Positions 1 through 64,000 of a DNA stretch of 64,000 nucleotides are shown one piece after another. Positions within the stretch are counted from its first letter, which is position 1. The number at the start of each line of letters is the position of its first letter. The stretch comes from Indolivaga capnocytophagoides DSM 22835 (GTDB lineage: Bacteria; Bacteroidota; Bacteroidia; Bacteroidales; Dysgonomonadaceae), in the NCBI RefSeq assembly GCF_000426485.1, contig NZ_AUFL01000008.1, positions 62,001 through 126,000 of the forward strand. The letters are read 5' to 3'. The translations under genes and the position numbers were made by a program. The notes beneath the pieces were generated by a model, which made no database searches, had not been told where the DNA came from, and was given only the letters and a program-made list of their open reading frames with translations.

Positions 1-145
1 AAATAAATCACTAATAAAACGGATGATTGAATTTGGACGCTTTAAGACGTTCAAAGATTTTACTTATGAAAATGTAGTCGATTTTGACGCTTATTTAAAA
101 AGTGAGGGTATTATTTGTAATCGTTCAGGCTTATTGGTATCGTAA
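1..145 (+). pseudogene. Tyrosine integrase fragment (SAM-like core-binding domain)
   Basis: An open frame enters from the left edge and stops at 143-145. The peptide contains RMIEFGRFKTFKDFTYENVV followed by DFDAYLKSEG. This resembles the N-terminal core-binding (SAM-like) domain of Bacteroidetes site-specific integrases, which precedes the catalytic domain. The catalytic domain with its R-H-R-Y residues is absent, because the frame stops inside the neighbouring minus-strand fragment. It reads as a truncated integrase left by an old insertion or deletion. It could also be the edge of a longer gene outside the window, but its 3' end is certainly broken. Confidence 0.5.
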
Positions 146-408
146 ATTATTACTCTTTTTTCGAAGGAAATATGTTCAAACTGTATTGAATGAGTTCCAT
201 TGGGTACGGAAAATTGAAAATATCCGTAATTATCTGTCAAAGTATTTATGTTGGGTATTTTTATTCCAACTTTTACTTCGGATACGGGCAGTCCAAGATT
301 GTCTGTAACAACTCCTTCGATACGCTGCTTTTGTCCATAGATGACTAAGGGTATTGATAAGAATGCTATAAGCAGTAAATATTTACATATGGTACATAAA
401 GATGTCAT
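91..408 (-). pseudogene. Truncated carboxypeptidase-regulatory-like domain protein (SusC-like N-terminus)
   Basis: This 105-aa protein has a signal peptide (hydrophobic segment, then IYGQ) and one carboxypeptidase-regulatory-like beta-sandwich: IEGVVTDNLGLPVSEVKVGI, then TLTDNYGYFQFSVPNG. That domain normally opens SusC/RagA-type TonB-dependent receptors, where a TonB box and plug follow. Here the frame ends soon after the sandwich, and its last 18 or so codons overlap the antisense integrase fragment. I infer a receptor gene cut off by rearrangement. A stand-alone small secreted domain protein is possible but less likely. It lies just downstream of the AraC gene on the same strand and has its own TAnnTTTG box. 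Confidence 0.5.
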
Positions 409-432
409 TCAACGTCCTGTTCGTTTACATTG

Positions 433-440
433 CAAAGTTA
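433..440 (-). promoter_or_regulatory. Bacteroidetes -7 box (TAACTTTG)
   Basis: The minus strand reads TAACTTTG here, a full match to the Bacteroidetes -7 consensus TAnnTTTG, 25 bases upstream of the truncated SusC-like gene. I see no good TTG at the expected -33 distance, so the call rests on the -7 box alone. Confidence 0.4.
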
Positions 441-491
441 CCCTTGCTTGATGGAATAGGACTGACACAAAACGGACTTTGAATGGGACTT

Positions 492-1307
492 TTATTCCTC
501 TAAGAATTCGTTGAAGTGGATTTTATACTCTTCGGGGGTATATCCGGTTTGTTTTTTGAAGAAACGACTGAAGTAGGTGGGTTCGCTAAAACCTAATTTG
601 TTTGCGATTTCTTTGAATGAAAGATTGTTGGTGGCAACCTCCCTTTTGATCTCTAAGATTAATCGTTCCTGTATCAGGGATTTTATAGTTTTGCCTGTTG
701 TCTTTTTTGAAAACTCGTTTGCCGCTTTCTCCGAGAGGGAAAGTTGTTGAGCGTAAAAGCCGCATTCTTTATGGACGGTATAATTTTCCTCAATCATATT
801 GAGCAAATCCGAAACCCTATTTTTTTCATTTTTAGCACAGTGACATTTTTCGAAGATAGGGCTAAAATGGATAAAGAGAGCTTTGAAATAAGCTTCTAAC
901 AAAGCATAACGTCTCGACATATCATATTCGTCAATTATCATTTGAATAAGTGTCCGGCACATATTACACTTCTGTTGATTAATAATCGAATTTATAACAT
1001 AAGTAGACCTGGCTTGTATTTCAACAGGAGTTACAGCATAATAAAAACTCTTGGATAAGGATATTACCCATCCTTTTTTATTGGTCCGGTCGATACGATG
1101 CAAATGTCCAGCGGCAACCAAATAGAAACAATTTGCGGAAATAGGAAATTCTCCGAAGTCGATTAGAATTGTATCTTCTCCTTGTACCTCTGTAAACCAG
1201 ATAATTTCAAAATAATCATGTTGATGAATGCTCTGGCGATCATATTCTCGACATTCTTCAATTGGAGTTATCCCTATAAAATCATCATGTATAATCTTTT
1301 TATTCAC
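492..1307 (-). CDS. AraC family transcriptional regulator
   Basis: A 271-aa cytoplasmic DNA-binding protein. Residues 1-110 look like the cupin-type sensing domain of AraC regulators (QHDYFEIIWF near residue 30, AAGHLHRI near 70). Residues 170-270 carry the paired helix-turn-helix, with the signature FKEIANKLGFSEPTYFSRFF then KKQTGYTPEEY at the C-terminus. The length is typical of the family. The ligand is unknown. It lies directly upstream of the truncated SusC-like gene on the same strand, so it may once have controlled a carbohydrate-uptake locus that has since been deleted. Upstream, 1308-1516 is AT-rich and holds no gene. Confidence 0.88.
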   Translation of the reverse strand: MNKKIIHDDFIGITPIEECREYDRQSIHQHDYFEIIWFTEVQGEDTILIDFGEFPISANCFYLVAAGHLHRIDRTNKKGWVISLSKSFYYAVTPVEIQARSTYVINSIINQQKCNMCRTLIQMIIDEYDMSRRYALLEAYFKALFIHFSPIFEKCHCAKNEKNRVSDLLNMIEENYTVHKECGFYAQQLSLSEKAANEFSKKTTGKTIKSLIQERLILEIKREVATNNLSFKEIANKLGFSEPTYFSRFFKKQTGYTPEEYKIHFNEFLEE

Positions 1308-1516
1308 GTATTTGAGAATTGAATAACGGTACTTGAAAAGAGTCAGATACTTTTGTAATACACGTTAACTTTTGTGAACAAAGGTCACAAAAAAGTAATT
1401 TCTCAACAATCCCTTTTTATAGGTATTTTGACAAAAAAACAAACTATATAGGTACTAATCGATCTGTAGTTAGATACTCATAAGATACGGTTTTAAGAAA
1501 GTCATAACGTTTCCAT

Positions 1517-2178
1517 ATAGCTGTCTTTACCTTCATTCACAGTAATGGTCGCTATGCTTGGCTCTTTTGTCACCAAAACACATAGGCTTTTATGGAGTCG
1601 CATCGTAACTCCTTCCGTGAAGTCACAGGTGTTCTCTCCATGACGGTTTACGATATGCGGTAGCCATCAAAGAGTTTGTAGGAGCCGAGAAAAGGCCTAC
1701 AGAGGCCCTACTTCGTCTGAGCAACTTCTACCAATGTCATTATCGCTTTTGTAATGCTCGTGCAGGTTGGGAAAAAGCGAAATATGTTCGCCGCAAAGCT
1801 TTTAGCGTCCTTCTGCACTTCGACAGTTTAGAGGAAGTTCAAAACCAACTCCCTACTACTTGCAAGCATATCAATACCGAAGAAGGCAGCTTGTCTACCG
1901 TAGGTAAGCAGACTAAATTGGAAGCGGAGTTAGCTGCTCTTAGAGCATGTCATAATGAGATGGGATGCTTTGAGTTAGATACTTACAAGGTAGATAAATG
2001 GTCTACTATCTGTATGAAAGTCTCTCATTATTCAGTTCCTGACACCTTGGTCAGTAAGCTGGTAGATGTAAAAATCTACTTTGAAAAAGTTGTTATGCTC
2101 TATAATAATCAAAAAGTAGTCGTGCATGAGCGCATCTATCATCTAGCGTTTACACTCAAGTATAGAAAAGTGAAGTAA
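1517..2178 (+). pseudogene. istA: IS21-family istA transposase remnant
   Basis: Two reading frames joined by a frameshift give a recognisable IstA C-terminal half. Frame one (from 1517) has HSNGRYAWLFCHQNT, an in-frame TAG at 1583, then GVLSMTVYD, the region of the second catalytic Asp. At about 1660 the frame must shift by one base to continue as VAIKEFVGAEKRP, NARAGWEKAKYVRRKAF and, near the end, SHYSVPDTLVSKLVDVKIYF. This matches the order of segments in Bacteroidetes IstA (DDE integrase core, then the C-terminal beta domain). The usual KGxVE segment with the catalytic Glu seems to be deleted between KAK and YVRRK. No istB follows. The element is dead. Confidence 0.75.
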
Positions 2179-3622
2179 AACAGCGAATTATTAACCTATT
2201 AAAAAAAAATCAGGGTCGTGGATTTGCTGTGATTTACATTATAGGAATTTGAACTTCATTTGGTAACTGACCTTCTTCGTAGATTTGGATCGTTCTGTAT
2301 TGCTTAAGGTACAACAAAAAGGACTATCGGCTATTAATCAGTGGATTATAAAATACTCATTCCTCAATAGATAACGATTTGGCCACGAACTTTGCAATAT
2401 TTCAACTACATCTTTTTCTGTATTTCTGGCTTTTCTGTTATCAAGCCTTTATATAAATGGGTAGAGATTGAGATTCTACTATTTTCGTAGATTTACTGCT
2501 TGTAGTATATCTACAAAAAGGTAACTATTGTTTTTCTGCGTTTTTCTTATCTTTACTTGGTTGATTTTTAGAATATAAGCCTGTTTTTGTAGATTTTGCT
2601 GTGATTTGCTATGTTTTGCTTAGTAACTTTACTATTCATGTAGCTAGGCATATTAATTATCCTTACCGATTGATAAAGAGTAAATTATAAGAATATTTTT
2701 CTTAATAGTTAACAGTATAGAAACGAGTGGAATGCTCATATTTGCTTCATTATTCTGCAATGATCAAAGAACTCTTTACGAGTATAAAGTTAAAGAAATA
2801 TCACTATATGACAAACTTTTATTAAGCTATTTGTTTCTCTTTTTGATAAAATATCGTCTTGATTTTATTCTTGAAATTAGATCTCATTCAGCAACCATCA
2901 TATATTCTTAGATACAGTAAATGCATAGATTCTGTTACTGACTTAATAACAGACCTGTATATTAATAAACTAAAGTAAGTCACAGAAAAATAGACTTTAG
3001 GTTTTTCCGATGAGGTATTAGGTGTTCTTTAATTTAATCTAGATTGTCTATTCATCCTCTTTCTTTCTGTCGGAAAATTCAAAAGCAGATAAAATATCTG
3101 CTAAGGGTGAAGATTCGATTATTTGGTGTCGTAAAATAAAAACACTTGGTTATCTATACCTTTTTGTGTGCTAATGAACATAAAAAGCTTACCTAACGAT
3201 AAACCTTTGTGTTTGTATATAGTTGAGGAAACTATTTTAATCCTTTGCTAATTAATATGGAAATCTTATCTGTTGAAAACAGATAACAGAGCTATTTGAG
3301 TGCATGGAACAATAAGTATGCCTAAGCGCCTTATTCTTACTTCTCTACTACATTTTTTACCCAAAAAACTTTGTTTGGTTGATATATAAATGATTAACTC
3401 TGAACTGCCACAAATATGTTAAAATTATTTGCAAAAAACATTGTCTTAGAGAAAACATCAGAGATCTCCCTTTCTTAAAATTTTTGTAACTAAAAAGCTA
3501 CAAGAAAATGATCTTTTTTATTATTTGAATGATTTTTCGTCCTTTTTGAATGATTTTTTACCTCTATTTTTCACCTTTTTTGTTTTCATTTGTATCATTA
3601 GCACATAACCTTACAACAACTA
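2179..3622. other. 1.4-kb AT-rich stretch without a recognisable gene
   Basis: No open frame of credible length or composition is present on either strand. Short direct repeats occur: GATTTGCTGTGATTT-like words near 2220 and 2592, and TTTTTGAATGATTTTT twice near 3520-3560. The last 80 bases before 3623 are T-rich and could hold the promoter of the RiPP-type locus, but no clean TAnnTTTG box is visible. The stretch sits between an IS remnant and a truncated biosynthetic locus, so it is probably decayed DNA. Confidence 0.5.
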
Positions 3623-4660
3623 ATGAATAAAACAATCAATATAGATGAATATATCTATAAATTAAATCATCAATTAACGATTATACAAGACAGAAAAGAC
3701 CTGCCTATCGGACTTTTATCCGGAAAGATGGGGTTATGTATTTATTTCTATCAATTAGGACGATCTAATAACAATGAAGTGTATGGTAAGATTGCAGAAA
3801 AACTAATAGATGAGATATTTGTGCAAATTGGTACAATTTCTGCCATCGACATAGAAAATGGTCTGTCGGGTATAGCATTAGGCATAACCTATTTGATCAA
3901 AAATGGTTATGTTCAAGGAGATGAAAATAGCTTATTAAAAGACATTGATGATGAGATTTTCAAACAAATCAGTTTCAACAGACTAGAGGAAAATATTTCT
4001 GTTCTTATTCAAATTCTATATTATATTTACATAAGAAAACAATCTTTAAAGAATGAACAAGACTTTCTTTTTAATGAATTTGCCATACAAATAATCAATG
4101 ATCTACACTCAAAAACAGAACAGATATTACATGAAAACACCATAGTTTTTAATATTAATACCCATCTACCTTTACTCCTTTTTACTTTGAGTAAAATATA
4201 CCAATTGAATATATATAATAACAAGATAATAAAGATAATACAGGAGATCAGTCCATTCATTTTATCAAAATATGCATACCTCGATTCTAAAAAACTTCTT
4301 TTATTATGGGGTATTAATCAAATAAATAGTTGTATAAGAGATAACCGCTTAACTGAATTTTGCAATTTATTAGTTTCTCAGATCAATATTAATAATTTAC
4401 TTGACGAATTTAAGAATAAAAATATTTTCCTCAATAATGGTATAGCCGGAATATGCCTGCTGTTGCTGACAATGGAGAATAATATAACACAAAATCTTGA
4501 ACTGAATAAATTTTACATTAAAGCCAAAGAAAAGATAGAAAATTCCTCAATATGGGAATTATCGGCAAATACTGAATACTTAAAAGCTCATATTGGATTA
4601 ACCGGTTATTGTGGGGTAATAATGATTTTAAATGCAATAAATCAATCGATATGCGAATAG
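3623..4660 (+). CDS. LanC-like (lanthionine synthetase C-like) protein
   Basis: A 345-aa protein with the repeated alpha/alpha-barrel motifs of LanC cyclases: LLSGKMGLCIYFYQLG (residues 32-47), IENGLSGIALGITYLI (about 79-94), FLNNGIAGICLLLLTME (about 271-287) and AHIGLTGYCGVIMILN (about 324-339). In lanthipeptide synthesis LanC adds Cys thiols onto dehydrated Ser/Thr. Active LanC proteins use a zinc site built from a WCxG cysteine and a Cys-His pair. Here the Cys-His-Gly position reads NNG and no WCxG is visible, so the zinc site seems to be missing. It may be a scaffold or peptide-binding relative. It overlaps the glycosyltransferase start by 10 bases, which suggests coupled translation. The length is slightly short for the family. 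The codons are strongly AT-rich. Confidence 0.72.
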   Translation: MNKTINIDEYIYKLNHQLTIIQDRKDLPIGLLSGKMGLCIYFYQLGRSNNNEVYGKIAEKLIDEIFVQIGTISAIDIENGLSGIALGITYLIKNGYVQGDENSLLKDIDDEIFKQISFNRLEENISVLIQILYYIYIRKQSLKNEQDFLFNEFAIQIINDLHSKTEQILHENTIVFNINTHLPLLLFTLSKIYQLNIYNNKIIKIIQEISPFILSKYAYLDSKKLLLLWGINQINSCIRDNRLTEFCNLLVSQININNLLDEFKNKNIFLNNGIAGICLLLLTMENNITQNLELNKFYIKAKEKIENSSIWELSANTEYLKAHIGLTGYCGVIMILNAINQSICE

Positions 4661-5412
4661 ACCTGAAAGACACAACATTTCTTATAGCCGTAAGATTGGA
4701 TTCTATTCAACGTTTGGAAAACACTCTGGCTGTTATAGCCCAAATATGTAAGTATTTTGATACAAATATAATCCTTGCAGAAGTGGCAGATTGCTGTAAT
4801 GGAATTCTGAAATCATTATTATATAAAAGAGTAACATATATATTTATAGAAGATAAAGACAATGTATTTTACCGGACAAAATATTTTAACCAGTTGACTT
4901 CCGAGATTAAAAGTCCCATAATCGCCTTATGGGATGCAGATGTAGTAATAGACAAAAAAGCAATCTTAGAATCGGTAAATAATATACGTACTTATAATGC
5001 CGATATTTCCTACCCGTATAATGGTATTTTTCTGGAAACATCTGATATAATGCGGAAATATTATTTAAAAACAAAAGATATCAGGGTTTTATATAGAAAC
5101 AAGAATAAACTCAAATTATTATATAATAAACCAATGGTAGGAGGAGCTGTTGTTGTCAACCGGGAGAAATATATACAAGCCGGAATGGAGAACGAAACTC
5201 ACTACGGTTGGGGGAATGATGATTTTGACCGATATTATCGGTTTGTCGCATTAAATTACAAAATACATCGGATCAATACCCCGCTATTTCACCTACATCA
5301 TCCCAGAGGAAACAACAGCCAATTTCGTTCAGATATATTTCAACAGATTTCTTCTTTAGAGCGATTTAAAATGGAAAGTAGTTCGAAAGAGGAAGTGGAA
5401 AAACTTCGGTAA
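4651..5412 (+). CDS. Family 2-like glycosyltransferase (galactosyltransferase-type C-terminus)
   Basis: About 253 aa if translation starts at ATG 4651, which overlaps the LanC-like stop; an upstream in-frame ATG at 4609 would add 14 unlikely residues. It contains the metal/sugar-nucleotide motif ALWDADVVID (near residue 92) and the motif GWGNDDFDRYYR (near 190), which resembles the GWG(E/D)DDD block of beta-1,4-galactosyltransferases. There is no signal peptide or membrane segment, so it is probably cytoplasmic. Its place between a LanC-like gene and a leader-peptide gene suggests that it glycosylates the peptide product. That is inference; the sugar and acceptor are unknown. Confidence 0.78.
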   Translation: MRIDLKDTTFLIAVRLDSIQRLENTLAVIAQICKYFDTNIILAEVADCCNGILKSLLYKRVTYIFIEDKDNVFYRTKYFNQLTSEIKSPIIALWDADVVIDKKAILESVNNIRTYNADISYPYNGIFLETSDIMRKYYLKTKDIRVLYRNKNKLKLLYNKPMVGGAVVVNREKYIQAGMENETHYGWGNDDFDRYYRFVALNYKIHRINTPLFHLHHPRGNNSQFRSDIFQQISSLERFKMESSSKEEVEKLR

Positions 5413-5467
5413 ACAATAGATTCAGAGACTGTTATATAATAGACAAATAATTAGACTTAATATCATC

Positions 5468-6839
5468 ATGAAAATTTATGCAACAATTATACTTATCATA
5501 TTTCACAACATATCTTTATGTTATGGGTATACTGTAGAGCAATCTAAAGATTCTATTTCTAAGAAAATGGAAGTTCCGTCTATAAATTCGGAGGACGACA
5601 AAATATATGCATTGAGTCAGATATGGTCAGAGATAAAATATAATTTTGTGAATATAGATCAACTACAATTTGATATTGATAGCTTGTACAAGATAACTTT
5701 ACCTCGAGTGGTTGATACAAAGAATGATATTGAATTTTATGATGAACTACAGCGCTTTATGGCATCTTTTAATGATGGGCATACAGAACTTATAGGACGG
5801 ACTTATGGGTGGAATGAATACAATGATTATATTCCGGCAAGTGTAACTGAATTAGACCGAAAACTGTATTTTACCTCTATTCGAAAAAATGCTGCTATTG
5901 ATTCAACGTTATTAGGTGCAGAAATAATTGAAATAGAAAGAAAATCAACCAATAAATATCTGGAAGAATACATATTTCCGTTTATTTCATCCTCAACTAC
6001 TGATTTTAAGTGGACTATTGCGGCATCAAAAGTAGTTGGAGGATGCAAAGGTACTTCTTTGAATGGAAAAGCAAAAAAGCTAAACGGAGAAATTGTTGAT
6101 TTCTCTATTTTAAGAAATGGAGAAGCAACAAGGACAAAAAATGATATTTCATGGGGGGCTTCTTTTAAGCATAAGGGAAGCATAAGCTTAGATTGGATAG
6201 ATAATATAGCATATCTTGATATTCGTGCCTTCAGTCCAGAAAGTATAATGAAAGACATTGATTCTTTGTCCTTGCTCATTAACCAAAAAGCAAAAGGTCT
6301 TGTAATTGATCTTCGTTACAATGGAGGAGGTAGCACTAATGTCGCAAACCATTTACTCAAATATATAATGAAAGAAGATAGTTTTTTGAGCTTTGGAGCA
6401 CAAATGAGAATAAATGATGGATATGGTAGGGCTCAAGGTAATTATCGGGATGAATATAAGGATTTCTATAATTATCGTGCATATAAAACAGTAGAGCCAC
6501 GCATTATTAATACAAAGATTCTCAATGCCTATTGTTATATTAATAGGAAAATATAGCTTTTCTGCTTGTGAGGATTTTTTAGTCAACTTATATGAAATCT
6601 TTAATCGCCCAATTCTCATCGGAGAATCTACTGCCGGCTCCACAGGTGCTCCTTTAGTTATCCATTTACCTCATGGAGCTATAGCCCGAATAACAACAGT
6701 GAGAGACATGTATCCAATTAGTCAAAAACCATATGTAAAAAACAGTATTACACCCGATATCAAAATAAAGCAAAACATAAATGATTATCTAAATAATAAC
6801 GATATCGCTTTACAAAAAGCGATATCAATTTTAAAATAA
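5468..6839 (+). pseudogene. S41 family C-terminal processing peptidase, split by a frameshift
   Basis: The first frame (5468-6556, 362 aa) starts with a signal peptide (LIIFHNISLCYG) and runs through the S41 motif KGLVIDLRYNGGGSTNVANH. The second frame (from about 6525 to 6839) continues with VILIGKYSFSACEDFLVNLY, where the Ser in SFSACEDF is the expected nucleophile, and ESTAGSTGAPLVI. A one-base (+1) shift near 6520-6530 separates them. I see no slippery heptamer or stimulatory hairpin, so mutation or sequencing error is likelier than programmed frameshifting. Intact, it would be an exported serine protease of about 450 aa. S41 proteases occur beside double-glycine peptide genes in Bacteroidales, where leader removal is one proposed role. 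Confidence 0.75.
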
Positions 6840-6849
6840 AAAGAATATT

Positions 6850-7044
6850 ATGAAAAAATTAAACAAATTAAAATTAAATGAACAACTTCTTAATGAAGAT
6901 GAGTTAAAAATGTTAGTCGGAGGGTATGATATTAGTAATAATAACTCACATTCAACATGCTCATGTACCTATAAAAACAATAGTCTTTCTCTGACTAATA
7001 GCAATTCTGTTAGCGGCTGTGAATGTACATGTACAAGTCATTAA
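6850..7044 (+). CDS. RiPP precursor peptide with double-glycine leader and Cys/Ser/Thr-rich core
   Basis: A 64-aa peptide. Residues 1-25 form a basic, Leu-rich leader (MKKLNKLKLNEQLLNEDELK) ending in MLVGG, the pattern of the Bacteroidales GG-leader natural-product precursors. The core, residues 26-64, has five Cys (37, 39, 57, 59, 61) in CSC and CECTC clusters and 15 Ser/Thr, with many Asn and no long hydrophobic run. Such a core suits thioether crosslinks, heterocycles or glycosylation. It lies 10 bases after the protease gene, and the LanC-like and glycosyltransferase genes are upstream. Its 3' end is about 12 bases from the breakpoint with a foreign gene fragment, so any export genes that followed have been lost. 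Confidence 0.78.
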   Translation: MKKLNKLKLNEQLLNEDELKMLVGGYDISNNNSHSTCSCTYKNNSLSLTNSNSVSGCECTCTSH

Positions 7045-7055
7045 TGTATATAGAT

Positions 7056-8022
7056 GGGAAATCGATACATACGTCCCCGGGAAATATTCTTTCTTCCCTT
7101 TATTAATAGGAACGACAGCTTCCTCGATGATATCCGTTTCCGAAAAATCATAAAGGATCTTGCCATGATTACTCCTGACTATCAATAAGCCTTTGTATCG
7201 TTTTACGATGACCAGTAAATCAAACAAGCCCCGCGGAATGTAATTGTTGACCTTATCGAACTTATCGAGAATAGGATTGCAGGAAGAAGCGTGTTTGAAG
7301 GCATATCTTAAAACATCATCATCATCTATCTGGGTAAATAAGTTCGATTCGGGTATATTATTGTCCGCCCGGTATTGCTTCATTAACGATTTAACAATGC
7401 CAATGCCAAAATCAATAAACGAAAACTGTATGAGATTCTCGTTTTTATATACGCCGAGTTTATCATCATAGAAAAATGGCTTTGACTCTGGCAGTTCCTG
7501 TGTTTCAAAATTAAACTCTGACAGGTTCTGTTGGATATATTCTATAATAAAATCAATATATTCGTCGTCTTTAAATTTTATCTTTATGTTACCGATGTCA
7601 TATCTCAGCCGTTCAAGGTTAGGGATATTTCTGTACTCCAGATAATCAAATATCTCCTGTTCTTTTTCACATTCTTTCAGGGCATAACGCAATTTTTTCA
7701 GTTCCAGCTTATTCTTTAATGAGATGCTCATGAACGCCCAGTTCTCCGAACTAGGAAAGAACGAATTGCCGAAATGATCGAGAAAATTATCATACAGCTC
7801 TTTTGTTATAATAGAACTGATCGTTTTTGAGACAAAAGGATGCTCACATTTGGTCGCCGATAATTTTGTATTGACAGCCTCATTTAAATCATAGACCGGT
7901 TTGAGCTGATCATGCATTATCCTGTCATAAACCCAGTCTTTAATATACTCCAGGGAGACAAACGGGATGATATTGAAATCATCGAATATTTCGTTGTTAA
8001 GATCGTTTGCAAGAGAAAGAAC
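7056..8022 (-). pseudogene. Fragment of a GHKL-type ATP-binding protein
   Basis: The minus-strand frame is open from 8022 down to 6961 (ATG at 7917). Family-like sequence, FSFIDFGIGIVKSL, then RGLFDLLVIVKRYKGLLIVR and EYFPGTYVSIS, stops near 7056. The remaining residues are only the antisense of the RiPP precursor and are not protein-like. The D-G-GI and GT-VS blocks suggest a histidine-kinase-like ATPase domain of the kind seen in stand-alone ATP-binding proteins paired with STAS-like partners. Upstream, a stop codon abuts the frame at about 8023 where another fragment begins, so the gene is broken at both ends. The specific role is unknown. Confidence 0.6.
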
Positions 8023-8146
8023 TTACGTCGTCCTTAGTAGATGTATATTATTAAAGAAGGAAAAAGCAAATGAAGTTCTGAGATATTATCGGGATTTAGC
8101 TCCGTCAATAAAAGAAAGCGCAAATAAACTCTTAGAAACCATATAG
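8021..8146 (+). pseudogene. C-terminal fragment of the gene upstream of the AbiEii-like gene
   Basis: A plus-strand frame begins at the 8021-8022 breakpoint without a start codon and ends at TAG 8144-8146. It reads ILLKKEKANEVLRYYRDLAP and then SIKESANKLLETI. The stop is two bases before the ATG of the AbiEii-like gene, the spacing expected for the partner gene of an AbiE-type toxin-antitoxin pair. I do not recognise the fragment itself; the antitoxin-partner reading rests on position only. Confidence 0.4.
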
Positions 8147-8148
8147 GC

Positions 8149-8643
8149 ATGTTGTATTATAATACAGTAACTCCATTACTGCAGAATGCTTTGGAGAAAC
8201 CAATGCTGGTAGAAGTTTTAAAATCATTCCGATTGGTTGGTGGTACATCACTCAGTTTACAACTTGCTTATAGAGAATTTGTTGATATTGATTTATTCAC
8301 AGATATGGTGTACAATACAGTGGGTTTTAAAGCCATTGAAGAATATTTGACGCTAAATTTCTCTTATGTTTCCACATCTAATATTGACTTGGCCGGATTT
8401 GAAGAATCATTCTATATTGGGGACTTGGAATCATACTATGTCAAACTGGATTTATATTATACAGACCTTTGCCAAATGTTGGAATTTTATTTTGAACGAT
8501 ATCCATATGGCGCAAGTAAAGATCAAATTCTACAGAATATTATAGAATTTGAATATGCGGATAACGATGCTGATCCAAACTGTCTAAGAGGTAAATATTG
8601 GGACCTGATAAAATTCGATTTTATTGAATTATTAGAGCCCTAA
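8149..8643 (+). CDS. AbiEii/AbiGii-like nucleotidyltransferase toxin, shortened
   Basis: A 164-aa protein. Residues 25-60 carry the nucleotidyltransferase signature FRLVGGTSLSLQLAYREF followed by VDIDLF, as in AbiEii toxins of type IV toxin-antitoxin systems, which are GTP-dependent nucleotidyltransferases. Family members are usually 200-300 aa. Here the middle third, including the segment with the later conserved Lys/Asp residues, seems to be missing: the protein passes from GDLESYYVKLDLYYTD straight to the C-terminal LCQMLEFYFERYPYG block. I infer an in-frame internal deletion, so activity is doubtful. Its upstream partner gene is also only a fragment. Confidence 0.65.
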   Translation: MLYYNTVTPLLQNALEKPMLVEVLKSFRLVGGTSLSLQLAYREFVDIDLFTDMVYNTVGFKAIEEYLTLNFSYVSTSNIDLAGFEESFYIGDLESYYVKLDLYYTDLCQMLEFYFERYPYGASKDQILQNIIEFEYADNDADPNCLRGKYWDLIKFDFIELLEP

Positions 8644-9048
8644 AAATAGAAAAAATACAGTTCCCCCGAAAAATTGGGGATGAACTCGTCCCTAATAAAT
8701 ATTTGAACCGAATAAAATATTAATATCTAATTATATATAAAATTACTGAAGTAGGGAATTATACCTAACTTTGTCTCAATCGAAACCCGAAGCGATTCGC
8801 AGAATTACAGCATGTGCATAAATGCTGACAGTTCTAATTTATAGCATATAAGATATTGAAAATCAATAGCTGTTTGGATATGTAACGTTCCCTCCAGCTC
8901 CACAATAACACTTATAGAAATATAGGTATTTCTTATTTTCCGGCTTTGTGCCTTTTTTAGAGAATAGGAAAAAATAGGAATGCCACTATAGTGAACACGG
9001 ACTATTGCGGATTAGAAAACATGTAAGAAATATAAGCAGTTCTTCTTT
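8644..9048. other. Intergenic stretch between convergent genes
   Basis: This 405-base gap holds no gene. It contains a short CCCC...GGGG inverted repeat near 8663-8678 and a CAGCAT/ATGCTG inverted repeat near 8811-8832, either of which could be a weak terminator for the genes converging on it. Nothing tRNA-like was found. Confidence 0.4.
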
Positions 9049-10512
9049 TTAAGCAAAAGATCGAATGTATACATATAAATCAATATTGGCATCGATTTTT
9101 AGCTTTTTTCTTAACCTGCTCTTCCTTATTTGGATTGATCTGTGTTCTACAAAACTGTACTGCGCAATTTCTTTGGATGTGAAATTCAGAAAGATCATTG
9201 AGCATAACCAAAATTCAGAGTTGATCAAATCAGGATATCTGTTATAAATGTTTTCTGTAAATTCAGAAAATATATCTTTGAAATTTGTAATAAAAGAACT
9301 GTCGTTTAATTTTGCCAACTCTATCAGATCCTGTGTTTTGTCATTTAATTTGAATTCAAGGGTTTCTACCATCCTTTTCTCTTCCTTTAGTTCTTTCTGG
9401 TGTGTATATCTCCATTTGGCCCATGCTGCAAGTATGATAATAACGAAGATAGTCAAAACAGAGATGAGCCGGATGGCTTTCTCCTGAAAGAGACTATGTG
9501 TTGCACTCTCTTCTTCAAGTATCAAGTTTAATGCTTTTTCTACCGCTTGGTTTTTAGATAAGAGGAGTTTGTTTTCTGCAGAAATCGCCTTATTCTGATA
9601 GAACTTTGCACTATCATTCATCTTCTTTTCTGTATAAGCTTGGAAAATTTGTTTATAAAGATCAGGAAGCTCGTTGTTGAGGTTTGTTCTTTTTATATCT
9701 TCTAAACTCAGATTATAGTACTTTAGAGCAGAATCGGGATTCCCTCGGCCTAATTCCATATCCCCCCAATGTTTATAGGTCCATGAAGTATAAGGACTTC
9801 CTGATTTTTGAGTTGTTTCTATTGATTTGTTGAAATAATAGCTTGCAGAATCGTATTGATTTGTCTTAGAATAGTAATCGCCGAATAGAGTATATAGATT
9901 TACCCAATTACTATATATATAAGGTTCTTCGGAATCCATTTTGTGGAGTAAATCTCTATTTTTTGATAGATAATAAAAAGCAGAATCATATGAGACAATA
10001 GCTATATATCCTATGCTGAGATTTTCATAAGCTAAACTTTTTAGCCGGTTTTTGACACCTCCTTCATCCATTTTATTTACACAATGAAGCCCCTTTCTGA
10101 ATTCTTCCAAAGATTTTGAAGGAAGTCCCAGATACATATATACCTGACCTCTTATTCTGTGAGCTTCGGAGTTTATAGATGCTTTATCCTCATTGTATTC
10201 TTCCTTTTCACATCGATCCAGATATTCTAAAGACATGTTATATTCTCCGACATAACTTAATGCTCTTGCTATATAAAAATATGATTTAGCTTTGCCTGCC
10301 CCGTAATTAATTTCTTGACTTTTCTTCAGAGCTTGTTTTGCTGTCTTAAGATTCTCTGTAATATTAATATTCAAAAAATGTTGGAAAGATACAGATAAGA
10401 TACTATCTACAACTGCTTTGTCGGAATGTTTTAAATCTCTGCTAAATGCATCTGATGGAATAATTGTGAAGATATAACTAATAAAGCAACACAATATATG
10501 TCTGTATCTCAT
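9049..10512 (-). CDS. Membrane-anchored TPR protein with C-terminal LuxR-like HTH regulator domain
   Basis: A 487-aa protein: a signal peptide (residues 1-22), tetratricopeptide-like helical repeats (about 30-320; for example NYGAGKAKSYFYIARALSYV, then SLEYLDRC), one transmembrane segment (about 347-365, LISVLTIFVIIILAAW), a short coiled coil, and a C-terminal HTH domain (FTSKEIAQYSFVEHRSIQIR, then KSRLRKKL). This is a Bacteroidetes one-component architecture with a periplasmic sensor and cytoplasmic DNA-binding output. No histidine kinase domain is present. It is divergent from the fimbrial operon that starts at about 11.0 kb, which makes it the likely regulator of that operon. Its output domain resembles that of the propeller regulator at 21719-24514. 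Confidence 0.78.
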   Translation of the reverse strand: MRYRHILCCFISYIFTIIPSDAFSRDLKHSDKAVVDSILSVSFQHFLNINITENLKTAKQALKKSQEINYGAGKAKSYFYIARALSYVGEYNMSLEYLDRCEKEEYNEDKASINSEAHRIRGQVYMYLGLPSKSLEEFRKGLHCVNKMDEGGVKNRLKSLAYENLSIGYIAIVSYDSAFYYLSKNRDLLHKMDSEEPYIYSNWVNLYTLFGDYYSKTNQYDSASYYFNKSIETTQKSGSPYTSWTYKHWGDMELGRGNPDSALKYYNLSLEDIKRTNLNNELPDLYKQIFQAYTEKKMNDSAKFYQNKAISAENKLLLSKNQAVEKALNLILEEESATHSLFQEKAIRLISVLTIFVIIILAAWAKWRYTHQKELKEEKRMVETLEFKLNDKTQDLIELAKLNDSSFITNFKDIFSEFTENIYNRYPDLINSEFWLCSMIFLNFTSKEIAQYSFVEHRSIQIRKSRLRKKLKIDANIDLYVYIRSFA

Positions 10513-11016
10513 TTCTGTATTGTAAGAATAAATGAATTAGTGCTAGCTGTTTTTATAATATAAGCTATATATTAATATAGCCTTTCATAGAACAAAATTA
10601 AGTAAAATTTGCGATAAAAACCGTTTGTGCTACTAAGATTTGAGTTGTTTTTGTTTTGTTCATTTATATTCAGGTTTGGTGTTCGGACGTATATCTAAGT
10701 ATATATTTCTTCTTAGACGTATTTTGTTATTTTGTATTTCATTAACATTGTTAGACGCACTTTATTAACATTGAACACTCCTTATATTCAAAAATTATGT
10801 TAAGTGAATTTTCTATGTGCTTATGGAAAATAGTAAGCTAATGGCGGGTTTGTAGAAATGTTGTATGTATGTTGTATCTGTTTATAGTCCTTTAAATGCT
10901 ATAAGAGTATAGTTTTGTCTAAAATTTATAGTGTTCTATATTTTTAGATTTACGATTTCTGTTGGGTGGTTCGAAACGAAATTTATACCAATAAAATAAT
11001 ACAACTATTAATAAAA
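10513..11016. other. Divergent regulatory region of the fimbrial locus
   Basis: About 500 bases between the regulator and the fimbrial operon, AT-rich and without a gene. A run of short repeated words (TTAGACG, CATTAACATTG) lies at about 10711-10771. A TAnnTTTG box at 10910-10917 points into the operon. Confidence 0.5.
10910..10917 (+). promoter_or_regulatory. Bacteroidetes -7 box (TAGTTTTG) of the fimbrial operon
   Basis: TAGTTTTG matches TAnnTTTG exactly and lies about 100 bases upstream of the ATG of the DUF3575 gene. The -33 element is weak. Confidence 0.45.
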
Positions 11017-11607
11017 ATGAATTGTCATTTTAAATTTAAAGGCTTAAAACTATTTTTTTTATTAGCCGCTTGCACATCTTCATTTCTACTTCATGCGCAG
11101 GAGGTAGCTATAAAAACAAATCTTGCTTATTGGGCAACAACAACTCCTAATTTACAACTAGAATTAGCATTGACCGACAGGACTACCTTGGAACTTGGAG
11201 GAGGCATAAATGTGTTTTCGTTTTCAGATAATAAAACATTAAAACATTGGCTTATTGAACCCGAATATCGTTGGTGGTTATGTGAGACATTCAATGGGCA
11301 TTTTATAGGTTTGCATGCATTGGGCGGTCAATTTAATGTGGGCGGATGGGATATCCCTATCGGACGCTTAGATGTTTTTAAAGACAGCCGGTACGAAGGT
11401 TATCTATATGGAGGAGGCTTAAGCTATGGATATCAGTGGATATTATCAAATCGTTTAAATTTTGAGTTAAATGTAGGTGTCGGATATGCCCGTATCCATT
11501 ATGATAAATACCCGTGTAAGGATTGTGGAACAAAGTCAGATGAAGGAAATTATAATTACTGGGGTATAACACGATTAGGTTTGTCTTTAGTCTATTTCTT
11601 AAAATAA
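11017..11607 (+). CDS. DUF3575 outer-membrane-associated fimbrial accessory protein
   Basis: About 197 aa from ATG 11017. An upstream GTG at 10966 would add an unlikely lead, whereas ATG 11017 gives a clean signal peptide ending in LLHAQ. The mature part has alternating beta strands with glycine-rich turns: LELGGGINVFSFSDNK near residue 55, YLYGGGLSYGYQWIL near 135. It ends in an aromatic strand (LSLVYFLK), as small outer-membrane beta-barrels do. DUF3575 proteins are the usual first gene of Bacteroidetes Mfa1/FimA-type operons. The stop is 6 bases before the DUF3868/OmpA gene. The exact molecular role in fimbrial assembly is not established. Confidence 0.78.
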   Translation: MNCHFKFKGLKLFFLLAACTSSFLLHAQEVAIKTNLAYWATTTPNLQLELALTDRTTLELGGGINVFSFSDNKTLKHWLIEPEYRWWLCETFNGHFIGLHALGGQFNVGGWDIPIGRLDVFKDSRYEGYLYGGGLSYGYQWILSNRLNFELNVGVGYARIHYDKYPCKDCGTKSDEGNYNYWGITRLGLSLVYFLK

Positions 11608-11613
11608 TAAGTA

Positions 11614-13065
11614 ATGAAAAAATCAATGATATTGAGAGTATGCTTATCGGCAATTCTGATAGTATTTACTCTATCTACTCATGCTCAATCTGAATTTGGA
11701 AAAATACAAATAACAGAAGAGCATTTTATTAAACAGCACGACAAAGTATCTGTATCTATGACTTTTGTTTTGGATGAGATATCTGTTCGTCGAAATGAAA
11801 TGCTTATTCTTACTCCGGTTTTAAAATCTAATGGGAAAGATAATGACAGTCTTAAGCTCTCTCCGGTAGTTGTCTCCGGTAGTTTGAGAAATAAGATATT
11901 GAATAGAAAGAAGAGTTTAGGTTCTCAACTTCCATTCGATAGAGAACCACAAACTGTGATAACCAGAAAAAACGGTACTGTTCAATCTGTTAATTATGCT
12001 GTTATAGTACCTTATAAATTGTGGATGGATAATGCTTCATTGTCTATTTCAGAAATAGTTTCCGGATGTGCCAGCTGTTACGATACTGAAGAAGAACGTT
12101 TGGTCGCTCAAAATATATTACCTAAGCAGGCTCCTGTTTCTTATAAGCTGACATTTATTGTTCCCGAAGTAGAACCTGTAAAAACTCGCAGCGACAGACA
12201 TACTGCAACTTTTAATTATATCGTAGACCGTTACGAATTGTTACGCAATTTTAAGAACAATTCAGTAGAATTTGCGCAGGTGGATAGTGTAATAGGTGAA
12301 ATACAACAAAATCAGGACTTAAAAATTACTGAATTTAATATAGCCGGTTATGCATCACCGGAAGGAGGATTTGAACATAACCGGATATTATCTCAAAACA
12401 GAGCTAATTCATTTGCCGATTATCTTGTGTCGAAATTTGGAGTTAGAAGAAATCAATTTATTGTCAACGGATTTGGAGAAGATTGGACTGGTTTATATAA
12501 GTCGGTTTCCCAATCATCACTGAAGGATAAGCTAGAAGTATTGGGCATTATTGATAAAATAGGAAGTCCGGACGCTCGAGATAGGGAACTGATGAAGCTT
12601 GCCAATGGGAATACGTATAAAATACTGTTGAATGACTATTATCCTCCATTGCGTCGTACAGAATATGTAATAGCATACATTGTGAGGCCTTTTGATGTAG
12701 AAGAAGCGAAGAAACTCATTAAAGTTAATCCTAAACTGTTAAGTTTAAACGAAATGTATTTGGTTGCTTATAGCTATCCGTCTGATACAAAGGAATTCAG
12801 AGAAGTTTTTGATATAGCCGTAAGATTATATCCACAGAGTGATATTGCGATTGTCAATTCGGCAGGAGCTGACATTGAGGGTGGAAATTTTGATGCAGCC
12901 ATAGAACGACTCCTGAAAATAGAGAATAATCCTAAAATATGGAATAATCTGGGTGTAGCTTATCTCTACAAAGGCGATTATGGCAAAGCTCGGGAATACT
13001 TGTCCAAAGCGGCAGCAAATGGTAATGCTGAAGCTCGATTCAATTTAGATAATTACACTGAATAG
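11614..13065 (+). CDS. DUF3868 / OmpA-like domain fimbrial protein
   Basis: A 483-aa exported protein with a signal peptide (residues 1-24, ending in STHAQ). Residues 25-190 match the DUF3868 style of N-terminal domain. Residues 210-360 form an OmpA-like peptidoglycan-binding domain (ITEFNIAGYASPEGG, then NRILSQNRANSFADYL and VNGFGEDW). Residues 385-480 hold TPR-like helices (IWNNLGVAYLYKGDYGKARE). Proteins of this layout follow DUF3575 genes in Bacteroidetes fimbrial operons and probably anchor or assemble the fimbria in the envelope. It is followed by a hairpin and then a new promoter before the major subunit, so these two genes may form their own transcript. Confidence 0.8.
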   Translation: MKKSMILRVCLSAILIVFTLSTHAQSEFGKIQITEEHFIKQHDKVSVSMTFVLDEISVRRNEMLILTPVLKSNGKDNDSLKLSPVVVSGSLRNKILNRKKSLGSQLPFDREPQTVITRKNGTVQSVNYAVIVPYKLWMDNASLSISEIVSGCASCYDTEEERLVAQNILPKQAPVSYKLTFIVPEVEPVKTRSDRHTATFNYIVDRYELLRNFKNNSVEFAQVDSVIGEIQQNQDLKITEFNIAGYASPEGGFEHNRILSQNRANSFADYLVSKFGVRRNQFIVNGFGEDWTGLYKSVSQSSLKDKLEVLGIIDKIGSPDARDRELMKLANGNTYKILLNDYYPPLRRTEYVIAYIVRPFDVEEAKKLIKVNPKLLSLNEMYLVAYSYPSDTKEFREVFDIAVRLYPQSDIAIVNSAGADIEGGNFDAAIERLLKIENNPKIWNNLGVAYLYKGDYGKAREYLSKAAANGNAEARFNLDNYTE

Positions 13066-13074
13066 ATAATTCGG

Positions 13075-13122
13075 TAACAAGGCTTTTTCGACATGTTTAT
13101 ACGTTACATGTCTCCCTTGTTA
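13075..13122 (+). terminator. Hairpin after the DUF3868/OmpA gene
   Basis: TAACAAGG (13075-13082) pairs with CCTTGTTA (13115-13122), with an inner ACATGT/ACATGT pairing. The U-run after it is weak. It probably terminates the two-gene transcript or separates it from the major subunit. Confidence 0.5.
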
Positions 13123-13150
13123 TGTTTGATCAGAAGAGAAAAATATAAAC

Positions 13151-13181
13151 TTGACACTGGCTTAATTAAAGGCAAAATTTG
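13151..13181 (+). promoter_or_regulatory. Promoter of the Mfa1-like major subunit gene
   Basis: TTG at 13151-13153 lies 20 bases before AAAATTTG (13174-13181), which matches the Bacteroidetes -33/-7 layout with one mismatch in TAnnTTTG. The start codon follows 52 bases later. A separate promoter would allow strong expression of the abundant subunit. Confidence 0.5.
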
Positions 13182-13233
13182 ATTAGAAAATTTTATGAAA
13201 GAAAATAGATGTCAAAATTATAATTAAAAAAGA

Positions 13234-14817
13234 ATGAAAAAGACAAAACTATTATTAGTACTATTAGCTTCAGCTCTTGGGTTTATCGCTTGTAGTGATG
13301 ATAATGATTTGCAAACCTCTGCAGAGACAGATGCAAATACAAACGTAAGTATAACCCTTAGTTTGCCTCAAAACTTATCGTTGAGGGCCTTACCTTCGGA
13401 TTATAACGATGTAGGGGAGTGGGCAGGAAAAGATAAGATTGAAAAGGTGGCCATATTTTTAGTGGATGGTTCTACTGTCACTACTGCTGCATATACAGTT
13501 GGTACAACAGTTGATGACGGATATACTCAGGAAGTGTCAAACACTTCTAATCAGGTTGTATTAAAACCTAAAAAAGCAATTAAGACATCAGCCGGCATAA
13601 AAAAAGTTTATGTGCTGATCAATGGTAATTCTGATATTGAGGCTGCATTAGCTGCAACACCCGCAAATACATTTGAGGACACTTATAAAACTGCAGCGTT
13701 AAACCTTGTAAATTCAGGAACAAGCCTTACTGTAAGTACATCTGCCGATAAATTGGCAGCGAAAAATGGTACAGCAGACGAAACTATTGTTATGACAAAT
13801 GTGCAGGAAGTTTCTATTAATGTAGCGCCGAATGTAAGTGCCGAAGATGCCCTGAGAGATGCTAATCCGTTGAATAGAGCGAGTGTACAGGTTGAAAGGG
13901 CTGTTGCCCGGGTAATGGTTACCACTGCAGCCCCAACATATGAAATAAAATCCGGAGCAGATTTACTGGGTACAATTTCGAATATAACATGGGTATTGGC
14001 TCAAGGTGAAAACTCGGTATATATTCAACGTAAATCAGACTATGTAACACCCAATTATGGATGGATTCCTACTACTAATGCCGAATATTTCGGTAATGCG
14101 GGAAATAAGTATGACTATTCAGGATTATTCGAAGAATATAATGGTTCTGCACTGTTTGGAGGAACTCCTGTTCCGACAATGGCTGATTATGCAGCAGCTT
14201 CTGCTCAGACACAAATTACTGATGAACTAAATGCTAAATTATCAGGAAAGTTTATTCTGCCGACAACACATGCGACAGGTGTAGCAGATGCGTCGAGTTA
14301 CAAAAAAGGGAATACTGCCTATGTTCTGGTCAGAGCCAAATTTACTCCTGCCGCTTTAGCTGATGGCGGAACTTATACTGCAGGCAAAGATTTTTATCTC
14401 GGAGCTAATGGTAAATTTTTTGCTTCTGCCGAAAATGCTGTTGATCCAGCCAAAGGAGGAGTTGCAGGCCAGACAGTTGCCAAATATGTAGGAGGTAAAG
14501 TGTTATATTATGCATGGGTCAATCCTGATAATATTCCAACCTGGTATAACTCTCCGGTAGTTAGAAACAATATATATCATGTACATATTTCAGGTTTTAA
14601 AAATCTGGGAACAAACTGGAATCCGCTTTATCCCGAAGATCCGAATAGTTCTACTCCCGCCAATCCTGATCCGAAGCCTGTTGTACCGGGTATAAATGAA
14701 CCCCAAAATCCTATAGCCCCTACTGACCCTTTAACTACTCCTGAAACATGGATGAGTGTGGATGTAAAAGTGTTGCCATGGAAACTTCACTCTTATAGTG
14801 TTGACTTAGGCATTTGA
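13234..14817 (+). CDS. Mfa1-family fimbria major subunit
   Basis: A 527-aa lipoprotein precursor: signal peptide and lipobox at residues 14-20 (LGFIAC), followed by SDDND, an acidic lipoprotein export signal that directs proteins to the cell surface in Bacteroidetes. The mature protein is rich in Ala, Thr and Val, as Mfa1-type fimbrillins are. Residues about 215-235 (RASVQVERAVARVMVTT) match the conserved core strand of the N-terminal domain. The C-terminal region has VVRNNIYHVHISGFKNLG, the typical Mfa1 C-terminal motif, then a Pro-rich stretch and a final WMSVDVKVLPWKLHSYSVDL donor-strand-like segment. In Porphyromonas this subunit polymerises after gingipain-type cleavage near an Arg. It has its own promoter and is followed by a hairpin. 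Confidence 0.85.
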   Translation: MKKTKLLLVLLASALGFIACSDDNDLQTSAETDANTNVSITLSLPQNLSLRALPSDYNDVGEWAGKDKIEKVAIFLVDGSTVTTAAYTVGTTVDDGYTQEVSNTSNQVVLKPKKAIKTSAGIKKVYVLINGNSDIEAALAATPANTFEDTYKTAALNLVNSGTSLTVSTSADKLAAKNGTADETIVMTNVQEVSINVAPNVSAEDALRDANPLNRASVQVERAVARVMVTTAAPTYEIKSGADLLGTISNITWVLAQGENSVYIQRKSDYVTPNYGWIPTTNAEYFGNAGNKYDYSGLFEEYNGSALFGGTPVPTMADYAAASAQTQITDELNAKLSGKFILPTTHATGVADASSYKKGNTAYVLVRAKFTPAALADGGTYTAGKDFYLGANGKFFASAENAVDPAKGGVAGQTVAKYVGGKVLYYAWVNPDNIPTWYNSPVVRNNIYHVHISGFKNLGTNWNPLYPEDPNSSTPANPDPKPVVPGINEPQNPIAPTDPLTTPETWMSVDVKVLPWKLHSYSVDLGI

Positions 14818-14838
14818 TTTTACAGTCAGTAAGTGTAT

Positions 14839-14870
14839 CCGGAGGGGAACCCCTTTTTCTCCTCCGGTTT
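14839..14870 (+). terminator. Terminator or attenuator after the major subunit gene
   Basis: CCGGAGG (14839-14845) pairs with CCTCCGG (14861-14867), with an inner GGGG/CCCC, and is followed by TTTTA. It is well placed to end most major-subunit transcripts while letting some read into the accessory genes. Confidence 0.65.
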
Positions 14871-14887
14871 TATAAAAATCAATTACA

Positions 14888-15868
14888 ATGCAACAAATGA
14901 AAATTTTGCGAATTAAGATATTCATAGTGATACTTACCCTGGGAGCGTTTCTTTGGGGATGCGATTCTTTGATTTATGACGATTTGTCGGATTGTCCTCA
15001 AGGGGTATATGTGAAATTCTTTGCGTTGACACCTTGCGATGTTGATTCGACTTTTATTGGAGATGTCACTTCACTTACAGTTTTTGCTTTCGATGATAAA
15101 GGCAAATTGGTATCAACAGTTAACCGGCAGAATGTTGACCTTAATCGCAATTTTGAACTTTTAATACCTGTTTCGAATGGTAATTTTACCTTTATCGCGT
15201 GGACAGGTGTAGATGATAAGTTTGTTAGAAATACTTTTTCATCAGGTGTGACCACAAAGAAGGATGTGATGTTAGCCATCAAGTCGTCTGAGAAAAATGT
15301 TGTTGCTCTAATTAATGCTCAGCGAATCTGGCAGGGAGAAAGTGCCTCTGTTTTTTTGCCTGATCCGAAAGAATCAGGGTCTCTTTACAAACATACAGCA
15401 ATAAATCTACACGAATTAACGAACCGGGTTAAAGTGATTGTTGAATTTGATGCTTCAATAACAGCTCTCACACCTCGTGATCTCAATGTAGCAGTATCCT
15501 CTGCTAACGGGACAATAAATATCGATGGCTCTATGCCTCTCAACTCTCCGATATTGTCTTATCCGATACAAAATACAAAATATACCGAGAATACCGTAGC
15601 CTGGGACTTTTCGTTGCTCGAATTAGCAACTGGCTATCATAATAACCTCACAATAACTTATCCCAAAACAGGGCAGCAGGTATTTAGCGGAGATCTTATC
15701 GGCAGTATTCTATTAAATACAGTCAGTGGAGGTATCAATCTGAATTGTGAGAATGACTTTACCATAAAATTCGTACTGAAAGACTATTGTGCCGAATGCG
15801 GGACAAATTTTAGTTGTGCCGTTTATGTAAACGACTGGTTTGTACATAGCTACAGTACCGAACTGTAA
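14888..15868 (+). CDS. FimB/Mfa2-family fimbrial anchor or tip lipoprotein
   Basis: 326 aa with a signal peptide and lipobox (LGAFLWGC near residue 25). The start of the mature protein, DLSDCPQGVYVKFFA, is characteristic of the FimB/Mfa2 family, whose members cap and anchor the fimbria at the outer membrane and set its length. The C-terminal part has two Cys in DYCAECGTNFSC. It lies 70 bases after the major subunit, behind a hairpin, and 12 bases before the next lipoprotein gene. An alternative ATG at 14897 gives an equally good signal peptide. Confidence 0.8.
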   Translation: MQQMKILRIKIFIVILTLGAFLWGCDSLIYDDLSDCPQGVYVKFFALTPCDVDSTFIGDVTSLTVFAFDDKGKLVSTVNRQNVDLNRNFELLIPVSNGNFTFIAWTGVDDKFVRNTFSSGVTTKKDVMLAIKSSEKNVVALINAQRIWQGESASVFLPDPKESGSLYKHTAINLHELTNRVKVIVEFDASITALTPRDLNVAVSSANGTINIDGSMPLNSPILSYPIQNTKYTENTVAWDFSLLELATGYHNNLTITYPKTGQQVFSGDLIGSILLNTVSGGINLNCENDFTIKFVLKDYCAECGTNFSCAVYVNDWFVHSYSTEL

Positions 15869-15880
15869 TTATAGGCTTGT

Positions 15881-17194
15881 ATGCTTAAAACAGTCAATAT
15901 GAATATGACAAGAATTCAATTATTATATATATTACTGATCAGTATTCTGATTGCATTTTCGGGGTGTCAATCTCAGACTGATGATGATTCCTCTACTACC
16001 GATCCTCAATCGATTGTTTATCTCTCGGTAACGAGAGCTCAGGTTGACGGACTAGAAACATTCAATGCCGATGATGAGGATTATGAGGATCGTGTACATG
16101 ATATGGCTATGCTGGTTTTTGACTCATCTACAGGAACCAAAGTCGGTGAATACTTTGATGAACATATAGCTTTATCGGAGAAGGATAAAAGTTTTGTAAT
16201 TCAATTGACTCCGGGGAAGCGGGATTTTTATTTTGTTGCGAATATGCCTGTTAACGAATTAAAGAAGATTACGACACAATCGGATATGGATGTATATATG
16301 AATACTTTTTCGGATCTAGATACCGATCTTTATCTGAGTGCATCCGAAGATAAAGGTTTTCCGATGTCCAGAGTGTACCGTAATCAAATAATAACAGAAG
16401 GGGGAAGTCTTTATTCACCTCAACCCTTTTGTCCTGATAATGAAGATCGGGTGAAGTTAATTCGGGTGGTTGCTAAACTTGATGTAAGGATTGATACATC
16501 CGGCAATAATCTGGACGTGAAGAATGTTTACTATAAAAATGCTTCACGGCAGTTTAGTCTGACATCTTCTTTGGAGGGGCGTGTTCAGGTTTATTACGAA
16601 GACAAACCATTGAAAAAAGTAAACAACACTTATCTCTACTATATTCCAGAGGCTCTGATGATTTCACCGAGTTGGCCGACTGCGGTGAATCATCGGCCTA
16701 TTAATTATTTTGTAATCGAAACACTTGATGGTACTCAATATGAGATACCTATTGTAACATACGATGGTACTATTCCCGAAAAAGATTATCTGTCTTTTGC
16801 TATGGGAAATACAACCGAAAAGCCCGACTACAATGTTTACCGTAATCGATATTACTTATATACAATAAAGAAATTAGAAACGCTCGAAATTGTATATACT
16901 ATAGACCCTTGGCATGTTGTCGAAAATTCTACTTATATGGGATATGGGTACAATGTAGAAGTCGGCGAAGATGGAAATGTCACCATTAGCAATACGATTG
17001 AAGCTTGTGATCCACATAAAGTGACACTCGAAACTGTAGGTGATTTTAAATTTTCGGATGGAACGACAACTAAAACATTTACAGATGCAGATCCTCAGTC
17101 TTCAGTTCAATATGTATTGTCTCCAGTTCCAACTTCAGGTACATATATGAAGGTATATTACAACGGTAATCTGGTAAAAACATTCAGTAAATAA
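15881..17194 (+). CDS. Fimbrillin-like accessory lipoprotein
   Basis: 437 aa with a signal peptide and lipobox (ISILIAFSGC near residue 29). The first ATG gives an odd lead; the start may be one of the ATGs at 15899 or 15905. It contains MAMLVFDSSTGTKVGEYFDE (residues about 75-94), RDFYFVANMP and VKLIRVVAKLDVRIDTS. These strands are the signature of the fimbrial accessory subunits that follow Mfa1/FimA genes, such as Mfa3/Mfa4 or FimC/FimD. It is probably a minor tip subunit. It sits in a tight cluster with the lipoprotein genes on either side (12- and 16-base gaps). Confidence 0.72.
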   Translation: MLKTVNMNMTRIQLLYILLISILIAFSGCQSQTDDDSSTTDPQSIVYLSVTRAQVDGLETFNADDEDYEDRVHDMAMLVFDSSTGTKVGEYFDEHIALSEKDKSFVIQLTPGKRDFYFVANMPVNELKKITTQSDMDVYMNTFSDLDTDLYLSASEDKGFPMSRVYRNQIITEGGSLYSPQPFCPDNEDRVKLIRVVAKLDVRIDTSGNNLDVKNVYYKNASRQFSLTSSLEGRVQVYYEDKPLKKVNNTYLYYIPEALMISPSWPTAVNHRPINYFVIETLDGTQYEIPIVTYDGTIPEKDYLSFAMGNTTEKPDYNVYRNRYYLYTIKKLETLEIVYTIDPWHVVENSTYMGYGYNVEVGEDGNVTISNTIEACDPHKVTLETVGDFKFSDGTTTKTFTDADPQSSVQYVLSPVPTSGTYMKVYYNGNLVKTFSK

Positions 17195-17210
17195 TTAAAA
17201 CAAAAGTCGC

Positions 17211-18167
17211 ATGAGTCGAATAATATATATGTTGTTGTCGGTTAATCTGCTTTTGATGCTGTCTTGTTCCGAAGATAAGATCATCGAAGCAGGTGCAGAT
17301 AATGACAAAATCGAATTGTTTTTCGATGTAAATAATTATACAAGAGCAACGTCAACTGTCATAGAAAATGAAACAGAAGAAGAGCAAGTGGTCGAAAACT
17401 TGTATGTATTTCTATTTCCCACAACAGATAATCAGGCTGTAGTCAAATATTATGTTTCAGCATCGGTTTTTAGTGCAGGGACATGGAGTACTGCAGATAA
17501 TAAAATTTCGCTAAATGCTAATAAATCTGATATAGGGTATAGGGATGTGTATATTGTTGCAAATTGTTTCTCAATCAAATCAAAACTTGATGAGGTAACC
17601 TCGGAGAGTGATCTGGAGACTGTTTTGCAAACAACCGAGGAACCTTGGTCAGAAAATATTACTACTCCGTTATTGATGTCAGGAAATAAGCTGCACGATT
17701 TCAACACTGCTGCGCGTTTGGATAATATATCTTTGATTCGCGCTGTAGCTAAACTGCAATTGAATATTACATTATCAAAGGAGCATCAGACTTACCCTAC
17801 AATAGATAACGAACCTCAATACAAATACAAGTTTATCAACTTCGACAAAAATACATATGTTTTACAAACGGGAAATAAAGTCAACTCTTTGATCAGTTCC
17901 TCAGACTGGCTGGGGTGGAGTGAATCGGGGAACGTAACTTCTTATCGACGTAATGCAGATGGAAAAGTTATTGGGATGAGTCTTGTTACTTATCTGAATG
18001 AGAGTGTCCCCTCTTCGGGTTCTATTGAAATAAGCTTGCCATATCATGATGCAGGCTCATTGCCACCACCCGAATTCGGAGACGAAACGTATAGGTTGCA
18101 ATTGCCTCAGCATATTGAACGCAATCATTTATACAGATATGATATTTCTCTGTCATCAGATAATTAG
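17211..18167 (+). CDS. Fimbrillin-family minor subunit lipoprotein
   Basis: 318 aa. Lipobox LLLMLSC near residue 19, followed by SEDK, a probable surface export signal. The domain features match the preceding gene: VVENLYVFLFPTTDNQ near residue 60, YRDVYIVANCFSIKS near 105, ISLIRAVAKLQLNITL near 175, and a terminal LPQHIERNHLYRYDISLSS strand. It is probably another tip or adaptor subunit of the same fimbria. Two paralogous accessory subunits in a row are normal for these operons. Confidence 0.72.
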   Translation: MSRIIYMLLSVNLLLMLSCSEDKIIEAGADNDKIELFFDVNNYTRATSTVIENETEEEQVVENLYVFLFPTTDNQAVVKYYVSASVFSAGTWSTADNKISLNANKSDIGYRDVYIVANCFSIKSKLDEVTSESDLETVLQTTEEPWSENITTPLLMSGNKLHDFNTAARLDNISLIRAVAKLQLNITLSKEHQTYPTIDNEPQYKYKFINFDKNTYVLQTGNKVNSLISSSDWLGWSESGNVTSYRRNADGKVIGMSLVTYLNESVPSSGSIEISLPYHDAGSLPPPEFGDETYRLQLPQHIERNHLYRYDISLSSDN

Positions 18168-18228
18168 ATACATAATTGAATGATGAACTAAACAGCATTA
18201 ATACATTCTTTTATCAGGATAAAATAAT

Positions 18229-21200
18229 ATGAAATTAAGGTTTACATATATTATAATATTTCTCTTATTATTTAATTTTCTCGGACAGAGTTTCGCTCAG
18301 ACTCGTATCTTTTACGATGATTTTGGGGCTCCAGGTACAGAGGTTCAGAAGAGAAAAATATGGCCATATATGCCTACTGGGTTCAATACCTTTGTATTTG
18401 CAGACCCAAATGCTCCAAATGTAGGGAATAAGAATTTTTCAGAAGCTAAGGCTATTGAGAATAATTTTTATGCGGTAGTCAGTCCTAAGAAAATTTATGA
18501 GAGTGCGGGAAATCTATCTGCTGTACCTCCTTATACAGCGGATGTTTATCGTTTATGGACTGATCTTGAAGCTAAAGGGGATGCTACTCCCGGACACAAT
18601 GGAGATGGAGGAGCAATGGTCATTAATGCCGGAACTACTATGGCTGCATTTTATGTGCGTATAGCCAATTTACAGGCCGGGAAATATTATCGTCTTCGTT
18701 ATCAGTTATTCATTCAAAACACAACCGTAAAAATTAACCATCATGTTTTAAGTGCCAATGGGGGAACTTCGGTCGCTGTATATGAAGGCGTTGAGAATGG
18801 TCAAGGATCAGGAACGGGTAGTTGGAAACAGCAGGACTACTGGTTTTTTATGCCTGAGACCTGTTCTTCTGGAAATTACACAATCTCGGTTGAGAATGCG
18901 AATAGAGCTGATCAGGGAAATGATTTTGCTATAGATGATTTTTTGTTTGAAATGTATGAACCGGATGAAGTAGATCAATCAGTAAAAGATAATCTACCTA
19001 AAACTGCGATTGTTAATTGCGGAATAGAAGAGCCTGTTGCTTTTAATGATGAGGTACTTATGGATTGTAATCATGTAGGAGCATTAACTTTGGATGTTTT
19101 AAAAAATGATGTTGACGAAAATGGAAATCGGGTGACTCCTTCTGATTTTGGTATACGATTGGATGTTCCGGTAGGGGCGACATATAATGTCGAAGATAAT
19201 GAGAGTGCAGCAATAAGAAAGGAAACAATAGAAGTAAAGAATGAAGGTATATGGCAATTAGTAGAGAATAGAACACTAGACTGGAGTGGCTGGCCGAATG
19301 TTTCATACACATATACAGATATAACTTTCACTTTTACTCCTAAATCGGGATTTACAGGGAATCCTACTCCGATATCTTATCGCTTGTATAAACGTTCTAC
19401 AGGAGGAACTTCAGGAAGAACGTTTGTCTATATATACAGCGAATGTAACCCTCGAGCGATAGATGACAGCAAAGTTGTTGCGGCTATAGTTCCGGGTCAA
19501 CCGGTCACTGTGAATATATTTGATAATGATATACCCGCAGAAGGAACACTGGCACCTGTAGATCCGGCAAAGGTGAATAAAGTTACTTTGATTAATCCTT
19601 ATACCCTTCTTCCTGTAAGCAATGAGCCCATGACTGTTGATGGTGAAGGTGTCTGGAATTATGTCGATGGACAATTAACTTTTACCCCCCAGTCGGGATT
19701 TACTGGTACACCTACTCCTATTACATATACTTTTACAGACAATAATGGAAATACTTCCAATCCAGCAAAAGTAAGTATAACGATAGCTGATACTGCAACC
19801 CCGAAAAATTACTGGTATGGGACAGAAGATAGCGATTGGGGCAAATCTGTAAATTGGACAGAGCAGGTTATTCCCGTAGATAAGGAAGACGTAGAATTTG
19901 CTACAGATGAAAATAATAATGGGAAACCTGCGATAAGAGATTTACAACTGGATACCGATCGTGTTATTGGAGACTTAATAAACAAGTCGGATAAAAGTTT
20001 AATTATCCCAACGGATAAGCAATTGATAATTGATGGACAGGTTGTTGATGATCCTGGTAAATCGGGAACTATTATTATTAAATCATCACCTACTGAATCT
20101 ACCGGAACATTGATTTTCTCAAAACCCGAATTGAATACCTCGGTCAATGCGACTGTTGAATTTTATAATAAAGCATACGAATGTGCTACGTGTGGGTATT
20201 ATCGCAAACAGTGGCAATATTTTGGTATTCCGGTTCAGAATTCAGATTTTCCTTATTTATCGCCTCAGGTTGAAACCGTGAATCAATGGGCAGAGCCTTA
20301 TAATGGAAACAAATGGCGTCCGGCTCCATTTGCACCTGACACTCAGTTGATGGCATTCAAAGGATATGAGATGACAAACAGCTCTGATACAGAACCCTCA
20401 CATATCTATAGTTTTTCCGGAACGTTGAATGTTGGTAATGCTTTGTTGCCGCTAACTAAAACATCAGCCGTGAATTATTCGGGAATGAATCTTATAAGTA
20501 ATTCATTTACAGCAGCAGTACCTATCACTAAAGATGCTATAGTGTATTCGAATGAGCTGGAAGATGAAACTGTTTATCTATTTAATACGGGAACACGAGA
20601 TCAGTGGCGTAAATTGAATGGAGGATCTGTTTCTGGAGTCAGTAGCGGTCAATATCAGTCAGTGCCGATTAATCTTGCAGGTAAAGCAGGGTTACCCGAT
20701 AGAATTTTATCGATGTATACATTTATGTTAAATGCTAAATCCGGAGGAAATATTACTTTGATGTATGACAAGGTTGTAAAGAATGAACTGCCGGATGATA
20801 AAATAGCATGGAGATCACTTAGCAGTCAAAGCGAGCTTCCTTATGTGGTGATAGATGTAATAGGTTCTAAATCTGCAGACCGGGTGTGGCTATTTGAAAA
20901 TGAAGATGCTTCTACAGGTTTTGATAATGGATGGGACGGATATAAAATACAGGAAGAAGGAATTATTCAGGCATATATTCAAGGACGTGATAATGAAAAA
21001 TATCAGATTGCAACAGTCCCCAGCCTATGCCAGCAAGTCAGTATCGAGTCGCGAAACAATGAAAGTTTTGTATTGAATATATCCGTTAATACCGAAGGAG
21101 AGTCTCGTGGACTGTGTTTGCAGGATATGCTTACAGGACGTACGTATTCTATTGTGGATAATGCCGAGTATGTTATTCCTAAGGTTGATGCACACGAGGT

Positions 21201-21489
21201 TAGAACCTTCAAGATTATATCGCCTTTATCGTCGGTTTCGGAAGATATATCTCAGGTTCTTCCTGTCGATATTTATGTAAAAAATAATGCTATTGTTGTA
21301 GATAATCAGACTAATGAAACTTATATTTCAACTGTTTATGATATAATGGGACGGTTAATAGTTAAGGAATATATTCGTGGAGGTGAAACCCTTATTCATA
21401 ATTATGGACTTGAAAAAGGTGTGTATATCGTAAAAGCGATTGGGATAAACGGAGGTAATGGAAAAGTATCTAGGGTGTTACTTAAGTAG
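18229..21489 (+). CDS. Large fibrillar surface protein with CshA-like repeats and T9SS sorting domain
   Basis: 1086 aa. Signal peptide (residues 1-23, ending in SFAQ). Residues about 100-245 form a jelly-roll-like domain. Two repeats with the CshA-fibril pattern follow: FTFTPKSGFTGNPTPISYRL (near 368) and LTFTPQSGFTGTPTPITYTF (near 483), each preceded by a LDVLKNDVDENG or VNIFDNDIP segment. The middle part (540-900) is beta-rich and not recognised. The last 80 residues (STVYDIMGRLIVKEYI, then GLEKGVYIVKAI) are a type A C-terminal sorting domain of the type IX secretion system. It sits last in the fimbrial cluster, so it may be a tip adhesin or a co-expressed adhesin. In the Porphyromonas mfa locus the large last protein is a different, VWF-type protein. 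Confidence 0.75.
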   Translation: MKLRFTYIIIFLLLFNFLGQSFAQTRIFYDDFGAPGTEVQKRKIWPYMPTGFNTFVFADPNAPNVGNKNFSEAKAIENNFYAVVSPKKIYESAGNLSAVPPYTADVYRLWTDLEAKGDATPGHNGDGGAMVINAGTTMAAFYVRIANLQAGKYYRLRYQLFIQNTTVKINHHVLSANGGTSVAVYEGVENGQGSGTGSWKQQDYWFFMPETCSSGNYTISVENANRADQGNDFAIDDFLFEMYEPDEVDQSVKDNLPKTAIVNCGIEEPVAFNDEVLMDCNHVGALTLDVLKNDVDENGNRVTPSDFGIRLDVPVGATYNVEDNESAAIRKETIEVKNEGIWQLVENRTLDWSGWPNVSYTYTDITFTFTPKSGFTGNPTPISYRLYKRSTGGTSGRTFVYIYSECNPRAIDDSKVVAAIVPGQPVTVNIFDNDIPAEGTLAPVDPAKVNKVTLINPYTLLPVSNEPMTVDGEGVWNYVDGQLTFTPQSGFTGTPTPITYTFTDNNGNTSNPAKVSITIADTATPKNYWYGTEDSDWGKSVNWTEQVIPVDKEDVEFATDENNNGKPAIRDLQLDTDRVIGDLINKSDKSLIIPTDKQLIIDGQVVDDPGKSGTIIIKSSPTESTGTLIFSKPELNTSVNATVEFYNKAYECATCGYYRKQWQYFGIPVQNSDFPYLSPQVETVNQWAEPYNGNKWRPAPFAPDTQLMAFKGYEMTNSSDTEPSHIYSFSGTLNVGNALLPLTKTSAVNYSGMNLISNSFTAAVPITKDAIVYSNELEDETVYLFNTGTRDQWRKLNGGSVSGVSSGQYQSVPINLAGKAGLPDRILSMYTFMLNAKSGGNITLMYDKVVKNELPDDKIAWRSLSSQSELPYVVIDVIGSKSADRVWLFENEDASTGFDNGWDGYKIQEEGIIQAYIQGRDNEKYQIATVPSLCQQVSIESRNNESFVLNISVNTEGESRGLCLQDMLTGRTYSIVDNAEYVIPKVDAHEVRTFKIISPLSSVSEDISQVLPVDIYVKNNAIVVDNQTNETYISTVYDIMGRLIVKEYIRGGETLIHNYGLEKGVYIVKAIGINGGNGKVSRVLLK

Positions 21490-21568
21490 GGGAATTTTAT
21501 TATAGATTGAAAATCTTCAGTTCTGCATGTTACCTTTTTTGAGAATGTACTTGTAGGCTGAGTTTCAT

Positions 21569-21609
21569 AAAGAATCAGTTATTAAGTAATACTTAGTAAC
21601 TGATTCTTT
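21569..21609 (+). terminator. Terminator after the fimbrial locus
   Basis: AAAGAATCAGTTA (21569-21581) pairs perfectly with TAACTGATTCTTT (21597-21609), a 13-bp stem ending in a T-run. It lies 80 bases after the sorting-domain protein. Confidence 0.75.
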
Positions 21610-21671
21610 ATGTTTATATTCATCTATTGATAAAAAATAAAGGCTACTGTTTTAACTTATTTTAATTAATG

Positions 21672-21679
21672 TATATTTG
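21672..21679 (+). promoter_or_regulatory. Bacteroidetes -7 box (TATATTTG)
   Basis: TATATTTG matches TAnnTTTG and lies 39 bases before the ATG of the propeller regulator gene. A TGTTTT about 18 bases upstream may serve as a weak -33 element. Confidence 0.45.
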
Positions 21680-21718
21680 TGATAAATTGAAGCAATAACG
21701 ACCTTATATTCTAATACA

Positions 21719-24514
21719 ATGACCACTAAAAGACACTTCTCTCTACTTTGCATGTTATTAGCAGTAATAGTATGCTATTCTTTTACCAATCAGAAACCCT
21801 ATGTGGTAAACTTTACTCGAGATAAATATCGTGCAGCCAGTAAAAATTGGTCTATAGGACAAGACGAAAAAGGGTTTATGTATTTTGGCAATGATAGAGG
21901 ATTACTTGAATCTGATGGGATGGGGTGGAAACTTTACCCGATGCCGAATTCGCCTATTGTTCGGGCTCTGTCTGTTAAATCGCATGACACTATTTATACA
22001 GGAGGTTTAGACGAATTCGGACGATGGGATAGGGATCTTTCTGGCAGTCTAAAATATACCTCCCTAAAAGAATTATTACCAACCAAAAGCTTGAATAATG
22101 AGAGTATCTGGCGTATCTGGATAGATGCAGATAACGTATATTTCCAATCATTTACGAATATTTATGTATATAACAACAATACCATAAAGAGGTTAACCAC
22201 CTCAAAGGGCTTTATGCTGTTGTTGAAAGTTAACGATGAATATTGGGTACAGGAAATGTACGGACCTCTTTATCAACTTAAAAATGGGCAGCTGAATAAA
22301 ATTAAAGGCAGCGAATTTCTGAATGGTACTATTACCCGGGTTATTTTGCCTTATGGAAAAAATCGATATTTAATAGGTACGTCTACAGGGCAATTATATA
22401 TATACGATAAAAAAAGTTTTACCCCGTGGAACAGTGTTCTTTCACGTCAGTTAAACGGGCAGGAACTAAATTGTGCTATATATTGCTCAAAACGTAATAC
22501 TTATTATCTGGGAACACAGCTGAACGGAATATATGAAGTAGACATCCATGCAAATATTCTGAATCATTTCTATGCGGCTAATTCCCTGCAAAACAATACT
22601 ATTCTGTCCTTATATGAAGATGAAAGCAATAATATCTGGATAGCCATGGATCGAGGACTTGCCTGTATCCGTTATACAGACGGATTGAGCTATTATCGTA
22701 CGATGTCGGGAAATTCGAGCTCGGTATATGCCGCAACCCTATGGAACGGATATCTGATAGTAGGTACAAATCAAGGTGTTTTCTATACACCAAGAGAAAA
22801 GGTGAACGACCTTGAAATGTATTCGTCGCTAAAATTCATTGAGGGTACGCAGGGGCAAGTTTGGTCTTTCAGTCAAATTGACGGAAAATTATTCTGTTGT
22901 CATAATAATGGACTGCTTGAGATCTGTCCCGATTTCAGCGTTCGGAAATCTTACCAGATCAATAATGGAGTATTTAAAACTCTCGAAGCGACTATTAATG
23001 GAAAGAAAATCGAGGTTATTATTACCTACAGCGATCTGTATATTATTAATAAAGAAACTGGGAAAATAAATATTATGAGTCAGATTACAGATCATATTTA
23101 CGATGCCGAAGTAGACCATTTAGGTAATATATGGCTCGAAACCGTTAGGCGTGGTGTGTATAAATGCAGGTTAAATGAACAATTGGATGCCTTCCGTTAT
23201 TATACGTATTATGGGAGCGAGACGGATAAGGCATTACCTGCTCATCTGCAGATTTTCAAATCAAGCGAACGCATCATCTTTTTAGGCGAAAATCACTTTT
23301 ATACATACAATGAAGGTAAGGATAATTTACAACCTAATCCTCTTTTAAATCAGTGTTTCAAAAATATAAACAATCTTAAACGTATTATACCTATCAATGG
23401 AGAAGAAAGCTGGGCTGTAACCGAATCTTCCGTTTATCGCTTTATCTATGATGGTTACGTAGCACGTATTACTGAAGCATACAAAGTAGAAGCTGATAAT
23501 TTGTCACTTGTTACGGATTCTGAGAATATCTCCGTTTTGGATGATTCACTTTCTCTGATCTGTCTCGATGTCGGGGGAATTTTGCATAATTCTCGTCAAA
23601 GTAAACCTCGTATTGTAGAACTTGCACCTCCTAGTTTGGAGTATATACATACCGGAAGAGATTTGAATAATGGCTATGTTGACATAGAAAAAGATATTCG
23701 GATTCCATATAAAGAAAATACAGTAACAATCGGATTTTCGGTAAACAATGCCCTCGCTGAAAACTTATATGTAGAATATCAGCTTGAAGGAGTTGATACC
23801 AGCTGGAGCCAGCCTGTACGACGAAACAGCATTACATATGCCCGTCTGCCTCAAGGTAAATATACATTACACATTCGCTCGACAGACGAATTAAACAATT
23901 ATTCTGCTGATACTATTGTTCATTTTGAGATACTTCCTCCTTGGTATAATACTACCTGGTGGTATCTTTCTTGTTGTTTACTCACGCTGTTTGTTTTTTA
24001 TGCAGTCTTTTGGTTTATGAGAAGACGTTTACAAAATAGGCATTTACGTTTGATGAATGAACAGCTTCAATATGAAATAGAAGAAAAGAATGCGGAGATG
24101 TTTACTCAAACTTCATTTATAATCCGTAAGAATGAACTTATTCTGAAACTAAAAGAGATAGTGGATGAGATTTGTGATAAAAACACCCAAAAAGGGCTTA
24201 TTCCTCTTTATCAAAGGATAAATAATCTGCTTGCGAATAATCTTGATACAGATGATGACTGGAAGATGTTTCTTATCAAATTTGAACAAAAGCATCACAA
24301 TTTTTTCCGGACATTGAAGAAAAACTATCCTTTACTCACTAATAATGACTTGCGGCTTTGCGCGTGCCTGAAATTGAATATGGATACCAAAGACATAGCT
24401 TCGCTTATGAATCTTTCTGTCAGGGCTGTCGAAAATAACCGCTACCGTCTCCGTAAAAAACTAGACTTAAAGCCTACCCAGAATCTCAATGAATTTTTCT
24501 TAGATGTAGAATAG
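21719..24514 (+). CDS. Two-component-regulator-propeller sensor with Y_Y_Y domain and C-terminal HTH
   Basis: 931 aa. Signal peptide (residues 1-24), then a periplasmic beta-propeller of about 620 residues with repeats such as ILSLYEDESNNIWIAMDRGL. A Y_Y_Y domain follows at about 660-740 (NTVTIGFSVNNALAENLYVEYQLEG). Then come a transmembrane helix (about 745-765, WWYLSCCLLTLFVFYAVFWF), a coiled coil and a LuxR-like HTH (LTNNDLRLCACLKLNMDTKD, then IASLMNLSVRAVENNRYRLR). Hybrid two-component sensors share the propeller, but there is no kinase or receiver here, so it would act directly as a membrane-bound DNA-binding regulator. It sits just upstream of a SusC/SusD pair and probably senses that locus's glycan. 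Confidence 0.82.
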   Translation: MTTKRHFSLLCMLLAVIVCYSFTNQKPYVVNFTRDKYRAASKNWSIGQDEKGFMYFGNDRGLLESDGMGWKLYPMPNSPIVRALSVKSHDTIYTGGLDEFGRWDRDLSGSLKYTSLKELLPTKSLNNESIWRIWIDADNVYFQSFTNIYVYNNNTIKRLTTSKGFMLLLKVNDEYWVQEMYGPLYQLKNGQLNKIKGSEFLNGTITRVILPYGKNRYLIGTSTGQLYIYDKKSFTPWNSVLSRQLNGQELNCAIYCSKRNTYYLGTQLNGIYEVDIHANILNHFYAANSLQNNTILSLYEDESNNIWIAMDRGLACIRYTDGLSYYRTMSGNSSSVYAATLWNGYLIVGTNQGVFYTPREKVNDLEMYSSLKFIEGTQGQVWSFSQIDGKLFCCHNNGLLEICPDFSVRKSYQINNGVFKTLEATINGKKIEVIITYSDLYIINKETGKINIMSQITDHIYDAEVDHLGNIWLETVRRGVYKCRLNEQLDAFRYYTYYGSETDKALPAHLQIFKSSERIIFLGENHFYTYNEGKDNLQPNPLLNQCFKNINNLKRIIPINGEESWAVTESSVYRFIYDGYVARITEAYKVEADNLSLVTDSENISVLDDSLSLICLDVGGILHNSRQSKPRIVELAPPSLEYIHTGRDLNNGYVDIEKDIRIPYKENTVTIGFSVNNALAENLYVEYQLEGVDTSWSQPVRRNSITYARLPQGKYTLHIRSTDELNNYSADTIVHFEILPPWYNTTWWYLSCCLLTLFVFYAVFWFMRRRLQNRHLRLMNEQLQYEIEEKNAEMFTQTSFIIRKNELILKLKEIVDEICDKNTQKGLIPLYQRINNLLANNLDTDDDWKMFLIKFEQKHHNFFRTLKKNYPLLTNNDLRLCACLKLNMDTKDIASLMNLSVRAVENNRYRLRKKLDLKPTQNLNEFFLDVE

Positions 24515-24730
24515 TCCTTGTGTACGATGATGTTGTAAAATTATCTGAGTGTCAGGTTTGTTAATGGTATTTTTAGAGAGGAGCCGAAATATTTTACAGG
24601 TGTGTTATTCTATTGATATACAATGGGTAAATTCTTATTGAGTAGTAAATAAGTAGTGGGTGATTTGATGAATATTCGGGATATGTATTGATGGTGAATG
24701 TGTTTTTTATTCTTCACTTTTCGAAATACA

Positions 24731-24738
24731 TAGATTTG
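24731..24738 (+). promoter_or_regulatory. Bacteroidetes -7 box (TAGATTTG) of the first susCD locus
   Basis: TAGATTTG matches TAnnTTTG and lies 44 bases before the first ATG of the SusC gene. No clear -33 TTG is visible. Confidence 0.45.
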
Positions 24739-24781
24739 CATCCAAGTTGAAATATAAGCACTCGATAGAGCTTAAGGTTCA

Positions 24782-27700
24782 ATGAAACCAAGTTATCCAT
24801 TAAAATTTAATACAATGAAGAGGAACACACATCTTCTAAAAAAGCCGTCAGGACTTAAAAGTCTATTCTTGATGGTATGCTTGCTATTGATTACAATACC
24901 AGCATTTTCTCAAACAAAGACAGTAACAGGAACCGTAACAGATGGTGCGGGTGAAACGCTGATTGGTGTATCCATTATGGTGGAAGGAGCCGAAAACGGA
25001 GTCGTTACCGACTTACATGGGAAATATACGTTGAGTAATGTACCTGAAAACGGAATTCTCATAGTTAGCTATCTTGGTATGCTGCCTCAGAATATAAAGG
25101 TAAATGGCAGAGCGGTAATAAATGTAACTTTGAAAGAGGACTCTCAACAGTTAGAAGAATTTGTTGTTATCGGTTATGGTTCGGCAAAAGTAAAGGATCT
25201 TACAGCACCTATTACTGTTGTAAAGGGAGAGGCTCTGGCATCCGTTCCATCGACTTCTCCAATGACGGCACTGCAAGGTAAAGTTGCCGGTGTGAATGTC
25301 ATCAATAATGGAGCTCCCGGAGAAGGGCCTATCGTTCAGATTCGTGGTGTCGGATCATTTTCCGACAGCAAACCTTTGTTTGTTGTGGACGGTATGTTCT
25401 ATGATAACATCAACTTTCTGAACAACGCTGATATTCAGGAGATGTCTATATTGAAAGATGCTTCGGCTGCTGCTATTTATGGTGTACGGGCTGCAAATGG
25501 TGTTGTGCTTATCACAACCAAGAAAGGTTCCCGTAACCAAAAAGCAAGAATATCATATGATGGTTATATAGGTATTCAGAAAGCAGCGAATGTACTGGAA
25601 CTGGCTAATGCAAAAGAGTATGCAACTATGCTTCTGGAGGGGAATTACAATGCATATCAAGCTCATTTCAAACAGTCTGTTGACAAATATGGAGGTAGTT
25701 ATGCCGATTCTGATTTTCATAACTGGACATTTGGAGCCGATAATGATTGGTACGATCACCTCCTTCGCACTGCTGCTATAACAAATCACAGTCTGAATAT
25801 AAGCGGAGGCTCCGATAATGCTGTTTATGCTATTGGTGCGAGTTATATATATCAGGATGGTATTATGGATGTGGATAATAACTATAAGCGTCTTAACTTA
25901 CGCAGTTCATTAGACTATGATGCAACAAACTGGCTGAAAGTAGGTTTTAGTGGCGTATTCAGTAATTCTACACAGCAAGTACCGAATAATCAGGCATGGC
26001 AGAAAGCTTTTAACTGTCCTCCTATTGTGGCTCTTTATGATGAGACTAATGAAAAAGGATTTCCCGATAAATATGGTTCTCCAGATGCTATTGGTTACAC
26101 ATCCAACTTTTATAATCCCATAGCAACAGCCAAGTATTTCGACTCGAGTAAGGAAAACTATCAGGTGTTGAGTAATTTTTATGCTCAATTAGAACTTATC
26201 CCTACTAAACTGAATTTTAAGACAAACTACTCTTATAGCTTTCTTTCTACTCAGGGACGCGAGTTTACTCCTGCTTATTATGTAAGCAGTTGGCAGCAAT
26301 CCGCTACGACCCAATTGAAGAAGACTGAAGATAAATACTATAACTATATTTGGGATAATACATTGACTTATAATGACCAATGGGCAAAGCATAAATTCGG
26401 AGCAATGGCGGGTTATTCGATGCGTCAGGAACAGTGGCGTTACTTTGAGGGAAAGGCTAATAATGTCCCTGATGGAGCAGATGAATATTGGTATATTAAA
26501 AACGGAAATGCAGCTGGTGCTACTGTAACCGATGATGGTTTTTGCTATAGAGGGCTTTCTTATTTTGCCCGTTTGAATTACAACTATGATGATAAATATC
26601 TGTTGATGTTCACTATGCGCGCCGATGGTTCGAGCAAATATCAGGAACACTGGGGATATTTCCCTTCTGTAGGTGCTGCTTGGGTAGTATCGGAAGAACC
26701 GTTCATGAAAAAACAGAAATGGGCAAACTTCCTGAAAGTACGGGCAAGTTGGGGCAGACTCGGAAACGATATGGTTAAGGCTAGTGATGGATTCGCTTCA
26801 ATAAGCACAGGTAATGCTTCATCGGGAGTATTCGGTAGTAGTACAGTTGCAGGTTTTCAGAACAGTACATACTTCAGTTGGCTGAAATGGGAGGTTGTTG
26901 AAGAATCAAATGCAGGTTTTAACATTATTACCCTCGATAACCGGCTGAATATTGACTTCGACTATTTTCATCGAATGACCAAAAATGCTGTAATCTCACC
27001 ACTTCTTCCTTTTAGTACGACTACTCTTGCAGGTAATTATGGAAAGATTCTTAATTCAGGTGTAGATGTTAGTGCCGACTGGAGCGATAAGATTGGAAAA
27101 GACTTTAGCTATAGCATTGGGGCAAATATTTCGACATTGAGGAATCGGGTGAAAGATTTGAATGGACATAACATTATTAAAGGAGGTAAGACTGTTAATA
27201 TTGTAGGTAAGGAGATGAATTCTTTTTATGGATTCAAGATGATCGGGGTTTATCAGACTCCTGAGGAGATTGCAGCGGACCCTATCGCTGTAGCTAATGG
27301 ATTAGTACCCGGAGATTTAAAATATGCCGATTTGGATGGAAATAACATTTTGGATGGTAACGACCGTACATGCCTGGGGTCTTATATTCCTAATTTTACT
27401 TATGGTATTAATCTAGGATTCAATTATAAGAATATTGATTTTCAATTGACTACTTACGGACAGACAGGAGCCCAGATGTTCAATCGTAAACGTGCCCTTC
27501 GCTATTCGTCTCAAAACTATAACTTCGACAAAGCTCAATATAAAAACCGATGGACAGGTCCCGGTTCTACGAATTCAGATCCATCTGCAGCAGCTCTATT
27601 GAAGTCTTGGAATGTGAGTGACCAGAAATATAGTTCGTACTTTGTCGAAAATGCTGACTTTTTCCGTATCCAGAATATATCATTGGGTTACACCCTGCGT

Positions 27701-27880
27701 AATCTGAAATTGGGAAATTACACCATGTCGGCATTACGTTTGAGTCTGACAGCCGACCGTCCGTTTACAACATTCAAAGCGAACGCATTCTCTCCCGAAT
27801 TATCAGACAGTCAAGGCTGGGATACAGAAGTATATCCTTTGACATCGACTTATACATTTGGTTTGAGACTCGATTTCTAA
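24782..27880 (+). CDS. SusC/RagA-family TonB-linked outer membrane receptor
   Basis: 1032 aa. Starts at 24782 or at the in-frame ATG 24815; both give the signal peptide ending in IPAFSQ. Order: carboxypeptidase-regulatory-like domain (about 47-120, VTGTVTDGAGETLIGVSI), TonB box and linker (EEFVVIGYGSAKVKDLTAPI), plug (GKVAGVNVINNGAPGEGPIV, then QIRGVGSF and PLFVVDGMFYDN), and a 22-strand barrel ending in YTFGLRLDF. SusC proteins import oligosaccharides captured by the paired SusD lipoprotein. The SusD gene follows after 65 bases containing a perfect AGGTCTGAGACCT palindrome. The substrate is not deducible from sequence. Confidence 0.93.
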   Translation: MKPSYPLKFNTMKRNTHLLKKPSGLKSLFLMVCLLLITIPAFSQTKTVTGTVTDGAGETLIGVSIMVEGAENGVVTDLHGKYTLSNVPENGILIVSYLGMLPQNIKVNGRAVINVTLKEDSQQLEEFVVIGYGSAKVKDLTAPITVVKGEALASVPSTSPMTALQGKVAGVNVINNGAPGEGPIVQIRGVGSFSDSKPLFVVDGMFYDNINFLNNADIQEMSILKDASAAAIYGVRAANGVVLITTKKGSRNQKARISYDGYIGIQKAANVLELANAKEYATMLLEGNYNAYQAHFKQSVDKYGGSYADSDFHNWTFGADNDWYDHLLRTAAITNHSLNISGGSDNAVYAIGASYIYQDGIMDVDNNYKRLNLRSSLDYDATNWLKVGFSGVFSNSTQQVPNNQAWQKAFNCPPIVALYDETNEKGFPDKYGSPDAIGYTSNFYNPIATAKYFDSSKENYQVLSNFYAQLELIPTKLNFKTNYSYSFLSTQGREFTPAYYVSSWQQSATTQLKKTEDKYYNYIWDNTLTYNDQWAKHKFGAMAGYSMRQEQWRYFEGKANNVPDGADEYWYIKNGNAAGATVTDDGFCYRGLSYFARLNYNYDDKYLLMFTMRADGSSKYQEHWGYFPSVGAAWVVSEEPFMKKQKWANFLKVRASWGRLGNDMVKASDGFASISTGNASSGVFGSSTVAGFQNSTYFSWLKWEVVEESNAGFNIITLDNRLNIDFDYFHRMTKNAVISPLLPFSTTTLAGNYGKILNSGVDVSADWSDKIGKDFSYSIGANISTLRNRVKDLNGHNIIKGGKTVNIVGKEMNSFYGFKMIGVYQTPEEIAADPIAVANGLVPGDLKYADLDGNNILDGNDRTCLGSYIPNFTYGINLGFNYKNIDFQLTTYGQTGAQMFNRKRALRYSSQNYNFDKAQYKNRWTGPGSTNSDPSAAALLKSWNVSDQKYSSYFVENADFFRIQNISLGYTLRNLKLGNYTMSALRLSLTADRPFTTFKANAFSPELSDSQGWDTEVYPLTSTYTFGLRLDF

Positions 27881-27920
27881 GAAGTAAATCTTAAAGGAAT
27901 AATAAGCATTTTTAATAAAT

Positions 27921-27933
27921 AGGTCTGAGACCT
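27921..27933. repeat. Palindrome AGGTCTGAGACCT, copy 1 (susC-susD gap)
   Basis: Perfect 6-1-6 palindrome with AATAAAT on its left and TTAAA on its right. It lies 12 bases before the SusD start codon. See the finding on the repeat family. Confidence 0.85.
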
Positions 27934-27945
27934 TTAAATTTAGAT

Positions 27946-29415
27946 ATGATGAAAACTTTAGTAAGATCTTTAATATATATAATGTCCGTATCAATGGTAT
28001 TATCATTGGTATCGTGTAATGACTTTCTGGACAAAGAGCCGGAGGGTAAAGTTCCCGAACAAAAAGTAGATTATACAAATACAGCTAATATGTATCAACC
28101 TGTATCCGGAGTGTATGCAAAGATACGAACCAGCGGTTTACACTGGGTGATCTGGGAGATTACCACAATCCGTGATCAGGATGTATTCAGTGGACAATTT
28201 AATGGCAGCGATTATTATAATCTGAGTATATACAAATACAACGATTCATTCTGGGGCTTTGATGAATTGTGGAAACAGTACTACAATATAATCAAGGTTG
28301 CTAATTCAGCAATTGAAACACTGGATTTGTATGCGGCTAATATCACGAGTGACAGTGACATGAAAAAGTATAAAGCATATAGGGGCGAAGTTATGTTTAT
28401 GCGTGCTTATGCTTATTATCGTCTAGTACAGGCTTTTGGCGCGGTTACGATTCTTCGGGATAATAACCAGCTTGATCTGAGCCGCTCTACTGCCGCTGCG
28501 GTAAACAAATATGCGTTGGAGGATTTGCAATATGGTATCGATAATATGCCGCGTATCCGCCCTAACCAAAGTGAGCATGTTGGAGCAGTAACTGCTTTTT
28601 CGGCTGCAACACTGGCTGCAAAGATTCATCTGAATGAAGGTAATTACGCTAAAGTTGAAGAGCTTACCGACGATATTATCAAGAATGGTAATTTTTCCCT
28701 TTATCCCGATTTTTACCAGCTATTTAAGATACCCGGAAAACTTTGTGATGAATCCATTTTCGAAGTTCAATGTACTGATTTCGGTAATGGTTCGGGTGAT
28801 TTGATTGATTCGGGCGAATGGTTTGTTTGTCAAGGACCGAATAATTCGGGGAGTAATATTTCGGGATGGGGAGATTGTGGTATAATGAAATCTTTCAGGG
28901 ATTGGGCATACGGCCGTGGAGAGACCATCCGTGCTACTACTTCGTTTTTATTGGCAGATTCTACAACTCCCGATGGCGATTATATACGTGCCCAGATTAA
29001 CCCTGCAAATACTGACTGCTGGAACGGCAAAGCTTATACTCCGCTAAGCCAGCTTACTCCGGGGCGTACGAGATATGGAACAAACAATAATGTCCGTATC
29101 ATTCGCTATGCAGATGTCCTTCTTATGAATGCAGAAGCTAAAGTTAGAAATGGTAAAAGCGGAGATATTCCATTCAATGAAATAAGAAAGCGTGCGAAAA
29201 TGCCTGAACTTACCAATGTTACCGCCGATCAGGTTCTGGACGAACGTCGTATGGAGCTGCTCTGTGAATGGGGCGAACGCTATAATGATCTTGTGCGCAC
29301 AGGTTTGGCTGCAACAGCCTTGACTGGTTGGACAAAGGATAAACAATATCTGCCATTGCCATTCAATCAATATACCCAAATTCCGGATTTATTGCTTGAT
29401 CCTAAAAATGAATAG
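27946..29415 (+). CDS. SusD/RagB-family glycan-binding lipoprotein
   Basis: 489 aa. Lipobox VLSLVSC near residue 24, followed by NDFLDKEPEGK, the classical SusD start (acidic, surface-exported). The SusD TPR segments are present (RGEVMFMRAYAYYRLVQAFG near residue 145). The C-terminal SusD domain has IIRYADVLLMNAEAKVRNGK (near 385) and VLDERRMELLCEWGERYNDL (near 430). It binds glycan at the cell surface and forms a lidded complex with the upstream SusC. It is shorter than the mannan SusD in this window (590 aa). Confidence 0.93.
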   Translation: MMKTLVRSLIYIMSVSMVLSLVSCNDFLDKEPEGKVPEQKVDYTNTANMYQPVSGVYAKIRTSGLHWVIWEITTIRDQDVFSGQFNGSDYYNLSIYKYNDSFWGFDELWKQYYNIIKVANSAIETLDLYAANITSDSDMKKYKAYRGEVMFMRAYAYYRLVQAFGAVTILRDNNQLDLSRSTAAAVNKYALEDLQYGIDNMPRIRPNQSEHVGAVTAFSAATLAAKIHLNEGNYAKVEELTDDIIKNGNFSLYPDFYQLFKIPGKLCDESIFEVQCTDFGNGSGDLIDSGEWFVCQGPNNSGSNISGWGDCGIMKSFRDWAYGRGETIRATTSFLLADSTTPDGDYIRAQINPANTDCWNGKAYTPLSQLTPGRTRYGTNNNVRIIRYADVLLMNAEAKVRNGKSGDIPFNEIRKRAKMPELTNVTADQVLDERRMELLCEWGERYNDLVRTGLAATALTGWTKDKQYLPLPFNQYTQIPDLLLDPKNE

Positions 29416-29516
29416 CTAGTTTGTTGATAGGATGAAGGGTCTGAATAGTATACCTTCTGGTTATATTGAGGATCCTTCATCTTATATTGATAAGGTAAAT
29501 TAAATGTCTAAATAAA

Positions 29517-30383
29517 TTGAACATGAGATATATAATATTATTTTTCTGTACCTGTAGTATTTTACTGCTTGGATGTAGTAAAGGGAAGCCTGTTAAAGAC
29601 GATCATCCATTGAAGGTAATGACCTTTAATATAAGATTGGATGCACCATCGGATAGTCTCAATAACTGGAAATACCGTAAGGACAATGTCTGTAAGATGA
29701 TTACCTACTATCAGCCCGATCTGCTGGGAATGCAGGAGGTTTGTCATAATCAGATGGAAGATTTAAAGCAGGGTTTGCCTCAATATACAGCGTTAGGCGT
29801 AGGGCGTGATGATGGAAAAGAAGCGGGAGAATACTGTCCCATATTTTTTTATTCGCAACGATTTTCACTTATAAAATATGGCAACTTTGCTTTGAGCGAA
29901 CACCCTGATTCGATTGGTGTGAGAGGTTGGGATGCCTCTTATAATCGGATAACAACTTGGGCAATATTAGAGGAAAAGAGCAATGGCTCGAAAATGATTT
30001 TCTTTAATACACATCTTGATAATGATGGAAAAGTAGCCCGAGACAAAAGTGTTCATCTTATTTTGGATAAAATCAAAGAGATTGCACCTGATATGCAGGC
30101 CATTATTACTGGCGATTTTAACTGTACTCCCAATGAAGCACCGCTTAATACCTTAGAAAAAGGAGGAATGCAAAACACGTCGAAGACTGCATCCATAACT
30201 TACGGGCCGTCATGGTCTTTTCATGATTTTGGTCGTCTACCTCAGAACGAACGTGTACTTCTTGACTATATATTTGTTACCAAAGGTGCTCAGGTTGATC
30301 GTTATCGTGTAATTCAGGATACACCTGATGATGGTTTTCTATCCGATCACGATCCTGTTTTGGTTAGCTTCAATTTTCGTTAA
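29517..30383 (+). CDS. Endonuclease/exonuclease/phosphatase-family lipoprotein
   Basis: 288 aa. Lipobox ILLLGC near residue 20, then an endonuclease/exonuclease/phosphatase fold: LKVMTFNIRLD (residues about 32-42), LLGMQEVCHNQMEDL (Glu metal ligand, near 74), IFFNTHLDN (near 161), ITGDFNCTPNE (near 195) and the final LSDHDPVLVSF (catalytic His near 280). This family hydrolyses phosphodiesters in nucleic acids, lipids or sugars. Its export and its position 100 bases after a SusC/SusD pair argue for a periplasmic or surface phosphodiesterase acting on a phosphorylated glycan or lipid rather than DNA repair. That substrate class is inference. Confidence 0.85.
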   Translation: MNMRYIILFFCTCSILLLGCSKGKPVKDDHPLKVMTFNIRLDAPSDSLNNWKYRKDNVCKMITYYQPDLLGMQEVCHNQMEDLKQGLPQYTALGVGRDDGKEAGEYCPIFFYSQRFSLIKYGNFALSEHPDSIGVRGWDASYNRITTWAILEEKSNGSKMIFFNTHLDNDGKVARDKSVHLILDKIKEIAPDMQAIITGDFNCTPNEAPLNTLEKGGMQNTSKTASITYGPSWSFHDFGRLPQNERVLLDYIFVTKGAQVDRYRVIQDTPDDGFLSDHDPVLVSFNFR

Positions 30384-30398
30384 GGTCACAGAATCTGT

Positions 30399-30446
30399 AA
30401 ATTACCCTAAGATAGAGCGTTTATTTATCCTATCTTAGGGTAATTT
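30399..30446. terminator. Bidirectional terminator hairpin
   Basis: AAATTACCCTAAGATAG (30399-30415) pairs perfectly with CTATCTTAGGGTAATTT (30430-30446), a 17-bp stem flanked by A and T runs. It lies between the convergent phosphodiesterase and cupin genes and can serve both strands. Confidence 0.82.
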
Positions 30447-30473
30447 GTTCTTATAAGTAGTCTCTTCAAAGCA

Positions 30474-30899
30474 TCATTTCCAGAGCGGAGTAGCATCTTG
30501 TATAACTCCATCCTGACTAGTCCATTGTTGAATCGAATTTTCTTTGGACTGGATCACAATATAGATCATCTGTTGTTCAGAAGTGTTAGTCATACCTCTA
30601 AGTCCGGCAGGTGCTACACGGATAACACTTCCTTCCGAAATATCAAAACACTGATCATCAACCTGAAATTTCCCTTCTCCCTTTAAGATAATATATGTTT
30701 CTTCATTCTGTTTGTGTGAATGAAAAATCGGAAGATCTGTTTTAGGAGGTAAAATACTAATAGAAATCTCTGTTCCGGAAGCTTTTGTTGCATCTTTCAG
30801 AAATATTTTTCCATTGGCTCTTTCTAATACTAGATCGAGTTTACCAAAATCTATGGCTGTAAAGTTTTTACTCTCCGTAATTTGTTTAGTGCTGTTCAT
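30474..30899 (-). CDS. Cupin-domain protein
   Basis: 141 aa, cytoplasmic, a single cupin. Motif 1 reads LPIFHSHKQNEETYIILKGE (residues about 57-76, with His, His and Glu metal ligands), followed by GKFQVDDQCFDISEGSVIRV. Motif 2 has lost the usual metal-binding His (PAGLRGMTNTS). It could be a small isomerase, a dioxygenase-like enzyme or a sugar-binding protein; nothing more specific can be read. It is a single-gene unit with the palindrome repeat 33 bases upstream of its start. Confidence 0.8.
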   Translation of the reverse strand: MNSTKQITESKNFTAIDFGKLDLVLERANGKIFLKDATKASGTEISISILPPKTDLPIFHSHKQNEETYIILKGEGKFQVDDQCFDISEGSVIRVAPAGLRGMTNTSEQQMIYIVIQSKENSIQQWTSQDGVIQDATPLWK

Positions 30900-30931
30900 T
30901 TTTGTAATGTTTTAATTATTGATAATAATTA

Positions 30932-30944
30932 AGGTCTCAGACCT
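30932..30944. repeat. Palindrome AGGTCTCAGACCT, copy 2
   Basis: Perfect 6-1-6 palindrome. Read on the minus strand its flanks are AATAAAT before and TAATT after, the same as in copy 1. It lies just upstream of the cupin gene. Confidence 0.85.
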
Positions 30945-31134
30945 ATTTATTGGTTTTACAAGTAAACTGACAAAAGTAAGTTGTTGATGTGTAGTATATT
31001 ATTAAATATTTACTATTGCTTACTATATGTAACTTTCTTACTTTTATATATCAAAGGTATTGTATTTATTTTATTCACACAAGAAGGCACAGATTGGTAA
31101 GTTGGTTACATCTAGGTAACAATTATAAATAGAG

Positions 31135-31185
31135 AGCCTGTTATAATTAGAAGACATATTATTATATACTTTCTGTTACTTATAC
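31135..31185 (+). repeat. Longer intergenic box, copy A
   Basis: AGCCTGTTATAATTAGAA followed by ATATTATTATATACTTTC and GTTACTTATAC aligns with 46134-46184 at roughly three bases in four, and more weakly with 42087-42140. It lies upstream of the mannan-locus AraC regulator. Confidence 0.55.
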
Positions 31186-31289
31186 ATACCGAGAGTCGAA
31201 AAGAAAAAACTAATAATGAACTCTAAAAAGGTTACAAAAGTCACATACTTTATGTACACCTTCTGTTGTTTATATTTTACCCTTATCCA

Positions 31290-31329
31290 CTAAAGGGGAT
31301 TTTTGCTGTCGCTCGGAAAGCCCCTTTAG
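31290..31329. terminator. CTAAAGGGG/CCCCTTTAG hairpin
   Basis: A 9-bp perfect stem (31290-31298 with 31321-31329) with a 22-base loop, far from any gene end. It may be a dispersed Bacteroidetes repeat or an orphan terminator. Confidence 0.4.
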
Positions 31330-31691
31330 GAGTTTGGGTGCATGTCGAAAAAGGTAACAAAGGTAACATTGAAACTGTAACTTTTTATCGAGGCTTTTTC
31401 TTCTTTTCGTGATTATATGTTATCTGTCATTCAAAGATCTCATCTGTTTTTTTATAAAAAGACATTTCTATCAAAACTCTTTCACTATAGATAAAAAATG
31501 TAATAAAATCTGTTGAAAGTTATTTCTCTCTCAAATAATAATTAGAAAGCTGTAATTGATTGTTTTTTTAGGTGTTTGAAAAGAATATGGAAATATTTGA
31601 GACCTTAATGGTCTTTTGTCGTTTTAATACTTTCTCGTAATTTAGACGGATATTTCAAAATACAGGTCTCATTATCTAAAATAATTCAATT

Positions 31692-32573
31692 ATGAAAACA
31701 TCGGTTTTAAGAGAAGTTACTCCCTTATCGGAACGAGACTGTTTTATGATATTTTCACGGGTAAAGAAAGAGTTTACTTTCCCTATACATACTCATGCCG
31801 AATATGAACTTAACTTCATAGAGAACGGAAAAGGTACCAAACGCATTGTTGGTGATAGTATCGAATTAATAGAAAATCTCGAACTTGCTCTCATTGCCAA
31901 TCCACAACTCGAACATGCCTGGCTGAACCATAAATGTGAGTCGGACGAAATAAAAGAAATAACCATTCAGTTTCATGGAGATTTGCTGAATGATCAGTTG
32001 TTACAGAAAAATCAGTTCAGGTCGATTAAGGAAATGTTTGACAGGGCTTCTTACGGGATAACTTTTTCAGCCGACACTATACAAGGGATAAAAGACCGTT
32101 TGTATTCTTTGGCGTCCGAGAATGATGGTGTACACTCTGTCTTGAAATTATGGGGGATTTTATATGATTTGTCTCTTTCTCCGTCAATGAGGGAATTGTC
32201 GAGCCGTACTTTTAATGACGGGGAACAAAAATATGACAGCCGACGGGTCGAACGTGTCTATAATTATATGAAAGAAAACTATGAAAAAGAAATAAAGTTA
32301 AAAGACATTTCTGACCTTATAGGTATGACGGAGGTTGCCTTCAGCCGTTTTTTGAAAAAGCGTACAGGTCGGAATTTCATAGATTCTCTTAATGATATCC
32401 GATTGGGGCATGCCGCCCGTTTGCTAATTGATACAACTTACAGTATTTCCGAAATCTGCACAAACTGTGGATTTAATAACTTGTCGAATTTTAACCGTAT
32501 TTTTAAAAAGAAGAAAGGCTGTACTCCCCGTGAGTTCAGGGAAAATTATAAAGAGTCTAAATATTTTCTTTGA
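31692..32573 (+). CDS. AraC family regulator of the mannan locus
   Basis: 293 aa. N-terminal cupin-type sensor (FPIHTHAEYELNFIENGKGT near residue 30). The C-terminal double HTH spans about 190-290 (IKLKDISDLIGMTEVAFSRF, then ISEICTNCGFNNLSNFNRIF and GCTPREFRENY). It lies immediately before the SusC of the mannan locus on the same strand, so it is the likely activator of that locus, responding to a mannan-derived sugar. Its own upstream region is the most repeat-rich gap in the window, which may include its operators. No hybrid two-component sensor for the mannan locus is visible in the window. Confidence 0.85.
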   Translation: MKTSVLREVTPLSERDCFMIFSRVKKEFTFPIHTHAEYELNFIENGKGTKRIVGDSIELIENLELALIANPQLEHAWLNHKCESDEIKEITIQFHGDLLNDQLLQKNQFRSIKEMFDRASYGITFSADTIQGIKDRLYSLASENDGVHSVLKLWGILYDLSLSPSMRELSSRTFNDGEQKYDSRRVERVYNYMKENYEKEIKLKDISDLIGMTEVAFSRFLKKRTGRNFIDSLNDIRLGHAARLLIDTTYSISEICTNCGFNNLSNFNRIFKKKKGCTPREFRENYKESKYFL

Positions 32574-33007
32574 TAATATAAGAACTACCATATCGGTGTC
32601 TTATTCGAAAACAAACTTATACAGAAATTATATATCTATCCACTTGTATATGATGAGTGCTTATTTTATGAGTTGAAGATAATCTAGTCTTTAGCTATAG
32701 TTCAGTATGTTTTTTAGTGAATAGTGATTAAAGTAAATGATACTTTTTTGACATAGTAGTAGATAAAAAAGTATCTGTTCTTTGTTTTGTATTTATTGCA
32801 ATGTTTATTCTGTATTATTCCTGAAAATATTGGTTTTACTTTCTTTGTCGTGCTTTTTCTTATTTTTAAGTTGTGTTTTTTTGCAAAGAAACTATCGCTA
32901 ATAGATAAAATAGTATTTGTTTTTTTATGCACTTTGTGTATAATTTTGTCATAAATAAACTAATGTTAAGTTTAAATCTCATATTACATATTATTAAACC
33001 ATGAATC
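32574..33007. other. Leader region before the mannan susC
   Basis: 434 bases, very AT-rich, without a credible gene. It carries the promoter at 32916-32948 and leaves about 60 bases of leader before the SusC start. No other structure was recognised. Confidence 0.5.
32916..32948 (+). promoter_or_regulatory. Promoter of the mannan locus (TTTG-N21-TAATTTTG)
   Basis: TTTG (32916-32919) and TAATTTTG (32941-32948) match the Bacteroidetes -33 and -7 consensus with 21-base spacing, 60 bases upstream of the SusC ATG. It is one of the best promoter matches noted in the window. Confidence 0.65.
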
Positions 33008-36000
33008 ATGAAGAAAATCTTTAATTTATTATTCTTTTTTTGTGTGATACCAGCTTTGGTATTTGCTCAAAATCTGCAAATTAAGGGAAAAGTGACCGAT
33101 GCAAAGGATGGTTCTCCTTTGGTTGGAGTTACAGTCAAAACCCAGAAGAACTCAGGGGTTATGACTGATCTTGATGGCAAATACACTATCAATGCTCAAA
33201 AAGGAGATATCCTTTCTTTTTCTTTTCTTAGTATGACTACTCAAACTGTTAAAGTTGAATCGGCTAAAGATATTAACATAGCATTGAGTGATGACGATAA
33301 AATACTCGACGAAATTGTTGTTGTTGGCTACGGTACAATGAAAAAACGAGATTTGTCGGGTTCTGTAGGACAAATAAAGAGTGAAGACCTGCTGAAAGGA
33401 AATCCTACATCGAGTATCAATCAGGCTCTGCAAGGACGATTGGCCGGAGTATCGGTAAGCCAGAATGATGGAGCTCCCGGAGCTGGAATTTCGATTACCA
33501 TTCGTGGTACAAACTCTTTCTCGACAAATTCACAACCTCTTTATATCGTGGATGGAATACCTTACGATGTGGCTGCTACCCCAACCAGTTCTGCTAATGA
33601 TAATAATAATCAGACGGCGAATGCTTTAGCTGCTATAAATCCGCATGATATTGAATCCGTGGAAGTTCTGAAGGATGCCTCTGCTACAGCGATTTATGGT
33701 TCTCGTGGAGCAAACGGGGTTGTACTTATCACAACTAAAAAAGGAGAAAAGGGGAGTAACAAAATCGAGTTTACTTCCAACTTCAGTGTATCGAAGATCG
33801 GTAAAAAAGTAAAAATGCTAGATCCGGTTACTTATGCACGTTATATAAATGAACAAACTGTAAATAGCGGCAATTACGAAGGTATACCTTATACTACACT
33901 TCCTTATTCAGGAACATGGCAATATCAATATCTGAATGGAGAGATAATAACAAGTTCGGGTGTTTATAACCCTTCTCCCGAAGATTTTAATAATTATGGA
34001 ATAAGAAAAGACCAGTATGGAAATGAAACTTTGGTAGAAGGAGCTAACTGGCAAAATGAAATTTATCAGACCGGAGCATCTCAAGAATATAACCTTAGTG
34101 TATCAGGTGCTAATGAAGCCGGTTGGTATGCTTTCTCAGGAAATTATACCGACCAAAGCGGTATTATTAAAAATTCGGGTTACAAACGGTATGCTTTGCG
34201 TACGAACATCGGACGCAGGCTCAGAAGCTGGTTGGAAATAGGAACAAATATCAATTATACTAATTCCACTACCGATTTTGCCAAGTCAAATGCATATGAC
34301 TATAGTATTATCCGTTCAGCCTTATTATTTCCTACAACTTATGGACCGAACATGACCCGTACCGAATCGGATGAACTTAATTGGCTTGCGTCTAATCCGC
34401 TTATATATGTAAATACAGCTAAAGACCAATTGAAATCAAACAATGTATTCAGCTCGTCTTATGCCGAAATTAAATTTATGGATGGTCTTAAATTCCGTCA
34501 GAATTTGGGATTGGGATATTCCGGAAATAACAGGTTCACTTATTATAACAGGCAGACTCAAGAAGGACGTGATGCCAAAGGAAAGGGCGGACAGAGTGAC
34601 AATTGGTGGTACAGTACTACTGCCGAATCATTGCTTACATTCGATAAAACATTCAATACAAAACATACATTAAATGCTGTTGGCGGATTTACTTATGAGC
34701 AATCTAATTATGGAGGTAAATCGATGACTGCAACTAACTTTCCGAATGATATCACAGAATATTACGACTTGTCGGCAGGATTAAATAAAGGAGCTTTAGT
34801 TACAAATCGCGGACAAGCTATTATGGTTTCGTTGTTAGGACGTGTTAACTATTCATACGATGGTAAATATATAGCAACTGTATCTTTTCGTCGCGATGGT
34901 TCAAGCAAGTTAACATCCGGTCATAAGTTTGCCAACTTTGCTTCAGGAGCATTGGCTTGGAGAATTTCAGACGAGAAGCTTATTAAGGATCTGAAGATAT
35001 TTGATAACCTGAAACTGAGATTGAGTTACGGACAAACCGGTAACCAGGGTGTAAGTTCATACCAAACAATGGAGTATCTGACTCCGGCTAACTATCCTGT
35101 AGGAGGAGCACTGACTAGTGGATTTGCCGAAGTAGACTGGCGTGGAGCTCTGAACAGACTTCTTAAATGGGAAAGAACAGATCAGTATAATGCCGGGCTT
35201 GATATTTCGGTATTAAACAGCAAAGTTAACTTCACGATAGACGCGTATTATAAGAAGACTAATGATTTGTTACAGAATGTAGCAATCCCATCGAGTTCAG
35301 GATTCCTTAATATGTGGATGAATTCGGGTTGGGTAACTAATAAGGGATTGGAAATCACAGGTCAATTCTATCCTTATTCGAATAAAAATTTCAGTTGGGA
35401 TATTAATGCTAATATTTCCTTCAATAAAAATGAAATTGGAGGTTTGAACGGCGATAGCTTCTCCGAACGCCTGTGGTACGGGGCAGATAACATCTTTATC
35501 CGCCGTAATGGAGCACCTATCGGAGCTATATACGGATATGTGGAAGACGGATTTTATGACAATGCGGCCGAAGTGAGAGCCGACCCTCAATATGCCAACG
35601 CTAGTGATGCCAAGGTAAAATCGATGATTGGCGAAATCAAATACAGAGATGTAAATCACGATGGAGTAGTTAACGAAAGCGACCGTGTGATAATCGGAGA
35701 TACTAATCCCGACTTTATATTCGGGTTAACTAATAATTTTAAATGGAAACAATTTACATTGAGCTTCTTCTTTCAGGGATCAGTCGGAAACGATATTTTC
35801 AACGGAAACTTGCTTGACGTAAAGATGGGTAATATCGCTAACATCCCTACCGATATCTATAATAGTAGATGGACAGAAGAAAATAAAGAAGGTGCATTGT
35901 GGCCTAAAGCTGTCGCATCGTACAACAGAACCATGCTGGTATCTGATCGATATATAGAGAACGGATCTTATCTAAGATTAAAGAACTTAAATATAGGATA

Positions 36001-36199
36001 TTCGTTTAAACCTAAATTTAAGGGTGTCGACAATATCTATATCTATGGAAGTGCTACAAACTTGTTTACAATATCAGATTACAGCTGGTTCGACCCGGAT
36101 GTAAATGCTTTCGGTAGCGATTCTTCACGCCGTGGAGTTGATATTTATTCTTATCCAAGCAGCAGAACTTATTCAATAGGTTTGAAACTTGATTTTTAA
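33008..36199 (+). CDS. SusC-family TonB-linked receptor of the mannan locus
   Basis: 1063 aa. Signal peptide ending in LVFAQ (residue 21). Carboxypeptidase-regulatory-like domain (about 25-100, IKGKVTDAKDGSPLVGVTVK), then TonB box DEIVVVGYGTMKKRDLSGSV. The plug has GRLAGVSVSQNDGAPGAGIS, ITIRGTNSF and QPLYIVDGIPYDV. The C-terminal barrel ends in TYSIGLKLDF. It is the outer-membrane importer for oligosaccharides released at the surface. The SusD partner follows after 71 bases that contain palindrome copy 3, as in the first SusC/SusD pair. Confidence 0.94.
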   Translation: MKKIFNLLFFFCVIPALVFAQNLQIKGKVTDAKDGSPLVGVTVKTQKNSGVMTDLDGKYTINAQKGDILSFSFLSMTTQTVKVESAKDINIALSDDDKILDEIVVVGYGTMKKRDLSGSVGQIKSEDLLKGNPTSSINQALQGRLAGVSVSQNDGAPGAGISITIRGTNSFSTNSQPLYIVDGIPYDVAATPTSSANDNNNQTANALAAINPHDIESVEVLKDASATAIYGSRGANGVVLITTKKGEKGSNKIEFTSNFSVSKIGKKVKMLDPVTYARYINEQTVNSGNYEGIPYTTLPYSGTWQYQYLNGEIITSSGVYNPSPEDFNNYGIRKDQYGNETLVEGANWQNEIYQTGASQEYNLSVSGANEAGWYAFSGNYTDQSGIIKNSGYKRYALRTNIGRRLRSWLEIGTNINYTNSTTDFAKSNAYDYSIIRSALLFPTTYGPNMTRTESDELNWLASNPLIYVNTAKDQLKSNNVFSSSYAEIKFMDGLKFRQNLGLGYSGNNRFTYYNRQTQEGRDAKGKGGQSDNWWYSTTAESLLTFDKTFNTKHTLNAVGGFTYEQSNYGGKSMTATNFPNDITEYYDLSAGLNKGALVTNRGQAIMVSLLGRVNYSYDGKYIATVSFRRDGSSKLTSGHKFANFASGALAWRISDEKLIKDLKIFDNLKLRLSYGQTGNQGVSSYQTMEYLTPANYPVGGALTSGFAEVDWRGALNRLLKWERTDQYNAGLDISVLNSKVNFTIDAYYKKTNDLLQNVAIPSSSGFLNMWMNSGWVTNKGLEITGQFYPYSNKNFSWDINANISFNKNEIGGLNGDSFSERLWYGADNIFIRRNGAPIGAIYGYVEDGFYDNAAEVRADPQYANASDAKVKSMIGEIKYRDVNHDGVVNESDRVIIGDTNPDFIFGLTNNFKWKQFTLSFFFQGSVGNDIFNGNLLDVKMGNIANIPTDIYNSRWTEENKEGALWPKAVASYNRTMLVSDRYIENGSYLRLKNLNIGYSFKPKFKGVDNIYIYGSATNLFTISDYSWFDPDVNAFGSDSSRRGVDIYSYPSSRTYSIGLKLDF

Positions 36200-36230
36200 T
36201 TCAATACTGTGTTTGAAAGCGATAAAAAAC

Positions 36231-36243
36231 AGGTCTGAGACCT
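36231..36243. repeat. Palindrome AGGTCTGAGACCT, copy 3 (susC-susD gap)
   Basis: Perfect palindrome with TTAATC to its right. Like copy 1 it lies between a SusC stop and a SusD start, here 27 bases before the start codon. Confidence 0.85.
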
Positions 36244-36270
36244 TAATCGACAAAATCAAAAAACAAAAAC

Positions 36271-38043
36271 ATGAAAAAGAACTATCTAAATATAATAAAA
36301 TCGGTCAGTCTGGCTGTTTTTCTGATCACCGCTTTTTCTTCATGTGAAGATATGCTGGACGAAAAGAAGTTTGATTTTATAGAACCTAAAGATATAGAGG
36401 ATTCCGACGATGGTGCGGCTCAATGGGTAATAGGTACATACAGTAAATTATCCGACGATATGTTTCGCTGGAATGTATTTCCTCCGGCTATCGAATTCGA
36501 CTGCGATTATATGACGGGGCCCGATTGGTCGTTTGGTTCATTGGGTGCCGGTAATTTCCAGAACAACGATTATACCGAGGCTATGTGGACTAAGCCATAT
36601 TCGGTAATCCATCGGGCTAATCTGGCAATCGAGAATATAAATGAAATGAAGAATGTATCCGAAAGAGTAAAAAGTAATGCTCTCGGTGAACTCTATTTCT
36701 TAAAAGCCTATTCATATTTTCTGTTAGTAAGAGCATTTGGTGATGTTCCGATTCATGAAAAAACAGTAAACAATGGAGGAGATGTATTCCAACCCCGCCA
36801 GCCCATCGAAACAGTTTATGCTCACATTATCAGTTTGTTGAAAGATGCCGAAGCTATGATGTATAAAAATACCGATTCGGGATTTACTGAAGGTCGTGCT
36901 TCTGCCGGAGCGGCAGCTACACTCTTGGCTAAAGTATATGTAACTATCGGTTCCGCGTCTTTGGCAAGTGGCAATGTTACGGTGAAAGGAGGTACAGCAT
37001 ATACAATGAATGGTAATGACAAGGTACTTACTAATCCTGTATCTTTTGTTGTTTCGAAACAACAGGTAAAAGGGTACGATAAATTCGATTCGAAAGAATA
37101 TTTCACACTTGCACGTGATAAAGCCAACGAAGTAATTACAGGTGTTTATGGCAGTTATGCTCTATTAGCGTATGATAATTTGTGGACTCAGGCTTCAAAA
37201 AATAAAACTGAACATATATGGAGTCTTCAAACTATATCCGGAGATGATAAATATGGTATGACTTTTTCTCGTGCTTATACCGGAATGTACAATGCAAAAG
37301 GTAATATTACCACAGGTCTATGGTGGGGGTGTCGTGACCATTGGTACAAATTATTCGAAAGTAAAGATTATCGTATAACCAAAGGAGTTATGCACCGTTG
37401 GGTAAGAGAACCTGATGACACATCGTGGGGTGATGGCGGATCGTACTATCCGAATACTGAAGAGTGGGAAAAGAAAGCAAAAGGATATACCGATGATAAT
37501 GGTGAGTGGGTTGCTCCTGTAGCTCCGTTTAATGATGGAAAACAGTATCGCAGCGGGGTATCTTCTGCATGGATTGCTTTCCTTACCAAATATTCGTATG
37601 TAACCGATAATACTCAGGAAAGAACCGATGCCAATTGGCCGTTCTTGCGTTATGCTGATGTTTTACTGATTTATGCCGAAGCTGCAAATGAAGTGGAAAA
37701 CAGCGGTGCCGCTAGGGCTGCGGCTTTAGTTAAGCTGAATGAAGTGAGAGTAAGGAGCAATGCAACACCTAAATCATTGACTGGTGCAGGCAATATTGAT
37801 ACTCAAGAATCATTCCGTTCTGCAGTTCTGGAAGAAAGAGCGATGGAATTGGCTTTGGAAGGAGACAGGCGATGGGATTTGATCCGTTGGGGAATTTATA
37901 TCGATGTAATGAATAAGATAGGCGGATATGATGAGGTAAATGTAAATAAGGCTAGATCTGAGAAACATTTATTGTACCCGATACCAAAATCAGAAATGGA
38001 TACCAATCCTTTTATAACATCCAATAATCCTGGTTGGAATTAA
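36271..38043 (+). CDS. SusD-family glycan-binding lipoprotein of the mannan locus
   Basis: 590 aa. Lipobox LITAFSSC near residue 25, then EDMLDEKK, a surface export signal. TPR core: ALGELYFLKAYSYFLLVRAF (near 135) and GRASAGAAATLLAKVYVTIG (near 210). C-terminal SusD part: FLRYADVLLIYAEAANEVEN (near 453) and VLEERAMELALEGDRRWDLI (near 520). It partners the preceding SusC. The usual aromatic binding platform cannot be placed without a structure. Confidence 0.94.
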   Translation: MKKNYLNIIKSVSLAVFLITAFSSCEDMLDEKKFDFIEPKDIEDSDDGAAQWVIGTYSKLSDDMFRWNVFPPAIEFDCDYMTGPDWSFGSLGAGNFQNNDYTEAMWTKPYSVIHRANLAIENINEMKNVSERVKSNALGELYFLKAYSYFLLVRAFGDVPIHEKTVNNGGDVFQPRQPIETVYAHIISLLKDAEAMMYKNTDSGFTEGRASAGAAATLLAKVYVTIGSASLASGNVTVKGGTAYTMNGNDKVLTNPVSFVVSKQQVKGYDKFDSKEYFTLARDKANEVITGVYGSYALLAYDNLWTQASKNKTEHIWSLQTISGDDKYGMTFSRAYTGMYNAKGNITTGLWWGCRDHWYKLFESKDYRITKGVMHRWVREPDDTSWGDGGSYYPNTEEWEKKAKGYTDDNGEWVAPVAPFNDGKQYRSGVSSAWIAFLTKYSYVTDNTQERTDANWPFLRYADVLLIYAEAANEVENSGAARAAALVKLNEVRVRSNATPKSLTGAGNIDTQESFRSAVLEERAMELALEGDRRWDLIRWGIYIDVMNKIGGYDEVNVNKARSEKHLLYPIPKSEMDTNPFITSNNPGWN

Positions 38044-38076
38044 CCTTAATCAACAATCAAATAAGGAAAAATAATC

Positions 38077-39207
38077 ATGAAACGATCAAAAATAATATAT
38101 GCATTATTGGCCATAGCTCTTTGCTGTGCTTCATGTAGCGATGTTGTCAATTATAATGACGGATACGACGATCAACTAACATCGTATGGACCACCCTCTA
38201 TCACTAAAATAAGCAAGGCCGGGGATCTAGAATCGGCGATAACTGAAGGAGCTCTTACTGATATGATTGTATTACAGGGGGATAATCTGGCTGGTGTACA
38301 GTCTATCAAGATTAATGATGTGGAGGTCGATTTATCTACTGTATATGCGGTGAGGACTCAAATAACATTGCCTATTCCTCGTATGGTTCCCGACAATATC
38401 AACAATCTGGTAACTGTGGTAACAGAAAAAGGAACGACTACATTTCCTCTGACAGTAACAATCCCTGATCTGAAAGTAGAAGGTTTTTATAACGAATTTG
38501 CTCAGGCAGGAGATACTGTTCAGATTATGGGTAAATACCTAGACTTGTATGAATTGTCAGTAGAGAAAGGTGTATTCTCGGTGGGAGGAACGTCTATAAC
38601 TCCATTACGTACAAGTGCTGATACAATTGTGTTTATAATGCCTACAGGTACTCCCGATGGATCGGTCTTTTCTATGTCAAGTCCTAAAGTTGCGACTCCG
38701 ATTACTGCAAAATTCAGGGAAGCTGGAACTTCCATCCTTGATATCGAGAGCATGTCGGGCGGTTATGTAACCGATGGAAAAGCTTCGGGAGACCCGAAAC
38801 CATTGATAGGTAAATTCTTTAGAATCAAAGGTCAGCTTTCTGCATGGTCGTGGAATAGTATTTTCTGGTCAGGATTTAATCTTCCGGATATTGATGTCAA
38901 AAATAATCCGCAAAATTATTATGTCAAGTTTGAGATAAATACTAAATCTTCAGCATCTATAAGTTCCGGCAATATAATTATTGGAGGTAATCGGCAGGAT
39001 AATAGATGGAATCCGGGTGCAGACGGGGCTTTGAACACTTACGGTAAATGGCGTACTATACGACTCGAACTTACTGATCTGTTTCACGATAATACAAACG
39101 GAACATACCTGGTTGAGGGAAACAATGATTTTACTTCGACATATCAACCTGATGCAGAAGTGAATGCCGACTTTAGTATTTGTAATTACCGTATAGTAAA
39201 AAAATAA
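38077..39207 (+). CDS. Surface glycan-binding lipoprotein (IPT/TIG-like domains)
   Basis: 376 aa. Lipobox LCCASC near residue 20, then SDVVNYND, an acidic export signal. Residues 40-130 and 130-215 look like two IPT/TIG immunoglobulin-like domains (MIVLQGDNLAGVQSIKINDV; GDTVQIMGKYLDLYELSVEK). The C-terminal domain (about 220-375) is Trp-rich (LSAWSWNSIFWSGFNLPDID; GKWRTIRLELTDLFHD) and is the probable glycan-binding module, as in other third genes of SusC/SusD loci. It binds polysaccharide at the surface. No catalytic residues are visible. Confidence 0.82.
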   Translation: MKRSKIIYALLAIALCCASCSDVVNYNDGYDDQLTSYGPPSITKISKAGDLESAITEGALTDMIVLQGDNLAGVQSIKINDVEVDLSTVYAVRTQITLPIPRMVPDNINNLVTVVTEKGTTTFPLTVTIPDLKVEGFYNEFAQAGDTVQIMGKYLDLYELSVEKGVFSVGGTSITPLRTSADTIVFIMPTGTPDGSVFSMSSPKVATPITAKFREAGTSILDIESMSGGYVTDGKASGDPKPLIGKFFRIKGQLSAWSWNSIFWSGFNLPDIDVKNNPQNYYVKFEINTKSSASISSGNIIIGGNRQDNRWNPGADGALNTYGKWRTIRLELTDLFHDNTNGTYLVEGNNDFTSTYQPDAEVNADFSICNYRIVKK

Positions 39208-39217
39208 ATAATGGCAC

Positions 39218-39269
39218 AAGTAAATTGAATAGTAACATTGGCTGCAGCCTGTTACTATTCGGTTTACTT
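39218..39269 (+). terminator. 20-bp stem hairpin between SGBP and GH5 genes
   Basis: 39218-39237 pairs with 39250-39269 over 20 positions with two G-T wobbles, loop of 12 bases. No U-run follows directly. It is a strong RNA structure inside the operon and could reduce read-through or stabilise the upstream susCD messenger. Confidence 0.7.
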
Positions 39270-39294
39270 CAACAATATTTTAACAATATGAAAT

Positions 39295-40257
39295 ATGAGA
39301 CGAATATATCATAATTATATTGCTGTTTTTTTGATGCTGTTACTGGTCATTCCTGTATATGGGCAGGGTGTCGTTACCCGGAACGGATCTTTATCTGTAA
39401 GAGAAACGAGTCTTGTTAATAATAAGGGCGAAAATATAACTCTAAGAGGTGTTAGTCTTGGATGGCATAATTGGTGGCCTCGATTTTTTAATAACAAAAC
39501 GATCAGTTGGCTGCATCAAGATTGGAAAACCGATATTGTACGTGTAGCTGTAGGTGTTGAGCCGGAAGGTGCTTATCTGGATAATCCCGATTTTGGAATT
39601 GAGTGTGCTACAAAGGCTATAGATGCTGCTATAAAAAATGACATGTATGTTATTATAGACTGGCATAGCCATCATATCCATAGCGAAGAAGCAAAAGCGT
39701 TTTTCACACAGATAGCGCAAAAGTACAAAGGGTATCCTAATATTATCTATGAAATATTTAATGAGCCGGTAGACCTTTCATGGGCGGAGATTAAAAAATA
39801 TGCAGAAGAAGTTATAGGTGTGATACGGAGTATTGATTCTGAAAATATAATATTGGTCGGAACTCCCAATTGGGATCAGGATGTGGATGTTGCCGCTGAT
39901 TCTCCGATTGTAGGATATAAGAACATAATGTACACCCTTCATTTTTATGCGGCGACACATAAAGAGCATTTTCGCGATAAAGCAGACTATGCTCTCTCTA
40001 AAGGCTTGCCTATATTCGTTTCGGAATGTGCTGGTATGGAGGCTACAGGTGATGGACCTGTTGATGTTGCTGAATGGAATCTATGGACTGAATGGATGAA
40101 GCAGAACAATATCAGCTGGGTGGCATGGTCGATTGCAGATAAGAACGAAACGTGTTCGATGATAAAAAATACAGATTCAGCTATAAATAAATGGGGTGAA
40201 AAAGACCTGAAAGAGTGGGGTCAATTGGTTAGGAAAACATTAAGGAACGAAAAATAA
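39295..40257 (+). CDS. GH5 (subfamily 2-like) endoglucanase/glucomannanase
   Basis: 320 aa. Signal peptide ending in VYGQG (about residue 25), no lipobox. One GH5 barrel: ITLRGVSLGWHNWWPRFF (near 46), YVIIDWHSHH (near 120), acid/base Glu in IYEIFNEPVD (about residue 156), YTLHFYAATHK (near 215) and nucleophile Glu in IFVSECAGME (about residue 243). The motif set is that of cellulase-type GH5_2, which cleaves beta-1,4-glucans, so here it probably attacks the glucose-containing stretches of glucomannan. Its stop overlaps the esterase start codon (ATGA at about 40257). Confidence 0.87.
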   Translation: MRRIYHNYIAVFLMLLLVIPVYGQGVVTRNGSLSVRETSLVNNKGENITLRGVSLGWHNWWPRFFNNKTISWLHQDWKTDIVRVAVGVEPEGAYLDNPDFGIECATKAIDAAIKNDMYVIIDWHSHHIHSEEAKAFFTQIAQKYKGYPNIIYEIFNEPVDLSWAEIKKYAEEVIGVIRSIDSENIILVGTPNWDQDVDVAADSPIVGYKNIMYTLHFYAATHKEHFRDKADYALSKGLPIFVSECAGMEATGDGPVDVAEWNLWTEWMKQNNISWVAWSIADKNETCSMIKNTDSAINKWGEKDLKEWGQLVRKTLRNEK

Positions 40258-42029
40258 TGAAAACAAAAGGCATGACAGTAAAGCTGTTATTGACAAGCTT
40301 TATATTCATTTTTATTACTGGAGTATGTGGTGCGCAGGAGTCTGCTGCGGTAACTGATACTTATTCTTCAGCATGGCGTTTTCATGCCGGAGAAGGTGTG
40401 GATAGTTTATGGATGGAGAGTTCGTATAATGACAGTGCCTGGCAGGAAGTGGTTATGGATAAGCTGCTTAAAGATCAGGGGGTAATATTTAGTGGCTTTG
40501 GTTGGTATCGAAAGAATATTATATTCTCAGAAGAATTACAGTCGGATATAAAGGCTAAAGGTGCGGTGGTGTTGAATCTCGGAAGATTGGCTGCTTGTGA
40601 CGAAGTGTATTTTAACGGAAAACTAGTCGGTAAAACCGGACAGTTTCCTCATGATTATATGGGATATTTCGACAATGATCGAAAATATCTGGTAACAGCT
40701 GACGATATAAATTTAAAAGGAGAAAATCTTATTGCTGTAAAATTTCATGATGGATGGGGAGTTGGTGGATTTCTAGGTGGAGGTCATCTGTTGGTATCAT
40801 CTGCGGAAACCAATGATAAATTGTCTCTGAAAGTATCTGTTGCCGATCCCGATTATATATTTATAGGTGATGCTCCTATACGTATTACTCCTTCGATTCA
40901 AAATAAAAACACTTGGGATGTAAAAGGCCGACTGATCGTAACATTAACAACAGATGATTATAAGCCTGTTAAAGTGGATTCGCTGGAAATAGTAATACCG
41001 GCCGATGAGCATTATTCAGGCACCTTTGAATATGCAAAGCCTGTTCCCGGATTTTACAGATATACAGTTCAGTTCAGAAGAAACGGAGAACTAGCTTGTG
41101 AGAAGAAACTAAATGTCGGATATGAACCCGAAAAGATAAGTTCGCCAATTGATGCTCAAGCCGATTTCAAAAAATTCTGGGATAATAGTTTGAAAGAGTT
41201 AGCTAAGATAGCTCCCGATTATAAACTAACATTACAGCCCGAATACTCGAAATTAGACTACGATGTATATCTGGTAGAAATGCGTTCTCTCGAAAATGAA
41301 TTGATTAGCGGATATTATGCCAAACCCAAACGTGAAGGAAAGTTTCCTGTGATCGTAGAATATATGGGATATGGCTCATCTCCTTATCCGCCTAATCAAT
41401 GGTGGGACGGATTCGCCTACTTTGTTTTATCCATACGAGGACAGGCTTTGAATAAACCGACAAACCGTTTTGGTACATGGATTACTTACGGGCTTGATAA
41501 AAAAGAAGACTATTATTACCGTGGAGCTTTTATGGATGTTGTGAGAGCATTGGATTTTGTTTGTTCCCGTCCCGAAATAGACAGCGATAAAATAGCTGTT
41601 CGTGGGGGAAGTCAGGGGGGAGCACTTTCCTTTGTTGCGGCTTCATTGGATAAACGGGTAAAAGTTGCAGCTCCTAATATTCCGTTCTTATCAGATTATC
41701 CCGATTATTTCAGAATAGCTCCATGGCCTAAAAGTGATTTTGATGTATATATGAAAGAACATCCTCAGGCAAAATGGAATGATGTATATAAACTGATGAG
41801 TTATTTCGATATAAAGAATCTTGCTCAGTGGATTCAATGTCCTTTGATAATGGGCATTGGAGTACAAGATAACGTTTGTCCTCCGCATATAAATTTTGCA
41901 GCATACAATCAGGTAAAATCAGAAAAACGGTGGATGGCTTTTCCTGAATTCGGGCATAGTGTCGGACGTGAATTTAATGAAGCAGCAATGCAGCTCTTCA
42001 GAGAAAAATTAAATGTAGAAAAACCATAA
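40257..42029 (+). CDS. CE7-like acetyl esterase with N-terminal GH2-like jelly-roll domain
   Basis: 590 aa. Signal peptide ending in VCGAQ. Residues about 35-200 resemble the sugar-binding jelly roll of GH2 enzymes (WRFHAGEGVDSLWMESSYND; FGWYRKNIIF; LGRLAACDEVYFNGKLVGKT). Residues about 305-590 form an alpha/beta hydrolase of the acetylxylan esterase (CE7/AXE1) type: SIRGQ (RGQ motif), RGGSQGG (nucleophile Ser near residue 451), GVQDNVCPP (Asp) and GHSVG (His). It probably removes acetyl groups from acetylated mannan oligosaccharides in the periplasm. The fused jelly-roll domain is not part of classical CE7 enzymes. Translationally coupled to GH5. Confidence 0.82.
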   Translation: MKTKGMTVKLLLTSFIFIFITGVCGAQESAAVTDTYSSAWRFHAGEGVDSLWMESSYNDSAWQEVVMDKLLKDQGVIFSGFGWYRKNIIFSEELQSDIKAKGAVVLNLGRLAACDEVYFNGKLVGKTGQFPHDYMGYFDNDRKYLVTADDINLKGENLIAVKFHDGWGVGGFLGGGHLLVSSAETNDKLSLKVSVADPDYIFIGDAPIRITPSIQNKNTWDVKGRLIVTLTTDDYKPVKVDSLEIVIPADEHYSGTFEYAKPVPGFYRYTVQFRRNGELACEKKLNVGYEPEKISSPIDAQADFKKFWDNSLKELAKIAPDYKLTLQPEYSKLDYDVYLVEMRSLENELISGYYAKPKREGKFPVIVEYMGYGSSPYPPNQWWDGFAYFVLSIRGQALNKPTNRFGTWITYGLDKKEDYYYRGAFMDVVRALDFVCSRPEIDSDKIAVRGGSQGGALSFVAASLDKRVKVAAPNIPFLSDYPDYFRIAPWPKSDFDVYMKEHPQAKWNDVYKLMSYFDIKNLAQWIQCPLIMGIGVQDNVCPPHINFAAYNQVKSEKRWMAFPEFGHSVGREFNEAAMQLFREKLNVEKP

Positions 42030-42086
42030 AGAAACAAATACAAAGGCTTGAAACTTTTTATTTGTCCATCCAAGCATAACAGCAAC

Positions 42087-42140
42087 AGCCTGTTATTACT
42101 TTAAAATACGACATTAAATACCTAGGTAAGAGTTACTATT
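42087..42140 (+). repeat. Longer intergenic box, copy C
   Basis: It shares GCATAACARCMAMAGCC (from 42074) and AGCC-GTTAT...ATTAAATAC...GTTACT with the box at 46121-46184. It lies in the 210-base gap before GH130. Confidence 0.5.
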
Positions 42141-42212
42141 CATAATATACTGTGGCTTATAAGTCGTGTTTGCTGCTTGTTGGAATTGATAATAGATAGA
42201 AAAAATAATAAT

Positions 42213-42230
42213 AGGTCTAACGATCTTAAT
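42213..42230. repeat. Degenerate palindrome copy AGGTCTAACGATCTTAAT
   Basis: The left half AGGTCT and the right flank CTTAAT are kept, but the centre is changed and one base longer. It lies 9 bases before the GH130 start codon. Confidence 0.5.
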
Positions 42231-42239
42231 ACTTATTAA

Positions 42240-43409
42240 ATGATGAATGAACTATTCGATAAACGACTGAAAGCTGTTACGGCAGAATATGAAAATTTGA
42301 TTTCACGTAAAAACGAACCGGTATTGCCCGGAAATGGAATATACGAACGATATAAATATCCTGTACTCACGGCCGAGCATGCTCCTGTATTCTGGAGATA
42401 TGATCTTTCGCCGGAAACCAACCCTTATTTTATGCAGAGGTTTGGCATTAACGGTACATTCAATGCTGGTGCGATCAAATGGCAGGGGAAATACCTGATG
42501 GCGGTACGAGTTGAGGGTGATGATCGCAAATCGTTTTTTGCTATAGCCGAAAGTCCAAATGGTGTAGATAATTTCAGGTTCTGGGAATATCCTTTGACTA
42601 TTCCCGAAACCGAGAATCCGGATATTAACGTATATGATATGCGTTTAACAGCTCATGAAGACGGATGGATATATGGGGTGTTCTGTTCTGAACGGAAAGA
42701 TCCGGATGCTCCTGCCGGAGATTTATCATCGGCTGTAGCTGCGGCTGGTATCGTACGATCAAAAGATCTTAAAACATGGGAACGTCTTCCTGACCTCAAA
42801 TCTAAAAGCCAACAGCGTAATGTGGTTTTACATCCTGAGTTTGTAAACGGAAAATATGCTCTTTATACTCGTCCGCAAGACGGATTTATTGATGCCGGAA
42901 GCGGTGGAGGTATCGGTTGGGGATTGGTTGAAGATATAACTAATGCAGAGGTTAAAGACGAAAAAATAATAAATCATCGTTATTATCATACTATCAAGGA
43001 GTTGAAAAACGGAGAGGGACCTCATCCGATAAAAACATCTAAAGGCTGGCTGCATTTAGCACATGGAGTTCGTGCATGTGCTGCCGGATTACGATATGTT
43101 TTATATCTTTATGTGACCGATTTGGAGCAACCCGATAAGTTAATAGCCGAACCTGCCGGACATTTTCTGGCTCCGATGGGTGAAGAACGAGTAGGAGATG
43201 TTTCGAATGTATTGTTTACAAATGGCTGGATAGCTGATGATGATGGTACTGTTTATATTTACTATGCATCATGCGATACCCGCATGCATGTGGCGGTATC
43301 TTCGATTGACAGGCTGCTCGACTATTGTTTCAATACAGAACCGGACGGTTACCGTTCGGCGGCATCTGTACAAACTTTAAATCGCCTGATAAAGAAAAAC
43401 CTGAAATAA
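42240..43409 (+). CDS. GH130 4-O-beta-D-mannosyl-D-glucose phosphorylase
   Basis: 389 aa (or 388 from the second Met), cytoplasmic. Five-bladed propeller of GH130 subfamily 1: [20 protein letters not shown] (near 60), catalytic Asp in [13 protein letters not shown] (about residue 133), [20 protein letters not shown] (near 197), [20 protein letters not shown] (near 258) and [20 protein letters not shown]. The enzyme phosphorolyses Man-beta-1,4-Glc to mannose-1-phosphate and glucose. In Bacteroides fragilis the same three genes (phosphorylase, permease, 2-epimerase) lie beside a GH26 mannanase and form the known mannobiose route. Here the symporter and epimerase follow directly. It has its own upstream region with two repeat types, so it may start a separate transcript. 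Confidence 0.92.
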
Positions 43410-43426
43410 AAGACACATCTATAATA

Positions 43427-43462
43427 AAGGGATTGTCTGATGTTATTTTTAGACAATCCCTT
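43427..43462 (+). terminator. Hairpin between GH130 and symporter genes
   Basis: AAGGGATTGTCT (43427-43438) pairs with AGACAATCCCTT (43451-43462) around a T-rich loop. It is followed by ATATCC rather than a T-run, so it may be an intra-operon structure. Confidence 0.65.
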
Positions 43463-43483
43463 ATATCCTAAAAAAAATACCTG

Positions 43484-44920
43484 ATGATAAACGCAGACAA
43501 AGTAACTCTTAAAGAAAAGGTAGGCTATGGCTTTGGAGATATGGCCTCTTCTATGTTTTGGAAGATATTCGGCATGTATTCCTTATTTTTCTATACAGAT
43601 GTTTTTGGTATAACAGCCGCTGCTGCCGGTACTATGTTTCTGGTAGCCCGTGTATGGGATTCGTTTTTCGACCTGTTTGTAGGCATAGCCGCAGACCGTA
43701 CGAAGACTCGCTGGGGACGGTATCGACCCTATTTATTATGGTTTGCCATTCCGTTTTCGGTAATGGGTGTGATAACCTTCTTTGTTCCTGATTTTGGAAG
43801 TACCGGTAAGCTTGTATATGCTTATATTACATATTCGTTGATGATGATTGTGTATTCTCTTATCAATGTACCTTATGCTTCATTACTGGGAGTAATGTCT
43901 CCCGATCCGCAAGAACGTAACATTTTGTCGTCTTATCGGATGTCATTTGCTTTTATCGGCAGCTTTATTACTTTTATGCTGCTTCAACCCCTGATCGATT
44001 TTTATGCCGGAGCTTTCGGTAATCTACCTGAACTTTCGGCAGCCGAGCATGTCGCTGAAACGACAGTCAGTACATCTCCTATAGGATGGACTTTGGGGGT
44101 TGCTACAATCGGTGTTATCTGTTCAATCTTATTTTTCTTTTGTTTCAGATGGACTCGTGAGCGTGTTCAGCCTGTAAATAAAGAAGAAAATACATCAGTA
44201 AAACAGGATCTGAAAAACTTATTTCATAATGCTCCATGGTGGATTCTAGTAGGAACTGGATTAGCAGCATTGTTGTTCAATGCAGTGAGAGATGGTGTTG
44301 CCATTTATTATTTTAAAGATTATGTACAGGTTGCTTATCGTGTTCCGTTTATCGGGTGGGATGTTACCACAGTTTATTTTCTGTTGGGGCAGGCAGCCAA
44401 TCTGGTTGGGGTAATATTAGCTCCATCTTTGTCGGCGAAGTACGGAAAAAGAAGAACATATATGATAGCTATGGCTATGGCTGCATTATTTAGTGTTCTT
44501 TTCTTTTTTGTCCCGAATCAGCTCGGATTGATATTTCTGCTGCAAATAATTACATCGCTTTGTGCGGGTTATGTTTTACCTCTTTTGTGGAGTATGTTTG
44601 CTGATATCGTAGATTATCAGGAATTAAAGACAAACCGTAGGGCATCGGGTCTTATTTTTTCGTCTTCGTCCATGTCTCAGAAGTTAGGATGGGCATTGGG
44701 GGCTGCCATTACAGGATGGATTCTTTTCTATTTTAAGTATAATCCAGAGGTTGTTCAGCAAAATGCCGATACTATTTTTGGCGAGCGTATCATGATAAGC
44801 CTTATACCAGCGGTTTGTTGTATTATTGCCTTCTTTGGTATGATGGCTTATCCTTTATCAGAGAAGAAAGTAAAAGAGGTAACCGAAGAACTTGAAAGAC
44901 GAAGAAAATTAGAAGAATAA
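43484..44920 (+). CDS. GPH-family sugar:cation symporter (MFS)
   Basis: 478 aa, about 12 transmembrane segments. It starts with VTLKEKVGYGFGDMASSMFW, characteristic of glycoside-pentoside-hexuronide:cation symporters. It also carries RVWDSFFDLFVGIAADRTKT followed by RWGRYRPYLLW (near residue 65-90) and SMFADIVDYQELKTNRRASG (near 370). It probably imports mannobiose from the periplasm. Gene order phosphorylase-symporter-epimerase supports this. The stop is 6 bases before the epimerase ATG. Confidence 0.88.
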   Translation: MINADKVTLKEKVGYGFGDMASSMFWKIFGMYSLFFYTDVFGITAAAAGTMFLVARVWDSFFDLFVGIAADRTKTRWGRYRPYLLWFAIPFSVMGVITFFVPDFGSTGKLVYAYITYSLMMIVYSLINVPYASLLGVMSPDPQERNILSSYRMSFAFIGSFITFMLLQPLIDFYAGAFGNLPELSAAEHVAETTVSTSPIGWTLGVATIGVICSILFFFCFRWTRERVQPVNKEENTSVKQDLKNLFHNAPWWILVGTGLAALLFNAVRDGVAIYYFKDYVQVAYRVPFIGWDVTTVYFLLGQAANLVGVILAPSLSAKYGKRRTYMIAMAMAALFSVLFFFVPNQLGLIFLLQIITSLCAGYVLPLLWSMFADIVDYQELKTNRRASGLIFSSSSMSQKLGWALGAAITGWILFYFKYNPEVVQQNADTIFGERIMISLIPAVCCIIAFFGMMAYPLSEKKVKEVTEELERRRKLEE

Positions 44921-44926
44921 TCAATT

Positions 44927-46084
44927 ATGGAGGGATTTAAAGAAGAACTGATAAACAATATTCTTCCTTATTGGATGGATAAGATGCAGGATCACGAAAA
45001 CGGCGGTTTTTATGGTCGTATAGATGGGACTGAAGTTTTGCATGCCGGAAGTAACAAAGGATCGGTATTGAATGCCCGTATATTGTGGACATTTTCGTCT
45101 GCATATCGAATCTTAAAAGACGAGAAATACCTCATGGTTGCCCGAAGGGCATATGAATATATAAAGACATATTTCATAGATAAGGAAAACGGTGGTATCT
45201 ATTGGGAATTGGACAGCAAAGGAAATCCTGTAAATACTAAAAAACAAACGTATGCTCAGGGATTTGCTTTATATGGTTTTTCGGAATTCTATCGGGCTAC
45301 AGGTGATAAAGAAGCACTGGAACTAGCTAAAGAATTTTTCTATTTGCTCGAAAAATGTTATGATCAGCAATTTGGTGGATATCTCGAAGCCTACACTGCC
45401 GATTGGAAGCCTATTGATGATGTAAGACTGAGTGATAAGGATGCGAACGAAAAGAAGACTATGAATACGCATCTGCATATTCTTGAGCCTTATACAAATT
45501 TGTGCCGTGTATGGGATGATGATGCGCTTAAGATTGCTCAGGAACGTTTGATTAGGATATTTACGGATAAGATATTAGATAAAGGTAATTGTCATCTCAA
45601 CCTGTTTTTCGATGAAGAATGGAATGTTAAGTTTCCTGCAATATCTTACGGTCATGATATCGAAGCATCGTGGTTGTTGTTTGAGGCAGCAGAGGTATTA
45701 GGTAATAAGTCTTTACTGGATGAAATAAAAAAAATATCTATTAAAATTGCTGATGCAGCCGCAGAAGGATTACAGCCCGATGGCAGTATGATATATGAAT
45801 CTAAAGGAGGTCATTTGGATAAAGAATGTCATTGGTGGGTTCAGGCCGAAGGAGTTGTCGGATACATGTATGCCTACCGAAATTCGGAAGATCACATCTA
45901 TCACGAAAAAGCAGCTAAATTGTGGAACTATATACAACACAATCTGGTTGATACCCAAAACGGCGAATGGATATGGAGCCGACTTCCGGATGGAAGCATC
46001 AATAGGAAGGATGATAAAGCCGGATTTTGGAAATGTCCTTATCACAATAGCCGGATGTGTATGGAAATGATCGAACATTTTTAG
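44927..46084 (+). CDS. Cellobiose/mannobiose 2-epimerase (AGE family)
   Basis: 385 aa, cytoplasmic, (alpha/alpha)6 barrel. Motifs: MQDHENGGFYGRIDG (near 20), RILWTFSSAYRIL (near 48), MNTHLHILEPYTNLCRVWDD (near 183), ISYGHDIEASWLLFEAAE (near 240), ECHWWVQAEGVVGYM (near 300) and AGFWKCPYHNSRMCMEM (near 365), with the conserved His residues of the family. It converts the reducing-end mannose of mannobiose into glucose, supplying the GH130 substrate. AGE-family N-acylglucosamine epimerases are the main alternative, but the context and length favour the disaccharide epimerase. Confidence 0.88.
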   Translation: MEGFKEELINNILPYWMDKMQDHENGGFYGRIDGTEVLHAGSNKGSVLNARILWTFSSAYRILKDEKYLMVARRAYEYIKTYFIDKENGGIYWELDSKGNPVNTKKQTYAQGFALYGFSEFYRATGDKEALELAKEFFYLLEKCYDQQFGGYLEAYTADWKPIDDVRLSDKDANEKKTMNTHLHILEPYTNLCRVWDDDALKIAQERLIRIFTDKILDKGNCHLNLFFDEEWNVKFPAISYGHDIEASWLLFEAAEVLGNKSLLDEIKKISIKIADAAAEGLQPDGSMIYESKGGHLDKECHWWVQAEGVVGYMYAYRNSEDHIYHEKAAKLWNYIQHNLVDTQNGEWIWSRLPDGSINRKDDKAGFWKCPYHNSRMCMEMIEHF

Positions 46085-46090
46085 GTTTTA

Positions 46091-46103
46091 AGGTCTCAGA
46101 CCT
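46091..46103. repeat. Palindrome AGGTCTCAGACCT, copy 4
   Basis: Perfect palindrome 7 bases after the epimerase stop. On the minus strand the flanks are AATAAAT and TTAAAA, as in the other copies. It directly precedes copy B of the longer box. Confidence 0.85.
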
Positions 46104-46133
46104 ATTTATTACTTTGGTAAGCATAACAACCAA

Positions 46134-46184
46134 AGCCAGTTATAAATTAGAAACGTATCATTAAATACTTTCAGTTACTTATAC
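46134..46184 (+). repeat. Longer intergenic box, copy B
   Basis: AGCCAGTTATAAATTAGAA, then ATTAAATACTTTCAGTTACT. It is the best-conserved partner of copies A and C, and lies 45 bases before the GH3 start codon. Confidence 0.55.
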
Positions 46185-46228
46185 CTGTATAATTGAAATC
46201 AATCAGAGTTACTTATAAACGAAATAGT

Positions 46229-48547
46229 ATGAAAAAAACATTGGTAATAATGGCAACATCAATCGGATTAGTAGCCGGAGTACATGCCCAGACTAAGGCT
46301 GAAATAGAAAAAAGGGCACACGAAATAGTGGCTAAAATGACTTTAGCCGAAAAAATAGGTCAAATGTCGCAAGTAAGTATCGATGCTGTATGTAAAGGTG
46401 AAGATACACCCCAAGGCAGTACAGTGGCATTAGACAAAGACAAATTGTATGATGTGATTGTCAATTATCACATAGGCTCTATTCTCAATTCTCCTAATAC
46501 ACGTGCTCGTACACCCCAGTGGTGGACTAAAACTATTGAGGAGATTCAGCATATGGCTATGAATGATACGCGTGTCAAAATTCCTGTGATATACGGGCTC
46601 GACCAGATACACGGAGGTACATATACTGCCGGGTCGACAATATTTCCTCATGAAATAGCATTGGCGGCATCTTTCAATCCTGCTCATGCCCGTAAGATGG
46701 GCGAAATTGCAGCTTATGAAACCCGAGCAAGTAATGTTCCTTGGAATTTTTCTCCGGTATTGGATTTAGGTAGTGATCCTCGCTTTCCTCGTCAGTACGA
46801 AGGGTTTGGCGAAGATCCTTATGTAGGATCCGTTTTCGGATATGAATTGGTTAAAGGATACGAAGGAGATAATAATAATGTTGGCGACAAGAATAAACTA
46901 GCTGCATGTATGAAGCATTTTATCGGTTATTCGGTTCCCATCAGTGGAAAAGACCGTACACCTGCTTATATACCTATGCCGGTTCTGCTTGAATATCATG
47001 CCCCTGCATTTCAGGCAGCTATAGATGCGGGAGTACATACTGTTATGATCAATTCGGGTATTATCAATAATGAACCTGTGCATGCCAGCTATAATCTTTT
47101 AACGAAACTGCTTCGTGAAGATATGGGATTCGATGGAATGATTGTTACAGACTGGGAAGATATCAATAAGCTATATACAAGAGACCGTATGGTTCCCTCG
47201 ATTAAAGAAGCCATCAAGGCGTCAATAAACGCAGGTGTGGATATGTCTATGATTCCTTACGATTATAAAGAATTTTGTGCACTGCTGACCGAATTGGTAA
47301 ATGAGGGTGAGGTTCCGATGTCTCGTATCGATGATGCTGTGACAAGGGTTATTGTATTGAAATTAAAGCTGGATTTGTTTAACACTCCTAATACATATGC
47401 AAAGGATTACCCTCGCTTTGGATCGGAAGAGTTCAAACAGGCATCATATGATGCGGCTGCCGATGCTATTACATTATTGAAAAATGATAATCAGATCTTA
47501 CCACTCCGCAAAGGAGCTAAAATATTGGTTGCTGGACCTAATGCTGTAAGCAAGCGTTCATTAAACGGAGGTTGGACATTCTCTTGGCAAGGAGAAAAAG
47601 TCGATGAGTTTGCCGGAGATTATCATCATATATTATCAGCCGTAGAAGCCAAATTCGGAAAAGAAAATGTAAGTTATGTTCCGGGAGTTAGTTATACCGA
47701 TGCTGTAGAATATGCTACAGAATACAAAGACCGTTTTGAAGAAGCTGTTGCTGCTACCAAAAATGCTGATTATATTGTCCTTTGCTTAGGTGAAAATTCG
47801 TATTGCGAAAAGCCCGGAGACTTGGATGATTTGTATTTGAATGACCTTCAGACTGAATTAGCCAAAGAAATGTTGAAAACCGGGAAAAAAGTGATACTTG
47901 TTTTGAGTGAAGGCCGTCCTCGTGTGATTTCGAAAATATCATCGAAAGTAGATGCCATTGTGCAGACTTATCTGCCCGGATTGTTCGGTGCAGATGCTTT
48001 AGCGAATATTCTTGCGGGTGAGGTAAATCCTTCGGGTAAATTGCCATATACTTATCCTGCATTTCCTAATTCGTTAGTACCGTATTATCATAAACATTCC
48101 GAGGAGCAAAAGAGAAGTGAAGGTGTATATAATTACGAAGGAGATTTTAATCCGGAGTATCACTTCGGATACGGACTTAGCTATACAACCTTTGGTTACA
48201 GCAATCTGAAAATAGACCGTACAAGCATAGGTAAAGATTCTAACGATGATATTACCATATCCATCGATGTTACAAATACAGGGAAAGTAGCAGGTAAAGA
48301 AGTAGTTCAATTGTATTCGAGTGACTTATATGCAAGTGTTATACCTGATACAAAAAGATTGAGACGTTTTGAGAAAATAGCACTTAATCCGAATGAAACC
48401 AAAACGGTAACATTCAAACTGAAAACGAAAGACTTATCGTATATCGATATGAATAATAAGAGGGTAATCGAACCCGGAGACTTCGAGCTACAGATAGGAG
48501 CTTCTTCTAATGATATTAAAGATAAAGTGATTCTTACAGTTGAATAA
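46229..48547 (+). CDS. GH3 beta-glucosidase
   Basis: About 772 aa from ATG 46229, which gives the signal peptide ending in VHAQ. The in-frame ATG at 46193 would place 12 extra residues before it. Domains: (beta/alpha)8 barrel (about 25-360, IEKRAHEIVAKMTLAEKIGQ; nucleophile Asp in MIVTDWED near residue 308), alpha/beta sandwich (about 400-580, ADAITLLKNDNQILPLRKGA; IVLCLGENSYCEKPGDLDDL) and a fibronectin III-like C-terminal domain (from about 650). Periplasmic removal of terminal glucose from glucomannan oligosaccharides fits the locus. GH3 specificity cannot be fixed by sequence alone. GH26 follows after 9 bases. Confidence 0.9.
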   Translation: MKKTLVIMATSIGLVAGVHAQTKAEIEKRAHEIVAKMTLAEKIGQMSQVSIDAVCKGEDTPQGSTVALDKDKLYDVIVNYHIGSILNSPNTRARTPQWWTKTIEEIQHMAMNDTRVKIPVIYGLDQIHGGTYTAGSTIFPHEIALAASFNPAHARKMGEIAAYETRASNVPWNFSPVLDLGSDPRFPRQYEGFGEDPYVGSVFGYELVKGYEGDNNNVGDKNKLAACMKHFIGYSVPISGKDRTPAYIPMPVLLEYHAPAFQAAIDAGVHTVMINSGIINNEPVHASYNLLTKLLREDMGFDGMIVTDWEDINKLYTRDRMVPSIKEAIKASINAGVDMSMIPYDYKEFCALLTELVNEGEVPMSRIDDAVTRVIVLKLKLDLFNTPNTYAKDYPRFGSEEFKQASYDAAADAITLLKNDNQILPLRKGAKILVAGPNAVSKRSLNGGWTFSWQGEKVDEFAGDYHHILSAVEAKFGKENVSYVPGVSYTDAVEYATEYKDRFEEAVAATKNADYIVLCLGENSYCEKPGDLDDLYLNDLQTELAKEMLKTGKKVILVLSEGRPRVISKISSKVDAIVQTYLPGLFGADALANILAGEVNPSGKLPYTYPAFPNSLVPYYHKHSEEQKRSEGVYNYEGDFNPEYHFGYGLSYTTFGYSNLKIDRTSIGKDSNDDITISIDVTNTGKVAGKEVVQLYSSDLYASVIPDTKRLRRFEKIALNPNETKTVTFKLKTKDLSYIDMNNKRVIEPGDFELQIGASSNDIKDKVILTVE

Positions 48548-48556
48548 CAAATTTGC

Positions 48557-49678
48557 ATGAAAAAAAAACTAATAATATTCTCGATTTTATGTACTGCTAT
48601 CATGGCATGTAAACCACAAGGCAAGACATTCTCCAAACAGCCCATTGATAGTAATGCTACAACCGAAACGGTTGCATTATACAACAAACTTTTTGATGGT
48701 ATGGATAAAGGCATTATGCTCGGGCATCAGGATGATCTGGCATATGGGCATGGGTGGTACAAAGAAAACGGACGGTCTGATGTTAAAGATGTGACCGGCG
48801 ATTATCCTGCAGTCATCGGTTGGGAACTCGGACACATAGAGATTGGAGCTCAAGTAAATCTAGATTCTATTTATTTTTCGGATATGAAAAAGTATATTGA
48901 ACAGACTTATAAACGAGGCGGTATAACCACAGCAAGCTGGCACGGCGATAATATTGTTACCGGTAATACAGCGTGGGATTGTGCTCAGGATTCGGTTGTG
49001 AGGTCTGTTTTACTGGAGGGAGTTAACCATGCCAAGTATTTGACATGGTTGGATCGGGTCGCCGATTTCTTTCTGGGTTTAAAAGATGATGACGGCAATG
49101 CTATACCTGTTATCTTCAGAATGTATCACGAGCATACCGGAGATTGGTTTTGGTGGGGAGCAAAGCAATGTACTCCTGAAGAATATAAAAAACTTTGGAT
49201 TATGACCGTTGATTATCTGCGAGATACAAAAAAAGTGCATAACCTGCTGTATGCATATTCACCATCAGAGACAAATGATGAAGCTCATTTTTTGGAAAGA
49301 TATCCGGGAGACGATTATGTCGATATAGTAGGATATGACTGTTATGTGCCTGGTAAGGATTCCGCATCGATCGAAAGTTATAAACTGGCAATGGAACGTA
49401 ATCTGAATACAGTAACGTCTTATGCTTTGAAATCGGGTAAACTTCCAACAATCGGAGAAACCGGAATGGAAAGCATTCCCGACACTACTTATTTCACTCA
49501 GGTGGTTCATCCTATTATCAGTAAGTATAAGATTGCGTGGATACTGTTTTGGCGTAATGCATGGGAAAGAAACAGTACTCATCATTATTATGTTCCCTTC
49601 AAAGGGCATCCTGCGGAAAATGATTTCAAACAATTCGTCGATCAGAAGAATATATTAATGAACAATGATATAAAGTGA
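48557..49678 (+). CDS. GH26 beta-mannanase lipoprotein
   Basis: 373 aa. Lipobox CTAIMAC (residue 17), then KPQGK; without an acidic +2/+3 run, periplasmic rather than surface location is possible. GH26 motifs: GIMLGHQDDLAYGHGW (near 53), IGWELGHIEIGA (near 93), acid/base Glu in FRMYHEHTGDWFWWG (about residue 192), DIVGYDCYV (near 258) and nucleophile Glu in PTIGETGMES (about residue 301). The length and motifs resemble the mannobiose-releasing GH26 enzymes of Bacteroides fragilis. Such an enzyme would feed the symporter, epimerase and phosphorylase encoded upstream. Only 4 bases separate it from GH97. Confidence 0.9.
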   Translation: MKKKLIIFSILCTAIMACKPQGKTFSKQPIDSNATTETVALYNKLFDGMDKGIMLGHQDDLAYGHGWYKENGRSDVKDVTGDYPAVIGWELGHIEIGAQVNLDSIYFSDMKKYIEQTYKRGGITTASWHGDNIVTGNTAWDCAQDSVVRSVLLEGVNHAKYLTWLDRVADFFLGLKDDDGNAIPVIFRMYHEHTGDWFWWGAKQCTPEEYKKLWIMTVDYLRDTKKVHNLLYAYSPSETNDEAHFLERYPGDDYVDIVGYDCYVPGKDSASIESYKLAMERNLNTVTSYALKSGKLPTIGETGMESIPDTTYFTQVVHPIISKYKIAWILFWRNAWERNSTHHYYVPFKGHPAENDFKQFVDQKNILMNNDIK

Positions 49679-49682
49679 ATTA

Positions 49683-51692
49683 ATGATGAAAAGACTTAAT
49701 TTATTCCTTTTACTTTTATCTCTGTCATTTATGGCAGTGCATGCTCAGAAGAACTTTCAGCTGAAATCTCCGGATTCGAAGCTTAGTGCAGATATTGTTG
49801 TTGGTAAGACAATTCATTATTCGGTATCGCATCAGGGTGACGTAATGTTATTACCTTCTGCTATATCTATGAATTTGGCGGATGGAACATCTTTTGGTAT
49901 CGATTCTAAATTAGCAGCATCTTCTGCCCGTTCAGTGAATACCATTATAGATGCTCCTGTTTATAAAAAGAGTAAGGTTGTTGATTACTATAATGAGTTG
50001 ACTCTTCGTCTTAAAGGTGATTATTCGATAATCTTCAGGGCTTATAATGATGGTGTAGCTTATCGGTTTGTGTCGAATAAGAAACAAGCCTTTATTGTAC
50101 AGAACGAGCAAGCTGAGTTTAACTTTCCTGATGACTCTAAAGCATATATTCCTTATGTAGATGACCGCAATGGAGCTAAAGATACATTCGAAAAACAGTA
50201 TTATAACTCCTTTGAAAACACATATCAACATATTCCTTTAGCTGAATGGAATAAAAAACGGCTGGCTTTTTCACCTCTGGTAGTGGAGGGTGTAAACGGC
50301 AAAAAAGTCTGTATTGCTGAGTCAGATCTTTTAAATTATCCGGGTATGTTCCTGTATAATAAAGATGGTGCAGATGGTTTGATAGGAGTCTATGCTCCAT
50401 ATCCCGCCACTACAAAGCAAGGAGGGCATAATATGTTGCAAGATGAGGTTATATCGCATGAATCGTATATTGCAAAGTGTGAAGGACAGACCTCGTTTCC
50501 ATGGAGAGCGGTAATAGTTTCGGAAAAAGACGCAGAGCTGGCAAACAGCGATATGGTCTACAAATTGGCCTCTGAATCTGATAAAAGCATAGACTACTCG
50601 TGGGTAAAACCCGGAAAAGTAGCTTGGGACTGGTGGAATGACTGGAATCTGAAAAATGTTGATTTCTATACAGGAGTGAATAATGATACTTATAAATATT
50701 ACATTGACTTTGCTTCGAAATATGGTATTGAATATGTTATTCTGGATGAGGGATGGGCTGTGAATCTTCAGTCCGATTTATTTCAGGTAGTACCCGAAAT
50801 AAATCTGCCCGGACTTGTGGCATATGCTAAAAGCAAGAATGTAGACCTTATACTATGGGCAGGTTATTATGCCTTTAATAAAGACTTGGAACGTGTATGC
50901 AAACATTATTCCGAAATGGGAATCAAAGGGTTTAAGATCGACTTTATGGACAGGGATGATCAGATAATGGTGGATTTTCATCATCGGGCGGCACAGGTAG
51001 CTGCCCAATATAAGATGTTGGTCGATTTTCACGGTACATATAAGCCAACAGGATTGCAAAGAACGTATCCTAATGTTATTAACTTCGAAGGTGTTCACGG
51101 GCTTGAGCAGATGAAATGGTCTCCGTCATCGGTCGATCAGGTGACGTATGATGTTACTATGCCTTTTATCCGTATGGTCGCAGGTCCTATTGATTATACT
51201 CAGGGGGCTATGAGGAATGCTACCAAAGACAATTACTTTCCGGTAAACTCAGAGCCCATGAGCCAAGGAACGAGAACCCGTCAATTGGCTGAATACGTTA
51301 TATTCGAATCTCCATTGAATATGCTTTGCGATAATCCTTCTAATTATATGAAAGAAGATGAGTGTACCCGATTTATAGCAAATATCCCGACAGTTTGGGA
51401 TGAGACGGTAAGTGTGAACGGAGAGATAGCTAAATATTTGACGTTAGCACGCCGAAAGGGTGATGTCTGGTATTTGGGAGCTTTAACCAATTGGGATCAG
51501 AGAGAACTGATTTTAGATTTGTCTTTTCTGGGAGAAGGAAACTTCAAAGCTGAAGTGTTTCAGGATGGAAAAAATGCTCATAGGGTAGCATCAGACTATA
51601 AAAAGATAGAGATTCCTGTGCCTTCCGATCGTAAATTGAAGATAAATATGGCTCCCGGTGGTGGCTATGCCATGAAGATATCGAAGATTTGA
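49683..51692 (+). CDS. GH97 alpha-galactosidase (retaining type)
   Basis: 669 aa. Signal peptide ending in AVHAQ. N-terminal beta-supersandwich (about 25-290), catalytic barrel (about 300-560, KVAWDWWNDWNLKNVDFYTG; YVILDEGWAVNL), C-terminal beta domain. The segment GFKIDFMDRDDQ has Asp at about residue 420, the nucleophile position of retaining GH97 alpha-galactosidases, and NFEGVHGLEQ supplies the acid/base Glu at about 469. Inverting members such as SusB have a Glu/Gly arrangement instead. This supports removal of alpha-1,6-galactose side chains from galactomannan. A strong hairpin ends the operon after this gene. Confidence 0.87.
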   Translation: MMKRLNLFLLLLSLSFMAVHAQKNFQLKSPDSKLSADIVVGKTIHYSVSHQGDVMLLPSAISMNLADGTSFGIDSKLAASSARSVNTIIDAPVYKKSKVVDYYNELTLRLKGDYSIIFRAYNDGVAYRFVSNKKQAFIVQNEQAEFNFPDDSKAYIPYVDDRNGAKDTFEKQYYNSFENTYQHIPLAEWNKKRLAFSPLVVEGVNGKKVCIAESDLLNYPGMFLYNKDGADGLIGVYAPYPATTKQGGHNMLQDEVISHESYIAKCEGQTSFPWRAVIVSEKDAELANSDMVYKLASESDKSIDYSWVKPGKVAWDWWNDWNLKNVDFYTGVNNDTYKYYIDFASKYGIEYVILDEGWAVNLQSDLFQVVPEINLPGLVAYAKSKNVDLILWAGYYAFNKDLERVCKHYSEMGIKGFKIDFMDRDDQIMVDFHHRAAQVAAQYKMLVDFHGTYKPTGLQRTYPNVINFEGVHGLEQMKWSPSSVDQVTYDVTMPFIRMVAGPIDYTQGAMRNATKDNYFPVNSEPMSQGTRTRQLAEYVIFESPLNMLCDNPSNYMKEDECTRFIANIPTVWDETVSVNGEIAKYLTLARRKGDVWYLGALTNWDQRELILDLSFLGEGNFKAEVFQDGKNAHRVASDYKKIEIPVPSDRKLKINMAPGGGYAMKISKI

Positions 51693-51743
51693 AGTCTATG
51701 ATTTTCATCTCAATAGAAGTGACTGGTTTGGAGTAAAGTGTAT

Positions 51744-51785
51744 AAAATAGCTCATAATGAATAACTATACATTATGAGCTATTTT
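51744..51785. terminator. Bidirectional terminator at the end of the mannan locus
   Basis: AAAATAGCTCATAATG (51744-51759) pairs perfectly with CATTATGAGCTATTTT (51770-51785), a 16-bp stem with A/T runs on both sides. It serves the mannan operon and the convergent stress-protein gene. Confidence 0.85.
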
Positions 51786-51807
51786 TATTTAGTATTATTG
51801 CTCTTTA

Positions 51808-52938
51808 TCAGAACAATCCTTTTTCTCCTCTCAAGGTTAGCAGCACTACATTTAAAGAGGCTAGTATCTTTCGGGAATTACTAGGTAAAAACATTCTGCC
51901 CCATAAACTCCGACGTTGGGTGTTTACAGCTACTATGTCTACTTTTTCCGTTTCGATAAAGTCTTTTATTCCTTGTACAAAGTCGGTCTCATTAATTAGT
52001 TTATAGCTAATGTTCATATCTGAATATTTCTGAGTGAAAGACTCTTGCAGTTTTAATAAGTCCGACTCAGACCATTTACCATTGCGTGCATCGGTAATTA
52101 TGTGAACTAAGGTAATTTTGAGACCTTTGTAAGGTAGCAGATGATTTACCAGATAGTCAAACGAATATATATCCCGACGATGTATATTCGTGAAAAAGGC
52201 GATATGTCTGACATCTTTTGCTCCTTCAAATGAAGAATTTTCAGGAATTGCCAAAACGGGAATATCCGTCATTTCTATGATATCGGCGGTAACACTCCCC
52301 AAAATATTTGTTCTGTTGTCATTTGTACCTCTTTTACCAAGTACTAACAGCATGGGTTTATATTCTTCTATAAAGCTTTCTATTTCTTCTTCAACTATTC
52401 CCTCCCTTAACGAATAAGAATAGTTAACCGACGGGAATTTACCTGCTTCGATATTTTTGTCTATTTCGACGCACAGATCAAGCATCTGTTTTCTTGATTT
52501 ATCCAGAATACTGACGTCCCCATCATTCTTTAGTGCATCTGCGAATGGAATTTGAGTCGGAAAATAGATATTGTTATAAATGTGCAATATCTTTACCTTA
52601 GCATCTAATTCCTTTGCTATGCTGAAGGCTGTCTGACATGCTTTCATCGAATAGGTCGAAAAATCGACAGCTACAAGTATCCGTTTACGCCCATCATCCA
52701 TTTTCAGGGTTTGCATATCATTGTAACTGAATAATTTATTCTCTTCGATAATTGTCAATGCCTTTGAGATCTGCGATTCTTTAATCTTTACAGCATATCC
52801 TTTTGCAGTATCGCCTACATAATCATTCTGGCTTAATTCTTCCAGATAAACCGGAATGTTTCTGCTTTCCAGAACTTCTTTTAGCTTAAAGGCTTTTTCT
52901 TTGGTATGTATAGCTAAAGTTATAATCTTATCTTCCAT
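51808..52938 (-). CDS. Tandem universal stress protein with N-terminal signal-transducing-like domain
   Basis: 376 aa, cytoplasmic. Residues 1-68 form a small alpha/beta domain (ITLAIHTKEKAFKLKEVLES) like the DUF2007-type putative signal-transducing domain. Residues about 84-230 form a UspA domain with the ATP-binding signature GKRGTNDNRTNILGSVTADI, and 240-372 a second UspA domain in which that loop is degenerate (NTQRRSLWGRMFLPSNSRKI). The role is in starvation, redox or envelope stress. It is a single gene converging on the mannan operon terminator. A TATTTTTG box is upstream at 53015-53022. Confidence 0.83.
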   Translation of the reverse strand: MEDKIITLAIHTKEKAFKLKEVLESRNIPVYLEELSQNDYVGDTAKGYAVKIKESQISKALTIIEENKLFSYNDMQTLKMDDGRKRILVAVDFSTYSMKACQTAFSIAKELDAKVKILHIYNNIYFPTQIPFADALKNDGDVSILDKSRKQMLDLCVEIDKNIEAGKFPSVNYSYSLREGIVEEEIESFIEEYKPMLLVLGKRGTNDNRTNILGSVTADIIEMTDIPVLAIPENSSFEGAKDVRHIAFFTNIHRRDIYSFDYLVNHLLPYKGLKITLVHIITDARNGKWSESDLLKLQESFTQKYSDMNISYKLINETDFVQGIKDFIETEKVDIVAVNTQRRSLWGRMFLPSNSRKILASLNVVLLTLRGEKGLF

Positions 52939-53282
52939 ATCTCTTTATAATTTGGTTATAATTAAATTTACAGCTCTCTGTAATAAAGGTAGGTTTTTTT
53001 AGCTTTCGTCTATACAAAAATAGAATATTTTATGATACTTCAGCCTAAATTAAGAGGAAAAATAGGACATTTGATATGGTTTTTCAGTCTTTGGTAATTA
53101 TTACCGTATTAATAATTTAGCGATGCAGATAGTTCCATTGAAATGTTCTGTTTTCAGAATTCAAAAGAACAAGCTATTCTATTGATAAGGTGAATACTGC
53201 CTTCTTGTTGTTGTCTTAGTTTTGCTTATATTTCTTTATCTATAATAATGTGTCGGAAAAATAGGACATATATAAATGCAAA
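52939..53282. other. Gap between stress-protein and histidine kinase genes with a 15-bp direct repeat
   Basis: 344 bases without a gene. GGAAAAATAGGACAT occurs at 53056-53070 and again at 53255-53269 in the same orientation. TATTTTTG on the minus strand (53015-53022) may be the -7 box of the stress-protein gene. Confidence 0.5.
53015..53022 (-). promoter_or_regulatory. Bacteroidetes -7 box (TATTTTTG)
   Basis: It matches TAnnTTTG on the minus strand, 76 bases before the start codon of the stress-protein gene. No -33 TTG is evident. Confidence 0.4.
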
Positions 53283-54590
53283 TCAAAACAATACTTCAAA
53301 ACGGTGCATATTATCGATATATTGATATTTTATTTGCCAGTTATGTAATTTGCAGATTTGGTATGTGATAGATAATCCGAGACCGTTCCCTTTCTTGTTT
53401 TCTGAAGTTCGGCTAAATCTTCTGAATATTTTGTCTGTATCTAATGCTGTCTTTTCTCCGGTATTTTCTATAATAAACGAATTAGTATCAACTCTAATGA
53501 TAATCCTGGCATCCGCAGCTTCCGTATTATGACGGATTGCATTTACAATAAGATTATTTATAAGGCTTTCCAATAGTATTTTATTTGCTGATAAGATCGT
53601 ATGGCCTACGATATCTGCAGATATTACAATACCATTGCTTTCGGCTAAATCCGTAAGATTACCGAGTTGCTTGTATAAAAGTCTGTTGAAATCTATCTCT
53701 TCGGTTTCTTTAAATTGATTATTATCTAATCGAGCCAATAAAAGAAGATTTTTGTTTAACCTTGTGAGACGCGAAAGGATATCGTATAAAGAATGTATTG
53801 TTTCGACTTGCTCTTCCGATAAGTTTGGTTCTTGTAAAAAGACATCCAGTTTACTCTGAAACACAGCCAGAGGTGTCTGCAGTTCGTGAGAAGCATTCTG
53901 AACGAACTCTTTCTGCTGATTATATGCCTTTAGATTATTGGATATTAAGTTATGTAATATTGTGTTTAGCCGATTGTATTCTATCGTATCGGTCTGTTCG
54001 AATTGGGGTGTGTTACCTTTATCAATATCAAAATTTTCAACTTTAGACAAGCTATCATAAAAGGGTCTCCATAATCTTTTAGATATAGCTCTCAGAACAA
54101 CAAACATACATACAAATAATACTATAAATAAAATACCATATTGTCCTACAAGAGTTCTAGCCAGATCATCATCTTCAATCATGGCAATACGCGACATCAG
54201 AATATAAGGTTCGCCTTGTATCGGTATTTTTTGATAATAAACCCTATAGTCTACTTCGTGACCTTCTGCTTTATTATAGAATGGTTTTTCAATGACGTGA
54301 TTTAAAGAATGATGTAAATCGGTAATATTAATGTCTGATATGGCGGATAAGGGGAATATCTGCATGTCTTCATTATACTTGTTCCAGTGATCAATCTCAT
54401 CAATAGTAAAAGAAGATAAATGATCTGCCACAAATTCATCACTTCTGAATATAATAAGTTCGTCAAGATCTTCGGCATAAAAATGTTTCATGACGAAAAA
54501 GAGCAAAGGCGAACAGCATGTTAATATAATGACAGTAGATATAGTAAACTGCCCCATGCTTTTTCTTAATAAACTTTTTACTCTTCCCAT
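53283..54590 (-). CDS. Sensor histidine kinase
   Basis: 435 aa. Transmembrane helix (residues about 15-33, TISTVIILTCCSPLLFFVM), periplasmic sensor (about 35-165) and second transmembrane helix (VGQYGILFIVLFVCMFVVLR). The HisKA H-box is EFVQNASHELQTPLAVFQSK (His near residue 238). The ATPase has N-box LINNLIVNAIRHN, FIIENTG in place of the usual DNG box, F-box FRRFSR and GNGLGLSI. It overlaps the response regulator stop by 13 bases, so the two are translated together. The signal is unknown. Confidence 0.9.
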   Translation of the reverse strand: MGRVKSLLRKSMGQFTISTVIILTCCSPLLFFVMKHFYAEDLDELIIFRSDEFVADHLSSFTIDEIDHWNKYNEDMQIFPLSAISDINITDLHHSLNHVIEKPFYNKAEGHEVDYRVYYQKIPIQGEPYILMSRIAMIEDDDLARTLVGQYGILFIVLFVCMFVVLRAISKRLWRPFYDSLSKVENFDIDKGNTPQFEQTDTIEYNRLNTILHNLISNNLKAYNQQKEFVQNASHELQTPLAVFQSKLDVFLQEPNLSEEQVETIHSLYDILSRLTRLNKNLLLLARLDNNQFKETEEIDFNRLLYKQLGNLTDLAESNGIVISADIVGHTILSANKILLESLINNLIVNAIRHNTEAADARIIIRVDTNSFIIENTGEKTALDTDKIFRRFSRTSENKKGNGLGLSITYQICKLHNWQIKYQYIDNMHRFEVLF

Positions 54591-55252
54591 TGATAGCCTG
54601 TTCCGTAAATATTCTTAATATGATTGGCACAACCTGCATCGGCAAGTTTTATTTTCAGATTCTTGATGTGGGCATATACAAAGTTCTGGCTGTCGAGCAT
54701 ATCAGCCATATCTCCCGACAGATGTTCGGCAATTGCATTCTTGGAAATAACCTTGTTGCTGTTGCTTACTAAATACAAGAGTAGTTCATATTCCGATTTT
54801 GTAAGTAATATATCCTGATTGTTTGCTATTACCTTCTTTCCTAGTAGATCTATTTTTATATTGTTAGATTTGAGGGTATTACTGTGCGAGAACTGTTTTC
54901 GCCTCAGTAATGCGTATATTCGCATACTCAGTTCCGATAGAGGAAACGGCTTGGATAGATAATCATCTGCACCTATTTTAAGACCTTCAAGCCTGTCATC
55001 GAGTGTACCTCTGGCTGAAATAATAATGATACCGCTGTCGACGCCCTGTCTCTTTATTTCCTCCAGCACTTTCAAGCCATCCCCTCCCGGAAGGTTTAGG
55101 TCTAAGAGAATGCAATCGTAATTATATATAGACACTTTGTCCAGAGCATCTTCAAAATTATAAGCCTGTTCGCAGATATAGTTTTCCGAAGAAAGGTATT
55201 TCTTTATATTCTGAGATAATTCCTTTTCATCCTCGATGATCAGTATTTTCAT
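54578..55252 (-). CDS. OmpR/PhoB-family response regulator
   Basis: 224 aa. Receiver domain (1-118): IIEDEKELSQN (acidic pair), phosphoacceptor Asp near residue 51 in CILLDLNLPGGDG, ISARG (Thr/Ser switch), YLSKPF (Lys). Winged helix (about 128-222): LTKSEYELLLYLVSNSNKVI, VYAHIKNLKIKLADAG, IKNIYGTGYQW. It is the cognate regulator of the overlapping kinase gene and lies 7 bases from the EamA permease gene, which is probably co-transcribed upstream of it. Confidence 0.92.
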   Translation of the reverse strand: MKILIIEDEKELSQNIKKYLSSENYICEQAYNFEDALDKVSIYNYDCILLDLNLPGGDGLKVLEEIKRQGVDSGIIIISARGTLDDRLEGLKIGADDYLSKPFPLSELSMRIYALLRRKQFSHSNTLKSNNIKIDLLGKKVIANNQDILLTKSEYELLLYLVSNSNKVISKNAIAEHLSGDMADMLDSQNFVYAHIKNLKIKLADAGCANHIKNIYGTGYQWEE

Positions 55253-55259
55253 AGTATAT

Positions 55260-55679
55260 TCATTTATCTGTTAATATCACCAGCGAACCTCCCGCTATTA
55301 ATAACGCTCCTAATATGACTTTCCAACTTACAGGTTCTTTCAATATAATGAAAGAAAGAAATATCGTGAATACGACACTCATTTTGTCTATCGGTGCTAC
55401 TTTCGAAGCATTGCCAAGCTGTAATGCTTTGAAGTAAAATAACCAGGATAATCCCGTTGCTGCTCCTGATAGGATTAAAAATATCCAGTTGGTCTTTGTT
55501 AGTGTTTTTATCGATCCAATTTCGTTTCCGGCCAGTACAATACCCCATGTTATAAATAATATTACACATGTTCTGATAGCTGTTGCCACATTAGAATCTA
55601 CATTCTTGATTCCTATTTTTGCAAATATAGCCGTTAATGCAGCAAACACAGCTGATAATATTGCATACCATTTCCACAT
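55260..55679 (-). CDS. Short EamA-family (DMT) permease
   Basis: 139 aa from the ATG at 55679; a longer frame to 55766 would add a basic, non-membrane lead. Five hydrophobic helices of a half-size EamA domain: WYAILSAVFAALTAIFAKIG, VILFITWGIVLAG, WIFLILSGAATGLSWLFYFK, VVFTIFLSFIILKE, VILGALLIAGGSLVILTDK. Single-domain members of about 140 aa work as dimers. The substrate is unknown. It is the first gene of an apparent operon with the two-component system. Confidence 0.82.
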   Translation of the reverse strand: MWKWYAILSAVFAALTAIFAKIGIKNVDSNVATAIRTCVILFITWGIVLAGNEIGSIKTLTKTNWIFLILSGAATGLSWLFYFKALQLGNASKVAPIDKMSVVFTIFLSFIILKEPVSWKVILGALLIAGGSLVILTDK

Positions 55680-56094
55680 ATTCTGAAATTGTTTGTTTTT
55701 TCTTATAACTACTCTTCTTGACCTTTTTTTATTTAAAAGGTAACAAAGGTTACATCGGAATCCCACTTTTATACCTGTTACCTTTATTTCTCATTCACTG
55801 TTTTACTTATAGATAAATATAGCAGTTACAGACCTGTCTTAAGTAAATGAAAGTATTTAATGATACATTTTCAAGTTGTGACAGGTTCAGGATACTTGCT
55901 AAAGCAGTAAATAGGTCTGTGCCCTTAATCCATGAAAACACTTCTGACCTTAAATTTAAAAACCTAAAGTTACCTAACGGATTTTGGAGAAATTTAGAAT
56001 TTAACATTTTTAATATTCCGATCTGTCATTATTCTAAATTCCTACAAAATTGAACTGCCATATTTGAACCACGATTACAAAATAGAAACCGATT
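55680..56094. other. Divergent gap with two degenerate palindrome copies
   Basis: 415 bases without a credible gene. GGTAACAAAGGTTACA lies at about 55739-55754. ACAGACCTGTCTTAAG (55828-55843) and AGGTCTGTGCCCTTAAT (55913-55929) are degraded relatives of the AGGTCTGAGACCT repeat. Confidence 0.45.
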
Positions 56095-56799
56095 ATGCTA
56101 GACCGTATTTTGCCATACGAAACAGATTTATTTTTTCTGATCAATGGTGCTCATACTTACTTTACCGATTGTGTTATGTGGTTGTTTTCCGGCTCTGTGA
56201 TATGGATTCCAATAGCTGCTTTTCTGATATTCCGGCTTGTATATAAAAAGAAATGGACAGAATGGCTGCCTCTTCTGATCGCAATTATATTATTATTTAT
56301 CTGTTGCGATCAGTTTTCTTCGGGTTTTGTCAAACCGACGTTTGCCCGTCTCAGACCAACTCACTATCCTGTAATTATGGATCATGTCAGAACCCTGTAT
56401 GGATATACGGGGGGACAATATGGCTTCATGTCGGGGCATGCTACTAATGCATTTGGATTTGCAATGCTTACTTCATTGGTTTTCAAAAATAAAGTATATA
56501 CTATATTTATTTTTATCTGGGCGGCGATTATGGCTTATTCCCGAATTTATTTAGGTGTTCATTTTATCTCGGATGTTTTTGCAGGAGCTGTATTCGGTTC
56601 TCTTATAGGATATTCTGTGTTCAGATTATATGTACTTACAACTAAAAAGATATTCAAAACAAAAGAGGCTTCTCCTTCAGTCATTTATTCAGGAAATCAG
56701 GTCACTTTTATGTCGATTGTTTTTATCAGCTATATTTTTCTGTTTTGTTTTTTCAGTGAGTGGCTGATTGTTTTTCTTTCTCATGTGAAAGTCTGGTAG
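56095..56799 (+). CDS. PAP2-family membrane phosphatase
   Basis: 234 aa with about six membrane helices. Phosphatase motifs: KPTFARLRP (residues about 82-90), GFMSGHATNAFGFA (His near 119) and SRIYLGVHFISDVFAGAVFG (His and Asp near 151-156). It hydrolyses lipid or isoprenyl phosphates such as phosphatidic acid, phosphatidylglycerol phosphate or undecaprenyl diphosphate on the outer leaflet. Placed upstream of a diacylglycerol kinase and an LtaS-like enzyme, it may take part in recycling lipid by-products of phosphoglycerol transfer. Confidence 0.88.
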   Translation: MLDRILPYETDLFFLINGAHTYFTDCVMWLFSGSVIWIPIAAFLIFRLVYKKKWTEWLPLLIAIILLFICCDQFSSGFVKPTFARLRPTHYPVIMDHVRTLYGYTGGQYGFMSGHATNAFGFAMLTSLVFKNKVYTIFIFIWAAIMAYSRIYLGVHFISDVFAGAVFGSLIGYSVFRLYVLTTKKIFKTKEASPSVIYSGNQVTFMSIVFISYIFLFCFFSEWLIVFLSHVKVW

Positions 56800-56819
56800 A
56801 AGTAAACTCTTAGTTAAAT

Positions 56820-56832
56820 AGGTCTGTGACCT
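56820..56832. repeat. Palindrome AGGTCTGTGACCT, copy 5 (one mismatch)
   Basis: TTAAAT to the left and TAAAATT to the right keep the flanks of the family. It lies 13 bases before the lipid kinase start codon. Confidence 0.75.
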
Positions 56833-56845
56833 TAAAATTCAAGCA

Positions 56846-57724
56846 ATGAAACATTCCGAAAGTTCGATAAATGTGATAATAAACCCAACCTCGGGAACTA
56901 AATCAAAAGACTATGTAATAAAATGTTTGAAAAAGTTAAGCCGCGAATATGACTTTCACTTTTTCTATACGGAATATCCTCATCATGCTACCGAAATTGC
57001 ATTGGAGTCTGTACAACGTAGCGTCCGTTATGTAATAGTAGTAGGGGGAGATGGAACAATAAATGAAGTTGCAAGAGCTTTGGTCGGTACGGATACTGTT
57101 TTGGGAATTATACCTCACGGGTCGGGTAACGGACTTGCCAGACATCTGCATATATCTATGAATATAGCCAGGGCTATCGATATATTCAAACAGAATAAAG
57201 TGCAGCAAATAGATTACGGCATAGCCAACGGCAATCTTTTTTTCTGTACATGCGGGGTTGGATATGATGCGGAAGTAAGTGAAAAATCCCTTAACCAGAA
57301 GAAGCGGGGGATTATGATGTATGCGAAGAATATGATAGATGTATTCAGAAACTTTAAGCCGGAGAGTTATCGGGTAACAACCTCTGCCGGAAACTTTCAT
57401 GGTAAAGCCTTTACTATTACCTGTGCAAATGCTTCCCAATACGGAAACAATGCGTATATCGCACCTAATGCTGATATCTGCGATGGTAAAATGAATATTT
57501 CTATTTTAGATCCTTTATCAGCGGTCGATATTCCTAGAGCCGCTTTGCAGATGTTTACTAAGCGGATAAATGATAATCCTAAGTTGAACGAGCTTATTTG
57601 CTGTACAGCCTCCATAGAAAGAGAAACTGATGGAGTGATGCATTTAGATGGAAATGCCATATATACAAGTAAAAATATCAATGTCGAAATAATTCATAAA
57701 GGACTTAATGTATTGGTCCCATAG
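56846..57724 (+). CDS. Diacylglycerol/lipid kinase (YegS/DgkB family)
   Basis: 292 aa, cytoplasmic face of the membrane. Motifs: NVIINPTSGTKSK (near 9), VVGGDGTINEVARALVG (nucleotide-binding GGDGT, near 67), GIIPHGSGNGLARHLH (near 87) and the C-terminal DGVMHLDGNAI. It phosphorylates diacylglycerol or a related lipid to phosphatidic acid. Its 3' end overlaps the LtaS-like gene start by 17 bases, a strong sign of a joint pathway: the transferase releases diacylglycerol and the kinase salvages it. Confidence 0.9.
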   Translation: MKHSESSINVIINPTSGTKSKDYVIKCLKKLSREYDFHFFYTEYPHHATEIALESVQRSVRYVIVVGGDGTINEVARALVGTDTVLGIIPHGSGNGLARHLHISMNIARAIDIFKQNKVQQIDYGIANGNLFFCTCGVGYDAEVSEKSLNQKKRGIMMYAKNMIDVFRNFKPESYRVTTSAGNFHGKAFTITCANASQYGNNAYIAPNADICDGKMNISILDPLSAVDIPRAALQMFTKRINDNPKLNELICCTASIERETDGVMHLDGNAIYTSKNINVEIIHKGLNVLVP

Positions 57725-59819
57725 ATTCCCTAAAAATATGATAAGTAACTGGATGAATGCTCAAAGCCTGGAAAAGGGGCGGTTTTATGTATTGCCTTTT
57801 TTTAAATTAGCCCTCTTATATGTTGTAGTCGGATTTGTTACACGTATTGTGTTGATAACCAATGGGCAGTCACTTGTTAATTTCTCTCTGTTAGAATGGG
57901 TACAGATTTTTCTGTTTGGATTTATAAACGATCTATGTATTATAACTATTGGCTATTTTTTTATGTGGCTCTGCCTTAGTTTTATGTCGGATAAGAAATA
58001 TACTTATCCCTGGGGATATCTGCTTTTTTCTCTGATAGGTATTGCTTTGGGGTATGTTCTCTTTTTTAATACTGTTTTTGATGAGTACGGAAGTGCTGTT
58101 CCTAAGATTGTAAAAGGAGTGCTTGCTTATAAATTTATCAGTTTCGGATTAAGGCTTTTTATTCCCCGGATACGGAAAACCTGGAGTTCTATCTGTTATT
58201 ATTTTGTATTTTACGTATATGTCGTCTGTATTTTATTTATTGCTATCGGAGAGTATTTCTTCTGGGACGAATTTGGTGTCAGATATAATTTTATAGCTGT
58301 CGATTATCTTGTTTATACAAATGAAGTTATCGGTAATATTATGGAGTCATATCCTATTATCCCTCTGTTTTCAGTTTTACTTTTAGTATCGGGTGTCATC
58401 ACCTATTTGTTGGTTAGAAAAGAGCGGAGTTTATTTAATAAATACCCTTCAACCCTATATAAAGCAGGGTTATCCCTTGTATATTTTCTTCTGACAGGTA
58501 TTGCTTTCATTGTGCTTAATCTGAATGTCCGTTTTCAGAATCGGAGTAACGTTTTTGTCAATGAACTTCAAGCAAACGGATCTTATAAATTTTGTCTTGC
58601 ATTTGTTAATAGCGAATTAAGTTATACAGATTTCTATATAACCATACCCCAAAAAAGTGCGGAGGATATAATTAATGATATATATAAGAGTAAAGGTTCC
58701 GATAATTTACAAGAGATACGTGATTCTTTGCCTGAAATTCATAAGAATATCGTTCTCATAACAGTTGAAAGTTTAAGTGCATCTTTTCTGAAACAATACG
58801 GTAATACAGAAAATTTGACACCCAATTTGGATAAACTGATGAATCAGAGTCTTGTCTTTAATAATTTATATGCTGCAGGAAACAGAACGGTGAGAGGTTT
58901 AGAAGCCTTAAGTTTGTGTCTTCCTCCGAGTCCCGGCGAAAGTATCATAAAGCGTCCTGATAATTCCAATCTTTTTTCGATCGGGAAAGTGTTGAAGAAT
59001 AAGGGCTATACTGTTCAGTTTATGTATGGAGGAGATAGTTACTTTGATAATATGGGCACATTCTTTTCGGGCAACGAATATATCGTTATAGACAAAAGTA
59101 ATTTTACGCAAGATGAAATTTCTTTTAGTAATATCTGGGGAGTTTGTGACGAAGATATGTATAGCAAAGCGATAAAGATTTTTACTGAAGATGCAAAAAC
59201 AGGAAAACCTTTTTTCGGGCATATTATGACAGTAAGTAATCACCGTCCATTTACCTATCCGGATGGGAGAATAGACATTCCTTCAAACAGCAAGTCGAGG
59301 AATGGAGGAGTGAAATATACCGATTATGCAATTGGTAAGTTTATGGATGAAGCTCCCAAGCAGTCGTGGTTTGATAATACTGTTTTTGTAATAGTGGCAG
59401 ATCATTGTGCGTCAAGTGCAGGTAAAACAGAAATTCCACTCGATAAATACCATATACCTGCATTGATTTATGCTCCGGGTTTTGTCAAGCCTCAAGTTGT
59501 GAATGCGTTAGTATCTCAAATAGACTTGATGCCAACTGTTTTCGGATTACTTCACTTTTCATATAATTCTAAATTCTATGGAAAGAATGTCTTTTCGCCG
59601 GAATATAAGCCTAAAGCATTTGTTGCCACTTATCAAAATCTGGGTTACTGGACAGACAATATTCTCACAATATTATCTCCGGTAAAAAAAGTGCAGCAGT
59701 ATAAGGTGATGCCATCGGATAATTATCAGTTTGAAATGAAAACAGTTAATAAAATTGATTCGATTTTATTAAAACAAGCTGTAGCTAATTATCAGTCTGT
59801 AGATTATGGTAAAAAGTGA
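57708..59819 (+). CDS. LtaS-like phosphoglycerol transferase (sulfatase superfamily)
   Basis: 703 aa (693 from the later ATG at 57738). Five or so membrane helices in residues 20-280, then an extracytoplasmic alkaline-phosphatase-fold domain (about 340-640). Residues typical of LtaS are visible: VLITVESLSASF (metal-binding Glu near 353), GNRTVRGLEAL (catalytic Thr near 393), PFFGHIMTVSNHRPF (His), and FVIVADHCASSAG (Asp-His). LtaS enzymes transfer glycerophosphate from phosphatidylglycerol. Gram-negative Bacteroidetes lack lipoteichoic acid, so the acceptor is probably a surface glycan, lipid or periplasmic glucan. Overlap with the lipid kinase supports this reaction. Confidence 0.87.
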   Translation: MYWSHRFPKNMISNWMNAQSLEKGRFYVLPFFKLALLYVVVGFVTRIVLITNGQSLVNFSLLEWVQIFLFGFINDLCIITIGYFFMWLCLSFMSDKKYTYPWGYLLFSLIGIALGYVLFFNTVFDEYGSAVPKIVKGVLAYKFISFGLRLFIPRIRKTWSSICYYFVFYVYVVCILFIAIGEYFFWDEFGVRYNFIAVDYLVYTNEVIGNIMESYPIIPLFSVLLLVSGVITYLLVRKERSLFNKYPSTLYKAGLSLVYFLLTGIAFIVLNLNVRFQNRSNVFVNELQANGSYKFCLAFVNSELSYTDFYITIPQKSAEDIINDIYKSKGSDNLQEIRDSLPEIHKNIVLITVESLSASFLKQYGNTENLTPNLDKLMNQSLVFNNLYAAGNRTVRGLEALSLCLPPSPGESIIKRPDNSNLFSIGKVLKNKGYTVQFMYGGDSYFDNMGTFFSGNEYIVIDKSNFTQDEISFSNIWGVCDEDMYSKAIKIFTEDAKTGKPFFGHIMTVSNHRPFTYPDGRIDIPSNSKSRNGGVKYTDYAIGKFMDEAPKQSWFDNTVFVIVADHCASSAGKTEIPLDKYHIPALIYAPGFVKPQVVNALVSQIDLMPTVFGLLHFSYNSKFYGKNVFSPEYKPKAFVATYQNLGYWTDNILTILSPVKKVQQYKVMPSDNYQFEMKTVNKIDSILLKQAVANYQSVDYGKK

Positions 59820-59850
59820 CAGCCTGAACATTCTTTCAGGCTGCTTCTTT
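59820..59850. terminator. Terminator between LtaS-like and aldo/keto reductase genes
   Basis: CAGCCTGAA (59820-59828) pairs with TTCAGGCTG (59835-59843), followed by CTTCTTTTCTTC. It lies directly after the stop codon, between convergent genes. A palindrome half-site AGAGACCTTAATTATT follows. Confidence 0.75.
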
Positions 59851-59866
59851 TCTTCAATCAGAGACC

Positions 59867-60853
59867 TTAATTATTTACCAGCTTTAAGGATTCCGCAGTA
59901 TAGCGATCTCCAGTATTAGGGTATCTGGCTATGATAGATTCTATTTCCGTAATATCTTTTTTGTCTAATGTAACGTCTACTGCCACAGCATTTAATTCAA
60001 GGTATTTACGTTTTTTAGTTCCCGGTATTGGAATAATATTATCACCTTTTGCCAAGATCCATGCAAGAGCTAATTGCGACGGATTTATATTCTTTCCATG
60101 TGCAAACTCAGACAATTCTTTCATTAACCGTTGGTTGTTAATCAGATGTTCACCCTGAAATCGGGGCAGCTGAAACCTGATATCATCAGGCTTAAATGTA
60201 CTTACATCAAAATTTTCGGTAAACATTCCTCTTCCAAGCGGGGAGTAGGGGATAAGTGATATTCCGAGTTCTGATACTAGAGGATATATTTCAGCCTCAA
60301 CATCTCTGGTTAACAAAGAGTATTCACTTTGTAAAGCAGCTATCGGATGAACTGCATTTGCCTTGCGAATACTAGTCGGTGATGCTTCAGATAATCCGAT
60401 ATAGCGAACTTTTCCTTCTTTCACCAGTTCGGCCATCGCTCCTACGGTTTCTTCTATCGGAACATTTGGATCTACCCTATGGGTGTAGTAAAGATCGATA
60501 TAGTCGGTTTTTAATCGTTTCAGACTTAATTCTATTGCCTGTTTCATCCATTTGGGAGAACCATCGAAAGTACTTGCAAGAAGGTTCTCTCCGGAGTATT
60601 TGAATCCGAATTTTGTGGCAATAAATACTTTATCTCGATTTGGCTGTAAAACGGTCGATATTAATTTTTCATTTTCGCCGTTGCCGTAAAAATCGGCAGT
60701 GTCCCAGAAATTTATACCCAGATCCAATGCTTTGTGTAGTGTGGCGATGCTTTCTTCGTCATTTCGTTCTCCATACACATGAGACATACCCATACATCCC
60801 AATCCTATAGCGGATACTTGTTCGCCTGTTTTCCCTAATTCTCTGTATTTCAT
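59867..60853 (-). CDS. Aldo/keto reductase
   Basis: 328 aa from the ATG at 60853, where the protein reads [20 protein letters not shown]; the longer frame to 60940 adds a non-conserved lead. NADPH-dependent (beta/alpha)8 barrel with catalytic residues Asp ([15 protein letters not shown]), Tyr in the same segment, Lys (VFIATKFGF) and His (YYTHRVDP). C-terminal cofactor loop: [16 protein letters not shown]. It belongs to the AKR13/YakC-type branch. The aldehyde substrate is unknown. The divergent or adjacent AraC gene is the likely regulator. Confidence 0.88.
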
Positions 60854-60936
60854 AACTTCATAAATTTTAGATATTGCAAAGTTAATTCGATATATAAAGA
60901 CTTGGGGCAGATATATCAAAGGTGTTTTTATAAAAA

Positions 60937-61845
60937 TCAAATAATTTTATTTCTGTACTCTTTTGGAGATATACCAGCATTTTTTTTGAAAAAACTTGTG
61001 AAATGAGACGGGTATTCAAATAACAGGCTGTAAGCTATTTCAGACATTGTCCAATCGGTATTTTTGAGTAGAGCCTTCGCTTCCTCTGTGATCCGGGATG
61101 CGATATGCTGAGAGGGATTCTTTCCGGTAACTTCTTTCACTACATTGTTTAAATGATTTTCGTGTACCGAAAGACATTCCGCAAAATTCTGAACGGTTCG
61201 CATTCTAAGAGGCATATCGGTGTTTTCTATTGGAAATTGGTTTTCGAGCAATTCCATAAACCGATATGTAATACGATGTGCTGCATCGAGTTGTTTATTT
61301 CTTAACCCTATTTCCGGATAATGTTTCAATGCCTCATGAACTATAATTTGTAAGTAATTACGTAATTTACTGTACTTATATATGTAATTGGAATTCATTT
61401 CCAAAGCCATCTTTTTGAAGATATATGCTGCATCATTTAAAGCTTCGTCATCAAGAAATACTACGGGGTTTTCTCCTATCCGGAACATCGGATAGTCTTT
61501 CACCGAAAAAGAATGATCCCATGATTGTATAAACTCTTCAGAAAACAGACAGAACCATCCTTCCTGCTCATTGGATGTCGGTTCCCATGAATGTGCTACC
61601 ATTGGATTGGAAAAGAATAATGCTGGCTGGTCTATTACAAATTCGTCATTGGCAAAATGTATAATGCCTGTACCTCTCGTTATTAATGAAATTTTATAGA
61701 AATCGCGACGATGAAATGAGGCCGTAGGAGAGCAATAACGGCGCGGAAAGACATTGAATAAACCTGCACTTTCGCTATCGATCCGGATATCAGCTATCTC
61801 GGAAAGACTTTTATAAAAATCATGGATGGTCTGAATCTGTTGCAT
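60937..61845 (-). CDS. AraC family regulator adjacent to the aldo/keto reductase
   Basis: 302 aa. N-terminal AraC-binding cupin ([20 protein letters not shown] near 45; [20 protein letters not shown] near 80). C-terminal double HTH, about 205-300 ([40 protein letters not shown], then [13 protein letters not shown]). Same strand and directly upstream of the reductase gene. AraC/reductase pairs of this kind are common in Bacteroidetes and may respond to reactive carbonyl compounds, which is inference. Confidence 0.86.
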
Positions 61846-61897
61846 AGTGCAAATTTATAAATATCAAATTGTTTTCTAGTGTTGTGCTCTGTAAATC

Positions 61898-63460
61898 TCA
61901 ATTGTTTTCATGAGACAGGTGTTTGAACTTCTTTATATCTATCTGGTGTTTATTTACTAATAACCCCATGATACGGCGTGTTATACCTAACTGTTCGGCT
62001 GACTTTGTTATATTTCCCTGCATAAGTATGAGAGTATCTATAAGCATCTGCTTTTCTACTCTTTCCAGTACATTGAACAGAGCCCCTTTACTTACCGTAT
62101 TGGATGATACACCCGTTTGAAGAGTAGGGGGTAGGTTGTACGAATGTATTACATTATCGGTAGAAAGTATCATAGCCCGTTCTATAACATTCTCAAGCTC
62201 TCTGATATTGCCCGGCCACGAATACATCATGAGCATGTCTAAGGCACCTCCGGTTATCCGCTTTATATCTGTACCGTTTCGTTGATTCAGTTTCGAAATG
62301 AAATGATCGGTAAGAATTGGAATGTCGGCACAGCGTTCACGTAACGCCGGAACATAAATAGGAAAAACATTTATCCGGTAATAAAAATCTTCCCGAAAAG
62401 AATTAGTCTTGATCATCTCCTCGAGATTCTTGTTTGTAGCGGTTATAATACGTACGTCTACGTTTATGGTTTTATTGCCACCTATTCGTTCAATCTGTCG
62501 TTGTTGCAGAACTCTCAGTAATTTGACCTGTATGGAGAGAGGAACATCTCCTATTTCATCTAAAAAAATAGTGCCGCCGTTTGCCATTTCGAAACGTCCT
62601 ATATGCTGGGTGCTTGCTCCTGTGAATGCTCCTTTTTCATGACCGAACAATTCACTTTCGATCAGGTTTTCGGGTAATGCCGAACAATTAACCTTTATAA
62701 AAGGTTTAGACTTCCTCGTGCTGTTATTATGTATGGCTTCAGCGATCAGTTCTTTACCGACTCCGCTTTCGCCTCTTATCATTACCGTGCTGTTTGTTGG
62801 AGCAACACGTTCGATAAGTGCATAAAGGTCTCTCATTAGCGATGAGTTCCCGACGATATTGTCGGGTTTGAAAGTTTTTCCCGTTCTTAACCATTGGTTT
62901 TCACGTCGTAATTCTTCGAGCTCTTCAATCTGCTTGCGGCGTATCGAAACATTTTTAGCAATAAGCATTCCTACAATACTCAGAAATTTTACTTCCGGCG
63001 AAAAATCCGCCATATCAGCGTGCGTCTTATGAATACTTAATGTTCCTGTTATTTCGTTTTTTATAATTATAGGAACACATAAAAATGCCATTAACTGTCC
63101 GTCTTTATGTTTGATTCCTGTTTTATTGAGGAATTTGGAGTTCTTAGATATGTCTTTAATTACAACGGGTTTTTCGGATTGTACTACTTCACCTACAATA
63201 CCTTCTCCCATTTTATAAACACCCCTGCTCTTTTCCTCATCAGTTAATCCAAATGCTGAACTGATTATGATACGGTCGTAGTTTCTATCGATAATGGTGA
63301 TCATACTGTATTGTGCATCCAGAAATTTGCACAACTCTTTTAGTACAGATTCGAGACTTTTGTATAAGTCTTCGCTGTGGCTTATTGTATTACTGATGTT
63401 GACAAGGAATGTTAAATCTGTTTCAACGTAACAATTCCTCCTGATTCGTTCACAAAGCAT
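61898..63460 (-). CDS. nifA: NifA-like sigma-54-dependent nitrogen-fixation activator
   Basis: 520 aa. N-terminal GAF domain (about 20-170) with the NifA-typical run YKMGEGIVGEVVQSEKPVVI and DISKNSKFLNKTG. Central AAA+ domain (about 205-430): Walker A GESGVGKELIAEAIH, sigma-54 contact motif FGHEKGAFTGAS, Walker B GGTIFLDEIGDV, RALRERCADIP-type arginine region. C-terminal Fis-type HTH (about 470-512): GNITKSAEQLGITRRIMGLL. It activates nif promoters with sigma-54. There is no receiver domain, and the order GAF-AAA-HTH is that of NifA. It lies 78 bases downstream of a nifV-like gene on the same strand, which strengthens the call. Confidence 0.82.
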   Translation of the reverse strand: MLCERIRRNCYVETDLTFLVNISNTISHSEDLYKSLESVLKELCKFLDAQYSMITIIDRNYDRIIISSAFGLTDEEKSRGVYKMGEGIVGEVVQSEKPVVIKDISKNSKFLNKTGIKHKDGQLMAFLCVPIIIKNEITGTLSIHKTHADMADFSPEVKFLSIVGMLIAKNVSIRRKQIEELEELRRENQWLRTGKTFKPDNIVGNSSLMRDLYALIERVAPTNSTVMIRGESGVGKELIAEAIHNNSTRKSKPFIKVNCSALPENLIESELFGHEKGAFTGASTQHIGRFEMANGGTIFLDEIGDVPLSIQVKLLRVLQQRQIERIGGNKTINVDVRIITATNKNLEEMIKTNSFREDFYYRINVFPIYVPALRERCADIPILTDHFISKLNQRNGTDIKRITGGALDMLMMYSWPGNIRELENVIERAMILSTDNVIHSYNLPPTLQTGVSSNTVSKGALFNVLERVEKQMLIDTLILMQGNITKSAEQLGITRRIMGLLVNKHQIDIKKFKHLSHENN

Positions 63461-63538
63461 AACGATCCTCCTAATTTCAAAAATCTTTCAACCTAAATAA
63501 ATATGAATCAAAATTACTTAAAAATATATTTTATAGTG

Positions 63539-64000
63539 TTATTTTAATGTGTTATTTGTTTTATTTATGTTTAAATGTTGGTATTCTGTTTGTTTTGGCG
63601 TTCTTTTGTTAAGGCGGTTTGTTAGAAAGCTTCGGAATAAAAGGGATGCGTTTACCCCTCTGCTTTGTGCCATCTGAAAACGCATATCTTTCAGAAAATC
63701 GTCAACGAGATTGTCACTGATTTCATACCCCTCGTTGTTTGCAAAATATTTAACCGCTTTCAGTCCCGAATGCTTACCGAGTATAAATTCGCGATGTCCT
63801 CCTAAAAGCTCGGGTGGTAATAGTTCGTATGTCGAAGGTTCTTTCAGTATTCCGTCTACATGTATTCCTGATTCGTGGGCAAATATTTTATCTCCTACAA
63901 TGGGTTTTTGCACCGGAATCAGATAACCGATCCATTCGGCAATATCAATGCAGAGTTTTTTCAATCTTATAAAATCGAAGTTTTCAATCTTATTTTCTAA
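63539..64000 (-). CDS. nifV: NifV-like homocitrate synthase, C-terminal part (runs off the window)
   Basis: The frame is open to the right edge; about 153 residues are visible. The sequence VGDKIFAHESGIHVDGILKE, then YELLPPELLGGHREFILGKHSGLKAVKYF, is the conserved C-terminal part of the barrel and linker of homocitrate and isopropylmalate synthases, with the HESGIHVDG helix. Homocitrate is needed for the nitrogenase FeMo cofactor. The missing long leucine-regulatory domain argues for NifV rather than LeuA. The last 20 residues are basic and Asn/Thr-rich. It precedes nifA on the same strand. Confidence 0.78.
   Translation of the reverse strand, partial: LENKIENFDFIRLKKLCIDIAEWIGYLIPVQKPIVGDKIFAHESGIHVDGILKEPSTYELLPPELLGGHREFILGKHSGLKAVKYFANNEGYEISDNLVDDFLKDMRFQMAQSRGVNASLLFRSFLTNRLNKRTPKQTEYQHLNINKTNNTLK

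Follow-up and report, generated by a model that had tools for sequence, protein, structure and literature searches.

A probable remnant of a GG-leader RiPP locus in Indolivaga capnocytophagoides DSM 22835, with a zinc-less LanC-fold protein beside a glycosyltransferase

The stretch of 64,000 nucleotides analysed here (the window) carries, at positions 3623-7044, what is probably an incomplete operon in decay, whose product would be a ribosomal peptide with a GG leader of the Bacteroidales type, and in which a glycosylation module accompanies a cysteine peptide of the kind handled by radical SAM (rSAM) enzymes. The fuller form of this operon is reconstructed from related loci (L040, L106, L107 and L123 in our numbering of the loci compared). 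The wording "remnant of a RiPP locus", chosen in the initial annotation, is supported. The four genes proposed there lie tightly packed on the same strand in the list of open reading frames, and each has a Pfam or NCBIfam match.

3623..4660, + strand: LanC-fold protein without the CHG motif, 345 aa (PF05147)
4651..5412, + strand: GT-A glycosyltransferase, beta-1,4-galactosyltransferase-like, 253 aa (PF10111, PF02709)
5468..6556, + strand: S41 peptidase, N-terminal piece (PF03572; aligned to the L040 S41 peptidase)
6525..6839, + strand: S41 peptidase, C-terminal piece, in another frame (PF03572; aligns to residues 347-455 of the L040 S41 peptidase)
6850..7044, + strand: GG-leader precursor peptide, 64 residues (TIGR04149; family alignment; repeat test)

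The LanC-like and glycosyltransferase frames overlap by 10 bases, and the gaps downstream measure 55 and then 10 bases. The identity of the S41 gene was borne out by PF03572 matches in both pieces (35.3 and 37.2 bits, cut-off 24), but the single open frame was not: the reading frame is broken at 6525-6556, perhaps through an error of sequencing. In one other genome, genes lying side by side match the S41 pieces at 57-60% identity and the peptide at 52-55%, and the grouping is therefore more than chance. Conservation of the four genes as a set was found in part. All four gene kinds occur in L040, but its glycosyltransferases belong to other families, and the strict set with the glycosyltransferase subfamily of the window was present in no other genome examined.

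The peptide exceeds the TIGR04149 cut-off (32.1 bits against 25). Its GG leader (residues 1-25) is followed by a 39-residue core with five cysteines and two N-x-N-x4-C-x-C units. The expectation that it would have homologues with a GG leader was confirmed by the family alignment and the loci of relatives: the family comprises 10 members in 4 genomes, and all 10 cores contain two units, 19-20 residues apart. Not even one copy of the unit occurs in the 27 other GG peptides of the loci compared, a set limited to peptides caught by the leader pattern and taken in one copy each. A six-frame scan of the 1,161,928 bases of fetched loci (overlaps counted) located the double unit only in the same ten peptides. 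In a class-wide search of 395 genomes at E 1e-4, the window precursor matched only itself, so the family appears to be rare.

In the window, L040, L106 and L123, the precursor adjoins an S41 gene. The L123 peptidase is distant, being recognised by Pfam and not by phmmer with the L040 protein at 1e-4. Close S41 relatives in four genomes (G354, G281, G427 and G228) have no two-unit precursors alongside. Two further lines were tried and abandoned. As to a plasmid origin, the S41 protein matched 15 plasmid records, every one below 60% identity, and the LanC-like protein matched 4, of which two annotated ones carry lysS and gmk, and map and nagA, respectively; these housekeeping genes make the two look like pieces of chromosome. 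A third of these records is without annotation. Dating of the right edge by the 318 aa ORF at 6961-7917 (- strand) failed, as neither the other 100 genomes of the family nor plasmids yielded a relative of it.

The precursors of relatives are accompanied by a maturase and an exporter. One type of rSAM enzyme is encoded in L040, L106 (in two frames), L107 and L123, and a more distant one in L144; it adjoins the precursor in L040, L106 and L123. A C39 exporter with HlyD is present in L040, L107 and L144. The initial annotation had suggested truncation as one of two possibilities, and the rSAM maturase and C39 exporter of the fuller relatives L040, L107 and L144 bear this out. It had also reported no dehydratase, rSAM enzyme or exporter in the 64 kb, and tblastn agrees: with 18 proteins from the loci of relatives as queries, the window and the 16 kb upstream of it yielded no match to LanB, rSAM enzymes or exporters, the significant matches were the S41 and LanC-like genes themselves, and the best stray match was to a pseudo-rSAM query (E 0.008). 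In the whole genome, a draft that is 98.65% complete, no protein exceeds the TIGR04148 cut-off (47 bits on contig 11 against 300), and the L040 maturase matches only part of one contig 11 protein. A C39/HlyD pair is found on contig 16, and none at the locus. As no remnant is present near the locus, the former presence of a maturase and exporter here is argued by analogy.

It could be held that nothing is missing, and that precursor, S41 processing and glycosylation, with the contig 16 transporter acting in trans, form a complete locus without cross-linking, for a glycocin-like product with free or disulphide-bonded cysteines. The open frames of the LanC-like, glycosyltransferase and peptide genes and the C39/HlyD pair in the genome fit this idea, but the broken S41 frame and the rSAM genes kept beside such precursors in three related loci make it quite improbable. 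In the reading that we prefer, a decaying operon, a SPASM-type rSAM maturase would have cross-linked the two-unit precursor, probably through thioethers from cysteine, and a C39 ABC transporter with HlyD would have cleaved it at the GG site and exported it. The S41 peptidase, which is probably exported, may act on the precursor or product, whether to trim it, to confer immunity or to turn it over. The LanC-like protein and the galactosyltransferase-like enzyme would form an added, plug-in glycosylation module. Export would now be possible only through the contig 16 pair. With the maturase not detected, the S41 frame broken and export left to another contig, this genome probably does not yield the finished product.

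The gene at 3623-4660 had been annotated as a LanC-like cyclase. Its fold stands: PF05147 matches with 29.9 bits (cut-off 23.2), and in a Foldseek search with a structure model, lanthionine synthetases head the list (CuvL, LicM2 and NisC at ranks 1-5, best E 1.0e-3), although the model has a mean pLDDT of 61 and is poor at the C-terminus (below 50 for residues 259-345). The PDB sequence match is weak (LicM2, E 0.017 alone and 7.2e-6 with a family profile). The four nearest relatives are 343-351 aa long, and the protein is probably intact. The cyclase role is not supported, because the zinc motif is absent; the protein has neither CHG nor WCxG. By this crude test of zinc binding, CHG is lacking in 38 of the 40 LanC-fold proteins matched by HMM in the loci compared, the window protein included. 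The other two (L112:10997-12175 and L137:12794-13981), which serve as positive controls, also carry WCxG and adjoin LanB dehydratases; in both clusters, a separate zinc-less copy adjoins a glycosyltransferase.

A lanthipeptide locus, in which the LanC-like protein cyclises on Ser/Thr dehydrated by an enzyme encoded elsewhere, would agree with the PF05147 match, the fold and the presence of LanB in related genomes. Both true LanCs compared have the motifs that the window protein lacks, however, no LanB matched in the window or the 16 kb upstream, and the relatives of the precursor pair with rSAM enzymes, so we consider this reading highly improbable.

The annotation of the adjacent gene as galactosyltransferase-like was upheld by PF10111 (30.5 bits, cut-off 27.3) and PF02709 (29.7 bits, cut-off 23). 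PDB matches, to beta-1,4-galactosyltransferases 1 and 7, are weak (E 0.11-0.48). The motifs D95-x-D97 and G186-W-G188-x-x-D191 are invariant across the enzyme and five relatives, the nearest of which, 71-72% identical, is in L031.

A glycosyltransferase beside a LanC-like gene proved to be the rule. In an HMM test on the longer loci, 32 of the 38 zinc-less LanC-like proteins are adjacent to or fused with one, compared to 46 of 392 other ORFs (at least 200 aa, neither glycosyltransferase nor LanC-like, from all loci of that count). The six copies not counted are L045, L049:1671-3320, L050, L127, L138:18867-19901 and L140; the test overlooked the glycosyltransferase part of L049:1671-3320, flagged as L028 in an earlier count, and we have kept 32 of 38. 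L144 is outside these counts. With loci fetched through the glycosyltransferase set aside, the figure is 27 of 31. The earlier count, on loci L001-L030, gave 24 of 30, or 25 with L026, counted through its longer copy L051; it includes L007 and L027, where the glycosyltransferase is the centre ORF and the LanC-like gene its neighbour, and the loci not counted are L008, L021, L023 (beside Glf, at a contig end), L024 and L025. Small genes next to the LanC-like ones in L008/L045 and L024 have no Pfam match. Viewed from the glycosyltransferase, a LanC-like gene is adjacent or fused at 5 of 8 places in 7 genomes of the order sample, the window excluded (L137, L138, L139, L141 and the first place of L143); two genes intervene in L140, and none is near at L142 or the second L143 place. 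Fusions of GT2 and LanC occur in L039, L048 and L049, and a GT7-like/LanC fusion in L143. In L112 and L137, the zinc-less pair shares its cluster with the true LanC and LanB. No pair was seen in L106 (a 4.4 kb contig), L107 or L123, and the module therefore seems optional.

These pairs might instead concern polysaccharides, with a glucanase-like LanC fold and a glycosyltransferase in synthesis or remodelling, beside a peptide gene by chance. UDP-galactopyranose mutase-like genes adjoin several pairs, and in the available text of Fernandez-Cantos et al. 2023 (PMC10352776), LanCs that lack zinc and lie near CAZymes are suggested to be more endoglucanase-like. However, the pairs repeatedly accompany GG peptides, C39 exporters and rSAM or LanB enzymes, 8 of the 38 zinc-less copies are only 224-235 aa long, about 110 residues shorter than the window protein, and none of the 50 structure matches listed is titled a glucanase. 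We judge this explanation unlikely, while the glycosyltransferase could decorate a glycan instead of the peptide. In the preferred reading, the peptide would be the acceptor of a sugar. The zinc-less LanC fold would not cyclise, and may serve to hold the peptide (or the leader) or to present it to the transferase; the supposed cyclase looks more like an associate of the enzyme that adds the sugar. More broadly, we tentatively propose, at somewhat less than even confidence, a portable LanC/glycosyltransferase cassette together with an undescribed family of two-unit cysteine cores to which the window peptide belongs. The zinc-less folds would be dedicated RiPP glycosyltransferase partners, sometimes fused, in which peptide binding has outlived the cyclase chemistry and which were added to GG-leader systems of differing chemistry (two rSAM types, B12-rSAM-like and LanB/LanC).

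LanC homologues have served to call lanthipeptide clusters, according to the part of Walker et al. 2020 (PMC7268733) at hand. Should the zinc-less copies turn out to be partners of glycosyltransferases, a call of this kind in Bacteroidales would indicate another sort of product, and there would be a set of glycosylated peptides open to testing. The partner idea can be tested directly on the fusions and on the clusters that contain a true as well as a zinc-less LanC. With the two-unit family, a definite substrate is at hand for the rSAM enzymes of L040, L107 and L123, a group for which no NCBIfam model reaches its cut-off, the best being CefB, TIGR04463 and Clo7bot (115-164 bits against 525-600).

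Among known systems, the GG-Bacteroidales rSAM RiPPs (precursor TIGR04149, maturase TIGR04148, pseudo-rSAM TIGR04150) share the leader type, and L031 encodes all three proteins over the cut-offs. In contrast, the window genome has no TIGR04148 protein at that level, and two-unit cores pair elsewhere with another rSAM group. Of the N-x-N-x4-C-x-C group as defined here, the window has the GG leader, the two units 19-20 residues apart and the adjoining S41 gene; tblastn in the window and 16 kb upstream, and the L040 maturase searched against the genome, revealed no maturase beside the precursor. Compared to the lanthionine cyclase NisC (PDB 2g02), the window protein shares the fold and differs in its missing C...CHG zinc ligands, the lack of LanB in the window and 16 kb upstream, and the glycosyltransferase partner. 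Zinc-less LanCs near rSAM enzymes and CAZymes in Bacteroidales are already published: the accessible text of PMC10352776 describes rSAM + LanC (+ GlyS) areas with LanC-like proteins lacking the zinc triad near CAZymes, GG precursors, rSAM, pseudo-rSAM and PCAT, and no LanB. That text contains no LanC/glycosyltransferase adjacency count, fusion or N-x-N-x4-C-x-C precursor, and in the literature searched we found neither these fusions and counts nor the two-unit family. PMC10352776 also gives no LanB in its Bacteroidales, whereas LanB is present in L039 and L112 (genus and family of the window) and in L137 (same order), provided that this order is Bacteroidales, as we presume. The consulted part of PMC7268733 notes that class I clusters of Bacteroidetes have GG leaders together with C39 proteases and, unlike the window, describes no glycosyltransferase pairing for its unclassified LanC_like clusters; it suggests that such clusters without a dehydratase may make an uncharacterised RiPP class.

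The four genes at 3623-7044, which the initial annotation had read as the remnant of a RiPP locus for a possibly glycosylated peptide, lie at these positions, all on the forward strand, and their names are backed by Pfam or NCBIfam. We regard the locus as real and as what is left of an already known locus type, with a precursor from a new subfamily.

Features of the locus and its upstream region
91-408, short SusC/RagA N-terminal-like ORF
492-1307, AraC-type regulator
1891-2178, Mu-type transposase C-terminal fragment
3623-4660, +, LanC-like protein (Pfam)
4651-5412, +, glycosyltransferase (GT; Pfam)
5468-6839, +, S41 peptidase in two frames, pieces 5468-6556 and 6525-6839 (PF03572 on each)
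6850-7044, +, GG-leader precursor peptide (NCBIfam)

The LanC-like and GT genes overlap by 10 bases; the next two intergenic gaps measure 55 and 10 bases. The LanC-like, GT and peptide frames are open and equal in length to those of their relatives. The S41 gene is broken: 5468-6556 stops in one frame, and 6525-6839 carries on in another, each with a PF03572 match. Combined, the pieces span the S41 protein of a related locus (L040), and relatives have uninterrupted copies. The catalytic serine is presumably in the second piece. Trimming, immunity or turnover is offered as the role of the S41 protein; 'S41' is absent as a whole word from the available text of PMC10885120.

Between the regulator and the LanC-like gene (1308-3622), about 2 kb hold no long ORF, just the transposase fragment; with 91-408, this stretch appears to be a worn insertion region. 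At 6961-7917, on the reverse strand, the 3' end of a 318-aa ORF overlaps the peptide gene in antisense; none of the 100 other genomes of the family sample contains a relative of this ORF, which is a possible deletion edge. Further downstream, fimbrial subunit-type proteins are encoded at 13234-14817 (Fimbrillin_C) and 17211-18167 (MfA4_C with FimA). The reported absence of a dehydratase, radical-SAM (rSAM) enzyme and exporter from the 64 kb was confirmed by tblastn with 18 proteins of the relatives' loci: no pieces of rSAM, exporter or dehydratase (LanB) genes were found there or in the preceding 16 kb, and a pseudo-rSAM query gave a stray match (E 0.008). The genome is a 4.38 Mb draft of 38 contigs (98.65% complete), with the window at bases 62001-126000 of contig C5. 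Genome-wide, the sole match of TIGR04148 (47 bits, below cut-off) and of the L040 maturase (44.6 bits, 159 of 445 residues) is one protein on contig C11. The locus peptide is the one TIGR04149 peptide of the genome. Contig C16 carries a C39 ABC transporter and HlyD, and export of the peptide in trans is therefore possible.

GG-leader homologues of the window peptide exist in three genomes (G014, G459, G181), and the fuller loci add an rSAM maturase, a C39 exporter and HlyD. In L040 (G014), an S41 peptidase that shares 57-60% identity with the window pieces is followed by a tandem of three precursors (52-55% identity with the window peptide, all five Cys aligned), a 445-aa rSAM protein (PF04055), and then the exporter and HlyD. 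G459 (L106) has two precursors, an S41 gene and, beside the precursors, an rSAM gene of the L040 type that is split over two frames (L106:2950-4258), so decay of this precursor/rSAM system may recur beyond the window locus. G181 (L123) has four precursors, an L040-type rSAM and a distant S41 (Pfam 53.3 bits; missed by phmmer with the L040 S41). G179 (L107) has S41, rSAM, exporter and HlyD genes, and no precursor was seen up to the contig end. Close S41 relatives in G354, G281, G427 and G228 (46-57% group) occur without such precursors. Another member of this group and a GG-leader peptide that lacks Cys are some 5 kb apart (L105:3643-10730), and the group may thus serve other peptide systems.

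The ten precursor cores have exactly two N-x-N-x4-C-x-C units each, with a spacing of 19 or 20 residues; when each core was shuffled 5000 times, 0-15 of the shuffled versions had two units. The unit is found in 0 of 27 other GG peptides of the fetched loci, and a six-frame scan of 145 sources (1,161,928 bases, overlaps counted), which followed an earlier, narrower one, revealed no double unit beyond the ten. The Asn residues that precede each pair of Cys are invariant, and may be acceptors or recognition sites. Strong precursor matches were obtained in 2 of 101 genomes of the family sample (weak in 7, E 2e-6 to 4e-3, several covering the leader only), in 3 of 393 of the order sample (weak in 1), and in 1 of 395 of the class sample, the window's own. 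The maturases of L040, L107 and L123 score 115-164 bits with the nearest NCBIfam models (CefB, TIGR04463, Clo7bot), which have cut-offs of 525-600 bits, and hence fall outside the named families. Judging by the family names, such enzymes are predicted to make Cys thioethers. A more distant member (E 1.8e-35) occurs in G016 (L144), together with a C39 exporter, HlyD, a LanC-like/GT4 pair and a different GG peptide that also contains Cys.

The best PF05147 match of the window LanC-like protein covers residues 28-162. Its AlphaFold2 model (4 sequences) has a mean pLDDT of 61, and is unreliable in the C-terminal part (below 50 for residues 259-345). Since CuvL, LicM2 and NisC are among the first five Foldseek ranks (best E 1.0e-3), the model assigns the protein a LanC fold. 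In an alignment of 20 sequences, G30, G34, G80, G83 and Y134, all N-terminal, are invariant; C-terminally, the true LanC has WCYG and VCHG, and the others are divergent or incomplete. An HMM built from the 19 zinc-less rows detected 40 proteins in the larger loci, and only two have the zinc motifs CHG and WCxG (L112:10997-12175, L137:12794-13981). Both adjoin LanB, and thus serve as positive controls; both clusters also contain a second, zinc-less LanC-like protein beside a GT. The assumption of a LanC cyclase therefore fails. Pfam matches cover both halves of LanB in L112 and in L039, while in L137 its N-terminal half was recognised by similarity; the LanB-bearing genomes belong to the window's genus, family or order.

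Features of related loci
L112:7909-12175, LanB/LanC region
L137:12794-16194, LanB/LanC region (zinc-bearing LanC)
L039:15397-18470, LanB
L039:10028-11686, GT-LanC fusion (GT by Pfam, LanC by HMM)
L048:9188-10876, GT-LanC fusion (both by Pfam)
L049:1671-3320, GT-LanC fusion (both parts detected)
L143:5598-6548, GT-LanC fusion (LanC HMM E 6e-7)
L042:4322-5422, UDP-galactopyranose mutase-like (TIGR00031 above cut-off)
L041:12793-13896, L046:12382-13536, L110:639-1725 (L040/L110), L023:89-1186, UDP-galactopyranose mutase-like (similarity)

The association with a GT recurs widely: of 38 zinc-less LanC-like proteins, 32 adjoin a GT or are fused to it, compared with 46 of 392 other ORFs (at least 200 aa, same loci), and 27 of 31 remain when loci fetched through the GT (L137-L143) are omitted. 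From the GT side, a LanC-like gene is adjacent or fused in 5 of 8 places of the order sample besides the window, two genes away in 1, and absent in 2. By similarity, the paired GTs fall in several groups. In the window GT, D-x-D and G-W-G-x-x-D positions are invariant in 6 sequences, and presumably correspond to motifs of beta-1,4-galactosyltransferases, to which the PDB matches are weak. UDP-galactopyranose mutase-like genes adjoin several pairs, which suggests galactofuranose on some products. Two Parabacteroides distasonis 'plasmids' with housekeeping genes, which resemble chromosome pieces (L125, NZ_OY725771.1; L126, NZ_OY725766.1), each carry a LanC-like and 'galactosyltransferase-related' pair close to a small peptide rich in Cys.

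LanC-like/GT pairs accompany a TIGR04148 rSAM (L031), L040-type rSAMs (L040, L144), a B12-rSAM-like protein (L036; TIGR03975 156 bits, below the cut-off of 282) and LanB (L039, L112, L137). One cyclase function across these settings is unlikely, and one glycosylation function is simpler. Our reading is thus that the LanC fold would serve the GT as an adaptor for the peptide or its leader. The main rival is that the zinc-less protein is itself a glycosidase, in keeping with the description of such LanCs as 'more similar to endogluconases' in the available part of PMC10352776. The failure of the cyclase assumption points to a more interesting LanC/GT module.

According to the accessible text of PMC7268733, Bacteroidetes class I precursors carry GG leaders, and unclassified LanC clusters may make an uncharacterised RiPP class; TIGR04149 clusters are described in the available part of PMC4573289. 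The literature searched (mainly non-subscription, text without figures or supplements) yielded no fusion of GT and LanC, no count of GT adjacency and no mention of the repeat precursor. As far as its available text goes, PMC10352776 covers 1,136 Bacteroidales genomes and lists 263 areas with rSAM+LanC and 41 with rSAM+LanC+GlyS, the LanCs without zinc motifs and with CAZymes nearby. That Bacteroidales set is without LanB in the same text, whereas LanB is present here in L112, L137 and L039.
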